From Pelomonas sp. Root1444 (lineage in GTDB: Bacteria; Pseudomonadota; Gammaproteobacteria; Burkholderiales; Burkholderiaceae_C), in NCBI RefSeq assembly GCF_001426885.1, contig NZ_LMFP01000028.1, positions 519,811-583,810 of the forward strand: a stretch of 64,000 bases of DNA, read 5' to 3'. Of the stretch, positions 1 through 64,000 are shown piece by piece. Positions within the stretch are counted from its first letter, which is position 1. Each line of letters starts with the position of its first letter. The notes beneath the pieces are model-generated. The model did no database searches. It was not told the origin of the DNA and saw only the letters and a program-made list of their open reading frames with translations. Made by a program: the position numbers and the translations under genes.

Positions 1-2667
1 GCGCTGCAAGGGAGCACCGGCCGCACCACCAGCACCAACAGCACCAGCAGCGGCATCCAGGGCCTGAGCTCGCTGAGCCTGCGCGGCCTCGGGCCCATCC
101 GCACACTGACGCTGCTGGATGGCCAGCGCGTCGTCGGTGCCAATGTGACCGGCGTGACCGACGTCAGCCAGTTTCCGCAGCTGCTCATCAAGCAGGTGGA
201 CGTGGTGACCGGCGGCGCGTCGGCGTCCTATGGCTCGGACGCCGTCGGCGGCGTGGTGAACTTCATCACCGACAAGCGCTTCAGCGGCTTCAAGGCCAAC
301 GTCGAGGCTGGCGAAACCAACTACCACGACGACCGCAACGCCACGCTGCAAGCGGCTTGGGGCCGCGGCTTCCTCGACGGCCGCGCGCACCTGGTCGCCA
401 GCGCCGAGTACAGCCGTGAAAAGGGCGTGCCCTCCCCCCGCTTCGGCGGCGCGGGCGCCAACGGCCGGACGTGGTTCAGGAACCCCGCCTTCCAGGTGCG
501 CCCGATCGCGCAAACGACGGACGGCAAGCCGCAATACATCGCCATCGAGAACGCCCAGCAATTCCAGTACGCCAAGTACGGCCTCATCACCAACGGCCCG
601 CTGCAGGGCACGGCCTTCGGCAAGGATGGCGCGCCCTTCCAGTTCCAGTACGGCTCGGGAGGCGTGCCCACCGGCACCGGCACCGTCACCGGGTGCATCA
701 CGCCCTTCTGCGTCGGCGGCGACCTGAGCGGCACGGTCGGCGGCGGTACGACCCTGGGCATGAACATGGCACGCCAGGTGGCCTACACGCGCGGCAGCTA
801 CGAGCTCAACGACGACCATGAGCTGTTCTTCAGCCTCAACTACGCCAAGGTCGACTCGCGCTTCACACCCAACCCGGGCGCGGCCAAGAACGACAACCTG
901 ACCATCCAGTGCGACAACCCGTTCGTGCCCGCGTCCATCCAGACGGCCTGTGCGGCGAACGGCATCACCAGCTTCAAGTTCGGCACCTCCAACGCCAACT
1001 TCCCGAAGGACATCGAGGTCAACCCGGTGCGCACGCAGCTGCGCGCGGTGCTGGGTGCCAACGGCAAGTTCAATGCGCTCGGCAAGGCCTGGACGTACGA
1101 CGCGTACGCGGCGCATGGCCAGAACACCATCGACATCCGCGTCGCCAACATGTCGCTCAACGCGCGCTACAACGCCGCCATCGACGCCATCCGCGGCCCC
1201 GGCAACACCATCATCTGCCGCAACCCGGTGGCCGTCGCGTCGGGCTGCGTGCCGCTCAACATCCTCGGCGACGTGCCGGCCGACCCGGCGGCGATGGCCT
1301 ACATCGAACCGGCCAACGGGCCGCGCCAGCATTCCCGCCAGCGCCAGTCCGTCGCCAGCTTCGCCGTCAACGGCGAGCCGTTCTCGCTGTGGGCGGGCCC
1401 GGTGGCGCTGGCCTTCGGCGCGGAAGCGCGCCGGGAGCAATACCACGTCACCGGCGATCCTTACGGCAATGGCGTTTCGGCGGCCAGCCCCAACACGCCG
1501 GAGTACCCGGCCGACCCGCTGCTGAACACCAGCGTCGGCAACAACTGGTATGCCGGCAACTACCACAATGCCGTGGGCGCGTACCACGTGAAGGAAGGCT
1601 TCATCGAGCTCAACCTGCCGCTGTTCAAGTCCGCAAGCCTGGGCGAGGCCAACTTCAACGTCGCCGGCCGCCACACCCGCTACAGCACCTCCGGCAGCGT
1701 CGACAGCTGGAAGGCTGGCTCGACCTGGAAGACCGGCGTGGACGGCCTGCGCCTGCGCGCCGTCACGTCCCAGGACGTGCGCGCGCCCAACCTGAGCGAA
1801 CTCTTCGCCGCGCCGGTGGTCGTCAACAACACCGTCAACTACCAGGGCACCACGCTGACGGTGCAGCAACGCACCATCGGCAACACCAAACTGCGCCCCG
1901 AGATCGCCCGCAACACCACGCTGGGCGTCGTGCTGGCGCAGCCGAAGTGGGCGCCGGGCTTCAGCGCCTCCGTCGACTATTTCGACATCAAGGTCAACGA
2001 CGTCATCTCCTCGCTCACCACGCAGCAGGAGGTGGACCTGTGCGTGGCGGGCAACCAGGAGATCTGCGCCGCGATGGACCTCGTCAGCGCGACCAAGTAC
2101 GTGACCGTGCAGGCTTTCAACCTCGCGTCCATGCGCAACAAGGGCTTCGATCTGGAAGGCGTCTATAGGTTCGATCTCGGCATGGGTCTGCCCGGCAAGA
2201 TCACGCTGCGCGGGCTGGCCACCTACACCAGGAGCTTCGTGACCAACTCCGGCGTGGTCGGCACCATCCCGACCGAGGCTGCCGGCGTCAACCTCGGCAA
2301 CACACCGAAGTGGAAGGGCCAGTTTTCGCAATCCTGGGACACCGACACGGCCAGCTTCACCGTCTCCCAGCGCTGGATCAGCGACGGCGTCTACAGCAAC
2401 GAGTACATCGAGTGCCAGACCAACTGTCCCGTCTCCACACTCACGCGCCCCACCATCCTGAACAACCAGATGAAGGGCGCGTTCTACTGGGACATCGGCG
2501 GCTCGTACAAGCTCAACAAGAACCTGACGGTCTACTTCAAGGTCGACAACCTGACCAACGTGGACCCCGTTGCCGCGCCGCAGACGGGCACGGGCTACGG
2601 CATCAATCCATTCCTGTACGACGTGCTGGGCCGGCAGTACCGCGTGGGCGCGCGGATGCAGTTCTGA
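1..2667 (+). CDS. TonB-dependent outer-membrane receptor (5' end cut by window)
   Basis: The reading frame is open from base 1, so the true start, signal peptide and most of the TonB box lie upstream of the window. About 888 codons are visible. The first ~90 residues are the end of a plug domain (SLRGLGPIRTLTLLDGQR, then VDVVTGGASASYGSDAVGGV), typical of TonB receptors. The remainder is a beta-barrel rich in aromatic and Asn/Gly strands, with the usual C-terminal lobe (a KVDNLTN motif, then YDVLGRQYRVGARMQF ending in Phe). Several Cys pairs lie in predicted extracellular loops. Such receptors import siderophores, vitamin B12 or glycans using TonB-ExbBD energy; the substrate cannot be read here. 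The minus-strand gene starting at 3083 is convergent with a 5-bp gap. The family is certain; the substrate is unknown. Confidence 0.93.
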   Translation, partial: ALQGSTGRTTSTNSTSSGIQGLSSLSLRGLGPIRTLTLLDGQRVVGANVTGVTDVSQFPQLLIKQVDVVTGGASASYGSDAVGGVVNFITDKRFSGFKANVEAGETNYHDDRNATLQAAWGRGFLDGRAHLVASAEYSREKGVPSPRFGGAGANGRTWFRNPAFQVRPIAQTTDGKPQYIAIENAQQFQYAKYGLITNGPLQGTAFGKDGAPFQFQYGSGGVPTGTGTVTGCITPFCVGGDLSGTVGGGTTLGMNMARQVAYTRGSYELNDDHELFFSLNYAKVDSRFTPNPGAAKNDNLTIQCDNPFVPASIQTACAANGITSFKFGTSNANFPKDIEVNPVRTQLRAVLGANGKFNALGKAWTYDAYAAHGQNTIDIRVANMSLNARYNAAIDAIRGPGNTIICRNPVAVASGCVPLNILGDVPADPAAMAYIEPANGPRQHSRQRQSVASFAVNGEPFSLWAGPVALAFGAEARREQYHVTGDPYGNGVSAASPNTPEYPADPLLNTSVGNNWYAGNYHNAVGAYHVKEGFIELNLPLFKSASLGEANFNVAGRHTRYSTSGSVDSWKAGSTWKTGVDGLRLRAVTSQDVRAPNLSELFAAPVVVNNTVNYQGTTLTVQQRTIGNTKLRPEIARNTTLGVVLAQPKWAPGFSASVDYFDIKVNDVISSLTTQQEVDLCVAGNQEICAAMDLVSATKYVTVQAFNLASMRNKGFDLEGVYRFDLGMGLPGKITLRGLATYTRSFVTNSGVVGTIPTEAAGVNLGNTPKWKGQFSQSWDTDTASFTVSQRWISDGVYSNEYIECQTNCPVSTLTRPTILNNQMKGAFYWDIGGSYKLNKNLTVYFKVDNLTNVDPVAAPQTGTGYGINPFLYDVLGRQYRVGARMQF

Positions 2668-2672
2668 CGCAG

Positions 2673-3083
2673 TCAGGCCGAGCCGAAGCTGAGGCCGCGC
2701 GACCGCAGCCAGGCCTCGGCCTCGGCAACGCTGGCGCAGCCATGGAAGTTGGTCATCGCAGCGGCGCGAGCCGCCATGGGCCGGATGATGAGGGCCTGGA
2801 AGCTGTCGGGGATGACCGTGGCCGCGGCGACGAGGCCATGGGCCAGCGCGTCCTCGAAGAAGGCCCAGATGCCGTCGAGCGCTTCCGGCGTCGCGCCCTC
2901 CCAGGCGGCGGTGTCGCTGAGCAGGCCCCAGGGCCGGCCGGCATGCGCGCGGGCCAGGCGGCCGCCCTCCTCGCGCAGCCGCTGGGCCGCAACCTCGTTC
3001 CAGGTGCCCTCCAGGCACAGGACCAGCACCTCACCCCGCCATGTCAGGCGGAAATGGCCGTGCTGGTTCCACGCGGAAGTCAT
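2673..3083 (-). CDS. small conserved protein, STAS/SpoIIAA-like (tentative)
   Basis: The 136-residue product begins MTSAWNQHGHF. This ATG lies 4 bp after the stop of the upstream deaminase gene, so it is probably co-transcribed and translationally coupled; the frame is open further upstream but only inside the deaminase. It has no signal peptide and no membrane segment. The pattern (a beta-strand FRLTWRGEVLVLCLEGTW, then alternating helix/strand with RPWGLLSDTAAWEG) resembles the small alpha/beta STAS or SpoIIAA-like fold, but no diagnostic phosphorylation-site Ser is evident. The function is unknown; the fold assignment is inference only. Confidence 0.7.
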   Translation of the reverse strand: MTSAWNQHGHFRLTWRGEVLVLCLEGTWNEVAAQRLREEGGRLARAHAGRPWGLLSDTAAWEGATPEALDGIWAFFEDALAHGLVAAATVIPDSFQALIIRPMAARAAAMTNFHGCASVAEAEAWLRSRGLSFGSA

Positions 3084-3087
3084 GGCA

Positions 3088-4401
3088 TCAAGCGGTCGCC
3101 TGCATGCGACCGACGACGTCGCGCACCTCGGCCAGCAGCGCCGGCACGTCGATGGTGGTCGGCTGGCGGTCGCGCAGCACCTGGCGGCCGCCGACCCACA
3201 CGTTGCTGACCTGCTCGCGGCCCGCCACATAGACGAGCTGCGCCGCGGCGTTGTAGACCGGCTGGCACTCGAGACTGTCCAGCGACACGGCGACGACGTC
3301 GGCCAGCTTGCCGACTTCCAGCGAGCCCAGGTCGTCGCCTCGGCCCATGGCCTTGGCGGCGCGGATCGTCGCCATCTCCAACGCCGTGCGCGCGGTGGCC
3401 ACCGTCGGATCGCCGGTGATGCCCTTGGCCAGCAGCGCGGCGGAGCGGATCTCGCCGAACATGTCCAGGCGGTTGTTGGACGCCGCGCCGTCGGTGCCGA
3501 GGATGGTGTTGACGCCCGCCGTCTCCAGCGCTTTCAACGGCATCACGCCCGAGGCGAGCTTGAGATTGGAATTGGGGTTGTGCACCAGATGCACGCCCTT
3601 CCTGGCCATCAGCTCGATCTCGGCCTCGTCGAGGTGGACCATGTGCACGGCGATCATGCGCCCGCTGAACAGGCCCAGCTTGTCCAGCCGCGCGATGGGG
3701 CGCACGCCATGCGCCTTGATGCCGTCCTCGACCTCACCGGCCGTCTCGTGGATGTGGCAGTGCATCTGGATGTCCAGCTTTTCGGCCAGGTCACGCAGCT
3801 TGATGAAGGTCTCGTCGGACACCGTGTACGGCGCATGCGGCGCGCTGGTCCAGTCGAGCAGCTTCTCGCCCTTGTACTGCTCGTAGGCGGCGATGCCCTT
3901 GGCGATGTAGTCGTCGGGTCCCGACGCATAGCCGGTCGGGAAGTCGATGACGTTCATCGACACGGCCGCACGCACGCCCGAGTCCACCGCGGCGCGGGCC
4001 ATCGCGGTCGGGAAGAAGTACATGTCGTTGATGTAGGTCGTGCCGCTGCGCAGGCCTTCGGCCGCCGCCAGCTTGGAGCCGAGGTAGGTCCATTCCTCGC
4101 TGACCCACTTCTTCTCCAGCGGCCAGATGTGGTTCTGCAGCCAATCCATCAGCGGCACGTCGTCGGCGACGCCGCGCAGCAGCGTCATGGCGGAGTGCGC
4201 ATGGCCGTTGATGAGGCCGGGGATGAGGATCTGCTCGGGCAGCTCGACGCGTGTCGCCTGCGGGTACTGCGCCAGCAGCGCCTCGCGCGGGCCGACCGCA
4301 GCGATGCGCTCGCCGTCGATCAGCAGTGCATGGTTCTCCAGCGTCTCTTCGCCGGCCTTCATGGCCAGCAGCCAGCGCGGCAGCAGCAGGGTTTGGGGCA
4401 T
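3088..4401 (-). CDS. mtaD: 5-methylthioadenosine/S-adenosylhomocysteine deaminase (TRZ/ATZ amidohydrolase)
   Basis: The 437-residue cytosolic metal-dependent hydrolase belongs to the amidohydrolase superfamily. Metal and catalytic motifs are in order: HxH at residues 67-69 (NGHAHSAMTLLRG), HCHIHE around 215-219, HMVHLD around 253-258, and the Asp in LGTDG around 304. This subfamily deaminates 5'-methylthioadenosine and S-adenosylhomocysteine to the inosine analogues, as part of methionine/purine salvage. Length and motif spacing match MtaD; other TRZ/ATZ substrates such as 8-oxoguanine are less likely but not excluded. It sits 17 bp downstream of rbsK on the same strand and 4 bp before the small STAS-like gene, suggesting a three-gene salvage operon (nucleoside deaminase plus ribose kinase). 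Confidence 0.88.
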   Translation of the reverse strand: MPQTLLLPRWLLAMKAGEETLENHALLIDGERIAAVGPREALLAQYPQATRVELPEQILIPGLINGHAHSAMTLLRGVADDVPLMDWLQNHIWPLEKKWVSEEWTYLGSKLAAAEGLRSGTTYINDMYFFPTAMARAAVDSGVRAAVSMNVIDFPTGYASGPDDYIAKGIAAYEQYKGEKLLDWTSAPHAPYTVSDETFIKLRDLAEKLDIQMHCHIHETAGEVEDGIKAHGVRPIARLDKLGLFSGRMIAVHMVHLDEAEIELMARKGVHLVHNPNSNLKLASGVMPLKALETAGVNTILGTDGAASNNRLDMFGEIRSAALLAKGITGDPTVATARTALEMATIRAAKAMGRGDDLGSLEVGKLADVVAVSLDSLECQPVYNAAAQLVYVAGREQVSNVWVGGRQVLRDRQPTTIDVPALLAEVRDVVGRMQATA

Positions 4402-4418
4402 CTAGTTCTCCTGGGGAT

Positions 4419-5345
4419 TCAGATTCTCTGCGCGAGCAGTTGCTCGACTTCATGACGGCGCGGCATCGCGTCCTGCACGCCGGGGCGCGACACGGCGAGG
4501 GCTGCCGCCGCCTGGGCGAAGGCGAGCGCCTGGGCCACCGGCTGACCTTCGGCCAGTGCGGTCAGCAGCGCGCCGACGAGCGTATCGCCGGCACCGACCG
4601 TATCGACCGCCTTGACCGATCGCGCCGGGACATGCTGCACGCCGTCGGCGTCCACCCAGCACAGGCCCTCGGCCCCGAGGGACACCAGCACGGCGGCCGG
4701 GCCCTGGGCGCGCAAGGCCTCGGCCAGGGCGCGCGGCTGGTCCGCCGCGCCGCCCAAGGTGGCCACCAGCGCCTGCGCTTCCAGGGCGTTGACGACCAGC
4801 AGATCGACCAGCGGCAGCAGGCTCTCGCTGCCGGGGCGGAAAGGGGCGGCGTTCAACACCGTCTTGACCCCCGCCGCGCGGGCGCGCTCGAACGCGCGCG
4901 CGATGCTCTCCAGCGGCAGCTCCTGCTGGGCCACCAGCCAGCGCAGGCCGTCCAGCTCCAGCGCCTCGACCTGCGCCAGCGGCAGCGTGCCGTTGGAACC
5001 GGCGACGGTGACGATCTGGTTCTCGGCGTCCTCGGCGCCGACGACGATCAGCGCCACGCCGGGCACCTCGTCGGCGGGCTGGGTGATGGCACGGATGTCG
5101 ACGCCCTCGCCCTTCAGCTGCTCGACCATCGCCGCGCCGTTCTCCATCAGGCCGACGCGCGCGGCGAGCGCCACGCGTGCGCCGAGGCGCGCAGCCGCCA
5201 CGGCCTGGTTCGCACCCTTGCCACCCAGGCAGGAGCCGAAGCGCTGGCCCCTCAACGTCTCGCCGGGCTGCGGCAGCCGCGGCGCGTGCACGATGAGGTC
5301 GCGGTTGACGCTGCCGAGGACGAGGATCTGAGGGGCGGTGGCCAT
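4419..5345 (-). CDS. rbsK: ribokinase (PfkB family)
   Basis: The 308-residue sugar kinase has the N-terminal PfkB signature (LGSVNRDLIVH and GGKGANQAVAAARLG, residues 41-47 for GGKGANQ). The C-terminal signature is VDTVGAGDTLVGALL, with catalytic base Asp254 in the anion-hole motif GAGD. It phosphorylates ribose to ribose 5-phosphate with ATP. Length and motifs fit ribokinase; a related nucleoside or sugar kinase is possible because no rbs transporter is adjacent. The next gene downstream is the methylthioadenosine/SAH deaminase, so a role in nucleoside-derived ribose salvage is plausible (inference). A terminator hairpin (5372-5398) belonging to gltA lies just upstream, marking this as a separate transcription unit. 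Confidence 0.88.
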   Translation of the reverse strand: MATAPQILVLGSVNRDLIVHAPRLPQPGETLRGQRFGSCLGGKGANQAVAAARLGARVALAARVGLMENGAAMVEQLKGEGVDIRAITQPADEVPGVALIVVGAEDAENQIVTVAGSNGTLPLAQVEALELDGLRWLVAQQELPLESIARAFERARAAGVKTVLNAAPFRPGSESLLPLVDLLVVNALEAQALVATLGGAADQPRALAEALRAQGPAAVLVSLGAEGLCWVDADGVQHVPARSVKAVDTVGAGDTLVGALLTALAEGQPVAQALAFAQAAAALAVSRPGVQDAMPRRHEVEQLLAQRI

Positions 5346-5371
5346 GGGCGGTCAGGGTCTCCGAAATGAAA

Positions 5372-5398
5372 GAACCCCTCGGGGGCGCCGAGGGGTTC
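5372..5398 (-). terminator. Rho-independent terminator of the sdh-gltA operon
   Basis: Perfect 11-bp stem (GAACCCCTCGG / CCGAGGGGTTC) with a 5-nt loop, 30 bp past the gltA stop. On the minus strand it is followed by the T-rich tract TTTCATTTC. Confidence 0.85.
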
Positions 5399-5427
5399 GC
5401 GTGAGGCGAGGGCCGATCAAACAGCCA

Positions 5428-6738
5428 TCAACGCTGGGCGATGGGCTTGACGTCCCGCGGGCTGGCGCCGACGAACAGCTGGCGCGGGCGGCCGATCTTG
5501 TACTCGGGGTCGCCGATCATCTCATTGAGCTGGGCGATCCAGCCGACCGTACGGGCCAGCGCGAAGATGGCCGTGAACAGCGGCACCGGGATGCCGATGG
5601 CGCGCTGCACGATGCCCGAGTAGAAGTCGACGTTCGGGTAGAGCTTGCGGGCGACGAAGTACTCGTCTTCCAGAGCGATCTTCTCCAGCTTCATGGCCAG
5701 CTCGAACAGCGGGTCGTTCTGCAGGCCCAGCTCGTTGAGCACCTCGTGGCAGGTCTCGCGCATCAGCTTGGCGCGCGGGTCGTAGTTCTTGTAGACGCGG
5801 TGGCCGAAGCCCATCAGCTTGACGCCGGAGTTCTTGTCCTTGACCTTGCCGATGAAGTCGCCGATGCGGGCCACGCCGCCCTGCTTCTGGATGTCGCCCA
5901 GCATGTTCAGGCAGGCCTCGTTGGCGCCGCCGTGCGCGGGGCCCCACAGGCAGGCCACGCCGGCCGCGATGGCCGCGAACGGGTTGGTGCCCGACGAGCC
6001 GCACAGGCGCACGGTCGAGGTCGACGCGTTCTGCTCGTGGTCGGCGTGCAGCGTGAAGATGCGGTCCATCGCGCGCACGAGCACGTCGTTGGGCTTGTAG
6101 TCCTCGCAGGGCGTGGCAAACATCATGCGCATGAAGTTGCCGGCGTAGCTGAGGTCGTTCTTCGGGTAGATGTAGGGCTGGCCGATGGTGTACTTGTAGG
6201 CCATGGCCACGAGCGTGGGCATCTTGGCGATCAGGCGGATCGCCGCGATCTCGCGGTGCTCGGGGTTATTGATGTCGGTGCTGTCGTGATAGAAGGCCGA
6301 CATCGCGCCCACCAGGCCCGTCATGACGGCCATCGGGTGGGCGTCACGGCGGAAGCCGCGCAGGAAGAACTGCATCTGCTCGTTGACCATGGTGTGGTGC
6401 ATCACACGGTCTTCGAAGTTGGCCTTCTCGGCGACGTTCGGCAGTTCTCCGTAGAGCAGCAGGTAGCAGGTCTCGAGGTAGTCGCAGTTCACCGCGAGCT
6501 GCTCGATGGGGTAGCCGCGGTACAGCAGCTCGCCCTTGTCGCCGTCGATGTAGGTGATGGTCGAGTTGCACGACGCCGTCGACAGGAAGCCGGGGTCGTA
6601 GGTGAACTTGCCGGTCTGGGCGTAGAGCTTGCGGATGTCGATGACATCCGGGCCGATCGTGCCCTTGTAGAGCGGCAGGTCCATCGAGGGGCTGCCGTCG
6701 GAGAACGACAGGGTGGCTTTCACGTCGGACGGGGTCAT
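5428..6738 (-). CDS. gltA: citrate synthase, type II
   Basis: The 436-residue enzyme condenses acetyl-CoA with oxaloacetate to give citrate, the TCA entry step. Length and sequence are those of the hexameric NADH-sensitive type II enzyme of Gram-negatives. Catalytic histidines are visible in [10 protein letters not shown] and [14 protein letters not shown], and the catalytic Asp in NVDFYSG. An N-terminal beta-domain ([19 protein letters not shown]) is present, as in type II enzymes. The start ATG is preceded by AAAGGAC. It is last in the operon sdhC-sdhD-sdhA-sdhB-sdhE-gltA, with 36 bp between sdhE and gltA, and ends in a strong hairpin terminator. Confidence 0.97.
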
Positions 6739-6774
6739 GGGGGCGGTCCTTTGAGAGGCTTTGAAAAACGGGAG

Positions 6775-7044
6775 TCAGGTACGCAGCTCGGCGAGAACCT
6801 CGCGCACCGCAGCGGTGTCGATTTCACCACTGGGTTCCTTGCGGCGCAGTAACAGATCCAAAAGGTCGTTGTCGGACAAGTCCATCAGCATGGTCATGCC
6901 GTCAGCGAGGCTGACGCTGATGCCGTCGGGGTGGCGATTGAAGAAGCGCTCGATGAGGATGTCGTTCTCCAGCAGGCCCCGGCGGCAGCGCCAGCGCAGC
7001 TTGGACAGCGCACGTTCGTCGATCATCGAAGCCACTTCACTCAT
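6775..7044 (-). CDS. sdhE: succinate dehydrogenase flavinylation factor SdhE
   Basis: The 89-residue protein of the SdhE/CptB (YgfY, DUF339) family contains the signature RRGLLE within WRCRRGLLENDILIERFF, the RGxxE motif needed to promote covalent FAD attachment to SdhA. The start is the ATG at 7044, 5 bp after the sdhB stop; an upstream in-frame extension runs into sdhB and is not supported. It sits between sdhB and gltA, the usual place in betaproteobacteria, and is probably translationally coupled to sdhB. Confidence 0.95.
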   Translation of the reverse strand: MSEVASMIDERALSKLRWRCRRGLLENDILIERFFNRHPDGISVSLADGMTMLMDLSDNDLLDLLLRRKEPSGEIDTAAVREVLAELRT

Positions 7045-7049
7045 CGTCT

Positions 7050-7751
7050 TCAGACCGCGCGACGAACCATCAACTCTTTGATCTTGCCGATGGCCTTCGT
7101 GGGGTTCAGGCCCTTGGGGCAGACATCCACGCAGTTCATGATGGTGTGGCAGCGGAACAGGCGGTACGGGTCCTCGAGGTTGTCCAGGCGCTCGGCGGTC
7201 GCTTCGTCGCGGCTGTCGGCGATGAAGCGATAGGCCTGCAGCAGGCCGGCCGGGCCAACGAACTTGTCGGGGTTCCACCAGAAGCTCGGGCAGCTCGTCG
7301 AGCAGCTCGCGCACAGGATGCACTCGTACAGGCCGTCCAGCTCCTCCCGCTCGACGGGCGACTGCAGGCGCTCCTTGTCGGGCGGCGGGTTGTCGTTGAC
7401 GAGGTAGGGCTTGATGGAGTGGTACTGCTTGAAGAACTGCGTCATGTCGACGATGAGGTCGCGCACGACGGGCAGGCCCGGCAGCGGCTTCAGGGTGATG
7501 ACACCCGGCAGCGTCAGCATGTTGGTCAGGCAGGCCAGACCGTTCTTGCCGTTGATGTTCATCGCGTCCGAGCCGCAGACGCCTTCGCGGCAGGAGCGGC
7601 GGAAGGACAGCGTCGGGTCGACGGCCTTCAGCTTGACCAGGGCGTCGAGCAGCATGCGCTCATGGCCGTCCAGCTCGACCTTGAGGGTCTGCATGTAGGG
7701 CTTGGCGTCCTTGTCGGGGTCGTAGCGGTAGATCTGGAAAGTGCGCTTCAT
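7050..7751 (-). CDS. sdhB: succinate dehydrogenase iron-sulfur subunit
   Basis: The 233-residue electron-transfer subunit of complex II has an N-terminal 2Fe-2S ferredoxin domain with the Cys cluster [22 protein letters not shown]. The C-terminal domain has [18 protein letters not shown] and [17 protein letters not shown], ligating the 4Fe-4S and 3Fe-4S clusters. It carries electrons from SdhA FAD to ubiquinone bound at SdhC/D. A 67-bp gap from sdhA holds a strong palindrome, so expression may be partly uncoupled from sdhA. Confidence 0.97.
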
Positions 7752-7771
7752 GAATCAGTCCTAGTCAGTTG

Positions 7772-7809
7772 GGGACAGAGCTACTCGCTTCGCTCGGGCG
7801 GTCTGTCCC
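7772..7809. repeat. REP-like intergenic palindrome between sdhA and sdhB
   Basis: An inverted repeat with perfect 8-bp arms (GGGACAGA and TCTGTCCC) encloses a second, GC-rich near-palindrome (CTCGCTTCGCTCG). It fills most of the only sizeable gap in the sdh operon. It looks like a dispersed REP-type element or an RNA-processing hairpin. Copy number elsewhere cannot be seen here. Confidence 0.5.
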
Positions 7810-7818
7810 GCAAGGTCT

Positions 7819-9585
7819 TCAGAACGTACGGACCTTGGGAGGCACGGACTCGACGGTCAGCGGCTGGAGATTGACGGGCTTGTAGTCCAGGCGGTTGCCT
7901 TCGGAGTACCACAGCGTGTGCTTCATCCAGTTCGCGTCGTCGCGGTTCGGGTAGTCGTTGTGCGCATGGGCGCCACGGCTTTCGGGGCGGGCGGCGGCCG
8001 AGATCATCGTGGCCTGCGCGGCTTCGATGAGGTTCTCGACTTCCAGCGCCTCGACGCGGGCCGTGTTGAAGACCTTGGACTTGTCCTTCAGGCCGATGGA
8101 GCCGACACGCTTGGCGATCTCCTTGATCTTGGCCACGCCTTCGTCCATCGACGCCTGCGTGCGGAACACGCCGGCGTGCTGCTGCATGGCGGCACGGATG
8201 TCGTTGGCGACGTCCTGCGAGTACTCGCCGTTGGTGGCCGAGTCCAGGCGCGCCAGGCGGGCCAGCGTCTTGTCGGCGGCGTCCTTGGGCAGGTCCTTGT
8301 GGGACTTCGTCTTCAGGTTGAAGTCGACGATGTGGTTGCCCGCGGCGCGGCCGAACACGATCAGGTCCAGCAGCGAGTTGGTACCCAGGCGGTTGGCGCC
8401 GTGCACCGACACGCAGGAGCACTCGCCGACGGCGTACAGGCCGTTGATGACGTCGTTGTGCTTGCCGTTCTTCGGGATGACGACCTGGCCGTGCACGTTG
8501 GTCGGAATGCCGCCCATCTGGTAGTGGATGGTCGGCACCACCGGGATCGGTTCCTTCGTGATGTCGACGTTGGCGAAGTTGTGGCCGATCTCCAGCACCG
8601 ACGGCAGTCGCTTGGCGATGGTCTCGGCGCCCAGGTGGGTCATGTCCAGCAGCACGTAGTCCTTGTTGGGACCGCAGCCGCGACCTTCCTTGATTTCCTG
8701 GTCCATGGAGCGGGACACGAAGTCGCGCGGGGCCAGGTCCTTCAGCGTCGGGGCATAGCGCTCCATGAAGCGCTCGCCGTTGCTGTTGCGCAGGATCGCG
8801 CCTTCGCCGCGGCAGCCTTCGGTCAGCAGCACGCCCGCGCCGGCCACGCCGGTGGGGTGGAATTGCCAGAACTCCATGTCTTCCAGCGGAATGCCGGCAC
8901 GCGCCGCCATGCCCAGGCCGTCACCGGTGTTGATGAAGGCGTTGGTGGAGGCCGCGAAGATGCGGCCCGCGCCGCCGGTGGCCAGCAGCACGGTCTTGGC
9001 GTGCAGGATGTGGACCTCGCCGGTCTCCATCTCCAGCGCGGTCACGCCGACGGCATCGCCCTCGGCGTCGCGGATGATGTCCAGCGCCATCCACTCGACG
9101 AAGAACTGCGTGCGCGCCTTGACGTTCTGCTGGTACAGCGTGTGCAGCAGCGCGTGACCGGTGCGGTCGGCCGCCGCGCAGGCGCGCTGCACGGGCTTCT
9201 CGCCGTAGTTGGCGGTGTGGCCGCCAAAGGGGCGCTGATAGATGGTGCCGTCGGCATTGCGATCGAACGGCATGCCGAAGTGCTCGAGCTCGTAGACGAC
9301 CTTGGGCGCCTCGCGGCACATGAACTCGATGGCGTCCTGGTCGCCCAGCCAGTCCGAACCCTTGACGGTGTCGAAGAAGTGGTAGTGCCAGTTGTCCTCG
9401 GACATATTGCCCAGGGACGCGCCGATGCCGCCCTGCGCGGCCACGGTGTGCGAGCGGGTGGGGAAGACCTTGGACAGCACGGCCACGTTCAGGCCGGCCA
9501 GCGCCAGTTGCAGCGAGGCGCGCATGCCGGAGCCACCGGCCCCGACGATCACCACATCAAACTTACGGGTCGCGAGCTGCGCCAT
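7819..9585 (-). CDS. sdhA: succinate dehydrogenase flavoprotein subunit
   Basis: The 588-residue catalytic subunit of complex II oxidises succinate to fumarate. The N-terminus carries the FAD dinucleotide fold (VVIVGAGGSGMRASLQLA), followed by RSHTVAAQGG, whose His is the covalent FAD attachment site. Substrate-binding and catalytic motifs (HPTGVAGAGVLLTEGCRGEG, HGANRLGTNSLLDLIVFG) are intact. The start MAQLATRKFD is chosen because its ATG shares one base with the sdhD stop (TGATG) and is preceded by GGAGA; a longer open frame upstream only covers sdhD. Translational coupling to sdhD is likely. Confidence 0.97.
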   Translation of the reverse strand: MAQLATRKFDVVIVGAGGSGMRASLQLALAGLNVAVLSKVFPTRSHTVAAQGGIGASLGNMSEDNWHYHFFDTVKGSDWLGDQDAIEFMCREAPKVVYELEHFGMPFDRNADGTIYQRPFGGHTANYGEKPVQRACAAADRTGHALLHTLYQQNVKARTQFFVEWMALDIIRDAEGDAVGVTALEMETGEVHILHAKTVLLATGGAGRIFAASTNAFINTGDGLGMAARAGIPLEDMEFWQFHPTGVAGAGVLLTEGCRGEGAILRNSNGERFMERYAPTLKDLAPRDFVSRSMDQEIKEGRGCGPNKDYVLLDMTHLGAETIAKRLPSVLEIGHNFANVDITKEPIPVVPTIHYQMGGIPTNVHGQVVIPKNGKHNDVINGLYAVGECSCVSVHGANRLGTNSLLDLIVFGRAAGNHIVDFNLKTKSHKDLPKDAADKTLARLARLDSATNGEYSQDVANDIRAAMQQHAGVFRTQASMDEGVAKIKEIAKRVGSIGLKDKSKVFNTARVEALEVENLIEAAQATMISAAARPESRGAHAHNDYPNRDDANWMKHTLWYSEGNRLDYKPVNLQPLTVESVPPKVRTF

Positions 9586-9944
9586 CAGAGTCTCCACAAA
9601 ACCTGGATCGCCCAGCCAGCGCAACCCACAAGCCAAACGATGGTGAACACCTGCAGCGTCAGACGCACGCCCACGGGTTTCACATAGTCCATCCAGATGT
9701 CGCGCACGCCGACCCAGGCGTGATACGCGAGTGCCAGGATGGTGACGAAGGTCAGCAACTTCATCCACTGCGTGGAGAAGATCGCTGCCCAGCGGTCGTA
9801 GCCGAGCTCGCCGGGCATCAGCACCTGGGCGAGCAGCACGACCGTGAAGAGGGCCATCAGTACGGCCGTGATGCGCTGCGCGAGCCAGTCACGCAGGCCG
9901 TAATGCGCACCGACGACGATGCGCTTGGAACCGAAAGTACTCAT
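9585..9944 (-). CDS. sdhD: succinate dehydrogenase membrane anchor subunit
   Basis: The 119-residue integral membrane protein has three predicted helices (TAVLMALFTVVLLAQVL, LLTFVTILALAYHAWVG, LTLQVFTIVWLVGCAGWAI). The YHAWVGVRDIWMDY motif carries the conserved His used for heme b ligation in this family. With SdhC it anchors SdhAB and forms the quinone site. The start ATG at 9944 is preceded by GAGGACA. The stop overlaps the sdhA start by one base. Confidence 0.93.
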   Translation of the reverse strand: MSTFGSKRIVVGAHYGLRDWLAQRITAVLMALFTVVLLAQVLMPGELGYDRWAAIFSTQWMKLLTFVTILALAYHAWVGVRDIWMDYVKPVGVRLTLQVFTIVWLVGCAGWAIQVLWRL

Positions 9945-9963
9945 TGTTGTTGTCCTCAGGAGC

Positions 9964-10392
9964 TCAGTACAGGCCGAAGAGCTTGGCACCGAGCAGCAGC
10001 GTCAGCAGCGTGCTGAGCACCAGCGTGATCAGGGCCGAGCTGTGGCCTTGGGCCTTGCTGACGCTGTGCGTCGCATCCATCCACAGGTGGCGCACACCCG
10101 CGATGAAGTGCGCCAGGTACGCCCAGATCAAACCCAGCGTGACGAGCTTGACGAACCAGCCGGGGATGACGCCGACACCCGCAACGAAGACGTTGGTGAA
10201 GCCTTCGAAGGAGATTTCCGTGCGCAGGCTGTTGTCCAGCATCCAGATCACGAACGGCAGCAACGCGAACAACACGAAGCCGCTGATCCGATGCAGGATG
10301 GAGACGATGCCGGCCGGCGGAAGGCGGTAGCTGACGATCTGCGTGACGTGAATATTGGTGTAGACCGGTCTTTTCTTGACGCTGTCCGTCAT
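9964..10392 (-). CDS. sdhC: succinate dehydrogenase cytochrome b556 subunit
   Basis: The 142-residue membrane subunit begins MTDSVKKRPVYTNI; the frame is open further upstream, but that would extend across the promoter region. The family signature SILHRISGFVLF contains the quinone-site Ser/Arg region, and a C-terminal helix HFIAGVRHLWMD carries the heme-ligand His. Three transmembrane helices are visible. It is the first gene of the sdh-gltA operon, 91 bp downstream of the gntR-type regulator, with which it may be partly co-transcribed. Confidence 0.94.
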   Translation of the reverse strand: MTDSVKKRPVYTNIHVTQIVSYRLPPAGIVSILHRISGFVLFALLPFVIWMLDNSLRTEISFEGFTNVFVAGVGVIPGWFVKLVTLGLIWAYLAHFIAGVRHLWMDATHSVSKAQGHSSALITLVLSTLLTLLLGAKLFGLY

Positions 10393-10424
10393 GGTCGTGC
10401 CCGTAATCAATGTGAAACCGAAAG

Positions 10425-10430
10425 ATTCTA
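10425..10430 (-). promoter_or_regulatory. candidate -10 box for sdhC operon
   Basis: On the minus strand a TAGAAT hexamer (5 of 6 to TATAAT) lies 33-38 bp before the sdhC ATG. No convincing -35 is seen at 16-18 bp, as expected if an activator is needed. Weak support. Confidence 0.35.
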
Positions 10431-10483
10431 GGGCAGAGACACAGGACAACCTTCGCGGTTGCTGCACTGCGGCATTGTCAGAT

Positions 10484-11212
10484 TCAGTTCAAGTCATTGC
10501 GGTAGTGATCCGCGTGCGTGTGGTAGAGGCCGCGGCGCAATTCGACCGGTCGATCGCCGTAGGTGTAGGCCACGCGCTCGACGCTGAGCAGGGGTTCGCT
10601 CGTCGCCACCGCCAGCAACGCGGCCGCTTCCGCACTGGCGGCAACCGCCCGCAGCTTCTCCTCGGCGCGCACCATGTGCACGGCAAAACGCTCCTCGAAA
10701 AGCGCGTACAGCGTGCCGGCATAGGTGTCGATCAGCGCGCCGTTCAGACCCTCGAAATGCCGCTCCGGCAGCCACAGGTCGTCCAGCACGACGGGCCGGT
10801 TGCGGCGCAGCAGCAGGCGCCTGACCTCGATCACCGGCTCCGAAGTGCGCAACTGCAAGGCCCGGGCCGTCTCGGCCGTCGCACGGGCACGGCGGCAGTG
10901 CACCAGCTCACGGGTGAAGCCGCTGGCACCGTCGTCGGCCACGAGGCGCAGGAAGCGATAGGCGTCGCGCGGCGCCGTGTGCGTCGCCACGAACGTCCCG
11001 CGGCCCTGGCGCCGCTCGACGACATGCGCCGCCGTCAGCTCGTCGAGCGCGCGCCGCACGGTGCCGGGGCTGGCGTGGAAGCGCTCGGCCAGCGCGGCCT
11101 CGCTGGGCAGCGCCTCCCCGGGCCGCCACTCGCCCGCGGCAAGCGCGGCGACGATCAACTGGCGGATCTGCTCGTACAGCGGGGCGGGCGGCCTTGGCTT
11201 GGTTGGGGGCAT
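10484..11212 (-). CDS. GntR-family (HutC/UTRA type) transcriptional regulator
   Basis: The 242-residue regulator starts [18 protein letters not shown]. An N-terminal winged helix-turn-helix covers roughly residues 10-75 ([35 protein letters not shown]). A UTRA ligand-binding domain fills the C-terminal two-thirds ([44 protein letters not shown]), the fold that senses small organic acids, sugars or amino acids. It lies between mdh (divergent, 103 bp) and sdhC (same strand, 91 bp). This arrangement is common in Burkholderiales and suggests control of one or both TCA units. The ligand is unknown. The start was chosen over a GTG-type extension 11 codons upstream because it fits the family length. 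Confidence 0.88.
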
Positions 11213-11315
11213 GCGCGCATTGCAGCACAGGGTATGCCCGTACACTTGCCCGCCTTCAGGCGGCGCGCTTGGCGCCCCTCGACGTCAGCTTTATCAACTG
11301 TCCCCGGAGACCTCC
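11213..11315. promoter_or_regulatory. divergent gntR/mdh promoter region with a GTA-N6-TAC inverted repeat
   Basis: This 103-bp intergenic stretch must hold both the gntR and mdh promoters. A small inverted repeat GTATGCCCGTAC at 11232-11243 is a possible GntR operator (inference). The mdh ribosome-binding site CCCCGGAGA is at its right end. No strong -35/-10 pair is evident. Confidence 0.3.
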
Positions 11316-12302
11316 ATGAGCAAGAAACCCGTTCGCGTCGCCGTCACCGGCGCTGCTGGCCAGATCGGCTACGCCCTGCTGTTCCGCATCGCCTCCGGCG
11401 AGATGCTGGGCAAGGACCAGCCCGTCATCCTGCAGCTGCTGGAGATCCCGGACGAGAAGGCCCAGAACGCGCTGAAGGGCGTGATCATGGAGCTCGAAGA
11501 CTGCGCCTTCCCGCTGCTGGCCGGCGTCGAAGCCCACAGCGACCCGATGAGCGCCTTCAAGGACACCGACTACGCACTGCTGGTGGGCTCGCGCCCCCGC
11601 GGCCCGGGCATGGAACGCGCCGAACTGCTGGCCGTCAACGGTGCCATCTTCACGACCCAGGGCAAGGCGCTGAACGCCGTCGCCTCGCGCAACGTCAAGG
11701 TGCTGGTCGTCGGCAACCCCGCCAACACCAACGCCTACATCGCGATGAAGTCGGCGCCGGACCTGCCGCGCAAGAACTTCACCGCCATGCTGCGCCTGGA
11801 CCACAACCGCGCCGCCTCGCAGTTGGCCGCGAAGACCGGCAAGCCGGTGGCCTCCATCGAGAAGCTGGCCGTCTGGGGCAACCACTCGCCGACGATGTAT
11901 GCCGACTACCGTAACGCCACCATCGATGGCCAGTCGGTCAAGGCGCTGATCAACGACGAGCAGTGGAACCGCGAGACCTTCCTGCCGACCGTCGGCAAGC
12001 GCGGCGCGGCCATCATTGCCGCCCGTGGCCTGTCGTCGGCCGCCTCGGCCGCCAACGCCGCCATCGACCACATGCGCGACTGGGCTCTGGGCACCAACGG
12101 CAAGTGGGTCACGATGGGCATCCCGTCCAACGGCGAATACGGCATCCCCAAGGACGTCATGTTCGGCTACCCGGTCACCTGCGAAGGCGGCGAGTACAAG
12201 ATCGTCGAAGGCATCACCATCGACGAGTTCTCGCAGGAATGCATCAACAAGACGCTGAAGGAACTGACGGACGAGCAGGACGGCGTCAAGCACCTGCTGT
12301 AA
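11316..12302 (+). CDS. mdh: malate dehydrogenase (NAD-dependent)
   Basis: The 328-residue cytosolic enzyme oxidises malate to oxaloacetate. It has the N-terminal Rossmann motif [22 protein letters not shown], the substrate-loop Arg pair [15 protein letters not shown], the cofactor motif [14 protein letters not shown], and the active-site region [13 protein letters not shown] / [12 protein letters not shown]. This is the LDH-like, cytoplasmic MalDH group 2 form typical of Burkholderiales. The start ATG is preceded by GGAGA; an open extension upstream overlaps the gntR gene and is rejected. It is followed by a hairpin terminator, so it is probably monocistronic. Confidence 0.97.
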
Positions 12303-12321
12303 ACCGCCTCGGCAAGAAAGC

Positions 12322-12345
12322 AGGCCTCCCTCGGGAGGCCTTTTT
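12322..12345 (+). terminator. Rho-independent terminator of mdh
   Basis: The stem AGGCCTCC / GGAGGCCT closes a 4-nt loop and runs into TTTTT, 20 bp after the mdh stop. It could also weakly serve the convergent chemoreceptor gene. Confidence 0.85.
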
Positions 12346-12359
12346 CGTTGCGGCGCGAC

Positions 12360-13925
12360 TCAGCGCGTGGCCGGCAGGCGGAAGGTCGACACCGTCGCCA
12401 CCAGCTGCTGGGCCTGCACCTTCAGGCCGTCTGCCGCGGCGGCCATCTGCTCGACCATCGCGGCGTTCTGCTGCGTGGCCTGGTCCATCTGCGTGACCGC
12501 CGCGCCGACCTGCGACACGCCGGAGCTCTGCTCGGCGCTGGACGAGCTGATCTCACCCATGATGTCGGTCACGCGCTGGATGCTGCTGACGACCTTGTCC
12601 ATCGTCTCCCCGGCCTGGTTGACCAGCGTGTTGCCGCGGTCGACGCGTTCCATGCTCTGCGTGATCAGCTGCTTGATCTCGCGCGCCGCCTCGGCGCTGC
12701 GACCGGCCAGCAATCGCACCTCACCGGCCACCACCGCGAAGCCCCGCCCCTGCTCGCCGGCGCGCGCCGCCTCCACGGCCGCGTTCAGCGCCAGGATGTT
12801 GGTCTGGAAGGCGATGCCGTCGATGACCGAGATGATGTCGCCGATGCGGCGCGAGCTGTCGTTGATGCCCTTCATCGTCTCGACGACCTGCTTGACGACC
12901 TGGCCGCCCTCGACCGCGACGTGCGATGCGTTCTGCGCCAGCTGGTTGGCCTGCTGCGCGTTGTCGACGTTGTTGCGCACCGTCGCACCCAGCTCGTCCA
13001 TCGATGCGGCCGTCTGCTGCAGCGCGCTGGCCTGGCTTTCGGTGCGAGCGCTCAGGTCCTGGTTGCCGCTGGCGATCTCGGAGCTGGCGTTGGCCACCGA
13101 CTCCGAGCCGTCGCGCACCTGCTGCACGATGCTCGCCATGCTGTCGCGCATGGCCTTGACGCCTTGCATGACGCTGGCCGTGTCGCCCGGCTGCAGGTCG
13201 ATCTCGACGCCCAGGTCGCCCTCGGCCAACCGGTGCGTGATCGCGTTGACCGCGGCCGGTTCGCCGCCGAGCTGGCGCGTGATGCTGCGCGTGATGGCCA
13301 GCCCCAGGGCCAGCAGCGCGCCGACGAGGACGAGCACGCCCAGGCCCACCTGCCAGACGCGCTGCCAGATCGCCTGGTTGACGGTGTCGACATAGACGCC
13401 CGAGCCGATGATCCAGCCCCAGGGCGCGAAACCCTTTACGTACGACTCCTTCGGCACCGGCTGCTCGCTGCCGGGCTTGGGCCACATGTAGGGGATGAAG
13501 CCCGCGCCCTGCGCCTTGACGATGTTGACCATCTCGACGAACAGTGCCTTGCCTGTCGGGTCCTTGCTGGCCGACAGCGGCTTGCCGTCCAGCTCCGGCT
13601 TCATGGGATGCATCACCATGACCGGCGTGTTGTCGTTGATCCAGAAGTACTCGTTGCCGCTGTAGCGCAGCGTCTTCACGGCCGCGAGGGCCGCTTTCTT
13701 GGCGTCCTCGTCGGCCAGCTTGCCGGCGGCGACCTGCGAATGGAAATGCGCGACGACACCATGCGCGGCCTCCACCGCCTGGCGCACCGCCTGCTGGCGC
13801 TCATTCATGATGAGCGCGCGTTCCGAGAACAACAGGAAGCCGGCAACCAGCAGCACGCCGAGGACGGCGCCGAAGGTCTGCAAGGCCAGGCGGCGGGAGC
13901 AGCTGAGGGATTGAAGCTGGAACAA
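12360..13925 (-). CDS. methyl-accepting chemotaxis protein with single Cache domain
   Basis: The 521-residue chemoreceptor has TM1 ([19 protein letters not shown]), then a periplasmic sCache_2-type sensor ([35 protein letters not shown]). TM2 ([19 protein letters not shown]) and a HAMP segment follow. The long cytoplasmic signalling coiled coil carries the hairpin tip [20 protein letters not shown] and [16 protein letters not shown]. It relays ligand binding to CheA/CheW. Start choice is uncertain: the TTG at 13925 has a good GGAGA at the right spacing; a GTG at 13964 (13 codons longer) has none. It has no CheB/CheR docking pentapeptide (ends FRLPATR). No che genes are nearby, so it is an orphan receptor. 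Confidence 0.9.
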
Positions 13926-14023
13926 GCACGTCTCCAGTTGTCGTTGTGCCTTCCATCGTGTCACGCCGAGACCAGAACGCCCAGTACGAATTGCACGGCA
14001 CCCGCCTTCGTTACAGTGCCGCA

Positions 14024-15025
14024 ATGACCGCCCTCCTCCATCCCCGCGCGGCCTTGTTCGGCCATGAAACGCCGCGCGCCGCACTGCCTGTCGTCGACCA
14101 CTACTGCGGCGTCGAAGCGCGCATGCGCAAGAGCCTGGCGCTGCAGGCCGAGCTGGGCCCCGTCTTCGACATCACGCTGGACGCCGAGGACGGCGCGCCG
14201 GTCGGCGGCGAGGCCGAGCACGCGCTGCTGATCGCCGAGCTGGCGACCAGCGCGGCCAACCGCTTCGGCCGCGTCGGCGCGCGCGTGCATCCCTTTGGCC
14301 ACGACGCCTTCGAGGCCGACGTCGACACGCTGATTGGGAAGGCCGGCCCGAGCCTGGCCTACCTGATGATTCCCAAGCCAGAGAGCTTCGACGACGTGGA
14401 CCGTGCCGCGGCCACGATCGACGCGGCGTGCGCCCGCCACGGCGCGCCCAAGCTGCCGCTGCAGGTGCTCGTCGAAACCCACGGCGCGCTGCGCGAGGTG
14501 TTCCGCATCGCCGCACATCCGCGCATCGAGTCGCTGTCCTTCGGCCTGATGGATTTCGTCTCGGCGCACGGCGGCGCCATCCCCAAGGCGGCGATGGAGC
14601 TACCGGGCCAGTTTGAGCATCCGCTCGTCGTGCGCGCCAAGCTGGAGATCGCCGCGGCGGCCCATGCCTTCGGCAAGACGCCCTCGCACTGCGTCGTCAC
14701 GGAGCTCCGCGACAGCGAACGCTTGGCCGCCGCCGCCCGCCGCGCCGCCCGCGAGTTCGGCTACACGCGCATGTGGAGCATCCACCCCGACCAGATCCGG
14801 CCCATCGTCGAGGCCTTCGCGCCGGCGGCCGACGAGGTCGCCGAGGCGGCCGAGCTGCTGCTGGCCGCGCAGGCGGCTCAGTGGGCGCCGATTTCCTTCC
14901 GTGACCGATTGCACGACCGCGCCAGTTTTCGCTTTTTCTGGACCTTGCTCGAACGCGCAGAACGCACGGGCCGCGCGCTGCCCGCGGAGGCGCGATCGGC
15001 GTTTTTCCCCGTATCCATCGGGTAA
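14024..15025 (+). CDS. HpcH/HpaI aldolase / citrate lyase beta-like (CoA ester lyase) family protein
   Basis: The 333-residue TIM-barrel enzyme resembles CitE. Typical features are the acidic metal site [14 protein letters not shown], an [11 protein letters not shown] strand, [15 protein letters not shown] with the metal-binding Glu, and [13 protein letters not shown]. Members cleave or form C-C bonds of hydroxyacyl-CoA thioesters such as malyl-CoA or citramalyl-CoA. No citD/citF partners are present, so it is not a complete citrate lyase. Its place between mdh and acnB is a known Burkholderiales arrangement and hints at C4/C5-acyl-CoA side reactions of the TCA cycle (inference). The start is the ATG at 14024; a longer frame overlaps the divergent chemoreceptor. 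Confidence 0.85.
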
Positions 15026-15144
15026 AGCACGGAGCCAGGGGGGCGCCCGATGCGTCCGACAATCCCTACATCTGCTCACGCATGCCTCGCCGAGGCGCGG
15101 CCATCATGCGCGGCCCCATCCACCTTCCCACCCGCTCTCACCAG

Positions 15145-15750
15145 ATGCTGTTTCACTCCCTTCGCGGCAGCGCCGCCGCCCTGATCCTCTGCGCCGCCCT
15201 GCCCGCCCTGGCCCAGGCGCCTGCGGCCAAGCCGGCCCCCGCCAAGCCCGCGGCGGCCAAGCCGGTTGGCGCCAAGCCTTCAGCCGCCAAGAGCGCGCCC
15301 AAGACGGCGGCGAAGAAGACACCGGCGCCGCCGCCCGAGCCCGTGCTGGTCGACGCCGACGAGGCGCAGGTCGCCGCCTCCGAGCGCGCCTATCTGGGCA
15401 ACTACGCCTGCGAGTTCAACGAGAGCGTGCTCATCGAGAAGCATTCCAAGGCAGCCGGCTACATCGACGTGCTCTGGCAGAAGCACCGCTTCACGATGAA
15501 GCCGGTGCTGTCGTCCACCGGCGCGCTGCGTCTGGAAGACGTGACCGGCCGCACGCTGATGATCCAGATCGCCAACAAGTCCATGCTGCTGGACACCAAG
15601 ATCGGCCAGCGCCTGCTGGACGACTGCGTCCACCCCGAGCAGGTCAAGCTGATGGAAGCTGCGAAGGCCGCCAAGCTCCACGACCCCGAGGCCGAAGCCG
15701 CCGAATCGGCGCGCAACAGCCTGGGCATCACACCGATGGCCGGCAAGTAG
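15145..15750 (+). CDS. secreted unknown protein with Ala/Lys/Pro-rich linker
   Basis: The product is about 201 residues. The start MLFHSLRGSAAALILCAALPALAQA gives a clear Sec signal peptide; ATGs 13 and 21 codons upstream would bury it. A low-complexity linker (repeats of AKP/AAK, about residues 26-65) follows. The compact C-terminal domain of ~130 residues (YACEFNESVLIEKH, YIDVLWQKHRFTMKPV, LDTKIGQRLLDDCV) contains two Cys that could form a disulfide. It is predicted periplasmic. It lies between the citE-like gene and vapBC-acnB. The function is not recognised. Confidence 0.75.
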   Translation: MLFHSLRGSAAALILCAALPALAQAPAAKPAPAKPAAAKPVGAKPSAAKSAPKTAAKKTPAPPPEPVLVDADEAQVAASERAYLGNYACEFNESVLIEKHSKAAGYIDVLWQKHRFTMKPVLSSTGALRLEDVTGRTLMIQIANKSMLLDTKIGQRLLDDCVHPEQVKLMEAAKAAKLHDPEAEAAESARNSLGITPMAGK

Positions 15751-15759
15751 CCCTGCGGC

Positions 15760-15789
15760 TTGAAAGCAACCGGCTTCGGTATGTAGAAT
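15760..15789 (+). promoter_or_regulatory. sigma-70 promoter of vapBC
   Basis: TTGAAA (-35, 15760-15765) and TAGAAT (-10, 15784-15789) are separated by 18 bp, each matching consensus at 5 of 6 positions. They lie 69 bp before the antitoxin ATG. Confidence 0.65.
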
Positions 15790-15791
15790 GC

Positions 15792-15813
15792 ATGCATACT
15801 TTCTGATGCATAC
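15792..15813 (+). promoter_or_regulatory. direct repeats ATGCATAC, candidate antitoxin operator
   Basis: Two exact copies of ATGCATAC (15792-15799 and 15806-15813) are spaced 14 bp start to start, directly after the -10 box. A GTATG half-site at 15779-15783 is inverted relative to them. This is the usual position for autoregulation by an AbrB-type antitoxin (inference). Confidence 0.5.
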
Positions 15814-15857
15814 CTGAGCCGCCGCCTGCCAGTGGCGCTCAGCCGCTGGAGGCGCCC

Positions 15858-16103
15858 ATGGAAGCCACTGTTGCCGAGCGCGGGCAGATCACGCTGCCCA
15901 AAGCCGTGAGGGACGCCCTCGGCCTGACCAAGGGCACGACGCTCAAGGTCGAGCTGGACGGCGGGCGCATCATCCTGCGCAAGAACGTCGACGACGCGCT
16001 GGCCAAGCTGCGCGGGCGCTTCAAGCTGCCCGAGGGCGTCACCACCGACGACGTCATGCGCGAATTGCGCGGCCGCGCGCCCGGCGATCCGGTGGAGCCG
16101 TGA
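15858..16103 (+). CDS. vapB: AbrB/SpoVT-type antitoxin of a VapBC module
   Basis: The 81-residue protein has an N-terminal swapped-hairpin DNA-binding domain (ATVAERGQITLPKAVRDALGLTKGTTLKVE, residues 3-33). The C-terminal tail of about 35 residues (ALAKLRGRFKLPEGVTTDD) is of the kind that wraps the toxin. It represses its own promoter and neutralises VapC. Its stop codon overlaps the GTG start of the toxin gene (GTGA), ensuring coupled translation. Confidence 0.88.
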   Translation: MEATVAERGQITLPKAVRDALGLTKGTTLKVELDGGRIILRKNVDDALAKLRGRFKLPEGVTTDDVMRELRGRAPGDPVEP

Positions 16104-16519
16104 TCGCCATCGACTCCTCCGTCCTCATCGACCTGCTGGGTGGCGACACCGGGGCCGAAGCCGCCGAAGACTGCCTGCGCCAGGCGCTGTCGCGTGGCCC
16201 GGTCGTCGCCTGCGACGTGGTGCTCAGCGAAGTCGTCTCGGGCCTCGGCTTCGGCGCCGAGCTGCTGGACGCGCTCGAAGGCGTCGGTATCGTCTATTCC
16301 CCGATCGAGTCCCGCGCTTCCGTGCGCGCGGGCGAAATGCAGCGCCGCTACAAGGAGCGCCGCAAGGCCGCGGGCCAGGTTCCGGCCGGCCCACGCACCG
16401 TCCCTGACTTCCTGATCGGCGCCCACGCTCTGCTGCAGTGCCAGGCGCTGATCACGCGCGACCAGGGCTTCTTTCGCGACTATTTCAAGGGCCTCAAGGT
16501 CATCGTGCCTGGGGCTTGA
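16100..16519 (+). CDS. vapC: PIN-domain ribonuclease toxin VapC
   Basis: The 139-residue PIN-domain protein has the four acidic active-site residues visible at Asp5 (IAIDSSVLIDLL), Glu44 (VLSEVVSGL), Asp103 (VPDFLIGAHALL) and Asp121 (ITRDQGFF). The catalytic site looks intact, so it should be an active Mg-dependent RNase, typically acting on tRNA or rRNA. The start is GTG, inside the antitoxin stop. It is followed after 18 bp by acnB, so read-through from the TA promoter could reach acnB. Confidence 0.9.
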   Translation: MIAIDSSVLIDLLGGDTGAEAAEDCLRQALSRGPVVACDVVLSEVVSGLGFGAELLDALEGVGIVYSPIESRASVRAGEMQRRYKERRKAAGQVPAGPRTVPDFLIGAHALLQCQALITRDQGFFRDYFKGLKVIVPGA

Positions 16520-16537
16520 TTTCAACTGGAGAACCAC

Positions 16538-19135
16538 ATGCTCACCGCCTACCGCCAACACGCCGCCGAGCGCGCCGCCCTCGGCATCCCGCCCCTTCCG
16601 CTGGATGCCAAGCAGGTCGCCGAGCTGATCGAGCTGATCAAGACCCCGCCGGCGGGTGAGGACGCCTTCCTGCTGGACCTGCTGACCCACCGCGTGCCCC
16701 CGGGTGTGGACGACGCCGCCAAGGTGAAGGCCTCGTTCCTCGCCGCCGTGGCGCATGGCGACCTCAGCGTGGGCCTCATCTCCAAGGCCAAGGCCACGGA
16801 GCTGCTGGGCACCATGGTGGGCGGCTACAACGTGCATCCGCTGATCGAACTGCTGGACGACGCCGAAGTGGCCGGCGTGGCCGCGGAAGGCCTGAAGAAG
16901 ACGCTGCTGATGTTCGACTTCTTCAACGACGTCGCCGCCAAGGCCAAGGCCGGCAACGTCAAGGCGCAGGAAGTGATGCAGTCGTGGGCCAACGCCGAGT
17001 GGTTCACCTCGCGCCCCGAGGTCGAGAAGAAGATCACCGTCACCGTCTTCAAGGTGCCCGGCGAGACCAACACCGATGACCTGTCGCCCGCCCCCGACGC
17101 CTGGAGCCGCCCGGACATCCCGCTGCACTACCTGGCGATGCTGAAGAACACGCGTCCCGACGCGGCCTTTAGCCCTGAGGAAGACGGCAAGCGCGGCCCG
17201 ATGCAATTCATCGAGGATCTGAAGAAGAAGGGCAACCTCGTGGCCTACGTGGGCGACGTGGTGGGCACCGGCTCCTCGCGCAAGTCGGCGACGAACTCCG
17301 TCATCTGGGCCACGGGCCAGGACATCCCGTTCGTGCCGAACAAGCGCTTCGGCGGCGTCACGCTGGGCGGCAAGATCGCACCGATCTTCTTCAACACGCA
17401 GGAAGACTCCGGCTCGCTGCCGATCGAAGTGGACGTCAGCAAGCTCGAGATGGGCGACGTCATCGACGTGCTGCCCTACGACGGCAAGCTGGTGAAGAAC
17501 GGCGAGACGGTCGCCGAGTTCAAGCTCAAGAGCGACGTGCTGTTCGACGAAGTGCGCGCCGGCGGCCGCATCAACCTCATCATCGGCCGCTCGCTGACGG
17601 CCAAGGCGCGCGAGTTCCTGGGCCTGCCCGCCTCCACGCTGTTCCGCCTGCCCTCGCCGCCCGCCGAAACCAAGGCTGGCTTCACGCTGGCTCAGAAAAT
17701 GGTGGGCCGTGCCGTCGGCCTGCCCGAGGGCCTGGGGGTGCGCCCCGGCACCTACTGCGAGCCCAAGATGACGACCGTCGGCTCGCAGGACACGACCGGC
17801 CCGATGACCCGCGACGAGCTGAAGGACCTGGCCTGCCTGGGCTTCTCGGCCGATCTGGTCATGCAGTCCTTCTGCCACACCGCGGCCTACCCCAAGCCGG
17901 TGGACGTGAAGACCCACCGGGAACTGCCCGCCTTCATCAGCAACCGCGGCGGCGTGTCGCTGCGCCCGGGCGACGGCGTCATCCACAGCTGGCTGAACCG
18001 CCTGCTGCTGCCCGACACGGTCGGCACCGGCGGCGACTCGCACACGCGCTTCCCCATCGGCATCTCCTTCCCCGCCGGCTCGGGCCTGGTGGCCTTCGGC
18101 GCGGCTACCGGCGTGATGCCGCTGGACATGCCTGAATCGGTGCTCGTGCGCTTCAAGGGCGAGATGCAGCCCGGCGTGACGCTGCGCGACCTCGTGCACG
18201 CCATCCCGTTGTACGCCATCAAGGCCGGCCTGCTGACCGTCGCGAAGGCCGGCAAGAAGAACGTGTTCTCGGGCCGCATCCTCGAGATCGAAGGCCTGCC
18301 GGACCTGAAGGTCGAGCAAGCCTTCGAGCTCTCCGACGCCTCCGCCGAGCGCTCGGCCGCCGGGTGCACGATCAAGCTCAATCCGGAGCCGATCAAGGAG
18401 TACTTGACCAGCAACGTCGTGCTGATGAAGAACATGATCGCCGACGGCTATGCCGATGCGAAGACGCTGCAGCGCCGCATCGAGAAGGTCGAGGCCTGGC
18501 TGGCCAAGCCCGAGCTGCTCGAAGCCGACAAGGACGCCGAGTACGCCGCCGTCATCGAGATCGACCTGGCCGACATCAAGGAGCCCATCCTCTGCTGCCC
18601 GAACGATCCGGACGACGCCAAGTTCCTGTCCGACGTGGCCGGCACCAAGATCGACGAGGCCTTCATCGGCTCGTGCATGACCAACATCGGCCACTTCCGC
18701 GCCGCGGCCAAGCTGCTGGGCGGCCAGCGCGACATCCCGGTCAAGCTGTGGGTGGCCCCGCCCACCAAGATGGACCAGAGCGAGCTGATCAAGGAAGGCC
18801 ACTACGCCGCCTTCGGCACGGCCGGTGCGCGCACCGAAATGCCGGGCTGCAGCCTGTGCATGGGCAACCAGGCCCAGGTGCGCGAAGGCGCGACCGTGGT
18901 ATCCACGTCGACCCGCAACTTCCCCAACCGCCTGGGCAAGAACACCAACGTGTTCCTGGCGTCCGCCGAGCTGGCCGCCATCGCGTCCAAACTGGGCCAC
19001 ATCCCGACGGTGCAGGAGTACCACGAGGCGATGGGCATCATCAACAAGGACACCGCCAGCGTCTACAAGTACCTGAACTTCGACCAGATCGAGGAGTACG
19101 CGGAGACGGCCAAGGTCACGGCTCCGGCCTGCTGA
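16538..19135 (+). CDS. acnB: aconitate hydratase B (bifunctional with 2-methylisocitrate dehydratase)
   Basis: The 865-residue enzyme isomerises citrate to isocitrate. The domain order is that of AcnB: an N-terminal HEAT-like domain (to ~160), the swivel domain (~165-380, [20 protein letters not shown]) and the catalytic 4Fe-4S domains. Cluster cysteines are Cys713 (GSCMTN), Cys771 and Cys774 ([10 protein letters not shown]). AcnB enzymes can also act on 2-methylcitrate-cycle substrates and bind mRNA as apo-protein. The ribosome-binding site ACTGGAGA precedes the ATG. A strong hairpin terminator follows. The vapBC pair directly upstream, only 18 bp away, is an unusual neighbour. Confidence 0.97.
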
Positions 19136-19156
19136 GCCTGAACCGGCTTCGCCGCC

Positions 19157-19189
19157 AGCCCGCCGTGCGCAAGCCCGGCGGGCTTTTTG
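19157..19189 (+). terminator. Rho-independent terminator of acnB
   Basis: The 9-bp stem AGCCCGCCG / CGGCGGGCT with a 10-nt loop is followed by TTTTTG, 21 bp after the acnB stop. Confidence 0.85.
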
Positions 19190-19200
19190 TTGCTTGCCGC

Positions 19201-19575
19201 CTAACGCAAGATGTCGACGAGCTCGCCATGGCCCCGGGCCTCGGCGTGGGCAGCAGCGGTCCAGCCAGCGGGGTCACGGTCCGACCGGGGGGCGCCGGCA
19301 GCGAGCAGCAGTTCGACCACTTCGCGCGCCCCATTGCGCGCGGCCAGCATCAGGACGGTGCGGCCTTGCCCATCGCGCAGTTGCGGGGAGGCGCCCGCTT
19401 GCAACGCCGTGCGCGCCGCCGTCGGGTCAGCCTGCTTGACGGCTTTCAGCAACGCAGCGTTGGGCCAACTGGCCGCGCTCACGGGCCTGGCCGCCCTGCA
19501 CACCGGCTGCGCTGCCACGCCGCAGAAGGCGCTGCTCGACATGCAGCTGATCGAGCGCGACAGCGGTGTTGCCAT
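19201..19575 (-). CDS. ankyrin-repeat protein, probably 5'-truncated
   Basis: The frame is about 124 codons. Residues ~40-124 form about two and a half ankyrin repeats (AALLKAVKQADPTAARTALQ, DGQGRTVLMLAARNGAREVV, DPAGWTAAAHAEARGHGELV). The first ~38 residues are not ankyrin-like and show no signal peptide. They are encoded on DNA that reads, on the other strand, as part of a decayed lipoprotein gene. The normal N-terminus (usually a signal peptide) therefore seems lost at a rearrangement near 19466. The start codon is uncertain (ATG at 19575 or 19542). Ankyrin repeats mediate protein contacts; no specific role can be given. Confidence 0.55.
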   Translation of the reverse strand: MATPLSRSISCMSSSAFCGVAAQPVCRAARPVSAASWPNAALLKAVKQADPTAARTALQAGASPQLRDGQGRTVLMLAARNGAREVVELLLAAGAPRSDRDPAGWTAAAHAEARGHGELVDILR

Positions 19576-19673
19576 CGCCTAGTACCCCAATGAAGGGCGC
19601 CGCTTCAGGCCCGGCCTGCCCGGCGCGCTATGCCATCCGCCTGACGGAGCAAGGCGGCGCGGCGACGCGGTGA
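19466..19673 (+). pseudogene. remnant of a small lipoprotein gene
   Basis: On the plus strand the frame reads a lipobox-like stretch LTGLAALHTGC, then AATPQKALLDMQLIERDSGVAIA, and hits an in-frame TAG at 19580. It continues as YPNEGRRFRPGLPG. One extra base near 19625 shifts it into RYAIRLTEQGGAATR and a TGA at 19671. The joined translation looks like one small secreted protein carrying a nonsense mutation, a 1-base insertion and no start codon. It abuts the truncated ankyrin gene. Family unknown. Confidence 0.35.
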
Positions 19674-19741
19674 ACTCATGGCAGATCCTTCGCAAAGGTG
19701 GGACCTCTGCTTGTACGGAGCCGCTTGGCAAACGGGGTGAA

Positions 19742-19770
19742 AAAATAAAAAAGCGGCCCAAGGCCGCTTT
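19742..19770 (-). terminator. Rho-independent terminator of the flagellar-rod-like gene
   Basis: The 9-bp stem AAAGCGGCC / GGCCGCTTT has a 3-nt loop. On the minus strand it is followed by an A/T-only run containing six or more T. It lies 20 bp after the stop at 19791. Confidence 0.85.
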
Positions 19771-19790
19771 CAGCGTGAGGGGCGGCCCGC

Positions 19791-20063
19791 TCAGGCCTTG
19801 ATGTCCAGCAGCGCGCCGGTCGTGTTGAGCTGCGTCTGCAGCACCTTCAGGTTCGCGACGAAGGCGTAGGCCGCCGACTGCTGCTCGACCACCTCGTTGG
19901 CCGGGTTGATCTCGCGCTCCGGCACCTTGTCGACATTGGCCAGCTCGACGCTGGGGCGGGCCTGGTTGCTGCTGGCCAGGTTGGCAATGTTGGCCGCCGA
20001 CGCGCGCAGGCGCTCGTTCGCGGACGAGATGCCGGACAGGGCGGTGGACATGGCGACGTTCAT
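19791..20063 (-). CDS. orphan flagellar basal-body rod-like protein (90 aa)
   Basis: The 90-residue protein is built from the two conserved ends of the FlgB/FlgC/FlgG rod family and almost nothing between. The N-terminal rod motif is ALSGISSANERLRASAANIAN (residues 8-28). The C-terminal rod domain is EVVEQQSAAYAFVANLKVLQ followed by a helix ending LLDIKA. Full-length rod proteins are 130-260 residues. No other flagellar gene is in the window. Similar short proteins occur singly in Burkholderiales (recalled, not checked). It could be an accessory rod protein or a relic. A terminator follows. Confidence 0.75.
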   Translation of the reverse strand: MNVAMSTALSGISSANERLRASAANIANLASSNQARPSVELANVDKVPEREINPANEVVEQQSAAYAFVANLKVLQTQLNTTGALLDIKA

Positions 20064-20178
20064 GGGGACTCAGTTTTCAAGCGCTATGGCCGCTACATCG
20101 GCAGGGCTGAACTGAACTTTAGAACATTCGGTGGAAAACCCCGCATTTCCGGGCATCGGAGGCCGCGCGATCGTGAAA

Positions 20179-21111
20179 TCAGCCCGCCAGTTCCTCGAAA
20201 CCGCCCTCGGAGACGAACACCCGGACGCTGTCACCACCCGCTGCCTTGGCCTCCGTGCAGGCCAGCGCAGCGGCACCCAGCACGGTGTCCACCGTGGTCA
20301 ACGTGGCGTGGATCTGCACGACGCCCAGCGACGCCTTCACGCGCGTGCGGTGCAGGCCCCAGTGCAGCCGGTAGGCGGCCACGGCGGCGCGGATCTTCTC
20401 GGCAATGATCTGCGCATAGTGGTGGTCGCAATCGGGCAGCAGGATGGCGAAATGGTCTTCCTCCAGCCGCGCGACCAGGTCGGAGGCGCGCACCTTGCTG
20501 ATCAGCAACTGGCCCAGGCCGTACAGGAAATGATCGCCCACCTCCGCGCCCATGCCCTGGATGACGTCGCCGAACTTGTCCACGTCCAGCCACAGCACCG
20601 ACACCGGCTCGTTGCGGCGGCTGCCGACGTGTTCGCCGAGGCGACGCTCGAACTCGCGGCGGTTGGCCAACTCGGTGATGCTGTCGTGCTTGGCCGTCCA
20701 GGTCGGCTGCAGGCGCTGGGCGCGGGCCGCGGTGACGTCCTCGACGATCCACAGCGCTTCGGCGGCCGGGGCGTCCCAGTGCACCGGCGTCGCCTGCAGG
20801 CGGCCCCAGAAGCGATGGCCGTCACGCTTGACGTACTCGATCTCCTCGTCCAGCGGCTGGCCGGCCGCGAATGCCGCGGCGGCGCGCTCGCTCAGCGCGG
20901 TATGGGCGAGGTCGGTGGTGTGGACGATGCGGGTGGCCTGGCCGACCAGGTCGCTGTCGTCCCCGAAGCCGAACAGGTGGTTGAACTCTTCGCTGACGAC
21001 CTGGAAGCGCTGGCCGGACACGAAGGCGGCGGCCGTCGGCGCACGCACCAGCAGCGCACGCAGGCGGGCGGCGGTAGCGTCTTCGGTGGGGGCGGTTGCG
21101 GCGGTGCTCAT
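20179..21111 (-). CDS. PAS-GGDEF protein with degenerate GGDEF site
   Basis: The 310-residue cytosolic protein has an N-terminal PAS-like sensor (~15-125; VEYVKRDGHRFWGRLQATPV-type core) and a GGDEF-fold domain (~135-300; DSITELANRREFERRLGEHV). The signature loop reads RLEEDHFAIL (residues 216-223), with EEDHF in place of GGDEF, so both glycines and the Glu needed for diguanylate cyclase activity are lost. An RxxD inhibitory site is not obvious. It is probably a c-di-GMP/GTP-binding or purely structural signalling protein (inference). Monocistronic, divergent from nothing obvious; the neighbour sbcB lies 74 bp upstream of its start. Confidence 0.85.
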   Translation of the reverse strand: MSTAATAPTEDATAARLRALLVRAPTAAAFVSGQRFQVVSEEFNHLFGFGDDSDLVGQATRIVHTTDLAHTALSERAAAAFAAGQPLDEEIEYVKRDGHRFWGRLQATPVHWDAPAAEALWIVEDVTAARAQRLQPTWTAKHDSITELANRREFERRLGEHVGSRRNEPVSVLWLDVDKFGDVIQGMGAEVGDHFLYGLGQLLISKVRASDLVARLEEDHFAILLPDCDHHYAQIIAEKIRAAVAAYRLHWGLHRTRVKASLGVVQIHATLTTVDTVLGAAALACTEAKAAGGDSVRVFVSEGGFEELAG

Positions 21112-21185
21112 GAGGGTCTCCTGGGCTCTTTCCGAGCCCGACTATCGCAGGACTCGGTCCTTTAAACCATGCGGCAGATCACGGC

Positions 21186-22631
21186 CTACGGCGCAATCAG
21201 CTCGGCGTAGTCATAGAGCGCCGACAGGACCTCTTCGCCGCGTTCGTCCGCCGATTCGCCGAGCGCGTCGATGCGCTCCATGAACGCCGCCAGCGTCTGC
21301 GCGCCACCCTCCCCCCGGTGCAACCGCGCGTCCCGGTGGGACTGCCAGCGCTCGGCTTCGTCGGGCGACAGCGTCGAAGGAAAGTTGCGCGCGCGCCAGC
21401 GGAAGACCAGTTCGTCCAGTCGCGCGTCCTGGAAGGCCAGCTTGCCCTGCGCCGCGCGTTCGGCGAGCTGCTCCGGTGGCGTGGCACGAACCCGGTTCAG
21501 CGCGCGGCGGTCCTCGTTGCCGATGAAGCCGCCGTACAGGTCCTCATCCACGTCGGCCGGCGCGAACGGCTCGCGCTGGAACACGTCGCCCCACAGGCCG
21601 TCCAGCAGCCGGCCCTTCTCTGCCAGCAACCCCGCGCTGGCGAGTTGGGCTTGCAGGTCATGGCCCCAGCGCTCGGCCATGGCGGGTTGCAACGTCTTCA
21701 GGTTGCCGATGACGATGGGGCTCTTGTTGACGTGGATGGTCTTGATCGGCAGCCTCGTCACGCCTTCAGGAAGCGCCTCCTGCCTGGTGAACATGCGCTC
21801 GCGGATGGACGCCGCATCCAGCGTCAACAGCTCCTCGGGCGAGACGGCGCAGTCCCAGACGATCAGCTCGTTCTTGTTCGTCGGGTGCGGCGCCAACGGC
21901 CAGACCAGCGCGATGCAGCCGCGCTCCGGGCCGTACATGCCGGAGATGTGCAGGAAGGGCTTGCCCTGGCTCTGGGCGCTCGCAATCTCGTCCCAGACGG
22001 CCTGCTTGCCGCGCAGCTTCAAGCAGAAGTCCCACAGCTTGGGCTGCGCCTGACGCAGCTTGCGGGCCAGCGCAACGGTGGCGCGCACATCGGACAGCGC
22101 ATCGTGTGCGGCCTCGTGGCCGATGCCGTTGGCAGCGGTCAGGTGCTCCAGCTTGAAGCTGGGGCGGCCGTCCTCGTGCTTGGGCCACACCATGCCGTCG
22201 GGCCGCAATGCATAGGCGCAGCGCACGACGTCCAGCAGGTCCCAGCGGCCGCAGCCGTTCTGCCATTCGCGGGCATAGGGATCGATGAGGTTGCGCCAGA
22301 ACAGATGGCGCGTGACCTCGTCGTCGAAGCGGATGCTGTTGTAGCCCACGCCGATGGTGCCGGGCAACGCCAGCACGGTCTCGATGCTGGCGGCGAACTC
22401 ATGCTCCGGCACGCCCCTCTCCAGGCAGTGCTGCGGCAGGATGCCGGTCAGCAGGCAGGACTCGGGGTCGGGCAGGTAGTCCGGCGCGGGCTGGCAATAC
22501 AGCATCAGCGGCTCGCCGATCTCGTTGAGCTCGGCGTCGGTGCGCAGGCCGGCGAACTGCGCCGGGCGGTCACGCCGCGGCACGCGGCCGAAGGTTTCGT
22601 AGTCGTGCCAGAAAAATGAAAGGGAAGACAT
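21186..22631 (-). CDS. sbcB: exodeoxyribonuclease I
   Basis: The 481-residue 3'-5' single-strand DNA exonuclease is of the DEDDh type. The first metal motif is WHDYETFG (Asp10, Glu12). GYNSIRFDDEVTRH carries the second Asp, and HDALSDVRATVALAR the last His/Asp. The C-terminal SH3-like and helical extension (EDLYGGFIGNEDR, LVFRWRARNFPSTL) matches ExoI. It degrades ssDNA in recombination and mismatch repair. The ATG at 22631 is preferred over a GTG three codons upstream because it places the DYE motif as in other ExoI proteins. Confidence 0.94.
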   Translation of the reverse strand: MSSLSFFWHDYETFGRVPRRDRPAQFAGLRTDAELNEIGEPLMLYCQPAPDYLPDPESCLLTGILPQHCLERGVPEHEFAASIETVLALPGTIGVGYNSIRFDDEVTRHLFWRNLIDPYAREWQNGCGRWDLLDVVRCAYALRPDGMVWPKHEDGRPSFKLEHLTAANGIGHEAAHDALSDVRATVALARKLRQAQPKLWDFCLKLRGKQAVWDEIASAQSQGKPFLHISGMYGPERGCIALVWPLAPHPTNKNELIVWDCAVSPEELLTLDAASIRERMFTRQEALPEGVTRLPIKTIHVNKSPIVIGNLKTLQPAMAERWGHDLQAQLASAGLLAEKGRLLDGLWGDVFQREPFAPADVDEDLYGGFIGNEDRRALNRVRATPPEQLAERAAQGKLAFQDARLDELVFRWRARNFPSTLSPDEAERWQSHRDARLHRGEGGAQTLAAFMERIDALGESADERGEEVLSALYDYAELIAP

Positions 22632-22666
22632 GGCTGCCACGATAGCGCAGCGCTAGAGTGGCTCGC

Positions 22667-23413
22667 ATGAGATGGGTCGCGTCGCTCCTTCTGCTCATCG
22701 CCTGCACATCGACCCGGGCCGACGACGACGCGATCTCGCCCGACCGGCCCGATTTCACCAACGGCCCGGACGTGATGGCCGTGGGCCGCCTGCAGATCGA
22801 GACCAGCGGCGCTTGGCAGCGCGACGCGTCGTCACGGCTGCGCTCGACGCCCACGCTGCTGCGGCTGGGCGTCGGCCATAGCATCGAGCTGCGGCTGGAG
22901 ACAGACGGCGCATTGCGCCAGAGCGCCCCACCGGCCAGCGGTCGCGGCGACCTGTCGGTCGGCTTCAAGTGGCAGGTGCAGGGCGGCGACGAGGCCAGCC
23001 CGGGCCTGGGCTGGCTGCTGGAGGCGCAGACACCCACCGGCAGCGGGCCGTTCAAGGGACACGGCCTGCGGCCCGCGCTGAGCTTCCTGGCGCAATGGGA
23101 GCTGCCCTCGGGCGTCTCGCTGGGGACCATGGCGGGCGTCGTCACAGCCCGCAACGACGCCGATCGTCGCTACACCGCCGCGCTGCTGTCTGCCAGCCTG
23201 GGGCTGCCGCTGGGCGAGAAGCTGCACGGCTTTGTCGAGATCGCCGGCCAGCAGCTCGCCGCAGCGCGCAATGGCGGCAACGTCGTCACCGCCGGCACGG
23301 GGCTGGCGTGGCAGCTCGGCAATGACGCCCAGCTCGACACCGCCGTCTTCCGCGGCCTGAACCGCACCACCCCGGACTGGGCGTGGACCGTGGGGCTGTC
23401 GCTGCGCTTCTGA
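22667..23413 (+). CDS. outer-membrane transporter-like protein (Phenol_MetA_deg type, tentative)
   Basis: The 248-residue exported protein has the signal peptide MRWVASLLLLIACTSTRADD. Amphipathic beta-strands follow, with motifs seen in the MetA-pathway outer-membrane family: SPDRPDFTNG at the mature N-terminus, LRLGVGHSIELRLETDG, GDLSVGFKWQV and the C-terminal WAWTVGLSLRF ending in Phe. These proteins are predicted beta-barrels of unclear function. The start ATG at 22667 gives the best signal peptide; a GTG three codons earlier is possible. It is divergent from sbcB (35 bp) and convergent with the FabH-like gene (4-bp gap). Confidence 0.75.
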   Translation: MRWVASLLLLIACTSTRADDDAISPDRPDFTNGPDVMAVGRLQIETSGAWQRDASSRLRSTPTLLRLGVGHSIELRLETDGALRQSAPPASGRGDLSVGFKWQVQGGDEASPGLGWLLEAQTPTGSGPFKGHGLRPALSFLAQWELPSGVSLGTMAGVVTARNDADRRYTAALLSASLGLPLGEKLHGFVEIAGQQLAAARNGGNVVTAGTGLAWQLGNDAQLDTAVFRGLNRTTPDWAWTVGLSLRF

Positions 23414-23417
23414 GCGT

Positions 23418-24551
23418 TCAGCGCTTCTTGACGACCACGCTGCCGATGGAATAGCCGGCGCCGAAGGAGCAAATGACGCCCGTATCGCCCGCCTTCAGAT
23501 CCGCATGATGGTGGTGGAAGGCGATGATGGAACCGGCCGAGGCCGTGTTGGCGTACTCGTCCAGGATCAGCGGCGCGACCTCGCTGCCGGCGTCCGCGCC
23601 CACCAGCTTCTTGATGACGAACTGGTTCATGCCCTGGTTGGCTTGGTGCAGCCAGTAGCGGCGGACCTGCGTGGGGGCGAGGCCCAGCTTGCCGAGGTGG
23701 GCTTCGATGTGGGCCGCGGCCATGGGCACCACTTCCTTGAAGACCTTGCGGCCCTCCTGATAGAACGTCAGGTCACGCGCATCGGGATCGCGGTCTTCGG
23801 CGCGGTTCATGAATCCGAAGTTGTTGCGGATGTTGCTGCTGAACTGCGTGGCCAGCTGGGTGCCGAGGATCTCCCACTGGTCGTCGCCGGTGGCCGTGTC
23901 CGCGCGCTCGACGATGACGGCCGTGCAGACGTCGCCGAAGATGAAATGGCAGTCGCGGTCGCGCCATTCGAGATGGGCGGAGGTGATCTCCGGGTTCACG
24001 ACCAGCACGCACTTGGATGCCCCGCTGCGCACCGCGTTGAAGGCCTGCTCCAGCGCAAAGGTCGCCGACGAGCAGGCCACGTTCATGTCGAAGCCGTAGC
24101 CGCCCGCGCCCAATGCCTGCTGGATCTCGACGGCCATGGCGGGGTAGGCGCGCTGCATGTTGGCGCTGGAGCACAGCACCGCGTCGATGTCCGCGCCGGT
24201 CTTGCCGGCGGCACTCAGCGCTTGGCGTGCGGCGTCCACCGCGATCTCGGCCATCAGCGAGATTTCGTCATCGCCCCGCGGTGTGAAGCACGGGTACATG
24301 CGGGTCGGGTCCAGCACGCCCTCCTTCTCGATGACGTAGCGCTGCTTGATGCCCGACGCCTTCTCGATGAACTCGACGCTGGAATGCGTCAGCGCCTTGC
24401 GTTCGCCAGCGGCGATGGCCTCTGCATGCTGCGCGTTCTGCAGGTCGGCGTAGCGGTTGAAGGCCTCGACCAGTTCGGTGTTGGTGATGACATGGGGCGG
24501 GCGGTACAGGCCGGTGCCGCTGATGACCACGGCCGGGAATGAAGCTTGCAT
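23418..24551 (-). CDS. beta-ketoacyl-ACP synthase III family protein (long FabH-like)
   Basis: The 377-residue thiolase-fold synthase has catalytic Cys160 in NVACSSATFALEQAF, a His in YWLHQANQGMNQF and an Asn in EYANTASAGSI, completing the Cys-His-Asn triad. It is ~55 residues longer than housekeeping FabH, with an insertion near residues 45-100 (ALTHSSVEFIEKASGIKQRY), as in the KAS III paralogues that condense longer acyl-CoA with malonyl-ACP. It probably starts fatty-acid or alkyl-chain synthesis from an acyl-CoA (inference). No fab genes are adjacent. The start MQASFPAVV is chosen over a longer frame lacking homology. Confidence 0.88.
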   Translation of the reverse strand: MQASFPAVVISGTGLYRPPHVITNTELVEAFNRYADLQNAQHAEAIAAGERKALTHSSVEFIEKASGIKQRYVIEKEGVLDPTRMYPCFTPRGDDEISLMAEIAVDAARQALSAAGKTGADIDAVLCSSANMQRAYPAMAVEIQQALGAGGYGFDMNVACSSATFALEQAFNAVRSGASKCVLVVNPEITSAHLEWRDRDCHFIFGDVCTAVIVERADTATGDDQWEILGTQLATQFSSNIRNNFGFMNRAEDRDPDARDLTFYQEGRKVFKEVVPMAAAHIEAHLGKLGLAPTQVRRYWLHQANQGMNQFVIKKLVGADAGSEVAPLILDEYANTASAGSIIAFHHHHADLKAGDTGVICSFGAGYSIGSVVVKKR

Positions 24552-24642
24552 ATTGAAGACGGAAGCCGCCGCCTGCTGAAGTACGAAGCCTGGAATCTTA
24601 TCGAGGCCGCCTGTGGGCACTTCTACGCACTAGCCTGGGCCC

Positions 24643-25953
24643 ATGCACGAAGACAGCCTCCTTCCTCCCGACGACGCCTTGCGCCTGGCCTTGCACAACG
24701 AGGTGCATGCGCGGCCGCCGGCGCGCGTGCGGCTGCCTGCCGTCATCGTCTACGTCGCCGTGCTCAACACCGGCATCACCCGCGCCGACGAGCACGCCCA
24801 CCTGCGGCGGCTGCCGGGCCAGCAGGAGCTGGCTGAGGCGGCGCTGAATGCCAATTTCCTGCGCCTGCGCTGCGGCGAGTTCTCGCTGAAGTGGGAGCGC
24901 CACGCCGAGTTCACCCGCTATTCGGTCGTGCAGCCGTTGCCGGCCGACGCCGAGCCCAGCGCGCAGACCCTGGACAACCTGGCGCTGCGCATCGCCGCGG
25001 ACTGGCTGGGCGGCATCCCCGGCCGCACGTTTGCGGCCATCAAGCTCGTCATGCTGGAACGGCCGCTGACCTTCGCCGCCGGCGCGCTGGCCGAAGCACA
25101 GGCCTGGTTCGGTGCGCATGCCACCGTCGCCTCCACCATGGGCGGGCATTCGCTGGTGGTCACCGACTTCTGCTTGCGCGCCACCGGCTTTGAGCACATC
25201 GTCGTGCTGGCCGAGCCGGGCACTCCCGAGACCCGCGCCGGCCGCATCTGCCAGCGCCTGCTTGAACTGGAAACCTACCGGCTGATGGCCCTGCGCGGCC
25301 TGCCGGCAGCCAAGTCGCTCGGCACGACGCTGGCGGACGTGGAAGCGACGCTGGCCGACATCACCGCACGGCTGGAGCAGCGCGGCGCATCGGAGGCGGA
25401 GCTGCTCGATGACCTCATTTCGACGGCCGCGCGCATCGAGCACGCCACGGCCGAACATCAGTACCGCTTTGCCGCGACCCAGGCCTACCAGGCCATCGTC
25501 GAGCAGCGCCTCGAAGAGCTGCACGAAGGCAAGGTGGCCGGCACGCAGACGCTGGGCGAGTTCATGCAGCGCCGGCTCTCGCCCGCGATCGCGACGGTCA
25601 ACGCGACGGCGCAGCGCCTGGCCGGCCTGTCACAGCGCATCTCGCGCGCCAGCGCGCTGCTGCGCACAAGAGTGGATATCGCCACCGAAGCACAGAACCA
25701 GCAACTGCTGGCCCAACTGGGCGAAGGCCAGCGCACCCAGCTGCGCATGCAGGCGACCGTCGAGGGCCTGTCGCTGGCGGCCATCACCTACTACGTCGTC
25801 AGCCTGCTGCTGTACGGCGCCAAGGCGCTGAAGGCCGAGGGCTGGCTGCCGTTCAGCCCGGAACTGGCCGCTGGCGTGGCGATTCCCATCGTGCTGCTGG
25901 TCGTGTGGCAGACGACGCGGCGCATCCACCGCCGGATCTTCAACCACCACTGA
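24643..25953 (+). CDS. DUF3422 membrane-anchored protein
   Basis: The 436-residue protein starts with the DUF3422 signature LHNEVHARPPARV (residues ~17-29). A long alpha-helical domain has predicted coiled coil (~225-340; LADVEATLADITARLEQ, IVEQRLEELHEGKV). Two C-terminal transmembrane helices follow (LAAITYYVVSLLLYGAKAL, AAGVAIPIVLLVVWQTT) and a basic tail. It is likely an inner-membrane protein with a large cytoplasmic N-terminus. The family is widespread in proteobacteria and its function is unknown. It is divergent from the FabH-like gene (91 bp). Confidence 0.87.
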   Translation: MHEDSLLPPDDALRLALHNEVHARPPARVRLPAVIVYVAVLNTGITRADEHAHLRRLPGQQELAEAALNANFLRLRCGEFSLKWERHAEFTRYSVVQPLPADAEPSAQTLDNLALRIAADWLGGIPGRTFAAIKLVMLERPLTFAAGALAEAQAWFGAHATVASTMGGHSLVVTDFCLRATGFEHIVVLAEPGTPETRAGRICQRLLELETYRLMALRGLPAAKSLGTTLADVEATLADITARLEQRGASEAELLDDLISTAARIEHATAEHQYRFAATQAYQAIVEQRLEELHEGKVAGTQTLGEFMQRRLSPAIATVNATAQRLAGLSQRISRASALLRTRVDIATEAQNQQLLAQLGEGQRTQLRMQATVEGLSLAAITYYVVSLLLYGAKALKAEGWLPFSPELAAGVAIPIVLLVVWQTTRRIHRRIFNHH

Positions 25954-25978
25954 CCACGCGGCCGCGTAGAATCAATCA

Positions 25979-26069
25979 CCGGGCCCAAATTTTGTCTTCG
26001 GCCCGGCGCGTTGCGCCTTAACTTCGCAAGCGAAGTTAGCCTGCAACGCGACGGCCTCCCCGGCCGTCG
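25979..26069 (+). promoter_or_regulatory. highly structured 5' leader of guaC (three hairpins)
   Basis: Three strong stems lie back to back. Hairpin 1 is CCGGGCC / GGCCCGG (25979-26006). Hairpin 2 has an outer stem CGCGTTGC / GCAACGCG and inner stem TAACTTCG / CGAAGTTA around CAAG, separated by a symmetric GCCT/GCCT internal loop (26007-26050). Hairpin 3 is CGACGGCC / GGCCGTCG (26049-26069), which shares two bases with hairpin 2, so the two compete slightly. A TAGAAT -10-like box lies at 25967-25972. About 95 nt separate the last hairpin from the guaC ATG. It could be a cis-acting RNA or a REP-like cluster. Confidence 0.5.
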
Positions 26070-26162
26070 AGGGCGCCCTGCCCTCATGCCGAAGCAAGTC
26101 AAGCGCTCGCAGCCCAGGTCGCGCACTGCCTAACGCGCGCCGCAACTGTGAACACCACTGAC

Positions 26163-27140
26163 ATGGAAATCTTCGACTACGACAACATCCTGCTGCTGCC
26201 GCGCAAATGCCGCGTGGAGAGCCGCTCGGACTGCGACACTTCGGTGCAGTTCGGCCCGCACCGCTTCCGCCTGCCGGTGGTGCCCGCCAACATGAAGACC
26301 GTGGTGGACGAGCCCATCACCGAGATGCTGGCCCGCGAGGGCTATTTCTACGTGATGCACCGCTTCGACCTGGACAGCCTGGCCTATGCCCGGTCCATGC
26401 GCGACAAGGGGCTGCTGGTCTCCCTGAGCGTCGGCGTGAAGGCTGCGGACTTCGACCTCGTCGACCGCCTGGCTGCCGAAGGCGTGGGCGCCGACTACCT
26501 GACCATCGACATCGCCCACGGCCATGCCGAAAGCGTGCAGCGCATGATCGGCCACATCAAGCACAAGCTGCCCGAGGCCTTCGTCATCGCTGGCAATGTC
26601 GGCACGCCCGAGGGCGTCATCGACCTGGAGAACTGGGGCGCCGACGCCACGAAGGTTGGCGTCGGCCCGGGCAAGGTCTGCATCACGCGCCTCAAGACGG
26701 GCTTCGGCACCGGCGGTTGGCAGCTGTCGGCGCTGAAGTGGTGCTCACGCGTGGCCACCAAGCCCATCGTGGCCGACGGCGGCATCCGCCATCACGGCGA
26801 CATCGCCAAGAGCGTGCGCTTCGGGGCGGCCATGGTCATGATCGGCTCCCTGTTCGCCGGCCATGAGGAATCGCCTGGCACGACGGTCGAGGTCGACGGC
26901 AGGCGCTACAAGGAGTACTACGGCTCGGCATCGGACTTCAACAAGGGCGAGTACCGCCATGTGGAGGGCAAACGCATCCTGGAGCCTGTCAAGGGCAAGC
27001 TGAGCGACACGCTGCGCGAGATGCAGGAGGACCTGCAGAGTTCGATCTCCTATGCCGGTGGTACGCAGTTGACCGATCTGAAGAAGGTCAACTACGTGAT
27101 CCTGGGTGGCGAGAACGCGGGCGAACATCTGTTCATGTGA
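26163..27140 (+). CDS. guaC: GMP reductase
   Basis: The 325-residue TIM-barrel enzyme of the IMPDH/GMPR family converts GMP to IMP with NADPH, releasing ammonia. It lacks the CBS domains of IMP dehydrogenase. The catalytic loop [11 protein letters not shown] carries Cys173; [35 protein letters not shown] is the phosphate-binding region. It resembles the Bacillus-type GuaC in length and N-terminus (MEIFDYDN). The ATG at 26163 is chosen over a GTG at 26148; neither has a clear Shine-Dalgarno, so translation may depend on the folded leader upstream. Confidence 0.94.
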
Positions 27141-27198
27141 TCACCTGCAGAGCGCCTCACGCCTAGCGAGGTCCCTGGTTCGACCGACTGCCGGGCCT

Positions 27199-28284
27199 TC
27201 AGCTGAAGCGCACCGACGCTTCGAAGCCAGGTCCTGCGTTGCGCATTTCCAGCCGGCCGCCGTGCGCTTCGGCCACCAGGCGACACAGGCACAACCCCAG
27301 GCCCCCACCACCCTCCCCACGCGTGCGCGCCGCGTCGGGCCGGTAAAAGGGCTGGCCCAGCTGACGCAGCGACTCGGCCGGCACGCCGGGGCCGAAGTCG
27401 CGCACCGTCAGCCGCACGCCTTCACCGGCGCGCGCCAGGCGGAGCTGCACCGCCCCACGCGACGCATCGTTGTGGCGCAGCGCGTTGTGCACCAGGTTGC
27501 GCAGCAGCAGCTGCACGCGCAGCCGGTCCAGCTTCAGGGTCGGCAGGCCGGGCTCGATCTGCAGCTCGACCCCCGGCCCGGCCTGCTCACGAGCCAGCTC
27601 GGCCAGGTCGCAATCGCTCAGCTGCAACGCGCTGTGCCCGCTGCCCAGCCGCTCGCTCTCCAGCAGCGCCGTGATGAGGTCGCGCATCTGCGCCAGCTCG
27701 TCCAGCAGCGCATCGCGCGAGGGGCCTTCGCCAACCATCTCGGCATGCAGGCGCGCCCGCGTCAAGGGGCTGCGCAGCTCATGGCTGATGGCCAGCAGCA
27801 GCGCGCGCTTGCCGTCGAGCATGGCCTGGATGTCGGCGGCCATCTGGTTGAAGCGCATCGCCAGGTCACCGATCTCGTCGCCATGCACGACGGGCACGCG
27901 GTGCGAGAACTCGCCGCGCCGGAAGGCTTCGGCGCCCAGGGCCAGCGCATGCAGGGGCTGGACCATGTGGCGGATCACGCCGAAGGCGCAGCCCGTGACC
28001 AGCAGCAGCGCAGGCACGGCCCACAGCACGCCATAGGAACTCTCGCGGGAGTTCCACAGGATGACGCTGCTCACGAGGGCCAGCACCAGGAAGACGCCGA
28101 TCAGCCGCGCGCCCAGCGAATACTTGAACCGCGCGTGGTGGCGGTGCCAGCGCTGGTGCCAGCGGTGGTGCACGCGCCAGCGGTACAGCTGGTCGCGCCG
28201 CATGCGCTTCATGCGTTGCATGCGCTTCTTCTGCTTGCGCTCCCAGTGCTCGCGCCAGCGGTGGTCGTAGGGGTGGTGCCTCAT
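27199..28284 (-). CDS. sensor histidine kinase with His-rich N-terminus (CpxA/EnvZ-like)
   Basis: The 361-residue kinase starts MRHHPYDHRW; the ATG overlaps the response-regulator stop by 4 bp (ATGA). The first ~55 residues are extremely basic and contain 10 His in the first 50. TM1 (~60-77) and TM2 (~86-104) are separated by only ~8 residues, so there is essentially no periplasmic sensor domain. HAMP (~104-155), the phospho-acceptor His168 in AISHELRSPLTRARLH, and the ATPase domain (LVHNALRHN, DFGPGVP, GGGGLGLCLCRLV) follow. It probably senses within the membrane or via the small Spy-like protein encoded in the same operon (inference). Confidence 0.9.
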   Translation of the reverse strand: MRHHPYDHRWREHWERKQKKRMQRMKRMRRDQLYRWRVHHRWHQRWHRHHARFKYSLGARLIGVFLVLALVSSVILWNSRESSYGVLWAVPALLLVTGCAFGVIRHMVQPLHALALGAEAFRRGEFSHRVPVVHGDEIGDLAMRFNQMAADIQAMLDGKRALLLAISHELRSPLTRARLHAEMVGEGPSRDALLDELAQMRDLITALLESERLGSGHSALQLSDCDLAELAREQAGPGVELQIEPGLPTLKLDRLRVQLLLRNLVHNALRHNDASRGAVQLRLARAGEGVRLTVRDFGPGVPAESLRQLGQPFYRPDAARTRGEGGGGLGLCLCRLVAEAHGGRLEMRNAGPGFEASVRFS

Positions 28285-28991
28285 CGCTTCTCGGGCAACG
28301 CAAAGCAGTAGCCCGCATTGCGCAGCGTCTTCAGCGCCTGCACCGGCTCCAGCTTGCGACGCAGGCGGCTCACGAGGATGTCGACCGCGCGCGTGAACAG
28401 CTCGGCCTCCTGGCCGCGCAACCGGTTCAGGATGTCGTCGCGCGAGAACACCTTGCCCGGCTCGCGGGCCAGCATCAGCAGCAGTTCGTACTCGGTGCCG
28501 GTCAGCTCGACCAGGCCGTTCGCGCAGCGCACTTCGCGGCGCGCGGTATCGATCTCCAGGCCGTCGAAGCAAAGCCGCGTCGAGGGCTGCGGCGCGGCGG
28601 GAGCGGCCACCGGCGCCAGCCGTGTGCGGCGCAGGATGGTTTGCAACCTTGCGGCCAGCTCGCGCGGCTCGAAGGGTTTGGGCAGGTAGTCGTCCGCGCC
28701 CAGCTCCAGGCCAACGACCCGGTCGGTCAGGTCGCCGCGCGCGGTCAGCATCAGCACGGGCATGTCGCGCCAAGGCTCGCCGCCGGCGCGCAGCCGCTTG
28801 CAGAACTCGAAGCCGTCCATCTCGGGCAGCATGCCGTCCAGGATCAGCGCGTCGAAGCGTTCGGTGCCCAGGCGCGCCAGCGCCTGGCTGGGGCGGGTGA
28901 CGGCTTCGAGTTGCAGGTCGAAGCGGGCCAGGTACTGCGCCAGCGGCCCGGCCAGCGCTTCGTCGTCGTCAATCAGCAGCAGTCGTCGCAT
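28281..28991 (-). CDS. OmpR/PhoB-family response regulator (CpxR-like)
   Basis: The 236-residue protein has a receiver domain (LLIDDDEALAGPL acidic pocket; phospho-acceptor Asp in LILDGMLPEMDGFEF; Thr in MLTARGDL; Lys in LPKPFEPREL). A winged-helix DNA-binding domain follows (ELTGTEYELLLMLAREPGKVFSRDDI, VDILVSRLRRKLEP). It is the partner of the kinase immediately downstream. The order Spy-like, regulator, kinase recalls the cpxP-cpxRA envelope-stress module. Confidence 0.93.
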   Translation of the reverse strand: MRRLLLIDDDEALAGPLAQYLARFDLQLEAVTRPSQALARLGTERFDALILDGMLPEMDGFEFCKRLRAGGEPWRDMPVLMLTARGDLTDRVVGLELGADDYLPKPFEPRELAARLQTILRRTRLAPVAAPAAPQPSTRLCFDGLEIDTARREVRCANGLVELTGTEYELLLMLAREPGKVFSRDDILNRLRGQEAELFTRAVDILVSRLRRKLEPVQALKTLRNAGYCFALPEKR

Positions 28992-29019
28992 GGAGGCGAA
29001 TCATTGTGCCCGCTGCCCC

Positions 29020-29457
29020 TCAGTCCGCGTGGCGGTGCCGCGCGCCGTCGAAGCGCCGCATCATGAAGCGCAGCGCCTGGCGCTGTTCGGTGTCCAGCGC
29101 ATCGAAGAAGTCGGCGAAGGCGTTGACCAGGCCCGGGCCGGCGGCGCGCAACGCGTCCAGCCGCGCCTGCAGCAGCTGCGAGGCCGGCTCGCGGGGGAAC
29201 TGCTCGCCGGCCATCAAACCGGCCAGCTCGGGGCCGCGCGCAGCGCTCTTCAGCGCGTCGCGCTGCTGCTGGATCTGCTCGATCCAGGCGGCAAAACGGC
29301 GGCGCTGCTCGTCGTCCAGGTCCAGCTTGGCGCCGACCCGGGCCAGGAGGAGATGGGCAAAGCCGTCGGCATGGCGGCCGAGATGATGGCCATGATGGCC
29401 GTGGCTGAAGTGGTGGCGGAATTCGTGGTGGGCGTGCCAGCGACGAAAGAAGTTCAT
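29020..29457 (-). CDS. Spy/CpxP-like His-rich protein
   Basis: The 145-residue protein has 12 His among the first 35 residues (for example HAHHEFRHHF and HGHHGHH). A helical domain of the Spy/LTXXQ type follows (LDLDDEQRRRFAAWIEQIQQQRDALK; LDTEQRQALRFMMRRF near the C-terminus). There is no obvious signal peptide from this start, although the family is usually periplasmic; upstream codons add no hydrophobic segment. It could be a metal-responsive envelope chaperone or a cytoplasmic regulator feeding the adjacent two-component pair. It is first in the operon, 28 bp before the response regulator. Confidence 0.75.
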   Translation of the reverse strand: MNFFRRWHAHHEFRHHFSHGHHGHHLGRHADGFAHLLLARVGAKLDLDDEQRRRFAAWIEQIQQQRDALKSAARGPELAGLMAGEQFPREPASQLLQARLDALRAAGPGLVNAFADFFDALDTEQRQALRFMMRRFDGARHRHAD

Positions 29458-29645
29458 GGCGGTGCTCCGTGGGTCGGCGGTTGGGATGGCGCTCATGATT
29501 CCGGCGGGGCCCTCCGAGAGCATCTCCACGCGGTATCGCCGGGTTTCGTTTTGTATCGACCCTGAAGGGGCGCCTCTAAAATCGCCGATTCCCTGCCCCT
29601 GACGACAAGCTCCGTGCTCACGGAGCGCCAGCCGAGATCGCCCCC

Positions 29646-32462
29646 GTGACCGAACTTGCCAAGTCCTTCGAACCCGCCGCCCTGGAAGCCCACTGGGGCC
29701 CCAAGTGGGAAGCCGCCGGCCTGTACGCGCCGACGCTGGACCCGGCCAAGCCGTCTTTCAGCATCCAGCTGCCGCCGCCCAATGTGACGGGCACGCTGCA
29801 CATGGGCCACGCCTTCAACCAGACGGTGATGGACTCGCTGACGCGCTACCACCGCATGAAGGGTCACAACACGCTGTGGGTGCCCGGCACCGACCACGCC
29901 GGCATCGCCACGCAGATCGTCGTGGAGCGCCAGCTGCAGGCGGCGGGCCAGAACCGCCACGACCTGGGCCGCAAGAACTTCGTCGCGCGGGTGTGGGACT
30001 GGAAGCAGGAGAGCGGCAACACCATCACCGGCCAGATGCGCCGCCTGGGCGACTCGGTGAGCTGGGGCCATGAGTACTTCACGATGGACGAGAAGCTCTC
30101 GGGCGTCGTCGTCGAGACCTTCGTGCGGCTGTACGAGGAGGGCCTGATCTACCGCGGCAAGCGACTGGTGAGCTGGGACCCGGTGCTGCAGTCCGCCGTG
30201 TCGGACCTGGAGGTGTCGTCCGAAGAAGAAGACGGCTCTCTGTGGCACATCCGCTATCCGCTCGCGGATGGCTCGGGCTCGGTGGTCGTGGCCACCACGC
30301 GCCCGGAAACCATGCTGGGCGACGTCGCCGTCATGGTGCACCCCGAAGACGAGCGTTACGCGGCGCTGATCGGCAAGCTCGTCAAGCTGCCGCTGACCGA
30401 CCGCGAGATCCCGGTCATCGCCGACGACTACGTGGACCGCGAGTTCGGCACCGGCGTCGTCAAGGTCACGCCGGCCCACGACACCAACGACTACGCCGTC
30501 GGCCAGCGCCACAACCTGCCCATGATCGCGGTGCTGGACCTGCAGGCCAGGATCAACGACAACGCGCCCGAGGCCTACCGCGGCCTGGACCGCTTCGTCG
30601 CCCGCAAACGCGTCGTGGCCGACCTGGAGGCGCAGGGCCTGCTGGTCGAGGTCAAGAAGCACAAGCTGCAGGTGCCCCGCTGCGAGCGCACCGGCCAGGT
30701 CATCGAGCCCATGCTGACGGACCAGTGGTTCGTCGCCGTCACCAAGCCCAGCGCCGATGGCAAGAGCATTGCCGACAAGGCCATCGCCGCCGTCGAGACC
30801 GGCGCCGTGAAGTTCCACCCCGAGCAGTGGGTCAACACCTACAACCACTGGATGGGCAACCTGCAGGACTGGTGCATCTCGCGCCAGCTGTGGTGGGGCC
30901 ACCAGATCCCGGCCTGGTACGGCACGGGCGGCGAGCTGTTCGTCGCGCGCAGCGAGGACGAAGCGCAGGCCCGCGCCAAGGCCGCTGGTTACCTCGGCGA
31001 GCTGACCCGCGACCCGGATGTGCTGGACACCTGGTACTCGTCGGCGCTGGTGCCGTTCTCCACGCTCGGCTGGCCTGAGAAGACGCTGGAGCAGGAGCTG
31101 TTCCTGCCCTCTTCCGTGCTCGTGACCGGCTACGACATCATCTTCTTCTGGGTCGCCCGGATGATCATGATGACGACGCACTTCACCGGCAAGGTGCCCT
31201 TCAAGGACGTCTACATCCACGGCCTGGTGCGCGACTCGCAGGGCCAGAAGATGAGCAAGAGCGAGGGCAATGTGCTGGACCCGGTGGACCTGATCCAGGG
31301 CGTCGACCTCGACACGCTGATCCAGAAGTCCACCACCGGCCTGCGCAAGCCCGAGACGGCGCCCAAGGTCGCCGCCCGCGTGAAGAAGGAATTCCCCGAA
31401 GGCATGCCGGCCTACGGCGCCGATGCGCTGCGCTTCACGATGGCGAGCTACGCGAGCCTGGGCCGCAACATCAACTTCGATACCAAGCGCTGTGAGGGCT
31501 ACCGCAACTTCTGCAACAAGCTCTGGAACGCGACGCGCTTCGTGCTGATGAACACCGAAGGCCAGGACTGCGGCCTGATGCACGCCGAAGGCCACTGCCC
31601 ACCGGGCCACAACAAGTTCAGCCAGGCCGACCGTTGGATCGTCAGCGAGCTGCAGCGCGTGGAAGCCGCTGTCGCGCAGGGCTTTGCCGAGTACCGGCTC
31701 GACAACGTCGCCAACGCCATCTACAGCTTCGTCTGGGATGAGTACTGCGACTGGTACCTGGAGATCGCCAAGGTGCAGATCCAGACCGGTGACGAAGCAC
31801 AGCAGCGCGCCACGCGCCGCACGCTGATCCGCGTGCTGGAAACCACGCTGCGGCTGCTGCACCCGATCGCACCCTTCATCACCGAGGAGCTGTGGCAGAC
31901 CGTCGCCCCGGTGGCGGGCCGCAAGGCGACCGACCTGATCGGCCAGGCGTCCTATCCGATGGCGCAGCTGGAGCGCATCGATGCTGGCGCCGACGCCTGG
32001 ATGGCCCAGCTCAAGGACGTCGTCGGCACGACGCGCAGCCTGCGCAGCGAGATGGCACTCAGCCCCGCCGAGCGCGTGCCGCTGCTGGTGGGCGGCGACC
32101 TGAGCTTCCTCGCCGAGGCGGCCGCGGTGCTGAAGGTGCTCGCCAAGCTGAGCAGCGTCGAGCTGATTGCCAACGAGGCCGAGTTCGCCAGGCAGAGCGC
32201 GACCTCGCCGGTGCTGGTGCACGGAGCCGCCAAGCTGGCGCTCAAGGTCGAGATCGATGTCGAGGCCGAACGCGCCCGCCTGACGAAGGAGGCCACGCGC
32301 CTGGAAGGCGAAATCGTCAAGGCGGAGGCCAAGCTGGGCAACGAAAGCTTCGTGGCCCGGGCGCCGGCGGCCGTCGTCGAGCAGGAGCGCGCCCGCGTGG
32401 CCGGTTTCAAGGAGACCGTGGCCCGCCTGCGCGAGCAGTTGGCCCGACTGCCGGCTCAGTAA
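29646..32462 (+). CDS. valS: valyl-tRNA synthetase
   Basis: The 938-residue class I aminoacyl-tRNA synthetase has the HIGH-type motif HMGH (residues 52-55, in [12 protein letters not shown]) and KMSKS in [14 protein letters not shown]. An editing CP1 domain lies between ([30 protein letters not shown]). An anticodon-binding domain and C-terminal coiled coil ([20 protein letters not shown]) follow. The start is GTG with no good Shine-Dalgarno; a hairpin GCTCCGT / ACGGAGC sits at 29609-29626 in the leader. The last 7 bp overlap the convergent dehydrogenase-like gene. Confidence 0.97.
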
Positions 32463-33400
32463 AAGTCGACGGTCGGCGCGGCGATCGGGCTGCGCGTGGC
32501 CGGCGGCAACAGCAGGCCGTCGATGGCCCGCGCCACCGCCCAGGCGGCGCGCACCCGCGATTCACGCGTCGTGCCGGCCAGGCGCGGTGTCACCTGCAGC
32601 GAGCCGATGCCGTGCAGCGGCCGGCCCGCTTCCAGCCAACCCGGCTCCATGCAGTCGAACCAGGCGGCGCGCAGCCGGCCATTGCGCAGCGCCAGCGCCA
32701 GTGCCGCTTCATCCACCAGCCCCGACTGCGTCAACCCGACCAGCACCTGCCCGGCCCGACCGACTTCGAGCTGGCGCTCGCCGACGAGGCCGCGGTAGCG
32801 GCCGAAGTAAGGCAGCATCAGCACCAGGCCGTCGCTGTGCTCCATCAGGTCAGCCAGGCTGACGGCCTCGATGCCCCAGCGCGCCCAGGTCGCGTCGCTG
32901 GGGTGCCGCGACGGGTCATAGCCGATGACCCGCGTGCCGAAGGCCTGCAGCAGCTGCGCCATCACGCGCGCCGCCGGCACCAAGCCCAGCAGGCCGATGG
33001 TCGAGCAGCCCAGCTCCCGGCCCACCTTGAGGCCGTCGCTGCCCTCGATGGGCACGCGCCGCAGCAGGCTCAGCAACGCACCGATGGCGAACTCGGCCTC
33101 GGCGCTGGCGGTGGATGTTTGCGAGCGCACCACGTCCACGCCGGCCTTGCGGCAGGCTTCGACATCGATGTTCTCGGCCCCGCCGCTGGCCCGGCCGATG
33201 GCACGCAGCATCGGCGCGCAATGCACCAGCTCGGCATCGATGCGCACCTCGGGCGGCGCCACCAGCGCACGGGCATCCTGCAGCGCGTCCACCAGGCCGC
33301 GGAAGTCGCTGACGAGTTCGGGCGCGAAACGTGCGTCGTGCCGCTCGGCCAGCCACTGCACGACATCGGCTTCCAGCGGTTCCAATATCAGGACGCTCAT
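32456..33400 (-). CDS. 2-hydroxyacid dehydrogenase-fold protein with lost catalytic residues
   Basis: The 314-residue protein is clearly of the D-isomer-specific 2-hydroxyacid dehydrogenase fold (substrate domain, nucleotide domain from ~100, [14 protein letters not shown]). Key residues are changed. The catalytic Arg is Gln225 ([13 protein letters not shown], where active enzymes have an xxRGGLVDE pattern). The catalytic His is Arg273 (VTPRLAGTT instead of TPHIAG). The dinucleotide motif reads GLLGLVPAA (136-144) with only part of GxGxxG. Glu252 remains. It may be a non-catalytic binding or regulatory protein. It overlaps valS tail to tail by 7 bp. Confidence 0.82.
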
Positions 33401-33484
33401 GCTCTCTTTGTGCCCAACTCAAGGGTCATAACCGTCACAACCCGCGTGACACAATCGCCGCGCCCTTGTCCAACCAGTGTACCC

Positions 33485-34378
33485 ATGGCCTCCTCGCCCA
33501 GATCCCCGATCACCAAAGCGATCTTCCCGGTCGCAGGTCTAGGCACGCGCTTCCTGCCGGCGACCAAGGCACAGCCCAAGGAGATGCTGCCTGTCGTCGA
33601 CAAGCCGCTGATCCAGTACGCGGTCGAGGAAGCCTACGAGGCCGGCGTGCGCGAGATGATCTTCGTCACCGGCCGCCACAAGCGCCCGATCGAAGACCAT
33701 TTCGACATGACGTTCGAGCTCGAGGTGGCGCTGGAGAACTCCGGCAAGCAGGAGCTGCTGGACGTGGTGCGCAGCGTCAAGCCGGATGACATGCAATGCA
33801 TCTACGTGCGTCAGGCCCAGGCCCTGGGCCTCGGCCACGCGGTGTTGTGCGGCCAGCGCCTGGTCGGCAACGAGCCGTTCGCCGTGCTGCTGGCCGATGA
33901 CCTGATGGTCGGCCCGACGCCCGGCCGCGGCATCCTGAAGCAGATGGTCGAGCAGTTCGCCGACTGGCGCGCATCCATCCTGGCCGTGCAGGAAGTGCCT
34001 GCCGAGCACACGCGGCGCTACGGCATCGTGGCGGGCACGCAGGTCAACGAGAACCTGATGGACGTGACCCGCATCGTCGAGAAACCCGCCCCCGAAGACG
34101 CGCCCTCGCGCCTGGGTGTGGCCGGCCGCTACATCCTGACGGCCGGCGTGTTCCACGAAATCGCCAACCAGCCGCGCGGCGTGGGCGGCGAGATCCAGCT
34201 GACCGACGGCATCGCCGGCCTGCTGCGCCGAGAGAAGGTGTTTGCCTACCGCTACGAAGGCAAGCGCTACGACTGCGGCAGCAAGGAGGGCTTCCTGCAG
34301 GCCAACGTCGAGCTGGCCTTGAGCCACCCGCAGCTGGGCCCCGGCTTCAAGGAATTCCTGCAGGGCCTGGATATCTGA
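33485..34378 (+). CDS. galU: UTP-glucose-1-phosphate uridylyltransferase
   Basis: The 297-residue nucleotidyltransferase makes UDP-glucose for envelope polysaccharides. The N-terminal nucleotide loop [28 protein letters not shown], the LADDLMVG catalytic Asp region, RYGIVAGT, and [10 protein letters not shown] are all intact. The ATG at 33485 begins [16 protein letters not shown]; a much longer in-frame opening upstream overlaps valS and the dehydrogenase and is not real. It is preceded by 84 bp from the divergent dehydrogenase-like gene. Confidence 0.95.
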
Positions 34379-34438
34379 GGCTTGGCGGCAAAGACCGCCC
34401 GGGCGTCGCGAGCGGCTCTGCCGCCAACGGACCGAGCT

Positions 34439-34666
34439 TCAGCGCCGGCGCAGCACGTGGATGAACTCGTCGGCAGCGCTCTGCTGGTCGACGAGTTCGT
34501 TGCCGGTCTGGCGCGCGAAGGCCTGGAAGTCGCGCATCGAGCCCGGGTCGGTCGACACCACCCGCAGCAGCTCGCCGCTGAGCATTTCAGCCAGGGCCTT
34601 CTTGGCCTTCAGGATGGGCAGCGGGCAGTTCAGGCCCCGCGTGTCGAGTTCTCTTTGCACGTCCAT
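34439..34666 (-). CDS. TusA-family sulfur-carrier protein
   Basis: The 75-residue SirA/TusA-like protein has the hallmark CPxP: RGLNCPLPILKAKKAL with Cys14. Family members carry persulfide sulfur for tRNA thiolation or molybdenum cofactor and Fe-S metabolism, or act in redox regulation. It follows the Nudix gene by 4 bp and cysM is further upstream on the same strand, so a small sulfur-related operon cysM-nudix-tusA is plausible. Which TusA paralogue this is cannot be decided. Confidence 0.88.
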   Translation of the reverse strand: MDVQRELDTRGLNCPLPILKAKKALAEMLSGELLRVVSTDPGSMRDFQAFARQTGNELVDQQSAADEFIHVLRRR

Positions 34667-34670
34667 CGCT

Positions 34671-35204
34671 TCATTCTTTCTTGAGGTCCAACCACTGCGG
34701 CTCTATGCCCTTGGCGCGCAGCCAGGTCGCCAGCGCCTGACCCGTGCCCTGAGGCCAGCAGCGCACGTCTTCGGGCGCTATCAGCTTGTACTCGACCAGC
34801 TCCGGAGACAGCCGGATCTCGCCGCGCGCCTGCGCGTGATAGGCAATGATGACCTGGTTCATGCGCTGGAAGTCCCAGACGCCAAGCAGATCCAGGCTAT
34901 CGACCGCCAGCGACGTCTCCTCGCCGATCTCACGGCGGATGCCGTCCTCTGGCGACTCACCCGCCTCCAGGAAACCGGTGATCAGCCCAAAGAAGCGCCC
35001 GGGCCACGCGGCATTGCGGGCCAGCAGCACCTGGCCGTCGCGGTCGGTGCATTCGATGACCGCCGCCACCACCGGCGTCGGGTTGTTCCAGTGCGTGAAG
35101 CCGCAGGAGGGGCAGCGCAGGCGCTCCTTCTCACCACCGTCCTCGGCCACCGTGATTAGCGCAAGTTCCGTGGCGCAATCCGGGCAGAAGCGATAAGGCT
35201 TCAT
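34671..35204 (-). CDS. Nudix hydrolase with N-terminal zinc ribbon
   Basis: The 177-residue protein starts MKPYRFCPDC. Cys7, Cys10, Cys31 and Cys34 form a zinc ribbon. The Nudix box GFLEAGESPEDGIRREIGEETSL fits GX5EX7REUXEEXGU. The zinc-ribbon plus Nudix layout resembles NudC-type NAD(H) pyrophosphatases, but this protein is shorter and lacks their N-terminal domain, so the substrate is uncertain (dinucleotide or ADP-ribose type). It is separated from cysM by 70 bp and coupled to the TusA-like gene (4-bp gap). Confidence 0.88.
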   Translation of the reverse strand: MKPYRFCPDCATELALITVAEDGGEKERLRCPSCGFTHWNNPTPVVAAVIECTDRDGQVLLARNAAWPGRFFGLITGFLEAGESPEDGIRREIGEETSLAVDSLDLLGVWDFQRMNQVIIAYHAQARGEIRLSPELVEYKLIAPEDVRCWPQGTGQALATWLRAKGIEPQWLDLKKE

Positions 35205-35274
35205 TGGCGCCCCCGTCGCGCGTCGTGCTGGCCCCCAAGGAAGGAGCAAGCGTCTTCGAGCGGCCGGGTGGGGC

Positions 35275-36171
35275 TCATGCAGGGAACACGCCTGTCGACA
35301 GATAGCGGTCGCCGCGGTCGCAGACGATGAAGGCGATGGTCGCGTTCTCGACGTTGCGCGCGATCTGCAGCGCCACCCAGCAGGCGCCCGCCGCGGAGAT
35401 GCCGGCAAACAGGCCTTCCTCGCGGGCGAGGCGCCGCGCCATGTCCTCGGCGTCGCTCTGGCTCACCAGCACCAGCTCGTCCACGCCGCTCGGGTCATAG
35501 ATCTTGGGCAGGTAGGCCTCGGGCCATTTGCGGATGCCGGGGATGCGCGAGCCCTCGGCCGGTTGGGCACCGACGATGCGCACCGCCGGGTTCTTCTCCT
35601 TGAGGTAGCGCGACACGCCGGTGATGGTGCCGGTCGTGCCCATGGCGCTGACGAAATGGGTGATGCGCCCGTTCGTGTCCCGCCACAGCTCCGGGCCGGT
35701 GGTCTCGTAGTGCACCCGCGGGTTGTCGGCGTTGGCGAACTGGTCGAGCACGCGGCCCTTGCCTTCGCCGGCCATCTGTTCCGCCAGGTCGCGGGCGTAC
35801 TCCATGCCACCGGTCTTGGGCGTCAGGATGAGTTCGGCGCCAAAGGCCTTCATCGTCTGCGCGCGTTCGATGGACAGGTCCTCGGGCATGATCAGCACCA
35901 TGCGGTAGCCGCGGATGGCCGCAGCCATGGCGAGCGCGATGCCGGTGTTGCCCGAAGTCGCCTCGATCAACGTGTCGCCCGGCTTGATCTCGCCGCGCTC
36001 CTCGGCACGCTTGATCATGCTGATGGCGGGGCGGTCCTTCACTGAGCCGGCCGGGTTGTTGCCCTCCAGTTTGGCGAGGATGACGTTGCCGCGCGCATCG
36101 GCGCCAGGCAGGCGTTGCAGGCGCACGAGGGGCGTTGCGCCAATGACGTCTTCGAGGGTCGGGTAGCTCAT
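35275..36171 (-). CDS. cysM: cysteine synthase B (O-acetylserine sulfhydrylase)
   Basis: The 298-residue PLP enzyme makes cysteine from O-acetylserine and sulfide or thiosulfate. The PLP lysine is Lys45 in NNPAGSVKDRPAISM. The substrate loop EATSGNTGIALAMAAA, the phosphate loop SAMGTTGTITGVSRYL and C-terminal SQSDAEDMARRLAREEG are present. Sequence and length favour CysM over CysK. The start MSYPTLEDVIG is chosen; an in-frame extension would cross the tRNA gene. It lies divergent from tRNA-Leu. Confidence 0.95.
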   Translation of the reverse strand: MSYPTLEDVIGATPLVRLQRLPGADARGNVILAKLEGNNPAGSVKDRPAISMIKRAEERGEIKPGDTLIEATSGNTGIALAMAAAIRGYRMVLIMPEDLSIERAQTMKAFGAELILTPKTGGMEYARDLAEQMAGEGKGRVLDQFANADNPRVHYETTGPELWRDTNGRITHFVSAMGTTGTITGVSRYLKEKNPAVRIVGAQPAEGSRIPGIRKWPEAYLPKIYDPSGVDELVLVSQSDAEDMARRLAREEGLFAGISAAGACWVALQIARNVENATIAFIVCDRGDRYLSTGVFPA

Positions 36172-36265
36172 GGCGGCCGATTGTGGCAGCGACCGCCAAA
36201 CCTCAGCCTTGGCGAGTGCATAATCCAGCCCCTCGCTGCAACAAGCGAGCAGCTGTTTCCGACGG

Positions 36266-36350
36266 GCCCGGGTGGCGAAATCGGTAGACGCAGGGGACTC
36301 AAAATCCCCCGCCGCAAGGTGTGCCGGTTCGAGTCCGGCCCCGGGCACCA
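36266..36350 (+). tRNA. tRNA-Leu (anticodon CAA)
   Basis: This 85-nt gene has an encoded CCA end. The acceptor stem is GCCCGGG / CCCGGGC. The anticodon stem GGGGA / TCCCC closes the loop CTCAAAA, giving anticodon CAA (reads UUG). The long variable arm GCCGCAAGGTGT is typical of class II tRNA-Leu. The T arm is GCCGGTTCGAGTCCGGC. It lies between cysM and the rhomboid gene. Confidence 0.97.
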
Positions 36351-36444
36351 GGCGAAACAGCAGCCGGCTTGTGCTGGCATACTCAAAACGGTAAGCACCG
36401 GCCCTTCCGGTGTATGCGCCCTCACCGCGCACCGCCCCACCCCC

Positions 36445-37026
36445 ATGCCCCCGCTGCCTCCGGTTACCAAAGCCTTCCTGCTGGCTTGCGTCGGCTTCTT
36501 CTGCCTCTTCGAACTCCTGCCCGGCCTGGCGCCCTGGTTCGAGCTGTGGCCGCTGAACTCCGGGGTCTTCATGCCCTGGCAAGTGCTCACCTATGCCTTC
36601 CTGCACGGCAGCTTCACGCACCTGCTGTTCAACATGCTGGGCCTGTGGATGTTCGGCGGTGAGCTGGAACGCGTCTGGGGCCCGAAGCGCTACACGCAGA
36701 TCCTGGTGGCCAGCACGCTGACGGCCGCCGTCGTGCAGTTGATCTTCACGTTCGTGATCGGCTCACGCTCGCCGACAGTGGGTGCGTCGGGCGCGATCTT
36801 CGGCCTGCTGCTGTCCTTCGGCATGCTGTTCCCCAACCGCATCATCGTGCCGTTGATTCCGCCCATCCCGATGAAGGCCAAGTACTTCGTCGCCATCTTC
36901 GGCGGGCTGGAACTGATCCTCGGCTTCAACGGCGCCAGCGGCGTCGCCCATTTCGCCCACCTGGGCGGCATGCTGGGCGCCTGGCTGCTGATCCGCAGCT
37001 GGCGCTCGCCGCGCCGGCGCGGTTAG
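36445..37026 (+). CDS. rhomboid-family intramembrane serine protease
   Basis: The 193-residue membrane protein has about six helices. The catalytic Ser115 lies in TVGASGAIFGLLLSFG (GxSG). The catalytic His is in VAHFAHLGGMLGAW (His172). The first-loop motif and HGSFTHLLFNMLGLWMFG after TM1, with the conserved His/Asn, are intact, so it should be active. Substrates are unknown. The start ATG at 36445 is used; upstream codons run into the tRNA. Its last 4 bp overlap the convergent SDR gene. Confidence 0.93.
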   Translation: MPPLPPVTKAFLLACVGFFCLFELLPGLAPWFELWPLNSGVFMPWQVLTYAFLHGSFTHLLFNMLGLWMFGGELERVWGPKRYTQILVASTLTAAVVQLIFTFVIGSRSPTVGASGAIFGLLLSFGMLFPNRIIVPLIPPIPMKAKYFVAIFGGLELILGFNGASGVAHFAHLGGMLGAWLLIRSWRSPRRRG

Positions 37027-37883
37027 AGGCCTTCGCGCGGCGTCGGATAAAGCAGCTTCAGGCGCAACTCGCGCTTGAGCCGCGCGTTGACCAGCCGGCG
37101 CGACTCGCTCCAGAAGCTCAGCTGCATCGCGCTCATGCGTTCGGCCGCTTCCGTGCGCGTGATGCGCTCCGGGCGCGGCAGGCCGGCGAGGTCCGCAGCC
37201 AGGTCGAAGTAGTCGCCCATCAGCAGCTCGCTGTCGTCGCAGACGTTCACCGCGCGCTGCGGCAGACCGCGCAACAGCGCGAGCACGCAGGCACGGGCCA
37301 GGTCGTCGGCGTGGATGTGGTTGGTGAAGACATCGTCCTCGCGCCGCAGCACCGGCGTGCCGCGCGCCAGGCGCTCGCGCGGATGGCCGCCCTCGCGGTC
37401 GCGGGCGTAGATGCCCGGCACGCGCAGCAGGCTCACCTGCGTGCCGTGGCGGCGGCCGAAGGCGCGCAGTTGCATCTCGGCGTCGACACGGCGGCGGGCA
37501 CGGTCGGTGGCGGGGTTCAGCGCCCGCGTCTCGTCGACCAGCACCCCGCCGCAGTCGCCGTAGACGCCGGTCGTGCTGACGTACACCAGGGCGTGCGGCG
37601 GCCGGCGCGCCAATGCGGCCAGCAGCTGCCGCGTGCGGACGTCGGACTCGCCGTCGCGAGCCGGTGGCGCCAGGTGCAGCACGCGGTCCGCCACGCTCGC
37701 CAACCGGCCCAGCGTGGCCGGCTCGTCGAGGTTGCCCAGCAGCGGCACGGCACCCGCGGAGCGAAGCTCGGCCGCACGCGCCGGTGTCGACGTCAGCGCG
37801 AACACGCGCCAGCGGCCGGCCAGCGCACGCAGCACACGCAGGCCGACGTCGCCGCAGCCAATGATCAGCAATCTGGAGGACAT
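37023..37883 (-). CDS. NAD(P)-binding epimerase/SDR-type protein (YeeZ-like)
   Basis: The 286-residue protein has an N-terminal Rossmann motif LLIIGCGDVGLRVLRAL and an atypical-SDR body (YVSTTGVYGD, LLRVPGIYARDREGG, HADDLARACVLALL). The TGVYGD motif retains the Tyr but lacks a canonical YxxxK, as in extended atypical SDRs of the YeeZ type. Substrate unknown. The ATG at 37883 is preferred to a TTG five codons upstream. It is convergent with the rhomboid gene and divergent from the reductase gene (74 bp). Confidence 0.85.
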   Translation of the reverse strand: MSSRLLIIGCGDVGLRVLRALAGRWRVFALTSTPARAAELRSAGAVPLLGNLDEPATLGRLASVADRVLHLAPPARDGESDVRTRQLLAALARRPPHALVYVSTTGVYGDCGGVLVDETRALNPATDRARRRVDAEMQLRAFGRRHGTQVSLLRVPGIYARDREGGHPRERLARGTPVLRREDDVFTNHIHADDLARACVLALLRGLPQRAVNVCDDSELLMGDYFDLAADLAGLPRPERITRTEAAERMSAMQLSFWSESRRLVNARLKRELRLKLLYPTPREGL

Positions 37884-37957
37884 GCAGGGGTCGGGCAAAA
37901 TGGCGGGCAGTCTACGGCCCCGGACTCCTCAGCGGGGCCGCTGCTTTTTGAAGCCCC

Positions 37958-38986
37958 ATGTCCCATCAGATCACCATCCAGCCCGCCGGCCGCGTCTACC
38001 AGACCGAGGGCGACGACACCTTGCTCGCCGCCGCCATCCGCAATGGCGTGGGCCTGCCCTACGGCTGCAAGGACGGCGCCTGCGGCTCGTGCAAGAGCAA
38101 GCTGCTGGAAGGCGCCGTCATCCACGGCAACCACCAGCCCAAGGCCCTGTCGGCCGAGGAAGAAGCCGCGGGGTTCGTACTGACCTGCTGCGCGCGGCCC
38201 CAGACCGATTGCGTCGTCGAGGCCCGCACGGTGCCCGGCGCCGGCGAGTTCCCGGTGCTGAAGCTGCCCACCCGCGTGTCGGCCATCCTCAAGCCCGCGC
38301 CTGACGTGGCCGTGTTGACGATGCAGCTCGCCGCCAACCAGAACTTCCAGTTCCGCGCCGGCCAGTATGTCGAGTTCATCCTGCGCGACGGCTCGCGCCG
38401 CAGCTACTCGATGGCCAATGCGCCGCACAGCCTGCCGGGCCAGATCGAGCTGCACATCCGCCACATGCCCGGTGGCAAGTTCACGGACCATGTGTTCGGT
38501 GCGCTGAAGGAGAAGGACATCCTGCGCATGGAGGGGCCGTTCGGCAGCTTCTTCCTGCGCGAGGACAGCGACAAGCCCATCGTTCTGCTGGCCAGCGGCA
38601 CGGGCTTCGCGCCCATCAAGGCCATCGTCGAGCGCGCCCGCCATATCGAGTCCAAGCGGCCGATGGTGCTGTACTGGGGTGCGCGCAAGCAGGCCGATCT
38701 CTACCTGAACGACTGGGCGGCACAGCTCGCCGCCGAATGCGCGGAGCTGACCTACGTGCCCGTGCTGTCCGAGCCCGACGCGGGCTGGACGGGGCGCACC
38801 GGCTTCGTCCACCGCGCCGTCATGGCGGACCTGCCGGACATGAGCGGTCACCAGGTCTATGCCTGTGGCGCGCCCATCATGGTGGACTCGGCGCAGAAGG
38901 ACTTCGTCGAGCATTGCAAGCTGCCCGCGGAAGAGTTCTACGCCGACGCTTTCACGTCCGAGGCAGACAAGCACGGCAAAGCCTGA
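37958..38986 (+). CDS. 2Fe-2S ferredoxin-NAD(P)H reductase (AscD/CDP-deoxyhexose reductase-like)
   Basis: The 342-residue electron-transfer flavoprotein has an N-terminal plant-type ferredoxin domain with Cys37, Cys42, Cys45 and Cys77 (PYGCKDGACGSCKSKLL, VLTCCARP). An FAD-binding domain (RRSYSMANAP) and an NAD(P)-binding domain (LLASGTGFAPIKAIVERA, YACGAPIMVDSA) follow. The architecture is that of oxygenase reductases and CDP-6-deoxyglucoseen reductase-type proteins. No sugar-nucleotide genes are nearby, so a general reductase role is more likely. The following dioxygenase gene begins 7 bp after its stop. Confidence 0.9.
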   Translation: MSHQITIQPAGRVYQTEGDDTLLAAAIRNGVGLPYGCKDGACGSCKSKLLEGAVIHGNHQPKALSAEEEAAGFVLTCCARPQTDCVVEARTVPGAGEFPVLKLPTRVSAILKPAPDVAVLTMQLAANQNFQFRAGQYVEFILRDGSRRSYSMANAPHSLPGQIELHIRHMPGGKFTDHVFGALKEKDILRMEGPFGSFFLREDSDKPIVLLASGTGFAPIKAIVERARHIESKRPMVLYWGARKQADLYLNDWAAQLAAECAELTYVPVLSEPDAGWTGRTGFVHRAVMADLPDMSGHQVYACGAPIMVDSAQKDFVEHCKLPAEEFYADAFTSEADKHGKA

Positions 38987-38993
38987 CGTGAAC

Positions 38994-39731
38994 ATGTTCG
39001 AGCCGCCCTGGACCGACCCGGCCGACCTCGTCGGCTCGCTCAAGCGTGACGGCAAGGCCGTGCTCGCACCGGCCGCTCTCGGCGTGCTGGGCGTGTCCGC
39101 CGCGGCGCTGGACGCGCTCAAGCCCTGCTGGGACGACCTGCCGCCCGATGGCTACCTGCGCGACGGCGGGCGCTACCGCTTCCGCCGCCACGGCTGCTTC
39201 ATCGCCGACGGCGGCACGCTGACGCTGGCACCCCACCGCGCCCACTGGCAGCCGCTGGACTACAACGCACTGCACGGTGGCCTGCAGCGCTGGTATGTGC
39301 CGCTGGAGCAGGCCATGGTGGCCTCGCCGGTGTGGTCGGCCCTGCTGCTGAACCTGGCGCGGGTCACTTCGGCATTGCGCGGCGAGCAGGCCTGGTTCAT
39401 CGAAGCGCACCCGTTCCGCATCGACACCAGCGACGGCATCGGCCGGCCGACGCCCGAGGGCGCGCACCGCGACGGCGTCGACCTGGTGGCCGTGCTGATG
39501 GTGGGGCGCCACAACATAAAGGGTGGTGAGTCGCGCGTCTTCGAAGCCGCCGGGCCGGCCGGGCAGCGCTTCACGATGACCCAGCCCTGGACGACGCTGC
39601 TGCTCGACGACCAGCGCCTCATTCACGAGACGACGCCCATCCAGCCCCTGGACGTCGCCCAGCGCGGCTGGCGCGACACGCTGGTCATCACGTTGCGCAG
39701 CGGCGCATTCCAGGGCCCGCGGGAAGGCTGA
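38994..39731 (+). CDS. 2OG-Fe dioxygenase family protein (BsmA/IDO type)
   Basis: The 245-residue protein carries the Fe(II) triad His158, Asp160 (AHRDGVDLVAVLMVG) and His211 (LLLDDQRLIHET). The distal motif WRDTLVITLR supplies the 2-oxoglutarate Arg. The family (pfam10014-like) includes free-amino-acid hydroxylases such as isoleucine dioxygenase and the biofilm protein BsmA. It is likely co-transcribed with the reductase upstream. The start ATG at 38994 is chosen; a GTG two codons earlier is possible. A terminator follows. Confidence 0.85.
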   Translation: MFEPPWTDPADLVGSLKRDGKAVLAPAALGVLGVSAAALDALKPCWDDLPPDGYLRDGGRYRFRRHGCFIADGGTLTLAPHRAHWQPLDYNALHGGLQRWYVPLEQAMVASPVWSALLLNLARVTSALRGEQAWFIEAHPFRIDTSDGIGRPTPEGAHRDGVDLVAVLMVGRHNIKGGESRVFEAAGPAGQRFTMTQPWTTLLLDDQRLIHETTPIQPLDVAQRGWRDTLVITLRSGAFQGPREG

Positions 39732-39758
39732 AAGGGCCGCCGGCCGATAAACTCACGG

Positions 39759-39787
39759 ACGGCCGCGCCACAAGCGCGGCCGTTTTT
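39759..39787 (+). terminator. Rho-independent terminator after the dioxygenase gene
   Basis: The perfect 10-bp stem ACGGCCGCGC / GCGCGGCCGT with loop CACAA is followed by TTTTT, 28 bp after the stop and 32 bp before the next start. Confidence 0.85.
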
Positions 39788-39818
39788 CCAACTGCCGCGC
39801 TCACCAAGCGCCCGACGC

Positions 39819-40874
39819 ATGAACCCCACCTCCCTCTTCGGCCTGCCCGAGCAGGCCGCCCACGAGCGCGTGCTGCTCGCCACCGACCCGGCCACCGGCC
39901 TCAAGGCCATCCTCGCCGTGCACAGCACCGCGCGCGGCCCGGCCTTCGGCGGCTGCCGCCTCTGGCACTACGACTCCGAACTCGCCGCGCTGAACGACGC
40001 GCTGCGGCTGTCGCAGGGCATGAGCCTGAAGAACGCGCTGGCCGACCTGCCGTTCGGCGGCGGCAAGGCGGTCATCCTGAAGCCTGAGGGCAGCTTCGAC
40101 CGCCCCGCCCTGTTCGCCGCCTTCGGCCGCGCCGTGCAGTCGCTGCAAGGCGCCTACATCACCGCCGAGGACGTCGGCACGACCACCGCGGACATGCGCG
40201 GCATGCAGGCCGTGACGTCCTATGTGAGCGGCATCCCGCGCGAAGGCGCGTTCGGTGGCGACCCCAGCCCCAAGACGGCCTGGGGCGTGTTCGTGGCCAT
40301 CCAGGCCGGCGCCCGCCTGGTGCTCGGCCGCCCGTCGCTGGACGGCGTGCGCGTTGCGCTGCAAGGCCTGGGTGCCGTGGGCTGGCACCTGGCGGAGTTC
40401 CTGCACAACGCCGGCGCCCGGCTGGTGGTGGCTGACGTGGACGCGGGCAAGGTCGAACGCGCGGTCGCGCAGTTCGGTGCAGCGCCGGCGAGCGTGGCCG
40501 ACATCCTCGCCGCCGACGTCGACGTGCTGGCGCCCTGCGCCCTCGGGGCCTCGCTGAACGAGCAGACCGTGCCGGCCATTCGCGCCAAGCTCATCGCTGG
40601 CGCCGCCAACAACCAGTTGGCCACGGCGGCCGACGGCGACGCGCTGCAGCGCCGTGGCATCTGCTACCTGCCCGACTACCTGGTGAACGCCGGCGGCATC
40701 ATCAGCGTCGCCCGCGAGTACCGCGGCGAAGGCGAGGAAGCGGCCGTCATGGCCGAGGTCGGCAAGATCGCCGAGCGCGTCGAGGAGTTGCTGCAACGCG
40801 TGCAGAAGGCCGACTCGACGCCGGCCCGCGTGGCCGACGACTGGGCACGCTCCAAGCTCGTCCGGCAAGGCTGA
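39819..40874 (+). CDS. Glu/Leu/Phe/Val dehydrogenase (leucine dehydrogenase type)
   Basis: The 351-residue NAD-dependent amino-acid dehydrogenase has the substrate and catalytic lysines in GMSLKNALADLPFGGGKAVI (Lys71, Lys83). The Rossmann motif VALQGLGAVGWHLAEFL and ANNQLATAADGDALQRRGI are also intact. Length and absence of the N-terminal glutamate-dehydrogenase extension fit the leucine/valine dehydrogenases. It would reversibly deaminate branched-chain amino acids to 2-oxo acids. The neighbouring liv transporter operon, convergent across a shared terminator, supports a branched-chain substrate. Confidence 0.9.
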   Translation: MNPTSLFGLPEQAAHERVLLATDPATGLKAILAVHSTARGPAFGGCRLWHYDSELAALNDALRLSQGMSLKNALADLPFGGGKAVILKPEGSFDRPALFAAFGRAVQSLQGAYITAEDVGTTTADMRGMQAVTSYVSGIPREGAFGGDPSPKTAWGVFVAIQAGARLVLGRPSLDGVRVALQGLGAVGWHLAEFLHNAGARLVVADVDAGKVERAVAQFGAAPASVADILAADVDVLAPCALGASLNEQTVPAIRAKLIAGAANNQLATAADGDALQRRGICYLPDYLVNAGGIISVAREYRGEGEEAAVMAEVGKIAERVEELLQRVQKADSTPARVADDWARSKLVRQG

Positions 40875-41006
40875 GCGGCGCGAGCCCGGCGGGCGCGCGA
40901 TTTGCCGCCCGCCTCTCGCGCCGACGCCGCCGGTGGCCAGCATCCAGCGCGTGCGCGTAGCGGCCGGCGGGACGGACGTGACAGCCGTCTGACCCACACC
41001 GCAAAC

Positions 41007-41035
41007 ACGAACGCCTGGCATCGCCAGGCGTTCGT
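41007..41035. terminator. bidirectional terminator between the amino-acid dehydrogenase gene and livF
   Basis: A near-perfect 12-bp stem (ACGAACGCCTGG / CCAGGCGTTCGT) encloses a 5-nt loop midway between two convergent genes. T-rich sequence is modest on either side (TTCATC / TGTTTG). It probably serves livF and the dehydrogenase gene. Confidence 0.7.
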
Positions 41036-41056
41036 TCATCCAAGCCGGCGTGCCGG

Positions 41057-41770
41057 CTACTCGCCGAGGTAGGCCGCGCGCACCTTGGGGTCGTTGAGCA
41101 GCGCCTGGCCCTCGCCGTCCATCGTCACCTCGCCGGACTCCATCACGTAGCCGCGGTTGGCCAGCTGCAGCGCGCGGCTGGCGTTCTGCTCGACGAGCAG
41201 CACCGTCACGCCCTGCTTGTGGATGTCGTTCACGACTTCGAAGATCTTGTCGACCATGATGGGCGACAGGCCCATGGAGGGCTCGTCCAGCAGCAGCACC
41301 TTGGGGCGTGCCATCAGCGCACGGCCCATGGCCAGCATCTGCTGCTCGCCGCCGGACATCGTGCCGGCCAGCTGCTTGGCGCGCTCCTTGAGGCGCGGGA
41401 AGAGGCCGAAGACCTTGTCGATGTCGGCCTGGATCTCGCCATCCTTGCGGTTGTAGGCGCCCATCAGCAGGTTCTCGGTGATGGTCATGCGGGTGAAGGT
41501 GCCGCGGCCCTCGGGCACCATGACCAGGCCTTGCTTGGCCAGGTCCCAGGCGCCCTGGCCCTTGATGGCCCGCCCCAGGTATTCGACGCTGCCGGCGGCC
41601 ACGGGCTGCAGGCCGGTGATGGCCTTCAGCGTGGTCGTCTTGCCGGCGCCGTTGGCGCCGATCAGCGACACCAGTTCGCCCTCGCGCACCTCGAAGCTGA
41701 CGCCCTTGACGGCCTGGATGCCGCCGTAGGCGACCTTCAGGCCGCTGACTTTGAGAAGGGTTTGTGCCAT
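41057..41770 (-). CDS. livF: branched-chain amino acid ABC transporter ATP-binding protein LivF
   Basis: The 237-residue ATPase has Walker A GANGAGKTT (residues ~37-45), signature MSGGEQQMLAMGRALMARP, Walker B VLLLDEPSMGLSP and H-loop-like VEQNASRAL (the usual His position is Asn, as is normal for LivF). It powers uptake of Leu/Ile/Val-type substrates with LivG. It is last in the operon livH-livM-livG-livF, 14 bp after livG. Confidence 0.95.
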   Translation of the reverse strand: MAQTLLKVSGLKVAYGGIQAVKGVSFEVREGELVSLIGANGAGKTTTLKAITGLQPVAAGSVEYLGRAIKGQGAWDLAKQGLVMVPEGRGTFTRMTITENLLMGAYNRKDGEIQADIDKVFGLFPRLKERAKQLAGTMSGGEQQMLAMGRALMARPKVLLLDEPSMGLSPIMVDKIFEVVNDIHKQGVTVLLVEQNASRALQLANRGYVMESGEVTMDGEGQALLNDPKVRAAYLGE

Positions 41771-41784
41771 GTTCGTCGTCCCTC

Positions 41785-42570
41785 TCAGTGGTTCTTGTGG
41801 CCGGCGCCGAGGTAGGCCTCGATCACCTTCTCGTTGCGCTGCACTTCGTACGGCGTGCCTTCGGCGATCTGCTTGCCGTAGTCCAGCACCGTCACGCGGT
41901 CGCACAGGCCCATGACCAGCTTCACGTCGTGCTCGATGAGCAGGATGGTGCGGCCATCGTTGCGGATGCGGTCGATCAGCTCGCGCAGCACGACCTTCTC
42001 GGTCGCGTTCATGCCGGCCGCGGGCTCGTCGAGCGCGATGAGCTGCGGGTCGGTGGCCAGGGCCCGCGCGATCTCCAGGCGGCGCTGGTCCCCATAGCTC
42101 AGCGTGCGCGCCTTGTACTCCGCGTACTTGCCGATGCCGACGTAGTCCAGCAGCTCCTGGGAGCGCGCAGCGATGGCGGCTTCCTCGGCCTTGAACTTGG
42201 GCGTGCGCAGCACCGCGCCGATCAGGCCGGACTTGGTGCGGATGTGGCGACCCACCATCACGTTCTCAAGCGCCGTCATGTCGGCGAAGAGGCGGATGTT
42301 CTGGAAGGTGCGCGCGATGCCGGCCTTGGCGACCTGGTGCACGGCCTGCGGCGTGTAGGGCGTGCCGCCCAGCGAGAAGCTGCCGCCGTCGGGCGTGTAC
42401 AGGCCGGTGAGGACGTTGAAGAAGGTCGTCTTGCCGGCACCGTTGGGGCCGATCAGTCCGTAGACCTGGCCGCGCTGGATCTGGATGCCGACGTCGGACA
42501 GGGCCTGGACGCCGCCGAAGCGCTTGGACGCGCCGCTGACGTTGAGAACGATGTTGTCGTGGGTGGTCAT
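41785..42570 (-). CDS. livG: branched-chain amino acid ABC transporter ATP-binding protein LivG
   Basis: The 261-residue ATPase has Walker A GPNGAGKTTFFNVLTG, signature LSYGDQRRLEIARALATDP, Walker B LIALDEPAAGMN, and IEHDVKLVMGLCDRV carrying the H-loop His. The C-terminal extension EVQRNEKVIEAYLG is typical of LivG. Spacing is 10 bp from livM and 14 bp to livF. Confidence 0.95.
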   Translation of the reverse strand: MTTHDNIVLNVSGASKRFGGVQALSDVGIQIQRGQVYGLIGPNGAGKTTFFNVLTGLYTPDGGSFSLGGTPYTPQAVHQVAKAGIARTFQNIRLFADMTALENVMVGRHIRTKSGLIGAVLRTPKFKAEEAAIAARSQELLDYVGIGKYAEYKARTLSYGDQRRLEIARALATDPQLIALDEPAAGMNATEKVVLRELIDRIRNDGRTILLIEHDVKLVMGLCDRVTVLDYGKQIAEGTPYEVQRNEKVIEAYLGAGHKNH

Positions 42571-42580
42571 GGTGCCTTCC

Positions 42581-43663
42581 TCACTTCGCGGGGGCCGGAG
42601 CGGCCTTGCCGTGTTCCGGCGCCGGCCACAGGCCGCGCGGACGGATCAGCATGATGGTGATCATGGCCAGCGCCACCAGCAGCTGGCGCAGGATGGACGC
42701 GTCGATGCGGCCGTCGGTCAGCTGCTGGATGTCGCCCGCGACGTAGCGCAGCACCTCGGGCAGGGCCGCCAGCATCAGCGCGCCCAGGATGACGCCGGGG
42801 ATGTGGCCGATGCCGCCCAGCACCACCATCGCGACGATCATGACCGACTCCTGCAGGCTGAAGGACTCCGGCGACACGAAGCCCTGGAAGCTCGCGAACA
42901 TCGCACCGGCGACACCGCCGAAGGTGGCACCCATGCCGAAGGCCAGCAGCTTCAGGTTGCGGGTGTTGATGCCCATCGCCTTGGCGGCAATCTCGTCCTC
43001 GCGGATGGCCATCCAGGCGCGGCCGATGCGTGACTGCTCGAGCCGGTAGCAGATGATGACGCTGGCCACCACCAGGGCGAGGAAGAGGTAGTAGTACAGC
43101 GTCACCGACGGCAGCGTGTAGTCGCCGATCTGCAGCGGCTTGCCGAGGTCGATGCCGAAGAAGCGGAAGGAATCGATCTGGCCGATGCCGCGCGGACCGT
43201 TGGTGACGTTGACCGGGTACTCCAGGTTGTTCAGGAACACGCGGATGATTTCGCCGAAGCCCAGCGTCACGATGGCAAGGTAGTCGCCGCGCAGCTTCAG
43301 CGTCGGCGCACCGAGCGCGACGCCGAACAGCGCCGCGACGCCGGCCGCCAGCGGGATGACGATCCACAGCGGCGAGTGCAGCCCGGTCGGGAAAGCCGCC
43401 CGGAAGGCCTCGAAGTTCTCGCTGAGGTGGGGGCTGGCCATCAGCGCGAACAGGTAGGAGCCGACGGCGTAGAAGGCGACGTAGCCCAGGTCCAGCAGGC
43501 CGGCATAGCCGACCACGATGTTCAGGCCCAGGGCCAGCAGCACGTACAGCAGGGCCAGGTCGATGATGCGCACCGGGCCGTTGCCGAACTGCTGCGCGAA
43601 CAGCGGCACGACAAGCAGGCCCACGGCCGCGATCAGGAAGGTGACGAGTTTCTTGGTTTGCAT
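42581..43663 (-). CDS. livM: branched-chain amino acid ABC transporter permease LivM
   Basis: The 360-residue permease has about ten transmembrane helices. The LivM signature appears in LNIVVGYAGLLDLGYVAFYAVG and the EAA-like loop RLEQSRIGRAWMAIREDEIAAKAMGIN. It forms the inner-membrane channel with LivH. The C-terminal tail after the last helix (LWPAPEHGKAAPAPAK) is Ala/Pro/Lys-rich. It starts 12 bp after livH. Confidence 0.94.
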   Translation of the reverse strand: MQTKKLVTFLIAAVGLLVVPLFAQQFGNGPVRIIDLALLYVLLALGLNIVVGYAGLLDLGYVAFYAVGSYLFALMASPHLSENFEAFRAAFPTGLHSPLWIVIPLAAGVAALFGVALGAPTLKLRGDYLAIVTLGFGEIIRVFLNNLEYPVNVTNGPRGIGQIDSFRFFGIDLGKPLQIGDYTLPSVTLYYYLFLALVVASVIICYRLEQSRIGRAWMAIREDEIAAKAMGINTRNLKLLAFGMGATFGGVAGAMFASFQGFVSPESFSLQESVMIVAMVVLGGIGHIPGVILGALMLAALPEVLRYVAGDIQQLTDGRIDASILRQLLVALAMITIMLIRPRGLWPAPEHGKAAPAPAK

Positions 43664-43675
43664 GGCGTTCCTCCG

Positions 43676-44599
43676 TCAGGCGCGATCAGCAACACGCTCG
43701 CCGAGCAGGCCCGAGGGGCGCAGCGTCAGCACAAGGATGAGGGCGACGAAGGCGAAGATGTCGGCGTAGTGGCTGCCCAGCACACCGCCGGTCAGGTCGC
43801 CGAGATAGCCCGCGCCGATGGCCTCGATGAGGCCCAGCAGCACGCCACCCACGACGGCGCCGGCCAGGTTGCCGATGCCGCCCAGCACCGCGGCCGTGAA
43901 GGCCTTCAGCCCGGGCATGAAGCCCATCGTGTGCTGCACGGTGCCGTAGTTGGCAGCCCACATCAGGCCGGCCACGGCCGCCAGCGCGGCGCCGATGACG
44001 AAGGTGGTGGAGATGATGAAGTCGGGCTTCACACCCATCAGGCCGGCCACGCGCGGGTTCTCGGCCGTGGCGCGCATCGCGCGGCCCAGCTTGGTGAAGT
44101 TCACGAGGTACATCAGGCCGGCCAGGATGCAGACCGTCAGGCCCAGGATCAGGCACTGCGTGACCGTGATGACCGGGCCACCGAGGTCGAACGGCGTCGT
44201 CGGCAGCAGCAGCGGGAAGGGCTTGGGGTTGGGCTTCCAGATGATCATCGCCAGCACCTGCAGCAGCAGCGACATGCCCATCGCGGTGATCAGCGGCGCC
44301 AGACGCGGCGCGTTGCGCAGCGGCCGGTAGGCGATCTTCTCGACCGCGTAGTTCAGCGTCGCGCAGATGACGATGGCGGCTGCCAGGCCGATCAGCATCA
44401 GCAGCCAGCCGGGGATGCCGGAATCGGCCAGCAGCGTGACGACCGTCCAGCTGACCATGGCGCCGACCATCAGGATCTCGCCGTGGGCGAAATTGATGAG
44501 GTTGATGATGCCGTAGACCATCGTGTAGCCCAGGGCGACCAGGGCATACATGCTCCCGAGCACCAGGCCGTTGATGATCTGTTGAATCAGAGTCTCCAT
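43676..44599 (-). CDS. livH: branched-chain amino acid ABC transporter permease LivH
   Basis: The 307-residue permease starts METLIQQIINGLVLGSMYAL. The LivH motif ALGYTMVYGIINLINFAHGEI and the loop TKLGRAMRATAENPRVAGLMGV are intact, with about eight helices. It is first in the livHMGF operon. The start ATG lies ~46 nt downstream of the predicted sigma-54 transcription start; an in-frame extension upstream would cross that promoter. No livK-type binding protein is encoded in this operon. Confidence 0.94.
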   Translation of the reverse strand: METLIQQIINGLVLGSMYALVALGYTMVYGIINLINFAHGEILMVGAMVSWTVVTLLADSGIPGWLLMLIGLAAAIVICATLNYAVEKIAYRPLRNAPRLAPLITAMGMSLLLQVLAMIIWKPNPKPFPLLLPTTPFDLGGPVITVTQCLILGLTVCILAGLMYLVNFTKLGRAMRATAENPRVAGLMGVKPDFIISTTFVIGAALAAVAGLMWAANYGTVQHTMGFMPGLKAFTAAVLGGIGNLAGAVVGGVLLGLIEAIGAGYLGDLTGGVLGSHYADIFAFVALILVLTLRPSGLLGERVADRA

Positions 44600-44655
44600 G
44601 AGGGCTCCAGACAAGTTTGTAGGGCGCAGCATGCGCCACGCGACCCGGGGTGAAT

Positions 44656-44671
44656 CGCAACCCTCGTGCCA
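44656..44671 (-). promoter_or_regulatory. sigma-54 (RpoN) promoter of livHMGF
   Basis: On the minus strand the sequence TGGCACGAGGGTTGCG matches the consensus TGGCACG-N4-TTGC, with the invariant GG and GC exactly 10 nt apart. The predicted start is near 44645, leaving a ~46-nt leader before livH. Confidence 0.8.
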
Positions 44672-44754
44672 AAACACAAAAACCAGCGGCGTTTCAAGGG
44701 TATTCACCGACCGCATGTAGCCGCCTGGTGTTCGATCCGTCCCGGGCAGCGGGT

Positions 44755-44808
44755 CAAGGTCGGATTTCACGAGTGTCAGCCGCCGCCGGCTGGGCGGAAA
44801 TCCGCACA
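44755..44808. promoter_or_regulatory. candidate upstream activator sites for an NtrC-class regulator
   Basis: TGGGCGGAAATCCGCACA (44791-44808) is an 18-bp palindrome with perfect GCGGA / TCCGC core arms. A second site (44755-44772) shares the core CGGATTTC in inverse orientation. The centres are ~35 bp apart and roughly 120-155 bp upstream of the predicted liv transcription start, a normal activator distance. The sequence recalls DctD-type sites (from memory). Confidence 0.55.
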
Positions 44809-44909
44809 AACCGCACGCGCCGCGAGCGGTTCTCCGCCAGCGCTGAAAAAACCGCCGCAAGCCCTGCCCACGCGTGCCCGGCGTGGGCACACTACACGGC
44901 CCCGCTGCC

Positions 44910-46755
44910 ATGGTTGTGCCCGAATCCCTCCGCCCACGCGCGCTGCGCCTGCTCCGTCTGCTGGGCCGGCCGGGCTTTCATCTCTTCCTGACCGGCCTGC
45001 TGATGGTGCTGGGCTTCGTGCTCGCGCACCGCCTCAGTGAACGCAGTGGCCGTGAGCAGCTGTCGGCGCTGAGCACCGAGCGGCTGGAGCTGTACGCCTC
45101 CAACCTCGCCGCCGAACTGGGGCGGCATGCCTCGCTGCCCAGCCTGCTGGCTATCGCGCCGACGCTGCAGGCGCTGATGCAGGCCCCCGACGATCCCGAG
45201 CGCCGCCGTGCCGCCAGCCACATGCTGGCCCGCGTCAACGTGCGCGCGGGCACGCACCAGATCTTCTTCGCCACGCCGCAGGGCCAGGTCTTGTCCGCCA
45301 GCGAGCCGCTGGCCCCGCCGGCCCGCCTGCCCGAGGCGCTTGCCCAGGGCCGCAGCCACTTCTTCGCCGCCGACCCCAACACCGGCAGCACCGACTTCTA
45401 CCTGCTGCACCCGATGCGCCAGGCCAGCCAGGCGGCGGGCGTCATCGTCGTGCGCTTCAACCTTGCGCCGCTGGAGGCGACCTGGCTGGACCTCGGGCTG
45501 CGCTCGCAGGGTGAACGCATCCTCGTCGCCGACGACCAGGACGTGGTCATCATGAGCTCGGTGCAGGCCCTGAAGTACGCGGTGCTCGACCATGCCGACC
45601 CGTCGCGCCGCCAGGCCCTGCAGGCCAGCGCCCGCTACCCGCAGGCCATCGGCCCGGACCTCGACCTGCCCGCGTCGCTGGAGGTGCACCAGGGCCTGCA
45701 GGTCAAGCTGCCGCTGCCAGGGGCGAAGACCATGCTGGCCCAGCAGCGCCAGATCGTGCCGCTCGGGCTGCGCCTGGTGGCGCTGTCGGACCTGACCGAG
45801 GTGCGCCAGCGCGCGCAGCTGGCGGCCTGGGGCGGTGCGGCCTTCGGTGCGAGCGTGGGCCTGCTGGTGCTGCACCTGTCATCCCGGCGGCGCGCCCTGC
45901 GCCAGCTCACCCAGGCGCAGGCCGACCTGCGCCAGGCCCATGCGCAACTGGAGCAACTGGTCGACAGCCGCACCGCCGAGCTGCGTCAAACCAACGACGC
46001 GCTCAAGACCCAGATCGCCCAGCGCCTGCAGACCGAGGGCGAGCTGTTGCAGGCCAGCAAGCTGGCGGTGCTGGGCCAGATGTCGGCCGGGCTCTCACAC
46101 GAGGTCAATCAGCCGCTGACCGCGCTGCGTGCGCTGGCGCGCAATTCCATGCGCCTGCTGGAGGCCGGCCGTCAAGATGCGGTGGCGGCCAACCTGCAGA
46201 TCATGGACGACATGGTCGAGCGCATGAGCCAGATCACGCGGCAGCTCAAGAGCTTCGCCCGCAAGGCCGACGAGCAGGTCACCAGCGCGGTATCGCTGCT
46301 GGACTGCGTGCGCAACGCGCTGCTGCTGCTGGAGCACCGCAGCCGGGCGCTGGGCCTGGCCACCGAGATCGACCTGCCGCCCGGCCTGCGCGTGCGCGCC
46401 GAGGCCAACCGGCTGGAGCAGGTGCTGGTCAACCTGTTCGGCAACGCCATCGACGCGATGCAGCACGAGGCCGAGCGGCGGCTGCGCGTGCGCGCCGTCG
46501 CACAGGACGCGGGCCAGCGCGTGCTGGTGCAAGTGCAGGACTGCGGCCCTGGCGTCGGCGAGGCGGACCTGGCCCGCCTCTTCGAGCCCTTCTTCACGAC
46601 CAAGCCGGCCGGCGAGGGCCTGGGGCTCGGCCTGGTCATTTCGGCCAAGATCGTGCATGAGTTCGGCGGCACGCTGCGTGCCGAGAAGCTCGCGCAGGGC
46701 ATGAGTTTCGAGTTCGACCTCGCCGTCGAGAGCTGGACCGCCGTACCGGAGACCC

Positions 46756-46766
<11 letters not shown>
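44910..46766 (+). CDS. DctB-like sensor histidine kinase
   Basis: The 618-residue kinase has TM1 (~24-40, FHLFLTGLLMVLGFVLAH), a ~260-residue periplasmic double-Cache-type sensor (THQIFFATPQGQVLSA, DDQDVVIMSS) and TM2 (~305-323). A coiled-coil linker (~330-385), the H-box GLSHEVNQPLTALRALARNS with His397, and an ATPase domain (NRLEQVLVNLFGNAIDA, DCGPGV, GEGLGLGLVIS) follow. The layout and H-box are those of the DctB family, which senses C4-dicarboxylates; related AauS-type kinases sense acidic amino acids. It overlaps its regulator gene by 11 bp. Its position opposite livHMGF suggests it controls amino-acid uptake (inference). Confidence 0.88.
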
Positions 46767-48099
<1,333 letters not shown>

Positions 48100-48122
48100 A
48101 TTTGCGAGTCAGGAGGCCGCTC

Positions 48123-48320
48123 ATGAAGTTCGCGCCTGAGAAGTCCGGCAACCCTTTGAACACCGCCGTGGTGGGCGTCATCGCCCATGGCTTGGCGTTT
48201 GGCGGCGCGGGTTTGGCCCTTTACTGGTCCCTGCAGGACCATTCGTTCCTGCCCCTGGGGATTGCGTTCGCAGTCCTCACAGGCCTGGAAGGCCTGTTCG
48301 TCTACGCCAGCCGGCGCTGA
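48123..48320 (+). CDS. small two-helix membrane protein
   Basis: The 65-residue protein MKFAPEKSGNPLNTAVVG... has two hydrophobic helices (AVVGVIAHGLAFGGAGLALYW and LGIAFAVLTGLEGLFVYA) separated by a short hydrophilic turn. A ribosome-binding site AGGAGG precedes the ATG by a good spacing. It is 23 bp after the regulator gene and on the same strand, so it may belong to that operon. Function not recognised. Confidence 0.65.
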   Translation: MKFAPEKSGNPLNTAVVGVIAHGLAFGGAGLALYWSLQDHSFLPLGIAFAVLTGLEGLFVYASRR

Positions 48321-48321
48321 A

Positions 48322-49236
48322 TCAGCGATAACGCTCCGGGTCCGGCGAATCCGTCGGGTTCGCGATCACGCGGCGGAAGGCCGCGCTCATCGGCAGCTTC
48401 AGGTTCAGGCCCTGGGACGGCAGCGGCGACTCGAACCAGCGGCGGTAGATGGCGTGGATCTCGCCGCTGTGGTACAGGCCCGCCAGCACCTCATCCACCA
48501 GCGCCTTGAACTGCGGGTCGCCCTTGCGCAGGCCGATAGCGTAAGGCTCCACCGTCATCGCGGTGTCGGAGATGCGGTAGTCGTCCGCGCCCGGCCCCTG
48601 CTGGGCCAGCAAGGCGCGCAGCAGCACGTCGTCCATCAGAAAGGCCGCGGCGCGGCCGCTGCGCAGCAGCTGGAAGCCTTCGGGGTCGTCCAGCCCGCCC
48701 AGGATGCGTATGCCCAGCGCCTGCTCGTCATTGACCTTGGCCAGGTGCTGGATGCTGGTCGTGCCGATGGTGGACGCGACCAGTTGGCCGCGCAGGTCCG
48801 ACAGCCTCTGCACGCGCCTGGCCGTGCGCGTCAACAGCCGGCTCTCGGCGACGAAGATGGTCAGCGAGAAGGCCTGGCTGCGCGCCCGCTCGGCCGTGTG
48901 CGTGGTGATGCCGCACTCCATGTCCAGCGTGCCGTTGATGACCAGCGGCATGCGCGTGGCCGAAGCCACCTCGACGCGGCGCACCTCCAGGTCGGGCAGT
49001 TGCAGCTTCTCGCGCACGGCGGCGACGACGCGGTCGCACAGCTCGACCGTGTAGCCGGTGGGGCGCAACTGGGCGTCCAGATAGGAGAACGGCAACGAGG
49101 CCGGGCGGTAGCCGATGACGATGACGCCGGTGTCCCGCACGCGCGTGAGCGTGGGGCCATCGGCCGCCTGAGCCGTGCCGAAGCAAAGCGCCAAGCCAGC
49201 GCAGGCTGTCGCGCTAGCTCTCAGCAGCCGCTTCAT
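48322..49236 (-). CDS. periplasmic amino-acid binding protein (glutamate/aspartate GltI-like)
   Basis: The 304-residue family-3 solute-binding protein has a signal peptide (MKRLLRASATACAGLALCFGTAQA). The mature protein starts with the typical strand VIVIGYRPASLPFSYLD, then MECGITTHTAERA and SGEIHAIYRRWFESPLPSQGLNLKLPMS, the latter matching GltI-type C-termini. It would bind acidic amino acids for an ABC importer, but no gltJKL permease or ATPase is adjacent. Its first 23 bp overlap the end of rarA, so it is the last gene of the ftsK-lolA-rarA run. It is convergent with the small membrane protein gene. Confidence 0.88.
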   Translation of the reverse strand: MKRLLRASATACAGLALCFGTAQAADGPTLTRVRDTGVIVIGYRPASLPFSYLDAQLRPTGYTVELCDRVVAAVREKLQLPDLEVRRVEVASATRMPLVINGTLDMECGITTHTAERARSQAFSLTIFVAESRLLTRTARRVQRLSDLRGQLVASTIGTTSIQHLAKVNDEQALGIRILGGLDDPEGFQLLRSGRAAAFLMDDVLLRALLAQQGPGADDYRISDTAMTVEPYAIGLRKGDPQFKALVDEVLAGLYHSGEIHAIYRRWFESPLPSQGLNLKLPMSAAFRRVIANPTDSPDPERYR

Positions 49237-50512
49237 CGTCCAGCCGGCGAAGTTCGGCCAGCTTGTCTGCAATGCGCAGCTCCATCCCGCGCGGCACCGG
49301 CTCGTACCAGCGCTGGTGCTCCAGGCCGTCGGGCAGGTATTGCTCGCCGGCAGCGTAGCCGCCCGGCTCGTCATGCGCATAACGATAGGCCTTGCCGTAG
49401 CCCAGCTCCTTCATCAGCTTGGTCGGTGCATTGCGCAGGTGCACCGGCACCGGGCGGGACTGGTCCTGCTTGACGAAGGCCTTGACCGCGTTGAAGGCCT
49501 TGTAGACGGCGTTGGATTTGGGCGCGATGGCCAGGTAGACGACGGCCTCGGCCAGCGCCAGCTCGCCCTCGGGCGAACCCAGCCGCTCGTAGGTCTCGGC
49601 CGCATCCAGCGTGATGCGCAGCGCGCGCGGGTCGGCCAGGCCGATGTCCTCGCTGGCCATGCGGATGAGGCGGCGCGCGATGTAGCGGGCGTCGACGCCG
49701 CCGTCCACCATGCGCACGAACCAGTACAGCGACGCGTCCGGGTTACTGCCGCGCACCGACTTGTGCAGGGCGCTGATGACGTCGTAGAACTGGTCGCCGC
49801 CCTTGTCATAACGGCGCAACTGCTCGCCCAAGGTGCGTTCCAGCAACCCCTCGTCGATGCGGGCGCCGCCGGCCAGTGCGGCGGCTGATTCAAGGGCGTT
49901 CAGGAGCCGGCGGGCATCGCCGTCCGCATAGCCGATGAGGCGGTCGGCGGCCTGCTGGGTCGGCGGCTCGATGCCCAGCTCGGCGGCGCCGCGGGCGATG
50001 AGCTGCTGCAGCTCCTGCGCGTCCAGGCTCTTGAGCACCTGCACCTGGGCGCGCGACAGCAAGGCCGAGTTGACCTCGAAGCTGGGGTTCTCGGTCGTCG
50101 CGCCGATGAAGGTGAACAGGCCCGATTCGACATGCGGCAGGAAGGCGTCCTGCTGGGCCTTGTTGAAGCGGTGCACCTCGTCGACGAAGACCACCGTGCG
50201 CCGGCCCTGCTGCGCGGCGATCTGCGCGCGGTCCACGGCCTCGCGGATGTCCTTCACCCCGCCCAGCACCGCCGAGATGGCGATGAACTGCGCATCGAAG
50301 GCGCCCGCCACCAGCCGCGCCAGGGTCGTCTTGCCGACGCCCGGCGGGCCCCACAGGATCATGCTTTGCAGCCGCCCGGCCTCGAAGGCCGTGCGCAGCG
50401 GCATGCCGGGGCCCAGCAGGTGGCGCTGGCCGATGACCTCGTCCAGCGTCTTGGGCCGCAGCCGCTCGGCCAGCGGCTGGGCAGGCGGCTCGGCGGCGAA
50501 CAGATCCGTCAT
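49214..50512 (-). CDS. rarA: replication-associated recombination protein A
   Basis: The 432-residue AAA+ ATPase (RarA/MgsA/Mgs1/WRNIP1 family) acts at stalled replication forks. Walker A WGPPGVGKTTLARLVAG, Walker B VVFVDEVHRFNKAQQDAFLP, sensor 1 GATTENPSFEVNSALLSR and the C-terminal tetramerisation domain (YKAFNAVKAFVK, LRNAPTKLMKELGYGKAYRYAHDE) are intact. The start overlaps the lolA stop by 4 bp. Confidence 0.95.
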   Translation of the reverse strand: MTDLFAAEPPAQPLAERLRPKTLDEVIGQRHLLGPGMPLRTAFEAGRLQSMILWGPPGVGKTTLARLVAGAFDAQFIAISAVLGGVKDIREAVDRAQIAAQQGRRTVVFVDEVHRFNKAQQDAFLPHVESGLFTFIGATTENPSFEVNSALLSRAQVQVLKSLDAQELQQLIARGAAELGIEPPTQQAADRLIGYADGDARRLLNALESAAALAGGARIDEGLLERTLGEQLRRYDKGGDQFYDVISALHKSVRGSNPDASLYWFVRMVDGGVDARYIARRLIRMASEDIGLADPRALRITLDAAETYERLGSPEGELALAEAVVYLAIAPKSNAVYKAFNAVKAFVKQDQSRPVPVHLRNAPTKLMKELGYGKAYRYAHDEPGGYAAGEQYLPDGLEHQRWYEPVPRGMELRIADKLAELRRLDDEAAAES

Positions 50513-51129
50513 TGCTCGATGAGATCGGCCCCGGCCGGCAGCTTGAACTGGAAGCGCTCGGCCGCGACGGGCACGTTGGTCTGCACGGCGCTGAAGTCCA
50601 GCCGCGAGCGCTGACCGAAGGCGTCGACGATCTCCATCGCGGCGAGCTCCTTGCCCTTGAAGCCGAGCTTGAGGGACTGGATGGTGGACTCAGCCTGCTT
50701 GGCATCGGCCTGCTTGGGCACGGCCAGCACCCAATCCAGGCCGCCGTCGCTGGGCTGCGCCTTCAACGTGAAGTCACGCTCCAGGTTGGCGCCCGCGAGC
50801 AGCGCGGCAGGCGTGGCACCCAAAGCATCGGCCAGCTTGCGGGAGCTGGCCTGGTTGAGGTCGGCGTCGTAGATCCAGACCTTCTGCCCATCCGCGACGA
50901 TGACCTGCTCGAACGGCTTGGCGTACGCAAAGCGGAACTGGTTGGGCCGCTGGAACTCGAACGAGCCGGACGACACCTTCTTGCGCTTGCCATCCGGCGA
51001 CGTGACCGTCTGCGTGAAGTTGGCCTTGCCGCTCTTCACGTCGCGGCCGAAATCGCGCAGCGCGTCGACCGCGTCGGCATGGGCGACGCTGGCGATCAGC
51101 AGCGTCAGGCTGAGGAGGATGCGCTTCAT
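50509..51129 (-). CDS. lolA: outer-membrane lipoprotein carrier protein LolA
   Basis: The 206-residue periplasmic chaperone shuttles lipoproteins from LolCDE to LolB. The signal peptide is [20 protein letters not shown]. The mature protein shows the LolA pattern [32 protein letters not shown], then [18 protein letters not shown]. It overlaps ftsK and rarA by 4 bp on each side, the conserved ftsK-lolA-rarA order. Confidence 0.94.
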
Positions 51130-53510
51130 TCGTCTCGTTTCGGAATAATCAACTCGCGGCTGCCGTTGGAGGCCAGGGCGCCGACGAGACCGGACTTTTC
51201 CATCTGCTCCAGCAGCCGCGCGGCGCGGTTGTAGCCGATGCGCAGGTGTCGCTGCACCAGCGAGATGGACGCCTTGCGGTGCTGCAGCACGATGGCCACG
51301 GCCTGGTCGTACATCGGGTCGGCCTCGCCGGCCGCTTCGCCGGGCGCAGGTGCCTCGCCGCCCATGTCGTCGAGTACGCCGCCTTCGAGAATGCCTTCGA
51401 TGTAATTCGGTTCACCCTGGGACTTGATGTACTCCACAACGCGGTGGACCTCGTCGTCGCTGACAAAGGCGCCGTGCACGCGGATGGGCAGGCCGGTGCC
51501 GGAGGGCATGTAGAGCATGTCGCCCATGCCCAGTAGCGCCTCGGCGCCCATCTGGTCGAGGATGGTGCGACTGTCGATCTTGGAGCTGACCTGGAAGGAC
51601 AGCCGTGTCGGGATGTTGGCCTTGATGAGGCCGGTGATGACGTCCACCGACGGTCGCTGCGTGGCCAGGATCAGATGGATGCCCGCCGCCCGCGCCTTCT
51701 GCGCCAGCCGCGCGATCAGTTCCTCGATCTTCTTGCCGACCACCATCATCAGGTCGGCCAGTTCGTCGATGACGACGACGATGAAGGGCAGCTTTTGCAG
51801 GGGCTCGGGTTCCTCGGGCGTCAGGCTAAACGGGTTGGGGATGCTGATGCCGTTGGCCTCGGACTCGGCTATCTTTTTGTTGTAGCCGGCGAGGTTGCGC
51901 ACGCCCATCTTGGACATGAGCTTGTAGCGCCGCTCCATCTCGCCGACACACCAGTTCAACGCATTGCCGGCCTGCTTCATGTCCGTCACGACCGGCGCCA
52001 GCAGGTGCGGGATGCCCTCGTAGACGCTCATCTCCAGCATCTTGGGGTCGATGAGGATGAGACGGACGTCGCGGGCCTCGGCTTTGTAGAGCAGGCTGAG
52101 GATCATCGCGTTGATGCCCACCGACTTGCCCGAACCGGTCGTGCCGGCCACCAGGCAGTGCGGCATCTTGGCGAGGTCAGCCACGACGGGCAGGCCGATG
52201 ATGTCCTTGCCCAGGCCCATGGTCAGCTGGGATGCGGCGTCAGCATAGACCTGCGAGCCGAGGATCTCCGACAAGCGGATGGTCTGGCGGCGCGCATTGG
52301 GCAGCTCCAGCGCCATGTAGTTCTTGCCGGGAATGGTCTCGACGACGCGGATGGACACGAGGCTGAGTGAGCGCGCCAGGTCTTTGGCCAGCCCGACGAT
52401 CTGCGAGCCCTTCACGCCGGTGGCCGGCTCGATCTCGTAGCGCGTGATGACCGGCCCGGGCGACGCAGCGACGACATGCACTTCCACGCCGAAATCGCGC
52501 AGCTTCTTCTCGATGAGACGGCTGGTCATCTCCAGCGACTCGGGCGTGACCGTCTCCTGTCGGCCAGGCGCGGCATCCAGCAGGTCGACCTGCGGGAGCT
52601 TGGCGTCACCCGCATCGATGAACAGCGTCTGCTGGCGCTCTTTGGCCACGCGCGTGGACTGCGGCACCTCGACGACGGGCGCCTCGATGACCAGGGGCGC
52701 GTGCTCCGCCCCGCCCTGCTCCCACTGGCGCTCGATCTGGCGCTCCACCTCGACCTCGTGCTCACGCTCCTTGACGGCCTGCTCGCCGGCCTTCTGGTCC
52801 GCCTTGATCTCGCGCTTTTCGATGCGTTTCTCGCGCAACTCTTCGATGCGCTCGCCGATGCGCTCGGCCAGATGGCCCCACGAGAAGCGGAACGCCCACG
52901 ACAAGCCGGTCAGCAGCAGCACGATCCAAACGACGCCGGAACCGGCAAAGCCCAGGCCCTTCATGCCCAGCGGCCCGAGCGTGTAGCCAACGAGGCCGCC
53001 CGCATGCCCCGGCAGGCGCGGCTCTAGGGCGTAGAGGCGGCTCCACTCCAGCGCGCAGCTCGCGCCGATCAGCAGCACGAGGCCGGCCCACCAGCGTGCC
53101 CGCTGGCTCCAGCGTGGCGCCGGCAGCACGTCATGTCGCAACACGCCGGCCAGGCCGCGCAACCAGCCACGCAGCGCCAGCAGCGGCAGCCACCAGGCGG
53201 AGAAGCCGAACAGGAACAGTAGCCCGTCCGACAGCCACGCACCGAAGCTGCCGACGCGGTTGCCGACGAGGTCGCGCTGGCCGCTGGTGCTGAAGGCGGC
53301 ATCGCGCAGGTCATGCGTGGTCATGGCAAGCACGAGCAGGGCTAACAGCAGGGCCGTCAAGGCCAACCATAGCGGCGTGCGCAACAGCCGCGAGGCAGCG
53401 GACGGCGGCGGGGCCGCGGGTTTGGGCGCCTGTCGGCGGGCAGGTTTGGCGGCAGCGGGTTCGCCGGCGGTCTCATCGCCGCCCAGCAGGGAACCGAGGG
53501 GAAAACTCAT
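51126..53510 (-). CDS. ftsK: DNA translocase FtsK
   Basis: The 794-residue divisome protein pumps chromosome termini and activates XerCD. Four N-terminal helices lie within ~45-215, then a short charged linker ([18 protein letters not shown]; much shorter than in E. coli). The motor domain has Walker [17 protein letters not shown] and Walker [16 protein letters not shown]. The C-terminal gamma winged helix ends it ([30 protein letters not shown]). The first of four tightly overlapping genes; the Crp-family gene lies 16 bp upstream and could be co-transcribed. Confidence 0.96.
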
Positions 53511-53526
53511 CCCCGCATTGTCACCG

Positions 53527-54195
53527 TCAATCGTGGGTCAGCCGTTCCTTGATGACCACCGAACCGTTCTCAAGCGTTTCGATGACGCCGCGCTCCTCCA
53601 GGTCCTTCATGACCCGGCTGACCATCTCGCGCGACGCGCCGACGACCTTGGCCATGTCCTGGCGCGAGACCTTGCCGCGGATGAGCTTGATGCCCTTCTC
53701 GTCCTCGGACATGTCCAGCAGCGTGCGCGCGACGCGGCCGTAGACGTCCAGCAGGGCGAGCGACTCGATCTGGCGGTCGGCGTTGCGCAGCCGCGCAACA
53801 AGCCCGCGCAGGATGCCGTACGACAGGCTGCTGCTTTCGGGCAGGCAGCGCGCGAACTCCAGCCGGCCCAGCACCAGCATGTCGGTCTGCACCTCGGCGC
53901 GTACGGTGGCCGAGTGCGGCTCGTTGTCGATGAGGCTCATCTCGCCGACGTAGTCGCCCGACTGCAGCACGGCGAGGATGACCTCGCGGCCACGGTGGTC
54001 GGCCGTCAACACACGGGCTCGGCCGTTCAACAGGATGAATAGCGCGTTGGACTTGGTGCCCTGCTCGACGATCAGTTCACCACGCTTGAAGCGGCGCTTG
54101 ACGACGCTGTCGGCGATGGACTGGGCCTGGTCGGTGGTCAGCATCGAGAACAACGGAACGCGCCGGATCAGGTCCAGGTTGGAAATCATCGCCAT
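53527..54195 (-). CDS. Crp/Fnr-family transcriptional regulator
   Basis: The 222-residue regulator has a cyclic-nucleotide-binding fold ([41 protein letters not shown]) and a C-terminal winged helix ([30 protein letters not shown]). It lacks the N-terminal Cys cluster of FNR. The phosphate-binding Arg-Ser of cAMP-binding CRP is His-Ser here (PHSATVRA), so cAMP binding is doubtful. The ATG at 54195 follows GGAGAG. It sits between trxB (divergent, 175 bp) and ftsK (same strand). Confidence 0.9.
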
Positions 54196-54214
54196 ATGCA
54201 CTCTCCAGGTTTGA

Positions 54215-55330
<1,116 letters not shown>

Positions 55331-55353
55331 GCCGCGCCGCGGGCGCTCGTCCA

Positions 55354-55382
55354 TGGACGACCTGTGGGTTTGCCGCTATACT
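55354..55382 (+). promoter_or_regulatory. sigma-70 promoter of rpmB-rpmG
   Basis: TGGACG (-35, 4 of 6) and TATACT (-10, 5 of 6) are separated by exactly 17 bp. The predicted start near 55389 gives a ~125-nt leader before rpmB. Confidence 0.6.
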
Positions 55383-55415
55383 CGCGGGCTTGCCTGCTGG
55401 ATGGACCGCGCCTGA

Positions 55416-55484
55416 CTGGTTGATACGTCAACCGGCTTGGGTTTAGCAGGCATTTGCGGTCAAAGGGCCGTCCGCGAGGACGGC
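55416..55484 (+). promoter_or_regulatory. hairpin-rich 5' leader of rpmB-rpmG
   Basis: There are two stable stems: GGTTGA / TCAACC around a UACG (UNCG-type) tetraloop, extended by a wobble and one pair (55416-55435), and GCCGTCC / GGACGGC around GCGA, a GNRA tetraloop (55467-55484). They lie between the promoter and the ribosome-binding site. Possible autoregulatory or stabilising leader (inference). Confidence 0.4.
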
Positions 55485-55515
55485 TGGTCAGCGAAGTCAA
55501 ACCGGAGAAGCGTCA

Positions 55516-55749
55516 ATGGCACGCGTCTGTCAAGTCACGGGCAAGAAGCCCATGGTCGGGAACAATGTTTCCCACGCCAACAACAAAACCAAGCGTCGGT
55601 TCCTGCCGAACCTGCAATACCGCCGTTTCTGGGTGGAATCGGAAAACCGTTGGGTGCGCCTGCGCATCACGAACGCCGCTCTGCGTTTGATCGACAAGGT
55701 CGGCATCGACCAAGTCATCGCCGATCTGCGCGCTAAGGGTGAGCTGTAA
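55516..55749 (+). CDS. rpmB: 50S ribosomal protein L28
   Basis: The 77-residue basic protein begins [29 protein letters not shown], diagnostic of bacterial L28. The single Cys near the N-terminus (VCQVTGK) is the non-zinc form. The ribosome-binding site CCGGAGA is at good spacing. It is followed by rpmG after 45 bp, the usual pair. Confidence 0.97.
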
Positions 55750-55794
55750 GGCGAGCTCTGATCGTCATTCACTGACTACTGAAGGAATACGACC

Positions 55795-55965
55795 ATGGCA
55801 TCCAAAGGCGGCCGCGAAAAGATCAAGCTGGAGTCCACTGCGGGCACCGGCCACTTCTACACGACGAACAAGAACAAGAAGACCACGCCCGAAAAGCTCG
55901 AATTCATGAAGTTCGATCCCAAGGCGCGCAAGCATGTCCTGTACAAGGAAATCAAGCTGAAGTGA
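55795..55965 (+). CDS. rpmG: 50S ribosomal protein L33
   Basis: The short 56-residue protein begins [24 protein letters not shown] and continues [20 protein letters not shown], the L33 signature. It lacks the four zinc Cys (zinc-independent form). The ribosome-binding site GAAGGA precedes the ATG. It is co-transcribed with rpmB and ends before a strong terminator. Confidence 0.97.
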
Positions 55966-56003
55966 TCGCCAGCGGCTCACACCGCTTGCGCTTCAGCCAA
56001 AAC

Positions 56004-56037
56004 AAAACCCGCCAAGCGGCAACGCTGGCGGGTTTTG
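56004..56037 (+). terminator. terminator of rpmB-rpmG
   Basis: An 11-bp stem AAAACCCGCCA / TGGCGGGTTTT with an 11-nt loop lies 38 bp after rpmG. The A/T flanks allow it to work on both strands, so it may also end the convergent DUF3016 gene. Confidence 0.85.
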
Positions 56038-56053
56038 TCGTTGTGGCGCCCAA

Positions 56054-56539
56054 TCAGCGCGCCGTGGCGACCTTCGGGCTGAACTCGTCCTTGAACCAGC
56101 GGTCGATCATCTGCTTCTCGTAGCGCAGCGAGTCGCTGCTGGAATAGTTGTTGAAACCGTCTTGGTAGTTCATGTCGCGCAGTTTGACCTCGCCCTGCTG
56201 CACCACCTTGCCGCCCTCGCGCACTTCGTAGTTGAAGGCGATGTAAGGCAGCGTGACCGTGCGCATCACGCGCAGCCACTCCATGCGGCGGCCGAAGGGT
56301 TCAACCTCACCGGCCAGGTCCAAGTCGGTCACGTCGATGCGCACCTCCTTGCCCGGCAGGCGCTTGCCAGCCTGCTGGACGAGGTGGGCTTCGATGTCCT
56401 TCAACAGATCCATCTGCTTGAAGCCGTGGTTGTCCTTGATGTCCGAGAACTTCTCGGGTTGGACGAAATTCACCTGCACGTCGGCACGCGCGGTGGCAGC
56501 GAGGGCCAGCAGGCCCAGAGCAATCCAGTGGTGTTTCAT
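56054..56539 (-). CDS. DUF3016 secreted protein
   Basis: The 161-residue exported protein has the signal peptide MKHHWIALGLLALAATARA. The mature start VQVNFVQPEKFSDIKD and the later motif EVRIDVTDLDLAGEVEPF match the DUF3016 family, typically periplasmic and of unknown function. The C-terminal part GEVKLRDMNYQDGFNNYSSSDSLRYEKQMIDRWF is also typical. It is convergent with rpmG and ~100 bp downstream of the desaturase gene, separated from it by a terminator. Confidence 0.85.
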   Translation of the reverse strand: MKHHWIALGLLALAATARADVQVNFVQPEKFSDIKDNHGFKQMDLLKDIEAHLVQQAGKRLPGKEVRIDVTDLDLAGEVEPFGRRMEWLRVMRTVTLPYIAFNYEVREGGKVVQQGEVKLRDMNYQDGFNNYSSSDSLRYEKQMIDRWFKDEFSPKVATAR

Positions 56540-56587
56540 GGCATGCCTCCTGATTCAGCGACTGCGTGCACCAAGTCTAGGCCAGAC

Positions 56588-56620
56588 AAAAAAAAAGGGC
56601 GCCACGCAGGGGCGCCCTTT
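56588..56620 (-). terminator. Rho-independent terminator of the desaturase gene
   Basis: The 10-bp stem AAAGGGCGCC / GGCGCCCTTT with a 7-nt loop is followed on the minus strand by at least nine T. It lies 19 bp after the desaturase stop. Confidence 0.88.
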
Positions 56621-56638
56621 ACACCGGCGAAACCTCGC

Positions 56639-57850
56639 TCAGGCGTGAGCGGCGCGCAGGCGCATCGAGAAGGCTTGCAGCTCGGCGATGCCACTTTCCT
56701 CGGCGCGGCGGCACCAGGCCTGCAGGTCGGCAACCAGTTGCTCGGCCGAGACATTGGTACGCGTCCACATCTGGCGCAGTTCCTCGCGCATGGTCACCAG
56801 TTTGTCGATGACCGGGCTCGCGGCCCGGGCATGCGCCAGGTCGCCATGCACGGCCGGCGGAATCCGGTCTTCGTCGCGGTGCAGCCAGCGTTGGGCCTGC
56901 TTGAACTGCGCAAAACGCTCGGAGTGCTTGCCGCTTTCGGCCTGGATCTTGGCCAGTTCGGCCGCGCATGCCGCCTTCAGGCCTCGCGCGTAGGTGGCCA
57001 TGACCTCGTAGCGGTTGGCAATCAGCGCTTCCAGCGTGCGGGCGTCAGCCGGCTTGATCTCGCCCAGGCTCAGCTTGGGCGCCGTCTTGCGGACCTTGGC
57101 CATGCCCAGCATCTCCAGGCCGCGGATGTACATCCAGCCGATGTCGAACTCGTACGGCTTGACCGAAAACTTCGCCGACGTGGGGTAGGTGTGGTGGTTG
57201 TTGTGCAGCTCTTCGCCGCCAACGATCAGCGTCCAGGGCGTCAGGTTGGTCGACGCATCAGGCGCTTCGAAGTTGCGATAACCCCAGTAGTGGCCAATGC
57301 CGTTGATGACGCCGGCCGCCCAGATGGGAATCCAGGCCATCTGGATGGCCCAGATCGTTGCACCAGCGGCGCCGAACAGGGTGACGTTGATGATGAGCAT
57401 CAGCGCCACGCCCTGCCAGCTGTAGCGGGTGTACAGGTTGCGCTCGATCCAGTCGTCGGGGGTGCCGCGGCTGTACTTCGCAATGGTCTCGGCATTCTTG
57501 GCCTCGGCGCGATACAGCTCGGCGCCCTCGGCCAGCACCTTCTTCAGGCCGCGGGTCTGCGGGCTGTGCGGGTCTTCCTCGGTTTCGCACTTGGCGTGGT
57601 GCTTGCGGTGGATGGCCACCCATTCACGGGTGACCATGCCGGTCGTCAGCCACAGCCAGAAGCGGAAGAAATGCGACGGGATAGGACCGAGGTCGAGCGC
57701 GCGGTGAGCCTGGCAGCGATGCAGGAAGATCGTGACCGCAGCGATCGTGATGTGGGTCACAACCAGCGTGTAGATCACAAGTTGCCAGAAGCTGAAACCC
57801 AGCAGGCCGGAGCCTACCCAGTCGATCAGCGCGTTCAAGATGTCGTTCAT
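56639..57850 (-). CDS. acyl-CoA/acyl-lipid fatty acid desaturase
   Basis: The 403-residue membrane di-iron desaturase has three His boxes: HRCQAHR (44-50), HRKHH (81-85) and HNNHH around 215. Four transmembrane helices flank them (YTLVVTHITIAAVTIFL, FFRFWLWLTTGMV, LMLIINVTLFGAAGATIW, IWAAGVINGIGHYWGY). This delta-9 type introduces a double bond into saturated acyl chains. A ~140-residue C-terminal extension (LEALIANRYEVMATYARGLK...) goes beyond the desaturase core and is predicted helical. Monocistronic, with its own terminator. The start MNDILNALIDW is preferred over an ATG 11 codons upstream. Confidence 0.92.
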   Translation of the reverse strand: MNDILNALIDWVGSGLLGFSFWQLVIYTLVVTHITIAAVTIFLHRCQAHRALDLGPIPSHFFRFWLWLTTGMVTREWVAIHRKHHAKCETEEDPHSPQTRGLKKVLAEGAELYRAEAKNAETIAKYSRGTPDDWIERNLYTRYSWQGVALMLIINVTLFGAAGATIWAIQMAWIPIWAAGVINGIGHYWGYRNFEAPDASTNLTPWTLIVGGEELHNNHHTYPTSAKFSVKPYEFDIGWMYIRGLEMLGMAKVRKTAPKLSLGEIKPADARTLEALIANRYEVMATYARGLKAACAAELAKIQAESGKHSERFAQFKQAQRWLHRDEDRIPPAVHGDLAHARAASPVIDKLVTMREELRQMWTRTNVSAEQLVADLQAWCRRAEESGIAELQAFSMRLRAAHA

Positions 57851-57980
57851 GCGTCCAAGACCCCGGCCGGAACGGCCATGCAAAGGAAGTTCGATTGTAG
57901 AGGAACGCCCCCAAAATCAAGGGGTTCCGCGCACCGCATTCGCGCGTAGGCGTGTGATGCGACGCGTTCCTTGACGCCGG

Positions 57981-59243
57981 TCAAGCCGCGCGCTCCCACG
58001 CAACGGCGAAAAAGCCGTCGGTGGCATGCCGGTGCGGCCACAACCGCAATGCACCGTTTTCCACAAGCTCGCTGCTGCGCTCCACCTGCGACTTGGCGAG
58101 CGCCTCATCCGCGGCCAGCGGCCTGAAGTCGCCGTGGGCGGCGGCAAACTCGGCGGTGATCACTTCGTTCTCGGCGTCCAGCAGGCTGCAGGTGGCGTAG
58201 ACCAGGCGACCGCCCGGCTTCACGAGACGCGCGGCGCTGGCCAGGATGGCACGCTGCTTGGCCTGCAGCTCGCTCACGGCCTGGGGCGACTGGCGCCATT
58301 TCAGGTCGGGGTTGCGGCGCAGCGTGCCCAGGCCCGAGCACGGCGCGTCGACCAGCACGCGGTCGATCTTGCCGGCCAGGCGCTTGATGCGGTCGTCGCG
58401 CTCATGGGCGATCTGGGCCGGGTAGACGTTGGACAGGCCGCTGCGCGCCAGGCGGGGTTTCAGCGCGTCGAGCCGGTGGCCCGACACGTCGAAGGCATAA
58501 AGCCGGCCGGTGTTGCGCATCGCGGCCCCCAAGGCCAGCGTCTTGCCGCCTGCGCCAGCGCAGAAGTCGACGACCATCTCGCCGCGCCTGGGCGCCAGCA
58601 GCAGCGCCAGCAGCTGGCTGCCCTCGTCCTGCACCTCGACCGCGCCGCTGGTGAACAGATCCAGCTTGTTCAGCGCAGGCTTGCCATGCACGCGCAGGCC
58701 CAGCGGCGAATACGGCGTCGGCTGCGCCTCGATGCCCACGGCGGCCAGCTGTGCCTGGGCTTCCTCGCGCTTGAGCTTGAGCGTGTTGACGCGCAGGTCC
58801 AGCGGTGCCGCCTCGTTCAGCGCGCCGGCCAGCTTCCAGAATTCTTCCTCGCCCAGGCGCGCCAGCAGCGGCTCGGCCAGCCAGTCGGGCAGGTTGTGGC
58901 GCAACTTGGGCGCCAAGCTGTCCGGCGCGATGGCCTGCACCTGGGCCAGCCATTGCTGCTCGGCCGGGCTCAGCGCGCCGCGCAGGAAGCTGTCGCTGCC
59001 GCGCCAGGCCAGGATCGCCAGGCGGCGCGGCATCGGGCCGCTGCCGCTCTGGGCCAGGTTCTGGAACTTGAGCCGCTCACGCAGCAACGCATAGACGGTT
59101 TCGGCAAGGCTGGCGCGTTCGCGCTGGCCGAGGTTCTTGTGTTGGCGGAAGAAGGCCGAGACGGTCGCGTCGGCCGGCGCGTCGAGCTTGTTGACGGCGG
59201 CGATCAGCTCGGCGCACAGCTCCAGGAGGGCATTAGGATGCAT
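57981..59243 (-). CDS. RsmB-like 16S rRNA/RNA (cytosine-5)-methyltransferase
   Basis: The 420-residue SAM-dependent methyltransferase is of the RsmB/RsmF/NOP2 family. It has an N-terminal NusB-like helical region (~1-140), SAM motif I VVDFCAGAGGKTLALGAAM, motif IV VDAPCSGLGTLRRNPD and motif VI YATCSLLDAENE with the two catalytic Cys. It is likely to methylate C5 of a cytosine in 16S rRNA; whether it is RsmB itself or a paralogue is not certain, since Burkholderiales often carry both. The start MHPNALLELC is chosen because a longer frame overlaps the divergent DUF1345 gene. Confidence 0.88.
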   Translation of the reverse strand: MHPNALLELCAELIAAVNKLDAPADATVSAFFRQHKNLGQRERASLAETVYALLRERLKFQNLAQSGSGPMPRRLAILAWRGSDSFLRGALSPAEQQWLAQVQAIAPDSLAPKLRHNLPDWLAEPLLARLGEEEFWKLAGALNEAAPLDLRVNTLKLKREEAQAQLAAVGIEAQPTPYSPLGLRVHGKPALNKLDLFTSGAVEVQDEGSQLLALLLAPRRGEMVVDFCAGAGGKTLALGAAMRNTGRLYAFDVSGHRLDALKPRLARSGLSNVYPAQIAHERDDRIKRLAGKIDRVLVDAPCSGLGTLRRNPDLKWRQSPQAVSELQAKQRAILASAARLVKPGGRLVYATCSLLDAENEVITAEFAAAHGDFRPLAADEALAKSQVERSSELVENGALRLWPHRHATDGFFAVAWERAA

Positions 59244-59260
59244 CGCCGCATTATCCCAAG

Positions 59261-59911
59261 ATGAACCTCTGGACCCAGCTGCGCCTGCGCCCCCGTCTGC
59301 TGTCGGCCATCCTCGCCGGCAGCGCGCTCGCCGCCCTGTGGCCCGGCGACCTGCCGACGACGACACGGCTGCTGCTGGGCTGGGACCTCACGCTGTGGAT
59401 CTACCTGCCACTGGCGCTGTGGATGATGCTGGGCCGCGCCGGCTCGGTGAACGTGCAGGAGCGCGCCAGCCGCCTTGCTGAAGGGCTGCCCGTCATGCTG
59501 CTGCTGGCCGTCAGCGGCGCGCTCGCGAGCTTCGGCGCCATCGCGCTGGAGCTGGGCAGCGCGCGCCAGGCCCATGCCGCCGGCGGCTTGCCCCTGGCGT
59601 TCGCAATCGCCACGGTCTGCAGCTCCTGGCTGCTGCTGCCGGTGGAGTTCGGCATCGCCTACGCGAGCCTGTATCACGGCGAGGGCAAGGCGGCGCACGG
59701 ACTGGAGTTCCCGGGCGACGACGGGCCGCCGGACTATGGCGACTTCCTGTACTTCTCGATCACCGTGGCCGCGACCTCGCAGACATCGGACGTCAGCGTC
59801 AGTTCGCGGGCGATGCGCCGCCTGGTGCTGGCTCAGGCACTGCTGGCCTTCATCTTCAACACCGGCGTGCTGGCATTGACGGTCAACATCCTGGCCAGCT
59901 TGGTCAGCTGA
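59261..59911 (+). CDS. DUF1345 integral membrane protein
   Basis: The 216-residue protein has about five transmembrane helices. The DUF1345 signatures LPVEFGIAYASLYHG and YFSITVAATSQTSDVSVSSRAMRRL appear near the C-terminal half. Family function is unknown. The start is 17 bp from the divergent methyltransferase start. It overlaps purN tail to tail by 8 bp. Confidence 0.87.
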   Translation: MNLWTQLRLRPRLLSAILAGSALAALWPGDLPTTTRLLLGWDLTLWIYLPLALWMMLGRAGSVNVQERASRLAEGLPVMLLLAVSGALASFGAIALELGSARQAHAAGGLPLAFAIATVCSSWLLLPVEFGIAYASLYHGEGKAAHGLEFPGDDGPPDYGDFLYFSITVAATSQTSDVSVSSRAMRRLVLAQALLAFIFNTGVLALTVNILASLVS

Positions 59912-60536
59912 CGAACAGCTGCTGCGGCGCACCGTCGCGGTGGCGGACGACCTCGCCCTCCCACACCAGCGCGCCTTCCGCGAACCAGCGCACCGCCTGC
60001 GGGTAGATGCGGTGCTCGGCCGTCAGCACGCGGGCCGACAGGGCCTTGGCATCGTCGCTCGGCAGCACCGGCACGGCGGCCTGGATGACGATGGCGCCGT
60101 GGTCCAGCTCGGCGGTCACGAAATGCACCGTCACGCCGGCGATCTTGCAGCCCATCGCTATGGCCCGTTCGTGCGTGTGCAGGCCGGTGAAGGCCGGCAG
60201 CAGCGACGGGTGGATGTTGAGCATGCGGCGCGCATAGCGGGCCGTGAAGCCGGGCGTCAGGATGCGCATGAAGCCGGCCAGCACGACCAGGTCGGGCGAG
60301 AAACCGTCGATGACGCGGGCCAGTTCGGCGTCGAATTCCTCGCGGCTGGCATAGGCCTTGTGGTCGACCACGGCGGTGGCGATGCCATGCTCGGCAGCGA
60401 ACTGCAGGCCGGCGGCGTCGGGCCGGTTGCTGATGACGGCAGCCACCTCGGCCGGCCAGCCCTCGGCCTTGCAGGCCTTCACGATGGCCTCCATGTTGGA
60501 GCCCCGCCCCGAAATCAGAATCACCAGTCTCTTCAT
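59904..60536 (-). CDS. purN: phosphoribosylglycinamide formyltransferase
   Basis: The 210-residue enzyme catalyses the third step of purine synthesis (GAR to FGAR using formyl-THF). Motifs include the GAR-phosphate loop ISGRGSNMEAI, catalytic Asn/His in RRMLNIHPSLLPAF, and TVHFVTAELDHGAIVIQ with the catalytic Asp. Length is normal for PurN. It is divergent from trpS across a 155-bp region containing a GC-rich palindrome. Confidence 0.95.
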   Translation of the reverse strand: MKRLVILISGRGSNMEAIVKACKAEGWPAEVAAVISNRPDAAGLQFAAEHGIATAVVDHKAYASREEFDAELARVIDGFSPDLVVLAGFMRILTPGFTARYARRMLNIHPSLLPAFTGLHTHERAIAMGCKIAGVTVHFVTAELDHGAIVIQAAVPVLPSDDAKALSARVLTAEHRIYPQAVRWFAEGALVWEGEVVRHRDGAPQQLFVS

Positions 60537-60562
60537 CGCCGGGCCGCCCCACGATGAAGAAC

Positions 60563-60577
60563 GCCCCCTCGGGGGGC
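60563..60577. repeat. GC-rich palindrome, probable dispersed intergenic repeat
   Basis: GCCCCC / GGGGGC around TCG lies in the purN-trpS gap. A similar motif (GCCCCCTCGGGGG) recurs at 62112-62124 ahead of the MATE gene, and the gltA terminator has a related core. These C5-TC-G5 elements look dispersed; their role is unknown. Confidence 0.35.
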
Positions 60578-60691
60578 AGTGGCCACAGGAAGTGTGGGCG
60601 CGTGGGGGTCATGTTCCATGGGCCGGCAGTGTAGAACCCGCGCCCATGGCGACCGGCAGGTCCAAGTGCCTTGAACGACAATCCGCGCCCC

Positions 60692-61684
60692 ATGCCGACA
60701 CCCGCCCTCACCCGCCCGCGCGCCCTCTCGGGCATGCGCCCCACCGGCGCCCTGCACCTCGGCCACTTCCATGGCGCCCTCAAGAACTGGGTGGGCCTGC
60801 AGGACTCGCACGACTGCTTCTTCTTCGTCGCCGACTGGCATGCGCTGACGACGTCCCATCCCGACCGCGACACGCTGACCCGCCATGTCTACGACATGGT
60901 CACCGACTGGCTGGCCGCCGGCATCGATCCCGAGCGCTGCACCCTCTTCCTGCAAAGCCGCATGCCCGAGCACGCCGAGCTGTTCACGCTGCTGGCCATG
61001 TGCACGCCGTCGAGCTGGCTGGCACGCATGCCCAGCTACAAGGACCAGGTGGCCGCCGACCCCGAGCTGGCCACCTACGGCTTCCTCGGCTACCCGCTGC
61101 TGCAGGCCGCCGACATCCTGCTCTACAAGCCCGCCGGCGTGCCGGTGGGCGAGGACCAGGCCGCGCACGTCGAAGTCACCCGCGAGGTGGGCCGGCGCTT
61201 CAACCGCTTGTACCAGCCGGTGTTCGTGGAGCCGCAGGCCCTGCTGACCGAGACCGCCCGCGTGCCGGGCCTCGACGGCCAGAAGATGAGCAAGAGCCTG
61301 GGCAACGCGATCGCGATGCGCGACTCGCCGGAGGACACGGCCGCCAAGATCCGCACGATGCCGACCGACCCACAGCGCGTGCGCCGCACGGACCCCGGCG
61401 ACCCGGCGCGCTGCCCCGTCTGGCCGCTGCACCAGATCTACACCGACGCCGCCACGCGCGCCACCTGCGACACCGGCTGCCGCACAGCCAGCATCGGCTG
61501 CCTGGACTGCAAGCAGCCGCTGGTCGAGGCCATCCAGCGCGAGCAGGCGCCCTGGCGCGAACGTGCCGCGGCACTGGACCCGCAGCAGGTGCGGTGGACG
61601 CTGGAGGTCGGCACCGAGCGCGCCCGCGCCGTTGCACGCAAGACGCTGCGCGAGGTGCGTGGCGCAATGGGGCTGGTCGCTTGA
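60692..61684 (+). CDS. trpS: tryptophanyl-tRNA synthetase
   Basis: The 330-residue class I synthetase has the HIGH-type motif TGALHLGHFHGALKNW near the N-terminus and KMSKS in DGQKMSKSLGNAI. An insert with Cys (CDTGCRTASIGCLDCKQ) near the C-terminal domain could bind zinc or a cluster. The ATG at 60692 is used; a TTG seven codons earlier is possible. Its stop overlaps the TTG start of the next gene (TTGA). Confidence 0.95.
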   Translation: MPTPALTRPRALSGMRPTGALHLGHFHGALKNWVGLQDSHDCFFFVADWHALTTSHPDRDTLTRHVYDMVTDWLAAGIDPERCTLFLQSRMPEHAELFTLLAMCTPSSWLARMPSYKDQVAADPELATYGFLGYPLLQAADILLYKPAGVPVGEDQAAHVEVTREVGRRFNRLYQPVFVEPQALLTETARVPGLDGQKMSKSLGNAIAMRDSPEDTAAKIRTMPTDPQRVRRTDPGDPARCPVWPLHQIYTDAATRATCDTGCRTASIGCLDCKQPLVEAIQREQAPWRERAAALDPQQVRWTLEVGTERARAVARKTLREVRGAMGLVA

Positions 61685-62091
61685 GTCCGGAAAAGATCCA
61701 TGTCACGGACCTCGAAGCCGCCATCAACTGGTGGCGCGAGCGTTCGCCGTCGCCCGACGGCATCAGCGCCGCGCCCGAGGTGCGCGCGCTGGCCGAGGCC
61801 TACGCGCTGCTGGCCTGGCAGCGGGCCAGCGAGCTGGACGTCGATCTGCTGAGCGACGCGGCGCTGAGCGCCTGGCTGGCCTGGTACGAAACCACGCCCG
61901 ATTCGCCCTGCATCGCCATCTGCTCCACCGCCCAGGGCGACCCCATCTGCAAGGGCTGCGGGCGCAGCTTCGACGAGGTGCAGCAATGGCCGGCGCTCGG
62001 CCCGTTCGAGAAGCGCGCCGTCTGGCACCGCATCAGCTTCGAGGGCACGGCCTGGCGCTTCAACCGCTATGCGGAGAGGGCAGCGCGATGA
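61681..62091 (+). CDS. DUF3717/DUF1289 protein with Cys cluster
   Basis: The 136-residue protein has an N-terminal DUF3717-like segment (KIHVTDLEAAINWWRER, residues ~5-60) and a C-terminal DUF1289-like domain (SPCIAICSTAQGDPICKGCGRSFDEV) with four Cys in a C-x3-C-x8-C-x2-C pattern suited to a metal or Fe-S cluster. The only in-frame start near the domain is TTG at 61681, which overlaps the trpS stop, implying translational coupling. Function unknown. Confidence 0.8.
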   Translation: MSPEKIHVTDLEAAINWWRERSPSPDGISAAPEVRALAEAYALLAWQRASELDVDLLSDAALSAWLAWYETTPDSPCIAICSTAQGDPICKGCGRSFDEVQQWPALGPFEKRAVWHRISFEGTAWRFNRYAERAAR

Positions 62092-62162
62092 CGCGGGCCG
62101 AGCGCCGGGCCGCCCCCTCGGGGGACCTGCCGACGTACCCGTCGGCCGAGGGTCAGACATGA
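62088..62162 (+). CDS. possible 24-residue mini-ORF (coupling peptide)
   Basis: ATG at 62088 overlaps the preceding stop (ATGA); the ORF MTRAERRAAPSGDLPTYPSA... ends in a TGA that overlaps the MATE ATG (ATGA again). It spans a palindromic stretch (GCCGACG / CGTCGGC at 62129-62146). It may simply be chance translation through a repeat. Very low confidence as a gene. Confidence 0.18.
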   Translation: MTRAERRAAPSGDLPTYPSAEGQT

Positions 62163-63502
62163 CACGCATCCGTTTCACCGACAGCGTGCGCCGTCTGGTG
62201 CCGCAGGCCTGGCCGGTGCTCGTCGGCCAGCTGGCTGTGATGATGTTCAGCACGGTCGACACGCTGATGATGGGCCGCGTGGGCGCGCAGGACCTTGCAG
62301 CGCTGGCCGTCGGCTCCGCGGCCTACGTGACCATCTTTGTCGGGCTGATGGGCGTCGTGCTCGCCGTCGGGCCCATCGCCGGCCGTCAGTTCGGCGCGGA
62401 TGACCGACCCGGTGCGGGCCGCAGCTTCGTGCAGGCGCAATGGCTGGCCTTGCTGCTGTGCGTGCCCGGCTGCCTGGCGCTGTGGTTCCCCGATCCGTTC
62501 ATCTGGCTGGCCCAGCTCGACGCGGCGCAGGCCGCGAAGGTGCAGGCCTACACCCGGCCGGAAGCCTTCGCCTTGCCGGCCGCCCTGCTGTTCACGGCCT
62601 TCCGCGGCTTCTCGACCTCCGTCAGCCGGCCCAAGGCCGTGATGGCGATGCAACTGACCGGCCTGGCCGCCAAGGTGCCGCTGAATGCATTGCTCGTATT
62701 CGGCTGGGGCCCCATCCCGGCCATGGGCGTCGCTGGCTGCGGCTGGGCCACGGCGATCGCGATGACGGCCCAGGCGCTCGTCGCCCAGGCCGTGCTGAGG
62801 CGCGATGCCTTCTACACGCCCTTCCGCATCCCGCACCTGTGGCACACCCGCCCGCAGTGGCGCGAGCTGCTGGGCCTGGTGCGCCTGGGCCTGCCGATGG
62901 GCGGCTCCATCCTGGTGGAGGTGACGGGCTTCACCTTCATGGCCTTCTTCATCGCCCGCCTGGGCGCGACGCCGGTGGCCGGCCACCAGATCGCCGTCAA
63001 CCTCGTCGCGATGATGTTCATGATCGCGCTGGCGCTGGCCACCGCCGCCGGCACGCTGGTGGCCCAGCACCTGGGCGCCGACCAGAAGCGCGAGGCGCGC
63101 ACCGTCGGCCGGCATGCGATGGTGCTCGCGGCGCTGGTGGCGGCGGCCGTGGGCGCCGTCGTCGCGCTGGCGCGCGAGTCCATCGTGGCGCTGTACACGT
63201 CCAACCCCGAGGCCGCCGCAGCCGCGCTGCCGCTGCTGGTGTGGGTGTGGTTCTTCCACCTCGGCGATGCGCTGCAGACGGTGGCGGCCTATGTGCTGCG
63301 CGCCTACCAGGTGGCCACGCTGCCGATGGTCATCTACGTCATCGCGCTGTGGGGGCTGGGCATAGGCGGCGGCTACTTCCTCGCCTTCGGCGGCAGCGGC
63401 GTCGGCGCAGTGGGCTTCTGGCAGGCGGCCACGGCGGGTCTGATCGCCGCGGCGCTGTTGTTGAGCCTGTTGCTCAAGCGCGTTTTCAACGAGAACCGCT
63501 AG
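62159..63502 (+). CDS. MATE-family multidrug efflux protein (NorM-like)
   Basis: The 447-residue inner-membrane antiporter has twelve predicted helices. The two MATE repeats are visible, each with a start such as AWPVLVGQLAVMMFSTVDTLMMGRVG and LGLPMGGSILVEVTGFTFMAFFIARLG, and the GHQIAVNLVAMMFMIALALATAAGTLVAQHLGA motif. It exports drugs or metabolites using H+ or Na+. The start ATG at 62159 follows GAGGGT. It is the last gene of a plus-strand run from trpS. Confidence 0.92.
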   Translation: MTRIRFTDSVRRLVPQAWPVLVGQLAVMMFSTVDTLMMGRVGAQDLAALAVGSAAYVTIFVGLMGVVLAVGPIAGRQFGADDRPGAGRSFVQAQWLALLLCVPGCLALWFPDPFIWLAQLDAAQAAKVQAYTRPEAFALPAALLFTAFRGFSTSVSRPKAVMAMQLTGLAAKVPLNALLVFGWGPIPAMGVAGCGWATAIAMTAQALVAQAVLRRDAFYTPFRIPHLWHTRPQWRELLGLVRLGLPMGGSILVEVTGFTFMAFFIARLGATPVAGHQIAVNLVAMMFMIALALATAAGTLVAQHLGADQKREARTVGRHAMVLAALVAAAVGAVVALARESIVALYTSNPEAAAAALPLLVWVWFFHLGDALQTVAAYVLRAYQVATLPMVIYVIALWGLGIGGGYFLAFGGSGVGAVGFWQAATAGLIAAALLLSLLLKRVFNENR

Positions 63503-63608
63503 GCGTGAAACTTGTCTGCGCCTTGAAGGCGCGCAAACGGCCGCGCCCAAACGTTTCTGAACGCAAGCTCATCGCCCAGTTCTCGATCATTTCTAGAATT
63601 TGCAGCAC

Positions 63609-63695
63609 ATGAACGGCAGCGAACCGGGTTCCGCGGCACGCGGCAAATCGGTCAGGTCGAGCATCTACTTTTCTGATGTCAGGCGTATCTCATGA
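63609..63695 (+). CDS. possible 28-residue leader ORF of the KaiC-like gene
   Basis: ATG at 63609 opens MNGSEPGSAARGKSVRSSIY... and stops in a TGA that overlaps the start of the KaiC-like gene (ATGA). A TAGAAT box at 63594-63599 is close upstream. It could be a translationally coupled leader peptide or an artefact. Confidence 0.22.
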   Translation: MNGSEPGSAARGKSVRSSIYFSDVRRIS

Positions 63696-64000
63696 ATAGG
63701 TTTCCATCGACCGTTGCGGGTCTGGACGACATCCTGCGCGGCGGTCTGTTCGAAGGCGGGGTCTATATCCTTGAAGGACCCCCCGGCGTTGGCAAGACGA
63801 CGCTGGCCAACCAGATGGCGTACAACCACGCCAGTGCCGGCCACAAGACGCTCTACGTGACCATGCTCGCCGAGTCGCATGCACGCATGGTGCAGCACAT
63901 GAGCCATCAGACCTTTTTTCGCAAGGCAGCGGTCAACGCCTTCGTGTTCTATGTGAGCGGGTATCGGGAACTGGAGAACGAGGGCCTCAAGGGGGTGCTG
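63692..64000 (+). CDS. KaiC-like RecA-superfamily ATPase (3' end cut by window)
   Basis: The first 103 residues are visible. MNRFPSTVAGLDDILRGGLFEG, then Walker A EGPPGVGKTTLANQ (GPPGVGKT at 29-36), LYVTMLAESHARMVQHM, is the start of a KaiC/RadA-type ATPase domain. In non-cyanobacteria such proteins (often called circadian clock protein KaiC) frequently sit next to sensor kinases and act in signalling. The remainder, including Walker B and any second domain, lies beyond base 64000. The start overlaps a 28-codon ORF by 4 bp; upstream spacing has only a weak AGGCG ribosome-binding site. Confidence 0.85.
   Translation, partial: MNRFPSTVAGLDDILRGGLFEGGVYILEGPPGVGKTTLANQMAYNHASAGHKTLYVTMLAESHARMVQHMSHQTFFRKAAVNAFVFYVSGYRELENEGLKGVL

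Follow-up and report, generated by a model that had tools for sequence, protein, structure and literature searches.

What is the hairpin-rich DNA ahead of guaC for? In the window analyzed here (the whole stretch of 64,000 nt from Pelomonas sp. Root1444), the intergenic region between a DUF3422 gene and guaC carries three tandem hairpins, which an earlier note had read as either a purine-responsive cis-regulatory RNA or a REP cluster. All three are present in the sequence and in the MFE fold of 25954-26162, where hairpin 3 begins after the two bases (26049-26050) common to hairpins 2 and 3. Shuffled versions of this region average -74.65 kcal/mol (sd 4.11), whereas the native sequence folds to -93.6 kcal/mol (z -4.6), a value that none of 200 shuffles reached; DNA parameters gave z -4.1, again with 0 of 200 shuffles reaching the native value. 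The earlier note had also proposed that the stems are partly exclusive, which is right in spirit; the key exclusive pair, however, is not hairpins 2 and 3 but hairpin 1 (i.e., helix A:B) and a long-range helix that the note had missed, P1. The coordinates of these features are collected in Table 1.

Table 1. Features of the guaC leader and its flanking genes, in window coordinates
Feature	Position	Strand	Basis or remark
DUF3422 gene, upstream neighbor of guaC	24643-25953		PF11902, E 1.9e-137
TAGAAT, -10-like, of the predicted guaC promoter	25967-25972	+	Fixed 5-nt spacing; family-wide pattern
ACCGGGCCCAAA, strongly conserved, holds arm A	25978-25989	+	Predicted RNA 5' end (putative start site)
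Hairpin 1 (helix A:B)	25979-26006	+	CCGGGCC 25979-25985 / GGCCCGG 26000-26006
P1, 5' strand (B side)	25991-26002	+	11 pairs with 26088-26098; leader covariation, window energy
Copy of dispersed REP-like repeat (hairpins 2 and 3, with the repeat's TTTTGTCTTCGGCC end)	25991-26069	+	Genome matches; alignment A3
Hairpin 2	26007-26050	+	Outer stem CGCGTTGC 26007-26014 / GCAACGCG 26043-26050
Hairpin 2, inner stem	26019-26027 / 26030-26038	+	TAACTTCGC / GCGAAGTTA; GCCT/GCCT internal loop
Hairpin 3	26049-26069	+	CGACGGCC 26049-26056 / GGCCGTCG 26062-26069
Fourth hairpin, GAGGGC/GCCCTC, adjoining	26069-26085	+	Sequence and fold; absent from the earlier note
P1, 3' strand (D1 side)	26088-26098	+	Leader covariation, window energy
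Conserved CAAGTCAAGCGCTCGCAGCC (end of D1, and D2)	26095-26114	+	Alignment A1, 44 leaders
Possible helix closing P3	26107-26151	+	TCGCAG 26107-26112 / CTGTGA 26146-26151; 81% of cells paired
Possible pseudoknot	26109-26129	+	GCAG 26109-26112 with loop CTGC 26126-26129; invariant in 43/43 distinct rows
Hairpin P3, near-invariant loop ACTGC..AAC	26117-26141	+	Covariation
guaC, GMP reductase	26163-27140	+	NF003966, 574.7 bits (cut-off 344); TIGR01306, 525.7 (cut-off 465.65)

The guaC orthologues have ATG 26163 (MEIFDYD) as their common start. The alternative, GTG 26148, is disfavored because, in that reading, the match starts after residue 1 in 75 of the 80 listed orthologue matches; in the closest kin (L004 and L007), where the same in-frame GTG is also found, it may yet be the start. 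Neither candidate is preceded by a Shine-Dalgarno sequence, an observation of the earlier note that we confirmed by eye.

A protein search for guaC yielded at least 80 loci. TAGAAT-like and ACCGG-like sequences lie within 400 nt upstream of the gene in 58 of the 80 listed loci, and the spacer between them is 5 nt in all 58 (2-9 nt were allowed). This 5' module was unmatched in the other 22; L018, among these, carries a variant form. TAGAATN5ACCGGGCCC was found in 139 of 299 family genomes, never with more than one match per row (reversed-pattern control, 0), and the exact start pattern occurs in 79 of 141 sampled genera of the family. Of these sites, 130 were examined, 30 as loci and 100 as fetched sequences, and every one precedes guaC (125 by regex, five by eye); the window's own site is among the other nine, and G075 was examined later, as L225. 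The nine-base ACCGGGCCC, present by construction in the 130 leaders picked by this pattern, also occurs in 44 of 49 leaders of a set not picked by it. The window's own genome contains TAGAATN5ACCGG once. In an order-wide sample, the shorter pattern TAGAATN5ACCGGGC matched in 11 of 300 genomes, with eight matches in the nine genomes of the leader's own family and three in the 291 others. Those three genomes fall below the reversed control (10 matches in nine genomes) and were discounted, and no guaC start was found near two of the three matches (L122 and L123; the third is G346). As far as sampled, the leader appears to be confined to one Burkholderiales family and to occur once per genome.

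No -35 motif rose above shuffles in the guaC leaders, and a sigma-70 promoter scan gave no match in the leader of the window or in L022 (a Mitsuaria contig). As no -35 motif stands out, the promoter is predicted solely from the -10-like element and its fixed distance.

We analyzed 161 unique leaders, mostly selected via the search pattern and with MAG sequences that may contain errors. For A:B pairing, sister-pair contrasts, tree and folding, we used the 155 leaders that remained without L134, L148, L159, L160, L202 and L133 (short coding stretch). Within this set, ACCGGGC is paired at six or more of seven positions in 154 leaders and at all seven in 135; in the predicted RNA, the first 7 nt are all paired in 147 of 161. 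The B arm differs from GCCCGGT in 55 leaders, and 35 of these differ by a C to T change that keeps a G-U pair with arm A. Because arm A is nearly invariant, the support for A:B consists of retained complementarity and not of two-sided covariation. An arm A that hardly varies while B does, in a palindrome at a fixed position relative to TAGAAT, might also be expected of a DNA operator, i.e., of a transcription factor binding ACCGGGC-N-GCCCGGT at the start site with no role for RNA. We regard an operator as improbable: the inter-arm gap varies among 15, 16, 17 and 18 in 156 of the 161 leaders, retention of the G-U pair is what RNA would predict, and the covariation of P1 and P3 described below would be left unexplained.

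At least five consecutive T residues follow A:B in 120 of 161 unique leaders, or in 133 of 179 with duplicates counted, and because of this T-run A:B resembles, in most relatives, a terminator located right at the beginning of the transcript. The other 41 leaders, the window included, have no T-run after A:B, and a terminator scan (loop limit 8) found none in the window and none in L022. A 5'-terminal hairpin could instead serve mRNA stability alone, with added protection from P1 and P3 and without any switching, which would fit both the fully paired 5' end in 147 leaders and the persistence of A:B where the T-run is absent. We find this rather improbable, as it explains neither the T-run in the 120 leaders nor why B pairs with D1 too.

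This second pairing is helix P1, which joins the B region to D1, immediately before CAAGCGCTC. In the first set of 49 leaders, matched P1 strands gave -18.4 kcal/mol versus -15.3 (sd 0.37) for permuted strands, and 0 of 5000 permutations were as low. Outside that set, the 66 CCCAAG-type leaders gave -15.14 versus -14.21 (sd 0.21), and the 40 CCCAAA-type leaders gave -17.8 versus -15.7 (sd 0.35), each with 0 of 5000 permutations. Because permutation ignores kinship, we also performed sister-pair contrasts, in which each leader exchanged strands with its closest unpaired relative, as judged from the initial 120 bases of guaC. Among 75 differing pairs, the matched strands were better in 43 and the swapped strands in 13, with 19 ties (sign p 3.7e-5); 13 of the 56 decided contrasts thus ran in the wrong direction. 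Five leaders without a D anchor (L134, L148, L159, L160 and L202) and two more of neither loop type were excluded from the second-set P1/P2 tests, and L068, in which D is fused to B, was left out of both the P1 permutation tests and the contrasts. The middle domain is absent from the L068 leader, where arm B directly joins TCAAGCGCTCG.

Covariation is also found in the 3' domain. Hairpin P3 shows two-sided changes at six of seven pairs, and its permutation test gave 0 of 5000; across 31 sister pairs, the matched strands were better in 23 and the swapped strands in none, with eight ties. P3 together with the invariant GCAG:CTGC pairs reached a covariation score of 0.319 versus 0.100 for shuffles, with 0 of 500 shuffles reaching it. 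Leaders lacking P3 (L045, L061, L064, L067 and L083) were excluded from alignments A1 and A2, and L029 and L054 were left out of A2 as well. The GCAG:CTGC pseudoknot is without covariation support because its partners are invariant, and the TCGCAG/CTGTGA helix, which excludes the pseudoknot, has no changes on both sides at any of the five pairs counted. Of the 161 unique leaders, 77 contain GCAG..CACTGC: 68 of the 81 CCCAAA-type leaders, none of the 66 CCCAAG-type leaders and nine of the 14 others, a distribution that makes P3 a module of one branch. Many CCCAAG-type leaders have CCAAGCGCYC opposite GGAGCTTGG at the start region (helix D2:F), and permutation gave 3 of 5000 in this type; such a start-region helix is weakly supported there, and the other type, CCCAAA, lacks support for it (330 of 5000). 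In the window, the sequences that face each other at the start region are those of the TCGCAG/CTGTGA helix. We also considered a leader peptide, and rejected it: the window has an ATG-TAA frame at 26086-26133, which is not conserved among relatives because the lengths of their P3 regions differ by single bases.

A covariance model of the 3' domain, searched against 150 family genomes, gave 27 strong matches (E<1e-10), each in a different genome and all at guaC. Twenty-six coincide with TAGAAT-pattern sites; the 27th (L272) also lies before guaC, with TACAAT replacing TAGAAT. Weaker matches (E 4e-7 upward) include a few guaC leaders (L278 and L279), and the many others are probably due to chance; one that we examined, L280, has no guaC start. 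Such a domain might be a metabolite-binding riboswitch, in which CAAGCGCTCGCAG, the P3 loop and the possible pseudoknot form a purine-ligand aptamer that gates the start region. The long near-invariant stretches, a covarying hairpin close upstream of the start codon, pseudoknot partners invariant in 43 of 43 rows and a gene product that acts in purine interconversion would all suit an aptamer. We nonetheless think it unlikely, because GCAG..CACTGC is missing from every CCCAAG-type leader while A:B and P1 are retained there, the strong matches lie at one gene only, the pseudoknot does not covary, and no Rfam family reaches threshold. Rfam 15 found only a tRNA in the whole window (36266-36347, away from the leader), and at E<=5 the window leader gave only two matches, both far below threshold: mir-338, and c-di-GMP-I on the minus strand. 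Among 15 other loci, the only Rfam match was a cobalamin riboswitch in L022 (3636-3878), downstream of guaC and away from its leader.

Together, conserved structure and covariation before orthologous genes, the latter by permutation and sister-pair tests that do not simulate the tree, indicate a structured leader. The claim of a cis-regulatory RNA is supported by both the conservation before guaC at every site examined and the covarying pairs of P1 and P3 upstream of guaC orthologues. A response to purines is plausible given the gene downstream.

The REP cluster proposed in the earlier note applies to part of the region: hairpins 2 and 3 belong to a dispersed repeat, whereas leaders that lack this repeat can have hairpin 1, P1 and the 3' domain. 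Hairpins 1-3 are not one functional unit. A search of 150 family genomes with the repeat stretch (25991-26069) gave 23 matches at E<=1e-3, spread over 15 genomes and including the stretch itself; two are in its own genome, and the weakest (e.g., L236 and L237) look like chance. Twelve aligned copies (A3) have TTTTGTCTTCGGCCGGCGC..GCGCCTTAACTTCGC..GCGAAGTTAGCCTGCGACGCAAC in common, and the exact core pattern occurs once in the window's own genome and in three of 60 genomes of a relatives sample, own included. The repeat is thus dispersed and palindromic, at a copy number that is not high: no genome among the 150 has more than six matches, the number in G104 (loci L226, L240 and L243-L246). Elsewhere, copies lie near the apparent 3' end of 16S rRNA (L231), before apparent lepA (L233) and before apparent groEL (L238), each at 1501-1560 of its locus and with the gene named by eye. 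Ahead of a DAHP synthase gene (PF00793) in the window's own genome (L002, 1380-1620) are, by eye, a short reading frame, MSRAAFFSFWFFPRPGGGES, and a T-run-bearing, terminator-like hairpin, together a likely phenylalanine attenuator; the genome's second copy of the repeat lies between this hairpin and the gene. An integron attC site was weighed for the GCCT/GCCT loop and dropped.

Could the leader be a mere repeat cluster with no regulatory role? The 22 other matches of the hairpin 2/3 stretch would allow for this, but we consider it very improbable: the element is conserved without the repeat, which only eight of the 155 leaders in the tree carry (the window among them), A:B, P1 and P3 are independent of it, and covariation in mostly repeat-free leader sets largely refutes the idea. 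Nor is it supported that the repeat entered guaC leaders only once, as its label needs seven changes on the tree, six of them forced by well-supported branches (bootstrap unsettled), and is not clustered (shuffled labels need 7.9 changes on average, with 61 of 500 as low). All eight repeat-bearing leaders have GGCCCGG, which gives seven pairs with A and is found in 0 of 10 A3 repeat copies outside guaC leaders; in all eight, CTTCGGC and GCCGAAG pair to form P1. Nine of the 12 P1 columns counted are invariant among the eight, so P1 is retained there and does not covary. The hairpin 2 stems are paired in 84% and 86% of cells over these leaders, and hairpin 3 in 100% (six pairs counted, one with two-sided changes). 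The repeat sits within the loop closed by P1, and its ends take part in P1 and A:B. Because GGCCCGG is kept for A:B and CTTCGGC/GCCGAAG for P1 in all eight, hairpins 2 and 3 seem to be an insertion that was tolerated in the P1 loop while both competing helices stayed. These leaders, in which a regulatory RNA has taken in a repeat and lost neither exclusive helix, amount to a natural experiment on which pairings matter.

A:B and P1 are mutually exclusive because B cannot serve A and D1 together; in the window, bases 26000-26002 are needed by both. The window folds to -90.8 kcal/mol with A:B and to -86.7 kcal/mol with P1. In naive folding of 155 leaders, A:B was lower in 136 and P1 in 19, with 81 within 5 kcal/mol, counts that lean against P1 because some forced P1 folds could not form. 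From sequence analysis, we hypothesize, with slightly better than even confidence, that the guaC leader is a cis-acting two-state switch that controls GMP reductase by attenuation or at translation. The transcript would begin at ACCGGG, and arm A would immediately pair with arm B to form hairpin 1, which together with the T-run of most relatives may serve as an intrinsic terminator very early in transcription. Should A:B fail to hold, B could pair with D1 far downstream to form P1; as D1/D2 adjoins sequence able to pair with the translation start, P1 may change access to the start codon. A:B would thus be the OFF state and P1 the ON state. The window has no T-run, so control there would be exerted via translation or RNA stability. 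If this switch operates, it would constitute a control element, with defined helices, for the enzyme that returns GMP to IMP across a bacterial family.

What might choose between the two states? D1 is made after B, so P1 cannot rescue polymerase at an early terminator as a classical antiterminator does, and A:B must therefore be weakened from the start. Initiating NTP levels are described as influencing start-site choice in PMC5730371, where pyrC work is among the cited sources. GTP-dependent choice of start site is an attractive cause in view of the fixed distance from the -10 element and of the A-C-C-G-G-G order, and the mean energy of hairpin A:B changes from -16.1 to -10.4 kcal/mol when the RNA starts at G and not at A (161 leaders). 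At low GTP, initiation at the A or C of ACCGGG would give a complete 5' hairpin and an early stop or translation block; at high GTP, initiation at GGG would cost the hairpin its outer pairs, P1 could form and GMP reductase would be made. That guaC senses GTP in this way, through RNA polymerase start-site choice and without repressor or aptamer, strikes us as quite unlikely though worth stating; if true, it would be the purine analogue of pyrC-type start-site control and would extend repressor-free nucleotide sensing to purines.

We found no description of a guaC leader motif in the portion of the open literature searched. The main texts of PMC11109978 and PMC8632094 contain no occurrence of "guaC", nor do the accessible portions of PMC7266159 and PMC6429828 contain "GMP reductase". 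A Burkholderiales-1 motif is named, without an Rfam number, in PMC2864571; it may be identical with the leader or the repeat. Like the purine-related riboswitches of Rfam, the guaC leader lies upstream of a purine gene; unlike them, it has no match at Rfam 15 thresholds. Hairpins 2 and 3 resemble REP/REPIN sequences in being a dispersed, imperfectly palindromic repeat and differ from them in having few copies per genome (two in their own). In reiterative-transcription control (pyrBI, carAB, codBA and upp), the initial sequence and the -10 spacing matter, according to PMC6245113. Both features would be relevant to guaC as well, whose only homopolymer at the predicted start, unlike in those systems, is GGG.

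The leader shares with terminator/antiterminator attenuators two exclusive helices that use a common strand, one of them followed by a T-run in most relatives. It differs from them in its reversed order, with the terminator-like hairpin transcribed ahead of the competing D1, and in that there is no conserved leader peptide, the GCAG-CACTGC distance being 10, 11, 12, 13 or 16 and not varying in threes. In pyrC and pyrD of E. coli and Salmonella, the 5' end governs access to the start region according to pyrimidine supply. The guaC leader is similar in having a hairpin that involves the extreme 5' end of a nucleotide-metabolism mRNA and candidate starts, both pyrimidine and purine, a few nt downstream of the -10 element. 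It is distinct from pyrC and pyrD in that start-site choice at guaC is predicted, a T-run frequently follows the hairpin, and arm B is contested by a second helix.
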